From the IMG/VR virus record IMGVR_UViG_3300022074_000334, positions 1 to 25,938 of that record: DNA of 25,938 bases; one strand, 5' to 3'. The notes under the pieces were generated by a model that did no database searches, was not told the DNA's origin, and saw only the letters and a list, made by a program, of their open reading frames with translations. The position numbers were made by a program, and so were the translations under genes. Origin of the DNA: a virus. Shown here piece after piece: positions 1 to 25,938 of the stretch. Within the stretch, counting starts at the first letter, position 1. Each line of letters begins with the position of its first letter.

Positions 1-463
1 ACGGGTTGAAGTCAATTATCAATTCGCCAACGGTACGCATATTCAATTGACGAAAATCCTCAAACGTCAATTCGTTGGCCTCGTTCAAAAAACAAATATC
101 GTGTTTGGCGCCACGGATTTTTTGCGGGTCGTCGGTTGATAAGAATTGAACAATCGAGCCGTTGAATTTAAAGGTGTTTTCCGCTTTGTTGTGTTCGCCT
201 TTATAATAAACCCCCAATTTAGTGGCAATGGCGATAAAATCGCGTAATACCGACCTTTTAAGCGCCGGCAATGTTTTCCGGACGATTGATATTGTAATCG
301 GCTTTTTGGTTGTGGTTAGCTTATAAATTAAGAATTGACAAATGGCATACGTTTTACCGGAACGCGTCCCGCCTTGATGTACTTTAATTCGAGCCTTTGA
401 ATTCAACGTTTGGTAAAATTGAACGTTACAAAACTCTTTTATTTGTCCTTTGCCGGTGTCCAT
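1..463 (-). CDS. terL: Terminase large subunit, N-terminal part (cut by window edge)
   Basis: The motor ATPase that packages DNA into the prohead. The reading frame opens with an ATG at 461-463 and stays open for 154 codons to the left edge, so only the N-terminal ATPase part is visible. A Walker A motif (GGTRSGKT) lies at about residues 30-37. A Walker B-like stretch with the catalytic acid (ICFLNEAN) lies at about residues 122-129. The nuclease domain is outside the window. The start overlaps the end of the small terminase gene by 25 bases, which fits translational coupling. The order small then large subunit is the usual one. Identity is strong from the motifs and the neighbour. Confidence 0.9.
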   Translation of the reverse strand, partial: MDTGKGQIKEFCNVQFYQTLNSKARIKVHQGGTRSGKTYAICQFLIYKLTTTKKPITISIVRKTLPALKRSVLRDFIAIATKLGVYYKGEHNKAENTFKFNGSIVQFLSTDDPQKIRGAKHDICFLNEANELTFEDFRQLNMRTVGELIIDFNP

Positions 464-789
464 TCAATGACTTTTGATTCAATGTTGCCGTCCATTTGTA
501 TTTCCTGACGTTCAATGAACCCGCGTTTTTTTCCTTTTGTTTTCAAATAGAATATTGTTGCCGTTGTGTTGCCCTCTTTTATTTGTTCGTGCAATTGTGA
601 TTCAACGAAATCCAATGTAAGGTCTTGCAGCTCGTCGACCTTTGCCCGGAATACTTTGTCGCTTTTGTAATACTTGTAAAACGTTGAACGGTTGCAACCG
701 ACAACTTTGCAAGCGGTCGTCACAATTCCCAATGATTGTTCCAACGCTTGAATTAAATTGTTTTTTAATATGTTGGTTTTCGTTGCCAT
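439..789 (-). CDS. terS: Terminase small subunit-like DNA-binding protein
   Basis: A 116-residue protein with a helix-turn-helix near residues 18-40 (GIVTTACKVVGCNRSTFYKY), followed by a helical region ending in TIFYLKTKGKKRGF. That arrangement is typical of small terminase subunits that recognise the packaging site and feed DNA to the large subunit. It directly precedes and overlaps the large terminase gene. A -7 type box (TATTTTTG, 794-801) lies just upstream of its ATG, together with a short inverted repeat. The assignment rests on the HTH, the length and the position; small terminases diverge fast, so homology is less certain than the role. Confidence 0.82.
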   Translation of the reverse strand: MATKTNILKNNLIQALEQSLGIVTTACKVVGCNRSTFYKYYKSDKVFRAKVDELQDLTLDFVESQLHEQIKEGNTTATIFYLKTKGKKRGFIERQEIQMDGNIESKVIEWTPAKDK

Positions 790-793
790 ACTG

Positions 794-830
794 CAAAAAT
801 AATTAATTATAAATTGACGAAAAGTGTCAA
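794..830 (-). promoter_or_regulatory. Putative promoter and inverted repeat upstream of terS
   Basis: Reading the minus strand, TATTTTTG (794-801) matches the Bacteroidetes -7 consensus TAnnTTTG and lies 4 bases before the terS ATG. Upstream is the inverted repeat TTGAC/GTCAA (814-818 and 826-830) with a 7-base spacer. It could be an operator or chance, because GTCAA is common in this DNA. Confidence 0.35.
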
Positions 831-863
831 CTAATCTTATTTATTATTATGTAATTAAACTAT

Positions 864-1046
864 TTATTTTTCGGTGTACCAAACAAAGGAAATACCAATG
901 ACAAACAAATGAAATTCCAAACAATGTTCGTCGGCGTCGTCGGCTGCTGATTCAATCATAACGTGATCCATTGTTGAATTCCAATAATTTACGCCAATTA
1001 AACAACCGAAAATCGGGTAGATAATAGTATTAAAATTTAATCTCAT
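864..1046 (-). CDS. Small protein with two hydrophobic stretches, unknown function
   Basis: A 60-residue protein. I start it at the ATG at 1044-1046, which begins MRLNFN, rather than at an ATG 45 bases further upstream that would overlap the preceding gene. It has two hydrophobic stretches (about residues 8-22 and 43-57) separated by an acidic patch (ADDADEH). It could be a small membrane protein or a compact soluble fold. A promoter-like TATATTTG and the recurring TACCTTTAC leader motif lie directly upstream. I do not recognise a family. It lies between the primase-helicase side of the early block and the terminase genes. Confidence 0.55.
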   Translation of the reverse strand: MRLNFNTIIYPIFGCLIGVNYWNSTMDHVMIESAADDADEHCLEFHLFVIGISFVWYTEK

Positions 1047-1048
1047 AA

Positions 1049-1267
1049 CTAATAATATTTTTTGTAAAGGTACAAATATAATTCCCAACATTTATTGTTT
1101 GCCTGGATTTTGGAATATGTTTCCGGGGACAAAATCCGGGTGCCGCGATTGTTTATTTCAACGCGCAAGCCTTTCAATGTTGGGTGTTGTGATACCTTTA
1201 TTTCGTTTTTTAAGCACCATTTAAGCGCCTTTTGATGTTCCGGTGTGGGTTGTATTGCCTTTGCCAT
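1049..1267 (-). CDS. Hypothetical 72-residue protein
   Basis: A short, mildly basic protein. The N-terminal half looks helical (TPEHQKALKWCLKNEIKV) and the C-terminus is rich in Tyr and Lys. Its ATG follows the stop of the primase-helicase gene after two bases, so the two are probably co-transcribed and translationally coupled. I recognise no domain. Its place after the helicase-primase suggests a replication accessory or unknown early role, but nothing in the sequence shows this. Confidence 0.6.
   Translation of the reverse strand: MAKAIQPTPEHQKALKWCLKNEIKVSQHPTLKGLRVEINNRGTRILSPETYSKIQANNKCWELYLYLYKKYY
1064..1080 (-). promoter_or_regulatory. Putative promoter: TATATTTG with overlapping TACCTTTAC motif
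   Basis: On the minus strand TATATTTG (1073-1080) fits TAnnTTTG and runs into TACCTTTAC (1064-1072), followed by an A-rich leader ending AGTTATG. The same leader form recurs at 21665, and similar boxes at 15100 and 24843. It sits over the last codons of the preceding 72-residue gene. Confidence 0.4.
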
Positions 1268-1269
1268 AA

Positions 1270-2943
1270 TTAAAACGGGATATTATCTTTAATCACTTCG
1301 AATTTTTTTGTTTCCAAATCAATGTCTTTGTAAATCCCGCCATTGTTGAAATCCGGTGCAATATCAAAATCGCCCAATTGTCCATTTTCTTTTCGTTTGA
1401 CCTTTTCAATGTATATTTTAACCACGTCGGATTTGAATTTAGTACGTTCACCAATGCAGCGGTAAACAATTAAACCGTTGTAGGCCTTATTGAAAAAATC
1501 GGCTGAACCGCTGATGTCATAAAGTGTCGGCTTTTTATACCGTCCATTTTCGGATTCTATTTTTCGCGGGTGCGCCACTAAAAACAAGTGGGTGTTTGTT
1601 TGTTGACAAAATTGTGTTATTTCTGAAAGCGCCCGGCCAATATAGGAATGGTCTCGTTGCGCTGAATGGTCCAACATATTCCAGGGATCAATGACGCAAA
1701 CGTTGATTCCCTTTTGAAATACTAATTCTTTAAAGGCGTTTAATATCCCTTTTAGCGTTAAATTTTCTAAATCTATTTTAACCCAAAAAAAATGATCTTG
1801 AATGAAATCTTTTGTTTGGTTCAATTGGTCATTGTTGCAATTGGTTTCGTTTAATTTATTCGCGATGCGTTTAATGTGGCCCTCGTATGGAAAAGACTCC
1901 GGCGCAAACATAGCGCAACGCATATCGTATTTTAACGCCATATTGCAACATATTTGATCCATTACGTCCGATTTGCCCGAATTCGGAATCCCGGTCACAA
2001 CGGACCATTGTCCCAATTCCATTTTGAAATAATTATCGGCGTTTGGCAAACCAATAGAATAATTTTTGACGCCGTTTTCGTTATAATTTAAAACGGAATC
2101 CCAAATATTATCTAAATTCAACACGCCTTCCAATGGGAAGTTTTTAGCCGTTTTAATGACGTTTCGCAAAGTTTCGGCACCTTTTGTTGTCAATATCTCG
2201 TTGGCGTCCTTAAAAGCGCCAAAATCAACGTATTTGCAACGATAAGCGCCGAAGCGTCGCGCTAATTCATTGCGTAATTCAATCCCGGGGTTGTCGTTGT
2301 CGGTGCAAAGTATGATTTCTTTTTTGTCTTTAAAGTATTCAAAGCAGTTGTCCAAATATTCCAAACGTTGATTTCCTTTTGATGCGCCGTTCGGAACGGA
2401 ACAAACGGAATAAATCCCGGCTTCGTGCAATGACAATGCGTCAATTTCGCCCTCAACAATGAATATTTTTTCCATTGTTTTTATATTGTCAAGGCCGTAA
2501 AATATTAATTCAGCGCCGGAAACCATTTTAAAATTCTTTTGCCCGTCACGATATTTGACATTCACCAAATCATTTTCGCGATAATAATTGAAATTGATCG
2601 CGCGGCGTTTTTTACCTACTTGCGGAAAATACTCTAATGATTCGCCAATTTTCCAATGTTGAAGCGTTGGTTCTGAAATGCCACGTTCACCGAACCATTT
2701 GACAACGCGTTCGGTTAAATTGACTTTTATTTTTTCCGGACGGACAAATTCTTTTTTCTTTTCAAATTTAGTAGTGCCGGAAAACCCGCAGTTGTGACAA
2801 TTGAATAAACCTTTGTCAATATCAACGGACAAACATTTGTCGCGTTTGTTTTTTCGTGTGTGGCTGCATTGTGGACATTGGGTTTTTATTTTACCGGTCG
2901 ATTTGTTGCCGATGTCAATGCCGAAATCGTTAAATGTTTTCAT
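1270..2943 (-). CDS. DNA primase-helicase (T7 gp4 / Twinkle type)
   Basis: A 557-residue protein that should unwind and prime phage DNA at the fork. Domains in order: a zinc ribbon with CPQC (23-26) and CHNC (49-52); a TOPRIM primase core with VEGEIDAL (163-170) and the metal-binding DND (215-217); and a RecA/DnaB-like ATPase with Walker A GIPNSGKS (318-325), Walker B VCVIDP (415-420), a downstream LVAHPRK element near 455-461 and a GSADF segment near 479-483. The order zinc finger, TOPRIM, helicase is that of T7 gp4 and Twinkle. It follows the methyltransferase gene and has a GAAAATATTTTTTT element in its leader. No separate DnaB is visible, so this is likely the replicative helicase. Confidence 0.9.
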   Translation of the reverse strand: MKTFNDFGIDIGNKSTGKIKTQCPQCSHTRKNKRDKCLSVDIDKGLFNCHNCGFSGTTKFEKKKEFVRPEKIKVNLTERVVKWFGERGISEPTLQHWKIGESLEYFPQVGKKRRAINFNYYRENDLVNVKYRDGQKNFKMVSGAELIFYGLDNIKTMEKIFIVEGEIDALSLHEAGIYSVCSVPNGASKGNQRLEYLDNCFEYFKDKKEIILCTDNDNPGIELRNELARRFGAYRCKYVDFGAFKDANEILTTKGAETLRNVIKTAKNFPLEGVLNLDNIWDSVLNYNENGVKNYSIGLPNADNYFKMELGQWSVVTGIPNSGKSDVMDQICCNMALKYDMRCAMFAPESFPYEGHIKRIANKLNETNCNNDQLNQTKDFIQDHFFWVKIDLENLTLKGILNAFKELVFQKGINVCVIDPWNMLDHSAQRDHSYIGRALSEITQFCQQTNTHLFLVAHPRKIESENGRYKKPTLYDISGSADFFNKAYNGLIVYRCIGERTKFKSDVVKIYIEKVKRKENGQLGDFDIAPDFNNGGIYKDIDLETKKFEVIKDNIPF

Positions 2944-2970
2944 TGTTTATTGTTTTTCAAATGCTAAACT

Positions 2971-2984
2971 AAAAAAATATTTTC
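2971..2984 (-). promoter_or_regulatory. GAAAATATTTTTTT element before the primase-helicase gene
   Basis: This minus-strand 14-mer is the same as in front of the units at 9108 and 22765. Here a looser TAgcaTTTG follows closely, without the 17-18 base spacing seen at the other two sites, so promoter function is uncertain. Confidence 0.3.
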
Positions 2985-2989
2985 AAATA

Positions 2990-3619
2990 TTAAAATAATC
3001 TTTGTTGTGCTTTGTGTTGTTCAATTCGTTTTATTGCTGCATAATAATAGTCTTTGTCTAATTCACACGCGGTTAAGTCAAACCCTAAATTGTGGCACGC
3101 AATCGCAATACTTCCACTACCCAAATGCGTGTCGAGTATTCTAAAACCGTCTTTTGCGTAATTCATTAAAAGCCATTCGTAAAGTTTTACTGGTTTTTGT
3201 GTATTGTGAATTTTTTTTATTTGATTATGTTTGTGAATAGAATATTCAAAAATTTTTGCGGGTTTTTTTAAGCCCATAGATACAAAAGCCAATTCACATC
3301 TTGCAAAGTTTGGCATTGCTTGTTTTTTATCCCAAATTAAAAAATATTCGCTTTCGGGTAATGTAAAATTATTTGCACCCCAAACAATTTGATTTTTACT
3401 TACTCTAAATAATTCTTGCCAATATTTATTTGATGGTTTTGTATTATTAATTAATTCCATTTTTTGAAACCGTTTAGCGTGAACATCTTTAATTGTTGGG
3501 TTTTCTGTAACTTTTTTAAATCTCTCAATCCCATAAGGCGGATCAACAATCGCCAAATCAAAATAATTGTCTTCATAACGCGCCATTAATTCCATATTGT
3601 CCTCGTTTGTTATTTTCAT
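2990..3619 (-). CDS. DNA N6-adenine methyltransferase-like, class beta order
   Basis: A 209-residue SAM-dependent DNA methyltransferase. The catalytic motif DPPYG (residues 26-30) precedes the SAM-binding motif LDTHLGSGS near the C-terminus, the circularly permuted beta order. DPPY favours adenine-N6 methylation. I start at the ATG at 3617-3619, seven bases after the preceding stop, rather than an upstream ATG that would add a hydrophobic 14-residue extension and overlap the preceding gene. No cognate restriction enzyme is obvious, so the likely role is protecting phage DNA from host restriction. The protein ends in QQRLF, a possible sliding-clamp-binding peptide shared with the other methyltransferase here. 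Confidence 0.85.
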   Translation of the reverse strand: MKITNEDNMELMARYEDNYFDLAIVDPPYGIERFKKVTENPTIKDVHAKRFQKMELINNTKPSNKYWQELFRVSKNQIVWGANNFTLPESEYFLIWDKKQAMPNFARCELAFVSMGLKKPAKIFEYSIHKHNQIKKIHNTQKPVKLYEWLLMNYAKDGFRILDTHLGSGSIAIACHNLGFDLTACELDKDYYYAAIKRIEQHKAQQRLF

Positions 3620-3626
3620 TTTTGTT

Positions 3627-4160
3627 TTAAATTTTAGGTAAATAATAAAATAAATTTTCAATGTTTTTTAAATCGGTGTTTTTAATTTCAAAATTTGATG
3701 TTTTCAATGGAAACGTTGTTCCGTCTTTTAATGTTCTGATTGTGCCTTTTTTTATCAACGTTGCAACTTTCAACAATTCTTTTTTACCAATATAACCGCA
3801 AATTGTCAATTCATTTTTTCGCTTGTTAAGTGAACAAAATATATAAATATCACAATCATATTTTATTTGATGCGCCACGAAATTGTTGACAAAATAATCT
3901 TTGACATCAACATTGCGTCCCATTGTTTTAACGTCAATTTTTAGGCCTTTGTATTCAAAATCAAAACCGCCGTCAAAACCATTTTTAAATTCGTGATCAA
4001 AACCAAACAATCGTTTCACCATTATTTCACCAATCAATCCAACGAATTGTTGTTCTTTTGAACCGTTGAATTCAAAGCGGTTGCCTATATTATGTTGATT
4101 GACGAAATGCCAAACATCATTTTTTAGTTTTTCCGGGATTTTGAATTTTTTATAATTCAT
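3627..4160 (-). CDS. PD-(D/E)XK superfamily nuclease-like protein
   Basis: A 177-residue protein with a restriction-endonuclease-like core: an early Glu in GLIGE (E45), Asp in GGFDFEY (D67) and the DVK pair (D76, K78), in the spacing expected of PD-(D/E)XK enzymes. A hydrophobic strand with DIYIFCSL follows. The ATG overlaps the end of the initiator gene by 11 bases, so it is coupled to replication. Possible roles are a structure-specific or repair nuclease, a restriction-type enzyme paired with the methyltransferase immediately downstream, or nicking. The pairing with a methyltransferase is suggestive, but the sequence does not settle it. Confidence 0.6.
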   Translation of the reverse strand: MNYKKFKIPEKLKNDVWHFVNQHNIGNRFEFNGSKEQQFVGLIGEIMVKRLFGFDHEFKNGFDGGFDFEYKGLKIDVKTMGRNVDVKDYFVNNFVAHQIKYDCDIYIFCSLNKRKNELTICGYIGKKELLKVATLIKKGTIRTLKDGTTFPLKTSNFEIKNTDLKNIENLFYYLPKI

Positions 4161-5052
4161 TCAAAACGTATTTTTTTAATTCCTGGAATTCGTTTGTCAT
4201 CATTAAACCCCGGATTTGGAATTCGTGAATGTCGCCATTTTTAGTTTTGGCGCCTATTTCTTTTTTTCCGTTGGACGGGTTTTTGTATATAAAAAATTCT
4301 TTAAGGTTTTTAATTTTAGTAAATCCAACCGGTTTTTGTTTTGCCTTATGTTGGATCATAAAGCGGTCAATGTATTTGATGCCGTTTTTGTCGGTGTTTC
4401 TTAATTTTAGAATTGATAAAAAATTATTTTGCCAAAACTCATCATTTCGCAAATTTTTAGAAACATTGTAAACTTCGCGCAAATCGTAACCGTCCAACCT
4501 TTGCAGTTTGTCCAAACAATCCAACCATTTGATTTTTTGGGTTTCGGTTTTTGGGCGGTATTTCAAATCAAATAATGCTGCAAAATGCGGAAACGCCGTT
4601 TTGGTTTTATCGTCAAATTGGCGCTTTTCCGATTTTGTGGGTATTTCTTTTTTTAGTATTTCTTTATTAGTATAGTTTATATTAGTATTACTTTGTTGCG
4701 GATTTACCGCAGCGGTAAAAACCGCCGCGGTTTTTCCGGCGCCGGTTTTTCCGGTTGCGGTGTCATTTAGATGATAATTATATCCCGCGAATTTGCCGCC
4801 CTTGCGAACCTCAACGCGCACCAAAAAACCCGTTTCAATCAATTCTTTTATTCTTTTGTTAATGGCGTCTTTGCCCTCTTTAAAATGGCCGCAAATGAAT
4901 TGCACGGTCATTTCGGTGTTTGAATCGTGGGAAAAAAGCCAACAATATAAACCGGTCGAAGCTGCTGAAATGCCTTTGTGTCTAAATATTGCATTCGGAA
5001 CAACCGTGAACCGGTCAAATTTTTTTGGCTTGAAAATCTTATTGTATTGCAT
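4150..5052 (-). CDS. Replication initiator, lambda O-like winged-helix protein
   Basis: A 300-residue protein. The N-terminal 95 residues look like a winged helix of the type seen in phage initiators (a VPNAIFRHKG segment, a helical HTH region, and a wing ending GKFAGYNYHL). A low-complexity linker of Thr, Ala, Lys and Asn follows at about residues 98-140, then a helical C-terminal part with KWLDCLDKLQRLDG and FWQNNF. The linker-coding DNA carries dense repeats resembling a replication origin, the arrangement found in lambda gene O. Together with a DnaA-IV-like protein and a primase-helicase in the same block, this suggests that it binds the origin and loads the helicase. Family membership is inferred from architecture, not from a database match. 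Confidence 0.68.
   Translation of the reverse strand: MQYNKIFKPKKFDRFTVVPNAIFRHKGISAASTGLYCWLFSHDSNTEMTVQFICGHFKEGKDAINKRIKELIETGFLVRVEVRKGGKFAGYNYHLNDTATGKTGAGKTAAVFTAAVNPQQSNTNINYTNKEILKKEIPTKSEKRQFDDKTKTAFPHFAALFDLKYRPKTETQKIKWLDCLDKLQRLDGYDLREVYNVSKNLRNDEFWQNNFLSILKLRNTDKNGIKYIDRFMIQHKAKQKPVGFTKIKNLKEFFIYKNPSNGKKEIGAKTKNGDIHEFQIRGLMMTNEFQELKKYVLNEL
4653..4760. other. Candidate replication origin inside the initiator gene
   Basis: An AT-rich part has TTAGTAT three times (4653-4659, 4667-4673, 4682-4688; spacing 14 and 15). A GC-rich part follows: inverted repeat TTACCGC-A-GCGGTAA (4704-4718), inverted repeat AAAAACCGC-C-GCGGTTTTT (4717-4735), direct repeats CGGTTTTTCCGG (4728-4739, 4743-4754; spacing 15) and palindrome CCGGCGCCGG (4736-4745). 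Iterons beside an AT-rich unwinding region, located in the linker of the initiator gene, match the lambda ori plan. Origin function is inferred. Confidence 0.55.
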
Positions 5053-5063
5053 ATTTAAAAAAA

Positions 5064-5107
5064 TAACCCTATCAAATCGGCGGTCGCGGTCGCTTCATCA
5101 ATAGGGT
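5064..5107 (-). other. Hairpin in the leader of the initiator gene
   Basis: AACCCTAT (5064-5071) and ATAGGGTT (5100-5107) form a perfect 8-bp stem around a GC-rich 28-base loop containing CGACCG twice. On the minus strand the stem is followed by TATTTTTTT and, within about 20 bases, by the initiator ATG. It could be a weak terminator or attenuator, a binding site, or a translational control element. Confidence 0.4.
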
Positions 5108-5158
5108 TTTGGTAAAATTTTAATGCCGCGACGCAAAAAACAAATTTATAAAAATTAA

Positions 5159-5404
5159 TCACAAAATCAAATTGTATTTTATATGATCGCAAAAGGAACG
5201 TAAATCGTCAAATATTTTTTTCAGTTGTTCCAATTCAATGTCTCCGTCCTCGAATTTATACCATAGTAATTCAATGAACAAATCAAATTCAACGCGGGTT
5301 GATTTGCCAATGTAATTGTAAGAAACCGCGATGTCGTCCGGTGAACTTTGTGTGAAACGAATTTTTTGATTTTTATCATCAAAATAAATAGTGTGATATT
5401 TCAT
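5159..5404 (-). CDS. Hypothetical 81-residue acidic protein
   Basis: A small, acidic protein with a predicted beta-rich N-terminus (KYHTIYFDD) and helical C-terminus (LEQLKKIFDDLRSF). Its ATG overlaps the stop of the VRR-NUC gene in an ATGA junction, so it is translationally coupled to it. I recognise no family. Possible roles are a nuclease partner or an early regulator, without direct evidence. Confidence 0.6.
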   Translation of the reverse strand: MKYHTIYFDDKNQKIRFTQSSPDDIAVSYNYIGKSTRVEFDLFIELLWYKFEDGDIELEQLKKIFDDLRSFCDHIKYNLIL

Positions 5405-5790
5405 TTTTGTGGTGTAATTTTTAATTCATTTTTAAAATATTTGTCTATTGTTTCAATGCATTGTTCCAAATCATTTGACCAAATCGCCGCCCAATTGCAG
5501 TTTTTAAGCCATTTAAGCCACTTTTTTTGCCTTTCCGTGGGTTTGTTATATTTATATTTTAATTCAAGCGCTAAACCGCTAAAATTGGCGTTTGGCGTAA
5601 ATATCAATAAATCCGGAATTCCTGGCTTTGTCCCTAAATATTTCATTTTGTATTGTTCGAACGGTGTTCGCCGTCCCTCATTCATTGGGTGTGTGAATAC
5701 CGCGTTTGGGTGTTGCAGTTCTAAATAGTTAATTATTGCGCGCTGCATTTTGTCCTCACCTTTTAAATATTTTGAATAGGGATTCGCCAT
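5401..5790 (-). CDS. VRR-NUC domain nuclease
   Basis: A 129-residue protein of the VRR-NUC branch of the PD-(D/E)XK superfamily, known from Holliday-junction and flap nucleases. Visible motifs are an early E/Q helix (GEDKMQRAIINYL), a conserved N-E-G-R turn (about 37-40), GIPDLLI with catalytic D60, and ALELK with E76 and K78; a helix with WLKWLK follows. I choose the ATG at 5788-5790 (MANPYS), since an upstream ATG adds a Cys-rich stretch that overlaps a small gene in another frame. The likely role is branch resolution or recombination of replicating phage DNA. It sits between the recombination and replication genes. Confidence 0.85.
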   Translation of the reverse strand: MANPYSKYLKGEDKMQRAIINYLELQHPNAVFTHPMNEGRRTPFEQYKMKYLGTKPGIPDLLIFTPNANFSGLALELKYKYNKPTERQKKWLKWLKNCNWAAIWSNDLEQCIETIDKYFKNELKITPQK

Positions 5791-5797
5791 TGGTTTT

Positions 5798-5884
5798 TTA
5801 TTTTTTGCGTTTCTTAAAATACAAATATCCCAAAAAACACAACGCAAAACAAACCGGACACGGGTGAAAAAATGCCGGATTCAC
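5798..5884 (-). CDS. Putative 28-residue CPVC membrane peptide
   Basis: A very short frame read from GTG (5882-5884). The GTG overlaps the TGA stop of the preceding 45-residue gene, and the frame ends 7 bases before the VRR-NUC ATG. The peptide has HPCPVC, then a short hydrophobic helix (FALCFLGYLYF), then a basic tail KKRKK, the layout of a single-pass membrane peptide with a Cys pair. The tight packing between two genes supports it; the GTG start and small size argue for caution. No function can be assigned. Confidence 0.4.
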   Translation of the reverse strand: MNPAFFHPCPVCFALCFLGYLYFKKRKK

Positions 5885-6018
5885 GATTTTTGTTTTTTAG
5901 TTATGACAAAGCCATTTTTTTTAAGCATCTTTTTGGCCTTTTCAATTTCTTTTTGTTGGGTTCTGTACGCGTCAAACGTTTCGTTTTCAATCGCGTTTGT
6001 TTGGTTTTTATAATTCAT
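5881..6018 (-). CDS. Hypothetical 45-residue basic protein
   Basis: Starts at the ATG at 6016-6018 and encodes a small Lys-rich, mostly helical protein (QQKEIEKAKKMLKKNGF). It lies in the gap between the second methyltransferase and VRR-NUC genes in the same direction. Its stop overlaps the GTG start of the next tiny frame. I recognise no family; it may be a small regulator or partner. Confidence 0.55.
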   Translation of the reverse strand: MNYKNQTNAIENETFDAYRTQQKEIEKAKKMLKKNGFVITKKQKS

Positions 6019-6028
6019 TTTTTTGTTT

Positions 6029-6769
6029 TTAAAATAATTTTTGTTGTGCTTTGTTTTGAGTTAATTTTTTATTTGACATTTCAAAATATTTTGTTGAAAT
6101 TTCACTTCCAATAAAGTTTCGATTGTTATTTAATGAAGCGATTGCAGTTGTTCCACTTCCCATAAAAGGATCATAAACCACATCATTTTCATCGGTGCAA
6201 CCCAAAACAAAATTGTTTGCTAATTGAATTGGAAATGGCGCCGGGTGTGGATTTTTAGTGTCGGCGCCAATTCTTATAATGCTATTTTTAAAAGACATTT
6301 GATTTCTGTAAAATTTAGTTTTTGAATTTTTACTTTTTTTTATCCAAAAAACATATTCGTTAATTGGAAAAAAATAGCTTTTGTCTAATTTTGGGGTGTT
6401 AAATCGATCCCAAATCAAAACTTGTTTGACCGGAAAATCATAAATAAAACTTGGGTGAATTGTGTTGTGATTGCTTAAAATGTCCATATGATTATAAAAA
6501 ATGCTTCCGGTTTCTTTTAATATTCTACAACATTCCTTTAAAATTTTAGTTTGCCATTGAGCATAATGTATTGGCGATAAATTGTCATTATAAGAATCAT
6601 ATTCGATTGTCCTAAAATTTGACGAATCCTTTTTGCTTATTTTTTTAGTTTTTGTATAAAAGTTTTTATTGTAAGGCGGTGAAGTTATAATTAAATCAAC
6701 CGAACAATCATCAATTTTTGACATTGTTGTCAAACAATCTTCATTGTATATTTTATTGTTTTCAATCAT
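6029..6769 (-). CDS. DNA methyltransferase, TSPPY type (N4-cytosine or N6-adenine)
   Basis: A 246-residue SAM-dependent DNA methyltransferase. The catalytic TSPPYN (29-34) precedes the SAM-binding motif DPFMGSGTT (200-208), the beta order. SPPY is typical of N4-cytosine enzymes but also occurs in N6-adenine ones, so the target base is open. Its start overlaps the end of the DnaA-like gene (ATGA), showing coupling. It ends in KAQQKLF, close to the KAQQRLF end of the other methyltransferase. The probable role is protection from host restriction or marking phage DNA; no paired restriction enzyme is evident. Confidence 0.88.
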   Translation of the reverse strand: MIENNKIYNEDCLTTMSKIDDCSVDLIITSPPYNKNFYTKTKKISKKDSSNFRTIEYDSYNDNLSPIHYAQWQTKILKECCRILKETGSIFYNHMDILSNHNTIHPSFIYDFPVKQVLIWDRFNTPKLDKSYFFPINEYVFWIKKSKNSKTKFYRNQMSFKNSIIRIGADTKNPHPAPFPIQLANNFVLGCTDENDVVYDPFMGSGTTAIASLNNNRNFIGSEISTKYFEMSNKKLTQNKAQQKLF

Positions 6770-7143
6770 TTTTGATATTTTTTAAGTTGTTTTTTTAATA
6801 CGTCGTTTTCAATTAATAATGTATTGTATTTGTAAAGTAATGATTCGGGCGTCATTTTTTTGGTTTCATAGCTGCTTAAAATAATTAATTTCAACGCCTG
6901 AAAATCAACGCGAAAAAAGTCGTCCCAATTAACCCAATTATCCAAATTCGCCAAACCATATAAAACCGAAGCGTGATCGCGTCCAACGGCCGCACCGATT
7001 TTTTTAACTGATTTTTTAGTTGTGTATTTTGCAAGCCAAAAATAAACCGCGCGCGCCATAACCAATTCACGTTCACGGCTGTTTTTTGTGATGTCACAAT
7101 TGAAATGTTTGTTGACTTTTTTTATCAAATATTCTAATTCCAT
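6766..7143 (-). CDS. Stand-alone DnaA domain IV-like DNA-binding protein
   Basis: A 125-residue protein whose residues 15-65 resemble DnaA domain IV, the part that binds DnaA boxes: an ARAVYFWLAKY helix, a KSVKKIGAAV helix and the signature GRDHASV (54-60), matching the GRDH(S/T)TV of DnaA. It has no AAA+ ATPase domain. A C-terminal coiled-coil-like tail (LLYKYNTLLIENDVLKKQLKK) could mediate dimerisation. It sits between the RecE-like exonuclease and a methyltransferase. It could direct the host initiation machinery to the phage, compete for DnaA boxes, or regulate transcription. Confidence 0.8.
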   Translation of the reverse strand: MELEYLIKKVNKHFNCDITKNSRERELVMARAVYFWLAKYTTKKSVKKIGAAVGRDHASVLYGLANLDNWVNWDDFFRVDFQALKLIILSSYETKKMTPESLLYKYNTLLIENDVLKKQLKKYQK

Positions 7144-7147
7144 AATG

Positions 7148-7903
7148 TTATAATATTAAACTTCCGTCGTCGTGAAACTCATTCCAGGTGTAGCCGGAAA
7201 CAATCCCGGTGTCACAATAAATTTTCCAATCGTCAAACGCGCGTTTCCACGCCTTGCGGCCTTGCTCAATCATTTCGTCGCTTAATGTGTAAACCTCAAC
7301 CGTGAACGGGTAATTTGTTTCAACTGCAATGAATTTAAAGTTATCAAGGCCGCATTGGTCTAAATAAAACGCAGCTTGTAAATGATAAGCGTATTTATAA
7401 ACGTCCCGGCGAAACGCAACGGGCGAATTGTCTTGACACGTTTTGACGTCTGATATAAACCCCGAAACGCGATTCAAACAATCCGGACGGACGCGAACGT
7501 CCAAACCCTCGTGTTTGCCGTAATGCGATAATTCAATTTCGCCTTGACAATACTTTTGCGCCAAATCGTGATTTCGGAAGTTTTCCAAAATTTTGGTGAT
7601 TTTTTCGTGATCATCAAATGAAACAATTTTTTTGCCGGCGGCCTTTTTTTGTTCCATTTCAAATTGTTCTTTTCCCGCTTTTGTCCGGCGGTCAATTTTC
7701 GGCATAACGTGAAAATCCTTATAATACATTTCCGGTTCTAACATTGCGCAATGAACCGCCGTCCCCAATGCCATTGCGGAACTCTCAAACGGTTTTTGGT
7801 TAATGAAATGATATACCGATTTTTTATAAATAGCTTTTAACCCCGACGCGCTAATTGCCGGCGACGAATGATATTTTTCATTTGAATCAAATTGTGTTTT
7901 CAT
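7148..7903 (-). CDS. RecE-like / RecB-type PD-(D/E)XK exonuclease
   Basis: A 251-residue enzyme expected to resect double-stranded DNA ends for single-strand annealing recombination. Motifs: ISASGLKAIYKKS near the N-terminus, LGTAVHCAML with H51, VRPD with D141, DVK with D152 and K154, and QAAFY (176-180). This is the order seen in phage exonucleases of the RecE/exodeoxyribonuclease VIII-like PD-(D/E)XK group. It follows the annealing protein gene and an SSB-tailed small protein, so the three probably form a recombination system. Its ATG overlaps the stop of a 43-residue coiled-coil gene. Confidence 0.87.
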   Translation of the reverse strand: MKTQFDSNEKYHSSPAISASGLKAIYKKSVYHFINQKPFESSAMALGTAVHCAMLEPEMYYKDFHVMPKIDRRTKAGKEQFEMEQKKAAGKKIVSFDDHEKITKILENFRNHDLAQKYCQGEIELSHYGKHEGLDVRVRPDCLNRVSGFISDVKTCQDNSPVAFRRDVYKYAYHLQAAFYLDQCGLDNFKFIAVETNYPFTVEVYTLSDEMIEQGRKAWKRAFDDWKIYCDTGIVSGYTWNEFHDDGSLIL

Positions 7904-8034
7904 TATTCTATGATTTTATAATTGTTTATTTCTTTAATGATTTTCTTTAAATTTTTATTCTCCTTTTGAAGCCGTGAAATGTTGTTTTGCAACGCGTCAA
8001 TTCGCCAATAAAGGAATTCCAATAAATTTTCCAT
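7903..8034 (-). CDS. 43-residue coiled-coil-like protein
   Basis: Starts at the ATG at 8032-8034 and ends in a TAATG overlap with the exonuclease gene. Nearly all of it can form one amphipathic helix: Leu and Ile recur at heptad-like spacing, with a Lys/Asn-rich centre (RLQKENKNLKKIIKEI). It could dimerise or bind the exonuclease. No family is recognised. The coupling to the exonuclease and the lack of stops support a real gene. Confidence 0.6.
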   Translation of the reverse strand: MENLLEFLYWRIDALQNNISRLQKENKNLKKIIKEINNYKIIE

Positions 8035-8056
8035 TTTGTTAATTTTTTATAAAACT

Positions 8057-8070
8057 AAAAATATATTTTC
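8057..8070 (-). promoter_or_regulatory. GAAAATATATTTTT element downstream of an internal terminator
   Basis: This is a near-copy of the GAAAATATTTTTTT element found before other units. It lies between the terminator at 8090-8118 and the 43-residue gene, so it may restart transcription of the replication genes. No clear TAnnTTTG box follows. Confidence 0.3.
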
Positions 8071-8089
8071 AATTTGCAAAATTATTTTC

Positions 8090-8118
8090 AAAAAAAAACG
8101 GCTTCATATCTGAAACCG
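8090..8118 (-). terminator. Rho-independent terminator after the SSB-tailed gene
   Basis: On the minus strand CGGTTTCA-GATA-TGAAGCCG forms an 8-bp stem (one G-T pair, 8099-8118) followed by nine T (8090-8098). It would separate the first early genes from the exonuclease operon, perhaps only partly. Confidence 0.8.
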
Positions 8119-8146
8119 CTTTTCGCTTTGTTTGTCATTTTGCCGA

Positions 8147-8383
8147 TTAAAAGGGCAAATCGTCGGACGTTTCCGCAACTGGTGCCGCTTCCGGTTTGAC
8201 GTATGGATCGGACAATTTGATTGAAAAAAACTTCCCTTTTGCGCCCTCTTTTATCCACGCGGCAATTTGTTGATTTGTGCCGTCTTGTAATTTAATCGTA
8301 CCGGAATAATCGGGTTGATTGTCATTTGTTTTATTGGTGTTTTTAAATAAACTTCCATTTCCATTGTTGTGTTCGTATGCCAT
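8147..8383 (-). CDS. Small protein with SSB-type acidic C-terminal tip
   Basis: A 78-residue protein. Its N-terminal half resembles DUF736-like small proteins (GSLFKNTNKT, DYSGTIKL, AAWIKEGAKGKFFSIKL), a short beta-rich fold. It ends in TSDDLPF, very close to the DDIPF tip by which bacterial SSB recruits repair and replication proteins. It lies between the annealing recombinase and the exonuclease. I infer a single-strand-binding or SSB-mimic role: it could bring recombination enzymes to DNA or compete with host SSB for partners. It is far shorter than a canonical SSB. Confidence 0.7.
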   Translation of the reverse strand: MAYEHNNGNGSLFKNTNKTNDNQPDYSGTIKLQDGTNQQIAAWIKEGAKGKFFSIKLSDPYVKPEAAPVAETSDDLPF

Positions 8384-8394
8384 TTTTATTGATT

Positions 8395-8898
8395 TTAAAT
8401 ATTAAATTTTTGCTTTATTTGTTCGCGGTATTGTTTTTTAATTAAGAAGCCGGCCAATACCTTTTCCGCTTGTTCCTTTGTTGCTTTCATTGTCGCGTTG
8501 AATTGCGCGTCCGTTAGCCATTTTTTACCGTCCTTTATTTTAGGCTTTTCAGCGCTTTGATTTTTAACGGCGTTTTGAACTTCATTCGCTGATGCGATTG
8601 ACGTGTCAATTCCAATGCCTAAATAACCCAACGCCCGGCCCAATGCCGACGTGAAACCATTTTCAACAAATGACGTTTTGTTTATATATGAACTGTCGCG
8701 ATACTCTTGTGAATGCGCCGAAGCGATTTCAACGCCTTTGTCGTCGCAAATAGCAACTTTAAAAACGCCCTCTTTTTCGTCAATATGGACCAATGATTCT
8801 TTTATTTGCCAACCGTCAAATGTTGGTTCGCTTCTAAAATATTTTAGACGTTCGTTGACGGTAATATATTCCCGTCCTTTGATATTTATTGTTTTCAT
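8395..8898 (-). CDS. Single-strand annealing recombinase-like (ERF/Rad52-type)
   Basis: A 167-residue protein. Its first 105 residues look like a phage single-strand annealing protein: a beta-rich section (VHIDEKEGVFKVAICDD), then a conserved helix TSALGRALGYLGIGI (84-97) and SIASANEV, similar to the xGRALGxLG segment of ERF/Sak-type proteins. The C-terminal third is Lys-rich and helical. It neighbours an SSB-tailed protein and an exonuclease, the usual partners of such annealing proteins. The exact family (ERF, Sak or other Rad52-like) cannot be settled by eye. Confidence 0.75.
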   Translation of the reverse strand: MKTINIKGREYITVNERLKYFRSEPTFDGWQIKESLVHIDEKEGVFKVAICDDKGVEIASAHSQEYRDSSYINKTSFVENGFTSALGRALGYLGIGIDTSIASANEVQNAVKNQSAEKPKIKDGKKWLTDAQFNATMKATKEQAEKVLAGFLIKKQYREQIKQKFNI

Positions 8899-8919
8899 TT
8901 TATTAAATTTTAAAGGTGA

Positions 8920-9108
8920 TTAAATGTCCAGGATTTCAGAAATTCCAAAACCGGCGTCGCTTAAAATAGTGACTTCGGCAATTGTGAATGAATCCGGATT
9001 TTGCAAACGTGATTTTAATGTTGGCATTGTGCAATTAAGCAATTCACAAACATCGTAACGTTTTAAATTTAAGCGCTTTAATTCCGCTTTGAATTTATTT
9101 TCAAACAT
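8920..9108 (-). CDS. Small HTH-like DNA-binding protein, first gene of the early block
   Basis: A 62-residue protein read from the ATG at 9106-9108; a TTG nine bases upstream is in frame but less likely. LKRYDVCELLNCTMPTLKSR looks like a helix-turn-helix with a recognition helix near residues 26-36, and the overall fold resembles a minimal Cro/phage regulator. It directly follows the promoter at 9131-9170 and so is the first product of the replication block, fitting an early regulator, perhaps autoregulatory. There is no CI-like partner, so a lysogeny switch is not indicated. Confidence 0.6.
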   Translation of the reverse strand: MFENKFKAELKRLNLKRYDVCELLNCTMPTLKSRLQNPDSFTIAEVTILSDAGFGISEILDI

Positions 9109-9130
9109 ATTTTTCAAATTGTGTTGGCAA

Positions 9131-9170
9131 CAAAAGTAAAAAATTTCTTTTAAATAAAAAAAATATTTTC
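9131..9170 (-). promoter_or_regulatory. Promoter of the early/replication block
   Basis: On the minus strand TACTTTTG (9131-9138) is an exact TAnnTTTG -7 box. The element GAAAATATTTTTTT (9157-9170) lies 18 bases upstream. The same pair, with 17-base spacing, stands before the tiny-gene cassette at 22765. It lies immediately downstream of a strong terminator. Confidence 0.7.
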
Positions 9171-9210
9171 AAAAAAAAACCGCCGCAAATCAATAAAGAA
9201 ATTACGACGG
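9171..9210 (-). terminator. Rho-independent terminator after the tail genes
   Basis: On the minus strand CCGTCGTAA pairs with TTGCGGCGG (9202-9210 and 9180-9188; 9 bp with two G-T pairs) around a 13-base loop, followed by nine T. It ends the structural block and insulates it from the early block. Confidence 0.88.
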
Positions 9211-9231
9211 CCGACAAACAAAGAAAATGTT

Positions 9232-11463
9232 TTATCGATATGAATTCGTTGTTGTCACGTCGTCATCATCGTTTGGAACGTGCGACGTGATTTTGTATTC
9301 ATTTTTTTTGACGTTATATGTCAATCCGTCAATGATTGCCGGTTGTTCGTTTTCTGTTTTTGTGGCAAAATTCACCCATAATTTATTGTGAATTGAAAAA
9401 GGTTTTCGCCTTGAATTTCTAAAAAGACCGTCGTATCTTTTGACAAAACTTCTAAAATCATTGGCGATGTTTTGCGTTGTAACTTCATAGGCTTTTTTAA
9501 ATAAATTTGATCCACCGATTACGGACAAATTGTCCCGTGTTCGTGCTAAATTTTTATTGAAAAATCGACGGGTGTTTGTGCTTAAATATTTCGTGAAATT
9601 TTTTGTTGTTGTGGTTGTGGTTGCGTTTGAAATCGTTGTTTTTAATGTGACATCATCAACCGACCGCACGTCGTCCGGCTTAAATGTTTTCATATTATCA
9701 AAATAGGTTGTCACATAGGTTGACGCCGTTGTTGTTGTGTTTAATAAAAACGCTTCCATTGTCACGGCCGTCAATGTGGCTTGACTTGGACTTTGATCAA
9801 TTCCGTTGCTACTTAATTTTTGACTGAATTTTTTAAACAAATTATTTTCCGAACTTGTTAAATTATTTACAACTGGCAATTGTTGTATCGAACTAAAATT
9901 TGTAAATTTTTTCGCGTCGGAATCCCAACCATAAAAATGCGTTAATTGTGGCGTCACAAAATCCAAACGCAAATCAATTTTAAATGAAACGTTTGCTTCA
10001 ACACCGCCGCCGCTTGTTTCCTCAACAAAATAATAAAATTCTAATCCGAATTGGTTTAATTCCTCAAAGAAATTCGCAACGTCTATTGTTCCAAAACTTT
10101 GAAAATTCATTATCTTTATATTTTCCGGACTTGTTGGCGCGGTTCCGGTCAACCTCAACGCCTTTTTGCCCTTGAATTTAAAATCGGCGTCAACAACTTC
10201 GGCGTAATTATTTAAAATGGTCCAATCGCTTGTGCCGTATTCAAAACCTGAATTGTAAAATTCACCCCGCAAATTGTTTTGTTTTGACTTTACAATAACA
10301 GAATTAAGCGGCTGCAAATATTCAATATTAAAATCGCCGCCAATCGGTGTCAATTCTTTTGGCGCCACCAAAACAACCGGTTCGTTGATTGTGTCAACAA
10401 TAGCGCCCAAATAATCGTGACGCCTATTTTTTACGCGTTCATTATGCGTTGAATTTAGTTGATTAAAAATGTCGTTTTGAATGCCCGTTGGAACCGCGTT
10501 ATTTGCTTGTAATGACGCCAAAATTGAATCCTTGACCGTAATGTCAAAAATGTTTGACGCTTCTACAATGTACCATTCACCAAACGATTGAAAAATCCTT
10601 TGATTGTATAAACCTAAAATCAATTCCAATTGTTGTTTTGCATTGAAAACATCAAAATCGTTTGCCAATTCTTGCGACGCGAACATTGTCGCATTATATG
10701 GAAAAACCGAATCGGTTGAACCGTAATTGTTTCCCGCAATAAGTGACGAAAATGTAATGTCATTAATGCAATTAATTGGAATGTCCAAATCTAAATTTTG
10801 CAAAATCAATGCAATTCGCTGAATGTCGTTGTAGGAATTTGTATTTGATGACGAATAAAAATCGGCAACCGTGCCGTCAAAATCTGAAAGTGTCCCCAAA
10901 CCGTCAAACGCGTTCAAAGTAATTTCAAACGGCGGCGATTGTAGTGATTCGCGGAACCTATCAACCACTAAAAACCCGGTCCAAAATAAACCGAAATCGT
11001 TGTGAATGTCATTTGAAATTTGACTTTCAATACAATTCAAACTTTCTATTATTCCCGAATCATTGAAAACCCTTTTTTGATAAAACGTTGAATCTTTGAA
11101 AAACTTTGTTTCGTTTTCTAAACAATCAAACGATTCAATGAACCCACTGTCCGCAACAATGCGCGTTTCAAAATCATCAACAATTGGTTTGGAATAATAA
11201 ACATTGACTTTGTATTCACGTTCATCGAATTTATAAAAATCATCGTATGAAACCGAATCGGTGACAAACAATTTCAATTGACATTTTGATCCGATTATTG
11301 ACTTATAAAAATCGTCTGATGATTGCCACGAAATTTGAACGGGATTTGAGCCGCCGATAATTGGCAAAACATCACCGGAATAATTTTTTTTAAGTATTTC
11401 AAGTTTTTTTGGATATCCCAAAACGTCCGAAAATTCAAGCCTATATTTTACGCCGTATGCCAT
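9232..11463 (-). CDS. Tail-tip / distal tail or hub-like structural protein
   Basis: A 743-residue protein directly after the tape measure, where siphovirus tail-tip proteins are encoded. The N-terminal 190 residues are beta-rich, with YRLEFSD, VQISWQSSDDFY and the block SPPFEITLNAFDGLG. I know this layout from uncharacterised tail proteins of Bacteroidetes phages, but no enzymatic motif is visible. An internal repeat, DSGFIESFDCLE (105-116) and DSGIIESLNCIE (135-146), lies in the N-terminal region, period 30 residues. The C-terminal part is Thr/Asn-rich and may be a beta-structured fibre. The gene is followed by a strong terminator. Confidence 0.75.
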   Translation of the reverse strand: MAYGVKYRLEFSDVLGYPKKLEILKKNYSGDVLPIIGGSNPVQISWQSSDDFYKSIIGSKCQLKLFVTDSVSYDDFYKFDEREYKVNVYYSKPIVDDFETRIVADSGFIESFDCLENETKFFKDSTFYQKRVFNDSGIIESLNCIESQISNDIHNDFGLFWTGFLVVDRFRESLQSPPFEITLNAFDGLGTLSDFDGTVADFYSSSNTNSYNDIQRIALILQNLDLDIPINCINDITFSSLIAGNNYGSTDSVFPYNATMFASQELANDFDVFNAKQQLELILGLYNQRIFQSFGEWYIVEASNIFDITVKDSILASLQANNAVPTGIQNDIFNQLNSTHNERVKNRRHDYLGAIVDTINEPVVLVAPKELTPIGGDFNIEYLQPLNSVIVKSKQNNLRGEFYNSGFEYGTSDWTILNNYAEVVDADFKFKGKKALRLTGTAPTSPENIKIMNFQSFGTIDVANFFEELNQFGLEFYYFVEETSGGGVEANVSFKIDLRLDFVTPQLTHFYGWDSDAKKFTNFSSIQQLPVVNNLTSSENNLFKKFSQKLSSNGIDQSPSQATLTAVTMEAFLLNTTTTASTYVTTYFDNMKTFKPDDVRSVDDVTLKTTISNATTTTTTKNFTKYLSTNTRRFFNKNLARTRDNLSVIGGSNLFKKAYEVTTQNIANDFRSFVKRYDGLFRNSRRKPFSIHNKLWVNFATKTENEQPAIIDGLTYNVKKNEYKITSHVPNDDDDVTTTNSYR

Positions 11464-11472
11464 AAGTTGTTT

Positions 11473-13662
11473 TTAATATATTCGTCCGGCCGTTTCATTG
11501 GCGCGTTCAATCGCAATCAATAAGTCTTGACCGTCAACCCTCACGTTTCCGGTCACGGTTAAATTTCCACCACCGGCGCCACCAATCATTGATTGTAATT
11601 TGTTTAATGGTGCAATGACTTCCGGATTTTGTCGCGCGCCTGGATATTCACCAACCAATCCCATTGTGGGACCGCTAACAATACCACCGTTGGCGAATGC
11701 GGTTGCACCGCCACCTTTGGCAATTTTACTTGCTTGCGCCCTTGCAAACGAACCCAACGCAATTAAAGCTATACCGGCCGCAATAGCAACCGGACCACTT
11801 AAATTTTCAAGCGCTTTTTTTATGGCAATTACAGTTTTTCCAACACCTAATGAAAGTTTACCTAATTGAATCGCCATATTGCCAATAGTTGTCAAAACAA
11901 CTTGTGAAAGTTTTTTGGCTAAATTACCGCCGCCGGCCAATGCTTGGCCCAATGCCATTCCTATGCCAGTTGCCAATTGTTGTAAACCGCCCGTGATAAT
12001 GTTTCCAATTTCTGAATTAAATGCGGCCGCGTTTGCGATTGCAATTTGTTGTTGTTCGGATAAAACCGATTGTTGTTCGGCAATTGCCGCCGGGATTCCC
12101 GCCGTGTCGGCTTTTATTGCGTTTGTGACCGGTGTCATAATACCGCCGGATTCAAGCGCCGAAACACTTGTTGCCGTTCCACGACCTTGACCACCTAAAC
12201 CACCACCACCGGACGTTGTTGTTGTTGTTCCGCCACCGCCCGCAGCTTGACCGCCGTCACCGGCTGAAACAACCGCCACCGGAACGACAATTGGCGAAAT
12301 TTGTTTTTGTTCTAATGCCTCGTTGAAATTATCAACAACACTTGAACCCAATGTTTTGGCGTCGGTTTTAATATCATTGAACGCGCTAATCATATTGTCC
12401 TTAATACCTTTTGACGCCTTAACAAAACCGGCTTTTATTTGTTCCGGATCAAACGTAAAAATCCCCATTATAATGTCACCAACGCCACCCAATATTGAAA
12501 CAATATTTTTGCCGGCCGTTTTTAAAATTGTGACCAATGTTGAAAAAACAAATTTTCCAACCGCAACCAAATTTTTGAATTGCATAATTATTGCGTCCAC
12601 GGCTAATTGTATCGGCAACGAATTGTTGTATAATTCAATAAAATAATTGCCGACTTTAATCAATGCGGCTTTTATACCTGACCAATTTTTATAAATAACA
12701 ACGCCAACTGCGGTCAATGCAGCAACGACCAAACCAATAGGCCCGGTCATCAAAGTTAATGCGGCACCGATTGCCGGCGCCATTGTCAATAAACTTCCAA
12801 TTATTGCAATCACCGGTCCCAATGCAGCAACAACGCCGCCAAATATTAAAATGGCTTTTTTAACCGTTGGCGACAAATCGCCGAATCGTTGAATTAAACC
12901 ATTCAAAAAAGTCACTAATTTTGTAAATACTGGCAAAATAATTTCACCAAATCGCGCGGCCAATTCTTTTAAAGACTCTTGAAAAATACGCATCTGATTT
13001 GCAGCGCCACCGCTTGTTCGTGAAAAATCACCTTGGGCGTTCGCCGTTTTTGCCATAATAAATTCATATCTCAAAGCGACCTTTTCCGCTTGCGACATTG
13101 TTTTTATATTGGCGTTCATTCCTTGTTCCATTGCAAAGTTTTTCAAATTGACTTCGGTCATAACAACGCCCAATCTTTTCAATGATTCCGTTTCGCCCGT
13201 GAAAACGCCGGCCAATGCCGTTTGCGCTTGTTCAATATCAATGTTTTTAAAAGACGCCAAATCGCCGGCTAAACCAACTAATTGGGTTGACATTCCCGCC
13301 GCGGCGTTTGTTGACAATCCCATTGATGTCGCCATATCGCCAAACAATGCCGCCATATCAAGCGCGGAACCCTCGGCGATTCCGAATTCTTTTAATGTTG
13401 TTTTTGCGAATTCTTTAACTTCTTTTCGCGAGTTTCCAAATGCAACATCAACTTTGTTCATTGATTCCTGAAAATCACTTGCGAATTTTATTGCGGCACC
13501 ACCCGCGGCAACCAACGGCAACGTCAAACGTGTGGACATTGATTTTCCAACACTTTGCATTTTAGAACCAAAAGATTGTAATTTTGAACTCGCGGAACTT
13601 AAAGCATTTTTAAGTTTCGACGAATCGCCGGTGATGTTTAATTTTAAATTTGATTCGGCCAT
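11473..13662 (-). CDS. Tail tape measure protein
   Basis: A 729-residue protein that sets tail length and helps DNA ejection. The N-terminus (SSASSKLQSFGSKMQSVGKS) and the following Ala/Gly-rich helical region (FASDFQESMNKVDVAFG) match the TP901-type tape measure family. Hydrophobic segments near residues 270-330 (AILIFGGVVAALGPVIAIIG) are typical membrane-inserting regions. A Gly/Thr-rich linker lies near residues 475-500. It follows the tail chaperone pair, as usual. At roughly 1.5 Å per helical residue the tail would be near 110 nm, an inference only. Confidence 0.92.
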   Translation of the reverse strand: MAESNLKLNITGDSSKLKNALSSASSKLQSFGSKMQSVGKSMSTRLTLPLVAAGGAAIKFASDFQESMNKVDVAFGNSRKEVKEFAKTTLKEFGIAEGSALDMAALFGDMATSMGLSTNAAAGMSTQLVGLAGDLASFKNIDIEQAQTALAGVFTGETESLKRLGVVMTEVNLKNFAMEQGMNANIKTMSQAEKVALRYEFIMAKTANAQGDFSRTSGGAANQMRIFQESLKELAARFGEIILPVFTKLVTFLNGLIQRFGDLSPTVKKAILIFGGVVAALGPVIAIIGSLLTMAPAIGAALTLMTGPIGLVVAALTAVGVVIYKNWSGIKAALIKVGNYFIELYNNSLPIQLAVDAIIMQFKNLVAVGKFVFSTLVTILKTAGKNIVSILGGVGDIIMGIFTFDPEQIKAGFVKASKGIKDNMISAFNDIKTDAKTLGSSVVDNFNEALEQKQISPIVVPVAVVSAGDGGQAAGGGGTTTTTSGGGGLGGQGRGTATSVSALESGGIMTPVTNAIKADTAGIPAAIAEQQSVLSEQQQIAIANAAAFNSEIGNIITGGLQQLATGIGMALGQALAGGGNLAKKLSQVVLTTIGNMAIQLGKLSLGVGKTVIAIKKALENLSGPVAIAAGIALIALGSFARAQASKIAKGGGATAFANGGIVSGPTMGLVGEYPGARQNPEVIAPLNKLQSMIGGAGGGNLTVTGNVRVDGQDLLIAIERANETAGRIY

Positions 13663-13679
13663 AAAAGGAATATTTTAGA

Positions 13680-13687
13680 CAAAAATA
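13680..13687 (-). promoter_or_regulatory. Putative -7 box (TATTTTTG) before the tape measure gene
   Basis: TATTTTTG lies 17 bases before the tape measure ATG within an AT-rich leader. The same octamer stands before both fibre-like genes' neighbours at 16797 and 18541. Confidence 0.4.
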
Positions 13688-13789
13688 CAAAAAAAAAGAC
13701 GCATTAAAATTTAAAAAATTTTTTCAATTTTATACGAAGGTAAATTTTGACTGTTGAATGTTCTCGAATTTTTGGTATATATATAGCGC

Positions 13790-13873
13790 AGCGGTATAAA
13801 AACCGCTTAAAACGGCTAAAAAGCGCCTTAAATCAAATGTCCGTTTTTTGTACTTTTGCCGTTTTTTGTACTT
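13790..13873. repeat. Intergenic tandem repeat and hairpin after the chaperone pair
   Basis: CCGTTTTTTGTACTT occurs at 13841-13855 and 13859-13873 (period 18), the second copy reaching the stop codon of the upstream gene. TACTTTTG within the first repeat is a plus-strand TAnnTTTG. A 6-bp hairpin AGCGGT/ACCGCT (13790-13795, 13802-13807) lies beside it. The rest of the 209-base gap up to the tape measure gene is AT-rich, and I see no gene in it. Confidence 0.6.
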
Positions 13874-14207
13874 ATTTTAACGTCTTTTTGTTCGTCATTT
13901 GTTTGGCTTTTAATTCAAACGCTTCCATTTGTTCCCGTGTCGATTTTGGTTTGGCGAGTTCAATTTGACGTTTTTTGTCAACCGGCAATTCAAACAATTG
14001 TTCCGGTTTCAACATTTGCGATTTCTTTTGACATTGGACGTTGTGAATCATTGCGGCCAAATACCGCGTTTGTTCCCATTGCAAATTGATGTTGTTGTGA
14101 TAATGTTCGGCGATCAATCCGTTTTCACGCCACGTTTGCCGCCAAAAATCGTTTGGTTTTATGCCAATCAAACCGATGTAATAATCGGTCAAAGTTTCAA
14201 AATTTAC
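13872..14207 (-). CDS. Tail assembly chaperone, frameshift-derived C-terminal extension (gpT-like)
   Basis: A 111-codon reading frame in the -1 frame relative to the upstream chaperone gene. It has no ATG near its beginning: the frame runs without a stop from the slippery site (KVNFETLTDYYIGLIG) and the first Met is far inside. It is therefore best read as the extension of a 235-residue G-GT-type fusion, as in lambda and many siphoviruses. Lys/Glu-rich helices and an FW pair (NDFWRQTWRENG) fit this family of chaperone extensions. The fusion would help assemble tape measure and tube; it precedes the tape measure gene as expected. A separate TTG start at 14192 is possible but less likely. Confidence 0.8.
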   Translation of the reverse strand, partial: VNFETLTDYYIGLIGIKPNDFWRQTWRENGLIAEHYHNNINLQWEQTRYLAAMIHNVQCQKKSQMLKPEQLFELPVDKKRQIELAKPKSTREQMEAFELKAKQMTNKKTLK

Positions 14208-14215
14208 TTTTTTGA
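14204..14215 (-). promoter_or_regulatory. Programmed -1 ribosomal frameshift site A AAA AAG
   Basis: Minus strand TC[A AAA AAG] TAA: the heptamer is at 14207-14213, with the zero-frame stop at 14204-14206. After slipping, the codons read AAA AAA GTA AAT and stay open to 13872. I see no obvious strong downstream stem-loop. Confidence 0.82.
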
Positions 14216-14578
14216 CGGCTTCACCTTTCCCGGCTTTTCCATTTCGGCGTTTAGTGAATTACCTAAAATTTTGGATTGCAACATCGCGTTCACAATGTCA
14301 TTGATTGTTTCCGCTTCCAAATCGTCCAACCACGCGCCAACGGTGAAAATATTATAATCAACATCGTTTCCGTTTTCCTGGTCGTTTGCCAATATTGCGG
14401 AATAAATAAGCGCCCGCAATCCCTTTAATGATATACCGTTTTGAAAAACGTTTCCGATGTCTTGAAGTGAAATTCCCATTTGTTCGGTAAACTCCGACCA
14501 AAAATTCATTGAGAAATGAAGTGTGCGTTTTTTGCCACCGACATTGATGTCAATGTACCCTTTTTGTTTGTTTGCCAT
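14204..14578 (-). CDS. Tail assembly chaperone (gpG-like)
   Basis: A 124-residue protein between the tail tube and tape measure genes, the position of the tail chaperone in siphoviruses. It begins with a short beta section (GYIDINVGGKKRTLHF) and is then helical. It ends in KPSKK, encoded across an A AAA AAG heptamer directly before its stop codon. Ribosomes that slip back one base there would continue into the downstream frame. A terminator separates this gene from the tail tube gene upstream, so expression is probably lower than that of the tube. Confidence 0.82.
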   Translation of the reverse strand: MANKQKGYIDINVGGKKRTLHFSMNFWSEFTEQMGISLQDIGNVFQNGISLKGLRALIYSAILANDQENGNDVDYNIFTVGAWLDDLEAETINDIVNAMLQSKILGNSLNAEMEKPGKVKPSKK

Positions 14579-14605
14579 TTTTGTTGTTGTTTGTCGTTAA
14601 TAAAT

Positions 14606-14636
14606 AAAAAAGCCACCGCCAAAAAATGACGGCGGC
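14606..14636 (-). terminator. Rho-independent terminator after the tail tube gene
   Basis: GCCGCCGTC (14628-14636) pairs with GGCGGTGGC (14612-14620), 9 bp with two G-T pairs and an ATTTTTT loop, followed by six T and TATTT on the minus strand. It would limit transcription from the highly expressed tube gene into the chaperone. Confidence 0.88.
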
Positions 14637-14660
14637 CGAAAATAATAAACTTTAAATTTT

Positions 14661-15068
14661 TTAGTTTGTGGATTTTACAATCGCGCCGGTAATTGTAAGT
14701 GAACCGGAATAAGTGGTTGCCGCTTCCATTTCGCCGGACATTTCAACAGATGTCAAAAATGCATCGGCGGTATATATAGCGTCGCCGCTTTCTGCCGTTC
14801 CAAATACGCAAGTTAATTTTGTTCTATTTAAAAGGTTGTCTGCTGCTTGAATTCCGTTAAATGAATCGTCATAAGCAATTAAACCCTCGAATGATATTTC
14901 GCCACCTTTGACGCCACCAATATATTCAGAAAATCCCGCTGAATCTTTTGTTGTCGCTTCCGGCGTGTCCATTGATAATGAAAGCGAACAAGATGTTGTG
15001 TGTCCGACCGTTGTTCCGCCGATTTTTAATAATAAGTTTGTCCCGTTAAAAACTCCCGTTGTTGCCAT
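14661..15068 (-). CDS. Major tail tube protein
   Basis: A 135-residue, beta-rich protein in the place of the tail tube gene, upstream of the chaperone and tape measure genes. Features typical of TP901-1-type tube proteins: NGTNLLLKIGG, a SLSLSMDTPEATTKDSAGFSE region, a central FEGLIAYDD strand, and a C-terminal SGSLTITG strand. It forms the hexameric rings of the tail tube. It has its own promoter-like TATATTTAC leader (15100-15108) and is closed by a terminator, fitting strong independent expression. Confidence 0.85.
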   Translation of the reverse strand: MATTGVFNGTNLLLKIGGTTVGHTTSCSLSLSMDTPEATTKDSAGFSEYIGGVKGGEISFEGLIAYDDSFNGIQAADNLLNRTKLTCVFGTAESGDAIYTADAFLTSVEMSGEMEAATTYSGSLTITGAIVKSTN

Positions 15069-15099
15069 TTATTTATTTTTTAAGTTTATTAAATTTTTT

Positions 15100-15108
15100 G
15101 TAAATATA
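15100..15108 (-). promoter_or_regulatory. Recurrent leader/promoter motif TATATTTAC before the tail tube gene
   Basis: TCGTATATTTACAAAAA on the minus strand is shared with the prohead protease leader (24843-24851). A TTG lies 22 bases upstream of the box. It is followed by an A-rich leader to the ATG at 15068. Confidence 0.5.
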
Positions 15109-15125
15109 CGAATTATTTATTTTAA

Positions 15126-15485
15126 TTATTCAAGTATATATTTGACGCCCATAAATGCGTGAACGCCCTCATCGTCCAAAATAATTTCATAATCGGACCA
15201 TAAATCCAACGGCAAATCGCCCTCAATTTCTGTTTCCTCATCAATCGGACGAATTGAATCGTACCAAAGAACGTCAACGGAATATTTGTCCGCAAACTCC
15301 GGCGCTTGTATTTGTTCGCCCTCGTCATTATATTCGCCGTCTTTTATGCAAATAAAACCCAACTTCACAATTGAATTTTTGTGCGCGGGGTGTTCGTTGC
15401 CCTCGTCGTCTTTTATAACGCCTAATTTTTTAATGTATTCGTCCGCTTTTTTTTCGCTTGGAAATTCGTATTTTTTAACTATCAT
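15126..15485 (-). CDS. Acidic 119-residue protein, unknown function
   Basis: A strongly acidic protein with several beta segments and a Glu/Asp-rich centre (EETEIEGDLPLDLWSDYE). It starts with an A-rich leader after the first fibre-like gene and ends just before the tail tube gene. Small acidic proteins beside fibre genes are sometimes assembly chaperones; that is a possibility, not shown. I recognise no family. Confidence 0.65.
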   Translation of the reverse strand: MIVKKYEFPSEKKADEYIKKLGVIKDDEGNEHPAHKNSIVKLGFICIKDGEYNDEGEQIQAPEFADKYSVDVLWYDSIRPIDEETEIEGDLPLDLWSDYEIILDDEGVHAFMGVKYILE

Positions 15486-15495
15486 TTTTTTTATT

Positions 15496-16782
15496 TTAAA
15501 GTGTTGTTAGTGTTGTCAATTCGCTTGTTGTCAATGTTTCGTCAAATATAGCGTGCGCAAATATTTTTCGCGTCATTCCGGTTGTTGTTGTGGTTTCGGC
15601 AAAATCTGAAACAATTGCTTCGCCATTTAAAACGTCAAAATCACCCGTGACCGTTCCGGCTTTTATTTGTGAACCATTTAAAAATATTTTAAAAGAATTA
15701 CCAAACAAACGAATTGCCAATTTATTGCGCTGAAAAAATGGTATCAAATTTTCACTTGACGTTATCAATGAATTCGCCGTCCCATTGTTTGATGTTGCGC
15801 GAACATAACCAAAATAATTTGTTCCGTCTTTTTTAGAATTTAGACGCAAATATTTTGTCAATCCCGCGTTTGTAATGGACAACAACCGCAAAAAATCGTC
15901 GGTGTATGTGTCAATTTCAAAATCAAAATAAAACGTCGCATCGGCGCCCAATGTGAATGTGGCCGTATTAACGCAATCGTCAAAATTTCGTGTGACCGCG
16001 GCCGCTTCGGTTTTTATATATGTACTTGCGCCGACTGATTGTTCAACCTGGCAACCCCATAAATAAACAAATGACGTTGATGTTGAATTTGTTGCGTCAA
16101 TAACGCCGTCCGATGATCGCGGCGAAAAAGTGGCGCTAATTGTTGAAGCGGTGTCCGTTGTGTATTCAAATTGCAAACGAAACCACCCATTGCCGTATTC
16201 CTCAACTTTTGTGTTTCCGGCGGTGAATGTTCCACTTGCGGTGTATGAATAAATTGTTTTTGTACTAAATTGAAACCTTGCGTCAACGCGGTTTGGATAA
16301 GTTCCGGTTGACCTTAAAGCAAAGAAATCGCCCTCACCTTGTTTGACAAAAACCGATGTTGTCATTTGCAAAGCCGCCGCAGATGATTTTGTTGAAGTGT
16401 CTTGTATAAAGGACGACGACGTTGACGTTCTTAAAATTTTGTCGGCGTTTGTTGTGTTGTCCGGTGATGTAATTTGATTCGCCGTTGCGGTGATGTTTGT
16501 TTTATTCCAAACCGCATTGTCAAATTCTTCTGATCGAACTTGAATATTTGACGCTGAACCCTCAACAAGTAAAGACGGACAACCGCTATTGTAATGATTC
16601 AATCGCGGTATATTGGCGCTTTTTGTTTCAATTAAACCGCTAACATTTTGACGCGTTGCGCCGTCACCGGTACGCGCAAACGTGAAATCAAATGCGCCGG
16701 AACTTGGAAAAATTGAATAAACTTTTGCGGACTTGTAACCGGACGGAATTAATAAAAATTTTGATTTGTCTAAAATTGCCAT
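15496..16782 (-). CDS. Fibre-like protein with lectin-type C-terminal domain (paralogue B)
   Basis: A 428-residue beta-rich protein. The N-terminal 80 residues (FDFTFARTGDGATRQNVSG, IPRLNHYN) resemble phage spike or fibre head domains. A middle carbohydrate-binding-like module follows (SEEFDNAVW, EEYGNGWFRLQF), then a concanavalin/LamG-like C-terminal domain (KIFLNGSQIKAG, KIFAHAIFDETLT). The next gene upstream encodes a similar 417-residue protein with the same blocks. I infer a surface or receptor-binding role, since such folds bind glycans. Whether it sits on the tail or the head cannot be told. A TATTTTTG box lies close upstream at 16797. Confidence 0.72.
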   Translation of the reverse strand: MAILDKSKFLLIPSGYKSAKVYSIFPSSGAFDFTFARTGDGATRQNVSGLIETKSANIPRLNHYNSGCPSLLVEGSASNIQVRSEEFDNAVWNKTNITATANQITSPDNTTNADKILRTSTSSSFIQDTSTKSSAAALQMTTSVFVKQGEGDFFALRSTGTYPNRVDARFQFSTKTIYSYTASGTFTAGNTKVEEYGNGWFRLQFEYTTDTASTISATFSPRSSDGVIDATNSTSTSFVYLWGCQVEQSVGASTYIKTEAAAVTRNFDDCVNTATFTLGADATFYFDFEIDTYTDDFLRLLSITNAGLTKYLRLNSKKDGTNYFGYVRATSNNGTANSLITSSENLIPFFQRNKLAIRLFGNSFKIFLNGSQIKAGTVTGDFDVLNGEAIVSDFAETTTTTGMTRKIFAHAIFDETLTTSELTTLTTL

Positions 16783-16796
16783 TTTTGTAGTTTGTA

Positions 16797-16804
16797 CAAA
16801 AATA
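16797..16804 (-). promoter_or_regulatory. Putative -7 box (TATTTTTG) before fibre-like gene B
   Basis: TATTTTTG, followed by a TACAAACTACAAAA leader into the ATG at 16782, fits TAnnTTTG and the A-rich leader pattern of this genome. Confidence 0.4.
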
Positions 16805-16825
16805 CAAAATTTTAGAATGTTATTT

Positions 16826-18079
16826 TTATGTTGTTAAAGATGTTAGTTGCGTATCTGTTAATGCTTCTTTAAATACTGCAACGGATTTGACTTTTCCTTG
16901 AAAATCATTTCCCCCATTTCCTCTATCAAAAGCCAATTCGGATAATGAGTTTGTAAAAGAAAAAGATGTCGTATTTGTGTTGAACTCTGAACCGTTTATA
17001 AAACACTTAATATCTCCGCTTTTATAACTAATTGCAGCTTTCACAAATTGAGTTGCATCTGCTAATGCTGATGTTTGTAAATACTCTACTACATTGTTTA
17101 CTCTTATTCTAAATCCAAAATTGCCGTTTGATAAGTACAAAATTTCTACGGAATTTAATATACTGCCGTCTGAAATTGTAATAGCCCTTATAGTAGAAGC
17201 GGTATTTAAAACTGAAAGTTCCGCATATAAAACCCCCTCTGTTGAGTTTATTAAATCGCTTGAACCTGAATTGTTGGCTTCGTCTGCGCTTCTTGTAACA
17301 GAGCTGCTGCCTGTTGGTATGTATGAAGTCATAAACGATAATTCCTCCCCTTGTGAACCAAAAGCATAAAAGCCTTGACCTATTGACGCGTAAGTACTTG
17401 TATTATCATCATTCATTGGTTCGACTTGCATATAACCAACATTGTCCGTGTCTTTGTCAATATCAAAAGTGATTGAACATCTATACCAACCATTCCCGTA
17501 ATTTTCCATTTTGGCGGTATGGGTTGCATCAACAGTTCCTAAAACACCGTTTTGAATATCAAAAAAACTACTTTTACCGTTGGCGGCACTTCCTGTGAAA
17601 AAATTACTTTTCAATCTAACCCATTGATTGTTGTAATATTTTAAAAAACAACTCGCTGTGACGGTTTGTGTTCCGCTTCCACTTGAAAAACTACATAAAT
17701 TTCTTGTATGGACTGCGCCACTACTTCCATCTACGACCACCAAAGAGGAATTTGTTGTACCCTCTGGCGAGGTTGTTGCGTTTGTGGTTATTGCTACATT
17801 ATTGTTTGAATGCCACGTTGAGGGTTGTTCACTGTTTGAAGTAACGTTTGTTGATTGCGGTTCAAATAAAATATGCGCAGTTCCACCTAAATAATCAATG
17901 CGTGGCAAATTAGCCGCAACGCTTTCAATGTTACCGCTTGAATTTTCTCTTGTTGCGGTTGTGCTTCTTGTAAAGTCAAAATCACCCGTTGCGGTGTTTG
18001 GTTTTATACAATGTAAATCGCCGTCCGAATAAGCCGTCGGCGTCAAAATTATACTTGCTTTTTCTAATAAATTACTCAT
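16826..18079 (-). CDS. Fibre-like protein with lectin-type C-terminal domain (paralogue A)
   Basis: A 417-residue beta-rich protein with the same block order as the next gene: an FDFTRSTTATRENSSGNIES head domain, an NYGNGWYRCSITF carbohydrate-module segment near the middle, and a LamG-like C-terminus (IKCFINGSEFNTN, VAVFKEALTDTQL). By eye its codon use differs from its neighbours, with fewer GCG/GAC-rich words and more CTn and TCT words, suggesting more recent acquisition. The ATG at 18077-18079 begins two bases after the TAG of the preceding 50-residue gene. Probable role: adsorption or host surface binding. Confidence 0.72.
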   Translation of the reverse strand: MSNLLEKASIILTPTAYSDGDLHCIKPNTATGDFDFTRSTTATRENSSGNIESVAANLPRIDYLGGTAHILFEPQSTNVTSNSEQPSTWHSNNNVAITTNATTSPEGTTNSSLVVVDGSSGAVHTRNLCSFSSGSGTQTVTASCFLKYYNNQWVRLKSNFFTGSAANGKSSFFDIQNGVLGTVDATHTAKMENYGNGWYRCSITFDIDKDTDNVGYMQVEPMNDDNTSTYASIGQGFYAFGSQGEELSFMTSYIPTGSSSVTRSADEANNSGSSDLINSTEGVLYAELSVLNTASTIRAITISDGSILNSVEILYLSNGNFGFRIRVNNVVEYLQTSALADATQFVKAAISYKSGDIKCFINGSEFNTNTTSFSFTNSLSELAFDRGNGGNDFQGKVKSVAVFKEALTDTQLTSLTT

Positions 18080-18232
18080 CTATTCTATATTTTCAAAAGC
18101 GGTTAATATTGTCGTTGTTCCGGCTGAATTTTCAAAATTTGTTGCGCGCGATTGTAACGCCGACAACAATCCCGGAATTTCGCTTGTTTGTAAAACAATG
18201 GCGTTTTGTATTTTAAGGCCTAACCCAATCAT
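18080..18232 (-). CDS. Hypothetical 50-residue protein
   Basis: Starts at the ATG at 18230-18232 and ends with TAG directly before the fibre-like gene start. The sequence alternates helical and Thr-rich parts (QTSEIPGLLSALQSRATNF). The tight spacing between genes on both sides supports it. No family is recognised; possibly a small virion or assembly factor. Confidence 0.6.
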   Translation of the reverse strand: MIGLGLKIQNAIVLQTSEIPGLLSALQSRATNFENSAGTTTILTAFENIE

Positions 18233-18242
18233 TGAATTGGTA

Positions 18243-18515
18243 TTATCTTAAATAACAAATCACTTTGCCCGATGCACAATTGACGTCGTCAAAATTACCG
18301 TAAATAATTGATCCGGCGGGCAACGCCAAAGACGTAATTGAAGCATCACCGGCCGCGGCGTCAATGTCGCACGTTATGGTTGACGCTTCGATTGCTTGAA
18401 TTGCGCAAAAGTTTTCACCCGCGTTTGATGTTCCGGACGCCGGAACGATGCGTAAACCATTGTCGCCAAATGAAAGTTTTTGAAAATCGCTTGAAAAATA
18501 TAAATTAGAAGCCAT
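18243..18515 (-). CDS. Small beta-rich structural-type protein
   Basis: A 90-residue Ala/Ser/Gly-rich protein with short strands (LRIVPASG, FCAIQAIEAS, SLALPAGSIIYG, KVICYL). Proteins of this kind occur beside fibre genes in Bacteroidetes phages as far as I know; their role is not established. It may be a virion decoration or fibre-associated protein. A TATTTTTG box (18541-18548) and an A-rich leader precede it. Confidence 0.65.
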   Translation of the reverse strand: MASNLYFSSDFQKLSFGDNGLRIVPASGTSNAGENFCAIQAIEASTITCDIDAAAGDASITSLALPAGSIIYGNFDDVNCASGKVICYLR

Positions 18516-18540
18516 AAATTTTTTTTTTGTTTATTATCTA

Positions 18541-18548
18541 CAAAAATA
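18541..18548 (-). promoter_or_regulatory. Putative -7 box (TATTTTTG) before the 90-residue gene
   Basis: TATTTTTG fits TAnnTTTG and is followed by TAGATAATAAAC and an A-tract before the ATG at 18515. Confidence 0.45.
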
Positions 18549-18574
18549 CAAAATTTAAAATTGTTGTTTTTGGC

Positions 18575-18697
18575 TTAATTTCGACCTTGACCGATGTATT
18601 TTTTTTTGCGTTGGGACAACGATTTGTTTTTGGAATGACGCCTGGGACGTTTTTTTCGTTGCTTCTTAAAAAAAGAATTAATTTGTTTTTTAGCCAT
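18575..18697 (-). CDS. Very basic 40-residue protein
   Basis: Begins at the ATG at 18695-18697, right after the holin-like gene. About half of its residues are Lys or Arg (KKQRKKRPRRHSKNKS), and it ends YIGQGRN. Such a composition fits nucleic-acid binding, for example charge neutralisation of packaged DNA or RNA binding. I have an impression of similar RP-H-K-rich peptides in marine Bacteroidetes phages but cannot verify it. It lies between the lysis genes and the small structural genes. Confidence 0.6.
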   Translation of the reverse strand: MAKKQINSFFKKQRKKRPRRHSKNKSLSQRKKKYIGQGRN

Positions 18698-18698
18698 T

Positions 18699-19181
18699 TT
18701 ATTTTTTCCAGGTTTTGACAATCTTTTCCGCTGAACGTGCGCCAAAATAACCGCCATAAACAAGCAGCAGCAACGACGACAACAAATCAATCCATTGTGG
18801 CGCAATATTAAAGCCACCAATCGACGAATCTAAAATAATATATATAAACAACGTCAACGTTAAAAAAGCCAACACAAGCGGCCGAATGTTTTGTGTCAAA
18901 AACGAATCGGTTGCATTGTCGGAAACCCAACGTTTAGTGACTTCTTGCATTTCAATCACGTCAAATTCCAACTCCGCCAACAACATTTGTTTGTCGGCTT
19001 CGGACAATTGCCAATCGCTTTTTATTTTATCGCTTAATTTGTTCAATGATTCAATCCCGGTAATATTGGCCGCAATGTCCAAAATTTCCGGCGCAACATC
19101 TTTTCCACGCGCCACCAACCAACGCAAAGCATCACCAACGCGCGTTGTTCCGTTTTTATCTTTATACGATTGTTTTGCCAT
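18699..19181 (-). CDS. Holin-like protein (GTA 3TM holin type)
   Basis: A 160-residue protein with a soluble helical N-terminal part (EILDIAANITGIESLNKL, then EADKQMLLAELEFD) and two clear membrane helices (about 98-117, PLVLAFLTLTLFIYIILD; about 128-147, WIDLLSSLLLLVYGGYFG). The helix-rich N-terminus and the RPLVLAF segment match the GTA_holin_3TM type. The ATG overlaps the stop of the M15 peptidase gene (TAATG), so the two are coupled. It would form membrane lesions and release the peptidase. A second small membrane protein upstream of the peptidase could be the real holin or its partner. Confidence 0.75.
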   Translation of the reverse strand: MAKQSYKDKNGTTRVGDALRWLVARGKDVAPEILDIAANITGIESLNKLSDKIKSDWQLSEADKQMLLAELEFDVIEMQEVTKRWVSDNATDSFLTQNIRPLVLAFLTLTLFIYIILDSSIGGFNIAPQWIDLLSSLLLLVYGGYFGARSAEKIVKTWKK

Positions 19182-19579
19182 TATTTTGTTGTTTTATCAA
19201 ATCGAACTTTCTGATCGCGAATGTCAACGTGTGTAAACGTGTTGTATTTTCCAACGCCGCCAAAATTTAGAATTTTCATTTCAATTAATTCGTCAATTAA
19301 ACGATACAATTCAAACGGGTGTTTTGATTCGGCCACGATGTCCGCCGCTTTACCCAATTTGTGTTGTGAATGTTTGGCGCCATTAACAAAATTGTCATTG
19401 TAATCGGCGCAACGAAAACCCGAATTTATTTTAATTGGAACGCCCAAATAATCGCGTAAAATCTGTAATTGTTCGGCTAATTTCAAAAGATTGTTTTTGA
19501 CGTTGGCGGTCATTTTACATTCGCAACCTTTTAAATTTCCTTTGCATGCGAATTCAGAAATTTTAAAATTTTTAGTCAT
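19181..19579 (-). CDS. Endolysin-type M15 peptidase
   Basis: A 132-residue zinc peptidase that should cleave peptidoglycan cross-links. The zinc-binding SQHKLGKAAD carries H73 and D80, and the THVDIR motif carries H117, as in the M15 D-Ala-D-Ala carboxypeptidase/endopeptidase family (also DUF882-like). It is flanked by two membrane-protein genes, so it belongs to a lysis cassette. There is no signal peptide, so export needs a holin. The start overlaps the stop of the preceding small gene. Confidence 0.87.
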   Translation of the reverse strand: MTKNFKISEFACKGNLKGCECKMTANVKNNLLKLAEQLQILRDYLGVPIKINSGFRCADYNDNFVNGAKHSQHKLGKAADIVAESKHPFELYRLIDELIEMKILNFGGVGKYNTFTHVDIRDQKVRFDKTTK

Positions 19580-19733
19580 TGTCGTTGCCTTTGTTTTTGT
19601 TTAGATAATACCAACGTTGTGCGGTGTACCCAACAGAAATCAACAATAATACAATTTTAAGAATCTCATCAACCGCAGTAAATGAAACTACAAAAGAAAA
19701 GGTGTTTAATAAATATAGTTTCAAATCATTCAT
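19572..19733 (-). CDS. Small membrane protein, holin-like
   Basis: A 53-residue protein; I use the ATG at 19731-19733 because an upstream in-frame ATG would overlap the tail-completion gene. It has one long or two short hydrophobic helices (LYLLNTFSFVVSF and LKIVLLLISVGY) and a charged C-terminus (NKNKGNDND). Its place directly before the M15 peptidase fits a class II or III holin. It could also be a spanin-like or antiholin protein. Confidence 0.6.
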   Translation of the reverse strand: MNDLKLYLLNTFSFVVSFTAVDEILKIVLLLISVGYTAQRWYYLNKNKGNDND

Positions 19734-19737
19734 TTTA

Positions 19738-20175
19738 TTAAATTTGTTCGATTTTATTTGACAATTCAATGATTGCCCGAAAATATGTAAAGTCACTTAA
19801 ATCATCTTCTAAATATTTCACGCCCTCGTTTACGCTTGTATAAACATTAAATCCGTCACTAACTAAATTAATATAGTTAGCCGACCGCGTTCGCAATTGT
19901 TCCAAACATTTTTCAACCATTATATTGACGTCTAATTCACCGCCGTCGTTTGAACTAAAACGCGTCACGCATTCGATTCGCGTGATTGTTTCGGTTGTGA
20001 ATGACGTTTGGTTTTGGTCCGTTTCGTCGGTTGAAACTGAATAAACTTTTATAAATGGATAGGTTGCGTCCGTTGGAACTCTATTGTAAACCGAAACGGC
20101 TGAACCGTCAATCGTGACGTTGCCGGTTAATTTTGTTATGATTGCTTTGCGTACAAATCGAATTGCGTCTTTCAT
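19738..20175 (-). CDS. Tail completion / terminator protein (gp17/DUF3168-like)
   Basis: A 145-residue protein in the place of the tail terminator, after the HK97 gp10-like gene. A beta segment with the TYPFIKVYSVSTDE motif and a helical region with IMVEKCLEQLRTR fit the DUF3168/gp17 family that ends the tail tube and joins it to the head. Its ATG abuts the stop of the upstream gene. The family assignment is mainly positional. Confidence 0.65.
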   Translation of the reverse strand: MKDAIRFVRKAIITKLTGNVTIDGSAVSVYNRVPTDATYPFIKVYSVSTDETDQNQTSFTTETITRIECVTRFSSNDGGELDVNIMVEKCLEQLRTRSANYINLVSDGFNVYTSVNEGVKYLEDDLSDFTYFRAIIELSNKIEQI

Positions 20176-20618
20176 TATTTTATTGCTTTTTTAATTTCAC
20201 CATTTAGGCGATTGAATAAATTTTGAAACCCAACGCGCGCGGAACTGAAAAAAAACGGACGCGCCGGCAAATTGACCTTTCGGCCGGTTTTACCTTTAAA
20301 TTGCCTTGCGTATCTTTCCGGAATGCCTAATCGCAACATATCGTCCAAATCAACGTCGTCACCGGTTCCAAATTCAACATAAGGCGAATAATGTGCCGCG
20401 GCAATCACATTCAACGTTTTACCGCTTCGTTGTGCGCTAATCGATTGTTTTAACGTGCCTTTGTCAACCGGCGCGGCACGTTTTGCCAACCTTACGATTT
20501 CCAGGCCGGTTTTTCCCAATTCATTGGAAACCTTTTGCGATTCAAACGCGCGAAGTTTGTCCAACTTTTTGTTGAGTTTTGACAAATCCGAAGCGTTTAT
20601 TTTTATGTTTACGTCCAT
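20175..20618 (-). CDS. HK97 gp10-like head-tail / neck protein
   Basis: A 147-residue protein of the HK97 gp10 family: a conserved start of helices (KLDKLRAFESQKV), VDKGTLKQSI in the middle, and HYSPYVEFGTG near residue 82. It helps complete the neck and attach the tail. The preceding gene is a head-closure protein and the following one a tail terminator, in the usual order. The ATG at 20618 follows the stop of the head-closure gene directly. Confidence 0.88.
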   Translation of the reverse strand: MDVNIKINASDLSKLNKKLDKLRAFESQKVSNELGKTGLEIVRLAKRAAPVDKGTLKQSISAQRSGKTLNVIAAAHYSPYVEFGTGDDVDLDDMLRLGIPERYARQFKGKTGRKVNLPARPFFFSSARVGFQNLFNRLNGEIKKAIK

Positions 20619-20945
20619 TTATTGTGATTTTGTCGCCAATAGTTTTGTAAAGAAATCCAAGTCAAATTCAAATTTGTCGTTTATTCTGTATTTTTGCGTT
20701 GCGCCCTCTAATGTGAACACGTCGCCCAACTGAATTAAATCCGCGGTGTTTTTACGCATTGTAATTTCGACGTCAATGTCTTGACCTCTTTTTGCGAATT
20801 TGTCTTTTATTTCGCCCTTAATTTGCGTTAAATGGCACCAAACCGTTGCAATGGTTCCCAATGTTGAGTTGTAACCGCCGAAACCGTCCGCGACCTTTGT
20901 CAAACGTTTGATTGTAATTTTAGAATCTAATTTCCCGGCTTGCAT
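20619..20945 (-). CDS. Head closure protein (SPP1 gp16-like)
   Basis: A 108-residue beta-barrel-type protein with the family pattern: GKLDSKITIKRLTK at the start, GGYNSTLGTIATVWCHL, and a DVFTLEGATQKYRI segment. SPP1 gp16 and HK97 gp7-like proteins close the head pore and connect to the tail. It overlaps the preceding connector gene by one base (20945). Confidence 0.8.
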   Translation of the reverse strand: MQAGKLDSKITIKRLTKVADGFGGYNSTLGTIATVWCHLTQIKGEIKDKFAKRGQDIDVEITMRKNTADLIQLGDVFTLEGATQKYRINDKFEFDLDFFTKLLATKSQ

Positions 20946-21457
20946 TAAATGAACATTGCTTTATATGACGTTAATATATTTTTTGTATTTGTTGGGATTT
21001 CAGAAACAATTGATCCGGTCACAAAATCCGCGCGATTGTCGTAATACGTTGAAATCAATTGCAGCATCGCTTGTTTGATTAATGGATTGTTCAACCCGTT
21101 TGTGTTATAAATAACCTTAACACGTTCGGCCGGTCCTTGATCCAATTCGATTGTTTCTTTTTTCAATCCCAAAATTTCATAATTTGTTGTGACAATTCCT
21201 TTAATTGAAACTTCGGTAATTGTAGCAACCGGACCAAATGGCAAATCAAAAACGCCGTTTGTTTTGTCTAAATAATAGCTTCGACCTTTTGGCATAATAT
21301 CACGCGAAATGTAATTTTCGCACCAAATCCGCGCTTGTGAAATCATTGCAGCGATTAAAGTATCGTCGGCGGTTGTATCAATACGAACATAATCTTTGAC
21401 GTTTTGCGTTGTCAATAATTCAACGCCGCTTGTTGTGTTTATTTTAATTTGTCGCAT
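20945..21457 (-). CDS. Head-tail connector (gp6/gp15-like adaptor)
   Basis: A 170-residue, mainly helical protein that binds the portal. I start at the ATG at 21455-21457 (MRQIK); an ATG five codons further up is also possible. The region TTADDTLIAAMISQARIWCENYISRD matches the helical N-terminus of the gp6-like connector family, and PLIKQAMLQLISTYYDNRA the C-terminal one. It overlaps the end of the small gene before it by 14 bases and precedes the head-closure gene. Confidence 0.85.
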   Translation of the reverse strand: MRQIKINTTSGVELLTTQNVKDYVRIDTTADDTLIAAMISQARIWCENYISRDIMPKGRSYYLDKTNGVFDLPFGPVATITEVSIKGIVTTNYEILGLKKETIELDQGPAERVKVIYNTNGLNNPLIKQAMLQLISTYYDNRADFVTGSIVSEIPTNTKNILTSYKAMFI

Positions 21458-21650
21458 CGTCTTTTGTTTCAACTTGTTCGATTTTCAATTCCTTTGTTTC
21501 AATTTTGGCTTTGCTTTGCTTTTTAACTATTGGCGAAGCGTAACCCCTGGAAATCCAATTGGCGGCGATGTGATCCGGCAATTCGATTTTGTCGCCCTCG
21601 TCGTAACGTTTCCCGCCTCTTAAAATTGAAGTTTTGATTTTTAATTGCAT
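21444..21650 (-). CDS. Small capsid-associated protein
   Basis: A 68-residue protein. The N-terminal half (SILRGGKRYDEGDKIELPDHIAANWISRG) resembles small proteins found just after the capsid gene in many phages, with a Gly-Arg-Tyr turn and a helix-like AANWISRGYA. The C-terminal half is Lys/Glu-rich. Its function is not established; it may be a capsid-linked or decoration factor. It has its own TATCTTTAC box upstream. Confidence 0.65.
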   Translation of the reverse strand: MQLKIKTSILRGGKRYDEGDKIELPDHIAANWISRGYASPIVKKQSKAKIETKELKIEQVETKDDATN

Positions 21651-21664
21651 AACTAAATATTTTT

Positions 21665-21673
21665 GTAAAGATA
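21665..21673 (-). promoter_or_regulatory. Recurrent leader/promoter motif TATCTTTAC
   Basis: TATCTTTACAAAAA on the minus strand, followed by a leader ending AGTTATG that matches the one at 1064. It overlaps the end of the preceding terminator's T tract, so a new unit begins here. Confidence 0.45.
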
Positions 21674-21708
21674 AAAAAAAAGCGCCACATTAAATTGTGA
21701 CGCTTTTC
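21673..21708 (-). terminator. Rho-independent terminator after the PD-(D/E)XK gene
   Basis: On the minus strand AGCGTCACA pairs with TGTGGCGCT (21696-21704 and 21681-21689, one G-T pair), flanked by A/T pairs, then nine T. It closes the accessory island. Confidence 0.85.
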
Positions 21709-21732
21709 CGAATGAAAACAATATGAAAAACA

Positions 21733-22095
21733 TTAAAGTATTGCAAAGTTATTAAAATTATTTGAATATTTTTTCATTCCCAATGTAAAGGATTTCAAAA
21801 CGCCGTCGTTTTTAATTATGAAAAAACCGTTTCGTTGTTTGGAATAAATGGCGAAAAAATCAACGTCCGTTGTTTTATATTCGTTTTGATTTCTGTCGGA
21901 CAATCTTATTCGGTTGCGCGTTCTGTTGTCCTCGTTAATGGCTTTTATTTGTACTTTGAACAATCCTTTTGGCGAATCAACAATGCAGTCATAAATGGAC
22001 GTATGAAGCAGCGGAAACGAAACTAATAAATTGTTTTTCATCGCTTCAACGGCGAAAAGGTATTCGGCGAAACAACCAAATTGATTCGGATTCAT
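21733..22095 (-). CDS. PD-(D/E)XK endonuclease-like protein (PDDEXK_11 type)
   Basis: A 120-residue protein. The conserved Glu in FAEYLF (E11), Asp in YDCIVD (D36) and FKVQIK (Q49, K51) follow the pattern of small PD-(D/E)XK endonucleases, including the I-Ssp6803I-like homing nucleases, where Q-x-K replaces E-x-K. It lies between the tiny-gene cassette and the connector genes, bounded by terminators on both sides. Possible roles are free-standing homing, DNA repair or exclusion of other phages. It may be transcribed from a weak TAACTTTAT box. Confidence 0.68.
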   Translation of the reverse strand: MNPNQFGCFAEYLFAVEAMKNNLLVSFPLLHTSIYDCIVDSPKGLFKVQIKAINEDNRTRNRIRLSDRNQNEYKTTDVDFFAIYSKQRNGFFIIKNDGVLKSFTLGMKKYSNNFNNFAIL

Positions 22096-22108
22096 TTTAT
22101 AAAGTTAT

Positions 22109-22136
22109 AAAAAAAAGCGGTTAAATTAATAACCGC
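22109..22136 (-). terminator. Rho-independent terminator after the tiny-gene cassette
   Basis: On the minus strand GCGGTTA-TTAATT-TAACCGC (22117-22136) forms a perfect 7-bp stem, followed by eight T (22109-22116). Confidence 0.88.
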
Positions 22137-22163
22137 CTTTTCAAATCAAACTAACTAATAAAA

Positions 22164-22304
22164 TTAATCTTCGCTATTTAAGGCCAACGAAAAGCCGATA
22201 ACATATAAAAATATTGTTCCGATAATATCGTTATAAAGAAACATTTGACGTGTGGCAAAAAACCAAAACAACATTGTTAAAATAAAGTTAAGAAATTTTT
22301 TCAT
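22164..22304 (-). CDS. 46-residue membrane protein
   Basis: Starts at the ATG at 22302-22304, in an ATGA overlap with the stop of the zinc-finger-like gene. Two hydrophobic helices (LNFILTMLFWFFA and GTIFLYVIGFSLAL) are joined by a short polar turn, with a basic N-terminus and an acidic end (NSED). It could be a small inner-membrane protein, such as an exclusion factor or holin-like peptide. The last gene of the cassette, followed by a terminator. Confidence 0.6.
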   Translation of the reverse strand: MKKFLNFILTMLFWFFATRQMFLYNDIIGTIFLYVIGFSLALNSED

Positions 22305-22426
22305 AGTTGGTCCGCTTTAAAGCAAATATCTGAACAAACAAAAACGTCCTCAAATAATTTGACGCCGCAAACACGGCATTCGAATTCCGGTTCATCGTCC
22401 GGAAAATAATCTAATCCCCACGCCAT
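22301..22426 (-). CDS. 41-residue zinc-ribbon-like protein
   Basis: Starts at the ATG at 22424-22426, in a TAATG overlap with the previous gene. It has four Cys in the pattern CRVCG...CSDIC (C17, C20, C31, C35) suggesting a small zinc knuckle, and an acidic N-terminus (FPDDEPEFE). Such mini-proteins often bind nucleic acid or a host protein. No family is recognised. Confidence 0.6.
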   Translation of the reverse strand: MAWGLDYFPDDEPEFECRVCGVKLFEDVFVCSDICFKADQL

Positions 22427-22569
22427 TAGTTAATATTTAAAAGGTTCAACATTCTATTTAAAAATTTATCGAATTTGCTTTGAGATTCCAAATTTTCAAT
22501 TTCTTTTTTGGTGTAAACATTCACACGTTTTCCGTCGTGAATGATTGTTAATCCGGTTGTTGTTTTCAT
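22426..22569 (-). CDS. 47-residue basic protein
   Basis: Starts at the ATG at 22567-22569. It begins with a beta-like section (GLTIIHDGKRVNVYT) and continues as a helix (KKEIENLESQSKFDKFLNRML). The TAATG overlap with the next gene shows coupling. A stable hairpin lies 14 bases before the ATG. Function unknown. Confidence 0.58.
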   Translation of the reverse strand: MKTTTGLTIIHDGKRVNVYTKKEIENLESQSKFDKFLNRMLNLLNIN

Positions 22570-22583
22570 TTGTCTAAAATTGT

Positions 22584-22601
22584 GGCCGGGTTTCCCCGGC
22601 C
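22584..22601 (-). other. GAAA-loop hairpin between two tiny genes
   Basis: On the minus strand GGCCGGG-GAAA-CCCGGCC is a perfect 7-bp GC stem with a GNRA-type tetraloop. No T tract follows, so it is not a standard terminator. It may protect the mRNA or control translation of the gene starting at 22569. Confidence 0.65.
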
Positions 22602-22621
22602 GGTTAATGTTTTTAATTATT

Positions 22622-22765
22622 TTAATATCTACTGTTTAATACTAATTTGATTGCTTCTAAAATCGAACATTGATATTTATTGGTTTCAAATAATACCGCA
22701 ATATTTTGTTCGTTTGTGAAATTTAATTCTTTTGTCGCTAATTGTATTTCTTTCAATTTGTACAT
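22622..22765 (-). CDS. 47-residue protein, first gene of the tiny-gene cassette
   Basis: Starts at the ATG at 22763-22765, 38 bases after the TACTTTTG box. It is mostly helical (LKEIQLATKELNF, EAIKLVLNSR) with one Cys. No family is recognised. Its own promoter and its place behind the capsid gene fit a moron-type gene. Confidence 0.6.
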   Translation of the reverse strand: MYKLKEIQLATKELNFTNEQNIAVLFETNKYQCSILEAIKLVLNSRY

Positions 22766-22803
22766 AATGTTTAATTTTAATAGTTTGTTGTTGTTTGATG
22801 ATT

Positions 22804-22842
22804 CAAAAGTACATTTTATTTTGGAATTAAAAAAATATTTTC
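22804..22842 (-). promoter_or_regulatory. Promoter of the tiny-gene cassette
   Basis: On the minus strand TACTTTTG (22804-22811) is a perfect TAnnTTTG -7 box. GAAAATATTTTTTT (22829-22842) lies 17 bases upstream. It matches the early promoter at 9131-9170 in both parts and stands just below the capsid gene terminator. Confidence 0.7.
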
Positions 22843-22909
22843 ACTTTTTTTGAAAGTTTTTTTTGTTTTTTTTGTTTCTTATCTGTTGGGCGCCCTAAAA
22901 TAAAGGCAT

Positions 22910-22940
22910 AAAAAAAAGGCCCGGAATAAATCCAAGCCTT
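22910..22940 (-). terminator. Rho-independent terminator after the major capsid gene
   Basis: On the minus strand AAGGCTTGGA (22931-22940) pairs with TCCGGGCCTT (22916-22925) over 10 bp with two G-T pairs, then a run of T. Just before it, a perfect 14-base palindrome, CCGTAAAATTACGG (22959-22972), spans the stop codon. Confidence 0.88.
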
Positions 22941-22965
22941 TGTTTTTGGTTGATTATCCGTAAAA

Positions 22966-24138
22966 TTACGGTGTTTCCAATGCAGCTTTTGCAGTTGCAA
23001 ATGAACCTTTAACAAACGCGTTTGGTAAGTAGTTTGTCAATGCGATTCTCTCGCTAACTCTAACAGTCACAAAACCGTCACGAACGTTTGTTCCGTCCTC
23101 TTTAAAGAACTCAACATTTATTCCGTCACGAACCCAAAGTTGTGTTCCAACGCCAAAGTTTCCAATTAGGAAGTTTCCGGCACTAATAGCGCTATTTAAA
23201 ACAACTTTCACGCCCATAAACACGGGTTGTAAACCTTGATAAACTTGTTCTTTTAAATAGTTGTTTTGGCTATCTTTTAACAATAGGATTTTATGAAAAT
23301 CTGTTGGGTTCAATAAAATTGTATCGGCGTTGTAGTTTGCCAATGCTAATTGATTTAAAGAAGCAACAATAACGTCAAATTCGTTTGCGTTGTCAACGGC
23401 GTCGGCTAAATTACCGGCGGCGAATGTAGTTGCGGAATTTTCAATCCCGCCCAAATCGTTGCCACTTAAAATGTTTACGTCTTCAACGTCCAACAATTTT
23501 TCTGGCGCACGGCTTGACAAATAAGAAGTCAATTGTGCGGTATCGGCCAACATTTCCTCGCTAATTCTAAAATACGTTCCAATTTTTTTGACGTTTGCGT
23601 CGGTTGCGGTCATGTCAAAATCGGACTGTGTAAAGGTCGCGCCCTCGGCCGTGATGTCGGCGCCGTTTGAATATCCGCTTTCTTTTACGTAACGAACAAC
23701 ATCGGATGTGGTTGAACCTTGCGCCAATAATTGACGAATATGTTGTGGTCTTGTTGGATCAAATTTGAATCCAGGAACCACGTCGGCCGGTATCACCGAA
23801 CCGGTAAAATCGGCGCCCGTTGTCATATCGGCTTTAATTTCGAATGCTGCACTTCTTGAATGACCTTTTGCCATTTTTTCGATTGCACCATTTGAAAACG
23901 CTTCATTTAAAGCGCCTTTGAATGACATTCTTTTTTTAGCGCTGAATTGCTTTTTGTTAGCAACTTCAATCGCGTCTAATCTCTCATTTAATTTTGTTGC
24001 CATTTCAGAAACTTCATTTTTTACAATGTCGTTTGCTTTAACAACAACCGCTTCAACAACTTCGTTGTTTGATTTTTCGATTTTTGAATCAATGGCGCTA
24101 TTAAATTGGTCCAATTGATTTTTGATATTTTCTTCCAT
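22966..24138 (-). CDS. HK97-fold major capsid protein
   Basis: A 390-residue protein that forms the icosahedral shell. The first 75 residues are a predicted coiled coil rich in Lys/Glu (the delta or scaffolding domain), expected to be removed by the protease encoded just upstream. The rest matches the phage_capsid family: GSVIPADVVPGF, TFTQSDFDMTATDANVKKIG, RISEEMLADT and VRDGINVEFF. It follows the prohead protease gene by two bases. A hairpin terminator follows. Confidence 0.93.
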   Translation of the reverse strand: MEENIKNQLDQFNSAIDSKIEKSNNEVVEAVVVKANDIVKNEVSEMATKLNERLDAIEVANKKQFSAKKRMSFKGALNEAFSNGAIEKMAKGHSRSAAFEIKADMTTGADFTGSVIPADVVPGFKFDPTRPQHIRQLLAQGSTTSDVVRYVKESGYSNGADITAEGATFTQSDFDMTATDANVKKIGTYFRISEEMLADTAQLTSYLSSRAPEKLLDVEDVNILSGNDLGGIENSATTFAAGNLADAVDNANEFDVIVASLNQLALANYNADTILLNPTDFHKILLLKDSQNNYLKEQVYQGLQPVFMGVKVVLNSAISAGNFLIGNFGVGTQLWVRDGINVEFFKEDGTNVRDGFVTVRVSERIALTNYLPNAFVKGSFATAKAALETP

Positions 24139-24140
24139 TT

Positions 24141-24830
24141 TTAGTTTTTTAAGGAATTTAGTAAATAATTTAACACTTCTAAATCATCGTTTTTTGTTTC
24201 TTTTTTCGGCGAAGTGATTTCGTCAACCGGCTTCGTGAATTCCACAAATAATGATTTTAATTTTAATATTTCCGCTTCAATTGCAAATCCCATTTCATCG
24301 GAAATTGAACCTTTGCGAATTAGTTTCGAGAGATTGTCGTATCTTTTTGACAACTTCTCAACGTCAATATTTCCTTTGACGTCTAATATTTTGGCTTGAT
24401 CGTTGGCCGCTAATGTAACGGCGCTAATTTCGTATAATTTAACCTCTTTAATTTCACGGTAATCGCCTTTATTTTCTTTTTGAATTGGCATTATACCGAC
24501 TGAATTTTCGGTGATGACGCCGGATTTCATAAGTTCAACAACGTCCATTCCCATTTGTGTTTTTGCAATTTCGGCAACGAAAACCAATCCTTTGTCGTCT
24601 TCATATAATTCGGTCATTTTTCCAATTGGTTGATTCATATCGTGTTGATATAAATATTTCACGCGTTCACCATTTTCGGCGATTGTCTTTTTATATGCGC
24701 CTTTGACGATGACATCATTGTCGGAATCCTTGTTCCCGAAATAACTTCCGTAACCTTTTATAATTCCGGCCTTTTCGTCCGCGTCGATTAATTCACCAAC
24801 GGGCGCCGCTTTGTAAAGAATTGTATTCAT
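24141..24830 (-). CDS. HK97-type prohead protease (S78)
   Basis: A 229-residue serine protease that removes the capsid delta domain during maturation. The conserved order is present: GYGSYFG near 27-32; YQHD with H63; ITENSVG with the nucleophile S110; and YEISAVTLAAN with acidic E134. The length fits the family. Its leader carries the recurrent TATATTTACAAAAA motif (24843-24851), and it lies between the minor head protein and major capsid genes as usual. Confidence 0.93.
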   Translation of the reverse strand: MNTILYKAAPVGELIDADEKAGIIKGYGSYFGNKDSDNDVIVKGAYKKTIAENGERVKYLYQHDMNQPIGKMTELYEDDKGLVFVAEIAKTQMGMDVVELMKSGVITENSVGIMPIQKENKGDYREIKEVKLYEISAVTLAANDQAKILDVKGNIDVEKLSKRYDNLSKLIRKGSISDEMGFAIEAEILKLKSLFVEFTKPVDEITSPKKETKNDDLEVLNYLLNSLKN

Positions 24831-24842
24831 AATAAAATTTTT

Positions 24843-24851
24843 GTAAATATA
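24843..24851 (-). promoter_or_regulatory. Recurrent leader/promoter motif TATATTTAC before the prohead protease
   Basis: TCGTATATTTACAAAAA on the minus strand is shared with the tail tube leader at 15100. It lies 12 bases before the protease ATG. Confidence 0.45.
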
Positions 24852-24857
24852 CGATTT

Positions 24858-25694
24858 TTAAAAATTAGTAAAGCCACCGGCGGCAACCCCCAAACCAATG
24901 GATTGAATTTCCTCAATAGTTTGCGCGCCCTCTTTTGGTATGTGAGCAATTGAACAACGACAATTGACGACTTCTTTTGCCGGTGCGCTTGGATCACCCG
25001 GAAACATCATTGAAAAACCACCAACAGAAAATGACGCGTTTTGGTCAACGATTTGTCCGTCGGCGCGCTGATGCGTTGGCCGTGTCCTATCGTCAAAACT
25101 TGCAATCCATTCCTTTTGTAATTGGTCGCCCGGAAAAATTGTTGTTGCGGCTTCGGACGTTGCGAAATTAGCCGCGGCGGTTGATTCGGTTCGGACCAAA
25201 CGTTCGGCCTGGAATTGTGAATATCTATTGAATTGGTTGCGTAATATTCGCGCCTTTTCAACGGCGCCCAATGTCATAAATTCCGGATCCGACATCAATC
25301 GTTGTGTGATTCGAATAAGCGTTTGTTTTGCAGTACCGGCGACCAACGAAACGCGTTGTGAACCGACGGCAACGCCCAACGCTGCAAACCGTGCGGCCCA
25401 AATATCATCTAAATTTGAAGTGTCAATTTGTTTGGTCAAATACTTTTCAAAGTTTTTGGCGTACCAATTAGCAAATCGAATTCCAATTTGTGTGTATAAA
25501 TCGGAATAAATTTTCAACAATGGTTTGTCGTCAAATAAGTTTTGGAAATTGGTTTGTCCGTCCGCAATAAACGATTCAATGCCTTTGTTGTATTCGCTTT
25601 TATAAAAACGCTTAACAATTGCAATTTGTTTTTTTTCGGAAATGTCCAATTGCTTTTCGAAATCCGTTTGCCATTTGTCCCGATCTAATTTCAA
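24858..25694 (-). CDS. Minor head / head morphogenesis protein (Mu gpF or SPP1 gp7-like)
   Basis: A 278-residue protein packaged with the portal in the prohead. The N-terminal part is helical. The C-terminal part has the family pattern: RTESTAAANF, W-x4-DDRTRPTH (H208), a GGFSMMFPGDP stretch, and CRC near residues 245-247, a zinc-binding-like signature seen in Mu gpF. The start follows the stop of the preceding truncated gene. It precedes the prohead protease gene, as expected. Confidence 0.88.
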   Translation of the reverse strand: MKLDRDKWQTDFEKQLDISEKKQIAIVKRFYKSEYNKGIESFIADGQTNFQNLFDDKPLLKIYSDLYTQIGIRFANWYAKNFEKYLTKQIDTSNLDDIWAARFAALGVAVGSQRVSLVAGTAKQTLIRITQRLMSDPEFMTLGAVEKARILRNQFNRYSQFQAERLVRTESTAAANFATSEAATTIFPGDQLQKEWIASFDDRTRPTHQRADGQIVDQNASFSVGGFSMMFPGDPSAPAKEVVNCRCSIAHIPKEGAQTIEEIQSIGLGVAAGGFTNF

Positions 25695-25695
25695 A

Positions 25696-25938
25696 CTAAT
25701 CGTTTAAATCATTCAACTTTTTATTCACCCAATCGCGCATTGCAGTACCACCCCATAAATTCCAGGAAACAAAACCATTGTCGCGCCACGGCGTATCTTT
25801 AAAACGTTCCGCGATTGTTTGGTTGCCCTCGTGACGTGCAAAAAATGATTTGACGCGGTTCAACATTTCCAATGTTAATGGTTCACGATTTGCCAACATT
25901 CGGGCGCGTCGCCAACCGGTCATTGTTCCCGCTTGTAC
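25696..25938 (-). CDS. C-terminal fragment of a portal-region protein (cut by window edge)
   Basis: The frame is open to the right edge, so the true start is probably beyond the window; an internal ATG at 25921-25923 is only one option. The visible 80 residues contain WRRARMLANREPLTLEMLNR, FFARHEGN, PWRDNGFVSW and LWGGTAMRDW, a small domain I have seen at the ends of phage portal proteins or as a separate gene near them. The next gene is gpF-like, so the portal should be encoded here. The link to the portal itself is an inference. Confidence 0.55.
   Translation of the reverse strand, partial: VQAGTMTGWRRARMLANREPLTLEMLNRVKSFFARHEGNQTIAERFKDTPWRDNGFVSWNLWGGTAMRDWVNKKLNDLND

Follow-up and report, generated by a model that had tools for sequence, protein, structure and literature searches.

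Few environmental phages have a known replication origin, and the locus described here raises the question of whether a marine phage carries its origin within the gene for its own replication initiator. The window, meaning the whole stretch of DNA that we analyzed, is a 25,938-base virus record that is linear and possibly a fragment. A first-pass annotation had placed a candidate origin in the linker of a lambda-O-like initiator gene. Our comparison of this sequence with its relatives indicates that positions 4640-4761 are very probably the phage's replication origin, carried within its initiator gene.

The repeats lie in the disordered linker of an HTH_36-type initiator

The replication initiator gene (Table 1) encodes a product of 300 amino acids, for which an AlphaFold2 model gives two confident parts joined by a linker. 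Residues 26-76 match HTH_36 (PF13730; E=1e-6, above the curated cut-off), and the PHROG matches are to replication initiation (270/428), DnaD-like, and O-like families. The earlier description of the protein as lambda-O-like holds for its layout and for weak profile matches, but not for its DNA-binding domain, which is HTH_36; Pfam gave only this family and a sub-threshold Cullin_Nedd8, with no match to the lambda O family. Structure matches to solved initiators were weak (the best, at E 0.014, is a generic regulator, and the Rep-DNA complex 5kbj matches in fold at E 0.36), and a sequence search of solved structures returned mostly generic winged-helix regulators. The repeats do coincide with the protein linker, as first proposed: residues 101-143, encoded by the repeat-carrying stretch, have a pLDDT below 50 and are predicted to be disordered.

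Table 1. Features of the initiator locus and its likely helicase partner, in window positions
Feature	Positions	Strand	Basis
Phage primase-helicase (Toprim + DnaB-like), likely partner to be loaded	1270-2943	minus	phrog_239 E=1.6e-88; Pfam Toprim, weak DnaB_C
Initiator gene: N-terminal winged HTH, disordered linker, C-terminal domain	4150-5052	minus	PF13730, PHROG, AlphaFold2 model
C-terminal domain, putative helicase recruitment; kept through domain and iteron swaps	4153-4617	minus	PHROG O-like/DnaD-like matches, breakpoints
Stretch under DNA-level constraint, codons 96-140	4633-4767	minus	synonymous codon identity
AT-rich tract, probable DNA unwinding element, three ATACTAA/TTAGTAT copies	4640-4701	minus	stability profile; TACTAA enrichment in distant relatives
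Iteron 4, ACCGCTGCGGTAAAT	4702-4716	minus	
Iteron 3, ACCGCGGCGGTTTTT	4717-4731	minus	
Iteron 2, ACCGGCGCCGGAAAA, includes the CCGGCGCCGG palindrome	4732-4746	minus	
Iteron 1, ACCGCAACCGGAAAA	4747-4761	minus	
DNA-binding domain, about residues 14-95; exchanged in relatives as one unit with the iterons	4768-5013	minus	
Leader, covarying pseudoknot or kissing loop	5053-5160	minus	covariation, alignments

The repeats reported at first reading are all present, namely three TTAGTAT copies in AT-rich DNA (4653-4659, 4667-4673, and 4682-4688; spacing 14 and 15), two CGGTTTTTCCGG direct repeats (4728-4739 and 4743-4754, offset 15), the CCGGCGCCGG palindrome (4736-4745), and the inverted repeats of the GC-rich set. 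Only two further TTAGTAT copies occur in the window, both on the other strand. Shuffling predicts 0.02 copies of CGGTTTTTCCGG for the window, and two copies never occurred together in 100 shuffles; likewise, about 400 Markov simulations of the window yielded neither four ACCGN3CGG-type cores within 60 bp nor three TTAGTAT within 45 bp. The GC-rich set is real, but it is larger and more regular than had been described. Read on the coding strand from 4761 to 4702, it consists of four tandem 15-bp units in exact 15-bp steps, each an ACCG-N3/4-CGG dyad with an A/T spacer. In the direction of transcription, these four dyad units come first and the tract with the ATACTAA repeats follows, with a GC content of 58% in the array versus 23% in the tract, and the junction between the two is the sharpest duplex-stability step between adjacent 60-bp blocks in the whole window. 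The TTAGTAT copies sit in this adjoining AT-rich stretch, outside the 15-bp array. The initiator-binding iterons are likely the GC-rich units, while TTAGTAT (ATACTAA on the coding strand) is likely part of a conserved AT-rich unwinding element. A dyad-center test found excess complementarity at both gaps (44% versus 32% for N4; 35% versus 27% for N5, the A-tract), which somewhat favors the N4 gap as dyad center but is not decisive.

Selection acts on the linker DNA

We fetched 80 relatives and compared synonymous codons in 13 divergent sequences that share the DNA-binding domain, the window included. Over codons 96-140, the same codon was used in 87% of same-amino-acid cases, compared to an expectation of 66% calculated per amino acid from the rest of the gene (Mann-Whitney p=2e-7), and the best other 45-codon window of the gene reached 0.73. 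In protein identity, most of the linker ranks among the least conserved parts of the gene; the DNA is kept in relatives while the linker protein drifts, the outcome that the first-pass annotation had named as a check. The reading phases of the units also change, being 1-1-1-1 in the window, 2-2-1-0 in L032/L033, 2-2-0 in L066, and 1-1-1-0 or 1-1-1-1-0 in most of L016-L030. The same units are thus translated in all three reading frames within one homologous family, and the encoded peptides diverge (NHRNRKNRDGKT versus TGKTGAGKT) though the DNA units persist. Together, synonymous conservation, low protein identity, and phase changes indicate that selection acts on the DNA. One DNA signal read in three frames is a clear case of a regulatory element overriding protein sequence.

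With 15 bp corresponding to five codons, and a repetitive linker for which disorder is predicted, the repeats might be a by-product of coding for pentapeptides in a low-complexity linker. This explanation is hardly credible and already contradicted by the unusually conserved synonymous sites, by units in three frames and also at 14-bp steps, and by a linker codon choice that deviates from the rest of the gene. It is also highly improbable that the palindromes serve as RNA hairpins in the initiator mRNA, acting in attenuation, stability, or translation control. RNA folding is indeed strong (z=-4.8 in the window and -2.3 to -7 in five relatives), but tandem dyads of any kind fold in this way, the predicted pairings vary between relatives, and the B-type iterons described below give z=-0.7; moreover, hairpins explain neither why the units keep to a fixed period of 15 bp with A/T spacers nor why an AT-rich motif adjoins them.

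The DNA-binding domain and the iterons are exchanged together

One group of relatives (L035-L056) has another N-terminal domain and other repeats (TTGAAGAAAAGTTMA), joined to a C-terminal part up to 97% identical to that of the window. In L036, the flanks are 84-94% DNA-identical to the window, and the segment corresponding to 4685-5160, which comprises the DNA-binding domain, the iterons, and the leader, is replaced. Six relatives have their crossovers at 4660-4684, immediately beyond the array. When we assigned domain and iteron types across 80 loci, 33 were A/A, 21 were B/B, and no crossed combination was found. CCG..CGG units are present in 33 of 34 A-type loci and TTGAAnAAAAsTTmA units in 21 of 22 B-type loci; the two unmatched loci, one of each type, probably reflect truncated reading frames. 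That no mismatched pairs occur is consistent with a domain that must recognize its own iterons, although the two are adjacent and linkage alone therefore explains part of their co-transfer. The DNA-binding domain and iterons would then form a self-matched recognition cassette traded between phages, and the C-terminal domain may be kept through the exchange as a fit to the phage's own helicase. Such a swap would explain how origin specificity changes while the helicase partner does not.

A second clade (L058-L081), about 46% identical, mostly has other linker units (KPKPQKPKPQ, from CAAAAACCGAAACCC repeats), and a few of its members, such as L064, L066, and L074, have CCGnnnnCGG-like units, some of them read in a shifted frame.

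A covarying leader precedes the initiator gene

Immediately before the initiator start codon, a stretch of 108 nt is conserved in the window's clade and contains two crossing helices. Helix S1 pairs 5132-5126 with 5089-5083 (GTCGCGG/CCGCGAC), and S2 pairs 5107-5101 with 5072-5066 (ACCCTAT/ATAGGGT), followed by a U-rich tract with which the leader ends. S1 pairs fully (100%) across 20 sequences, and three of its base pairs carry changes in both partners (variants GTCGAGG/CCTCGAC, GTTGCGG/CCGCAAC, GTCGTGG/CCACGAC, and GTAACGG/CCGTTAC), and slid controls of the leader helices lose pairing. The first arm of S1 falls within the loop of a short hairpin with a stem that is variable too, which makes a pseudoknot or a kissing loop likely. 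By pattern search, the element also turned up ahead of one B-type initiator (L295:9093-9200); in the loci examined, it occurs only before initiator genes, except in L291 and L311, which are apparently unrelated. Rfam had no match in the window at gathering score, and only chance-level matches near the leader. Some plasmid initiator genes are controlled by pseudoknots, and by analogy this leader probably regulates initiator expression. The leader also contains a possible 35-aa ORF with a GTG start, ending NPIDEATATADLIGLFF.

The iteron and AT-tract layout recurs in unrelated phages

A DNA-only pattern, CCGNNNNCGGWAAANCCGNNNNCGGWAAANCC, found at least 119 stretches in viral contigs, compared to one for a base-swapped control of the same composition. 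In the 80 loci examined, the motif mostly lies about 100 residues into an ORF of 200-500 amino acids; 69 of these ORFs match phrog_428 (replication initiation) and 59 match HTH_36, while some of the remainder are truncated or in the wrong frame and at least one (L132) resembles a chance match. In distant relatives, TACTAA occurs within 90 bp downstream of the array at 8.6 per kb in sense, compared to 0.42 in antisense and 0.28 in background, an enrichment of about 31-fold 3' of the iterons on the sense strand only. Named phages with this layout include Lactobacillus LR1 and Enterococcus fHoEfm07, and Arthrobacter Wheelbite has the same layout in a more degenerate form.

In a protein-based sample, the half-site sequence is very variable (the loose CC-N6-GG form is present in 20 of 70), while the CTACTAAATACTAATA tract is widely kept, a pattern to be expected of iterons that follow their binding domain. 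The iteron sequence is not universal; in many HTH_36 relatives, the 15-bp units are different and richer in AT. In L210-L268, HTH_36 initiators have 15-bp linker units without CCG/CGG half-sites (e.g., TTAGATATAGAAAAA repeats) and retain CTACTAAATACTAATAATACTAA downstream of them; here, the AT-rich element is retained, and the iterons apparently drift in sequence along with the binding domain.

An autoregulatory operator, or an incompatibility or copy-control site, bound by the initiator while replication starts elsewhere, would predict the same DNA-level constraint and the same match of domain to iterons. We nevertheless consider such a site unlikely, since the array lies about 290 bp into the gene, away from its start, and precedes both an AT-rich motif that is conserved in a strand-specific way and the window's sharpest step in stability, and since the equivalent gene of phage 80alpha cannot be complemented in trans (PMC5499656).

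On balance, we lean toward a cross-phylum origin code, in which the HTH_36-type initiators of phages from Bacillota, Actinomycetota, and uncultured marine hosts would have a single grammar in common, with 15-bp CCGn3-4CGG-A/T-spacer iterons and a strand-specific TACTAAT unwinding element inside the initiator's linker, in any frame. Domain and iterons would be mobile as one cassette, and the window's clade would add a new pseudoknot or kissing-loop leader control. The open literature that we searched, with most subscription journals outside its coverage, describes embedded origins in lambda, SPP1, and 80alpha and holds no description of the shared iteron grammar; both the cross-phylum motif and the covarying leader appear undescribed there. 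Should this grammar be borne out, sequence could reveal the origin and the binding domain matched to it in many uncultured phages, iteron type could predict which phages are compatible, and hosts without plasmids could be given minimal replicons.

Genome context and other possible start sites

The initiator lies in a replication and recombination cluster that includes the primase-helicase, an exonuclease VIII-like protein, an SSB-like protein, a VRR-NUC nuclease, and methyltransferases. Two DNA methyltransferase genes (2990-3661 and 6029-6769) flank the replication block; in L036, the 3' one is apparently missing, with about 840 bp of other sequence downstream of the initiator (L036:6498-7339). 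At 6766-7143 on the minus strand is a small protein made up mainly of DnaA domain IV (Bac_DnaA_C, E=2e-13) without the ATPase domain, possibly a DnaA-box competitor or regulator. A Rhodobiaceae host was considered and set aside; the sole cellular match is a MAG contig labeled in this way and itself phage-like, which is too weak to name a host.

We rejected a DnaA-dependent origin, as the window has no DnaA-box cluster and its near-matches are at chance level (7 versus 7.1 expected). The GC skew minimum that the first-pass annotation suggested looking for was not clear at the locus, and skew is uninformative here. Replication from another site is very unlikely. A gene-free stretch at 22096-22965 could be such a site, and the exonuclease VIII-like and SSB-like proteins might support initiation by recombination, but this stretch has no iteron-like array and the window has no excess of DnaA boxes. 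The stretch, about 870 bp without a long ORF, is AT-rich, has no clear repeat array, and is flanked on one side by the gene for the major head protein and on the other by a small gene of unknown function; other gene-free stretches of the window gave only chance-like repeat pairs. Since the window is 26 kb, linear, and possibly a fragment, a second origin elsewhere is possible.

The proposal that the phage embeds its origin in the linker of its initiator is supported by DNA-level conservation, by the relatives, and by the 80alpha parallel. We infer from the sequence that the initiator binds the iterons and recruits the helicase via its C-terminal domain. The N-terminal winged-helix domain, probably as dimers, would bind the four iterons in an O-some-like complex, whose strain would melt the adjoining AT-rich tract; the C-terminal domain would then bring in the phage-encoded primase-helicase, and host polymerase would complete the replisome.

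Comparison with known systems

In lambda ori, the iterons come first and the AT tract after, within gene O, and the part of O that binds DNA precedes the origin while the part that recruits the helicase follows it. The lambda O iterons are 18-bp sequences unrelated to the units of the window. Lambda has four iterons and then an AT-rich tract in the middle of its initiator gene (PMC7466680), and the window also has iterons and an AT-rich tract in this place. Weak PHROG O-like matches to the window initiator lie mainly in its C-terminal domain, and the locus probably works like lambda ori, without membership in the lambda O family.

RepA_N plasmids have iterons inside the rep gene. Their initiators, such as staphylococcal Rep, have a winged-helix N-terminal domain like that of the window, with fold matches that are not significant (5kbj and 4pql, E 0.3-0.4) and no sequence match, and they belong to plasmids, not phages. 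The rep gene of Lactococcus phage TP901-1, annotated as encoding an experimentally shown replication protein, has CCAGATGTGG-type units at 15-bp spacing and then CTACTAAATACTAATA inside the initiator gene, but its units are fewer and weaker, with T-spacers, and its C-terminal domain is different. Neither motif is present in Tuc2009 Rep, which is annotated as holding its origin.

In layout, ORF20 of Staphylococcus phage 80alpha is the nearest characterized relative of the initiator. ORF20-21 drive autonomous plasmid replication, and an ORF20 deletion mutant failed to be complemented in trans, which led the authors to infer that the gene contains an origin (PMC5499656); these genetics suggest that the 80alpha origin is embedded in ORF20. 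The ORF20 (DQ517338) linker DNA runs CCAACGTTGGAAAAA CCGTTAACGGTAAAA CCAACAATGGAAAAA CCGTTAATGGTAAAT CG, then the ACTACTAATAAT AT-rich tract, and is read as GKTVNGKTNNGKT; it shares with the window the 15-bp period, the four dyad units, the reading frame, and the GKT reading. The half-site sequences and the C-terminal domain differ, and while 80alpha has an adjacent DnaC-like loader (ORF21), a common but not obligatory neighbor of such initiators, and no helicase of its own, the window phage has a fused primase-helicase, and the scan of replication-region proteins, which took in part of the small ORFs, turned up no DnaC-like gene. The N-terminal domain and the 15-bp dyads with AT tract in the linker match, which places the window locus with the HTH_36 phage initiators of the 80alpha ORF20 kind. 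Altogether, an origin within the initiator gene is well supported and of a known kind, as in 80alpha, and the motif behind it is more general than reported in the open literature searched.
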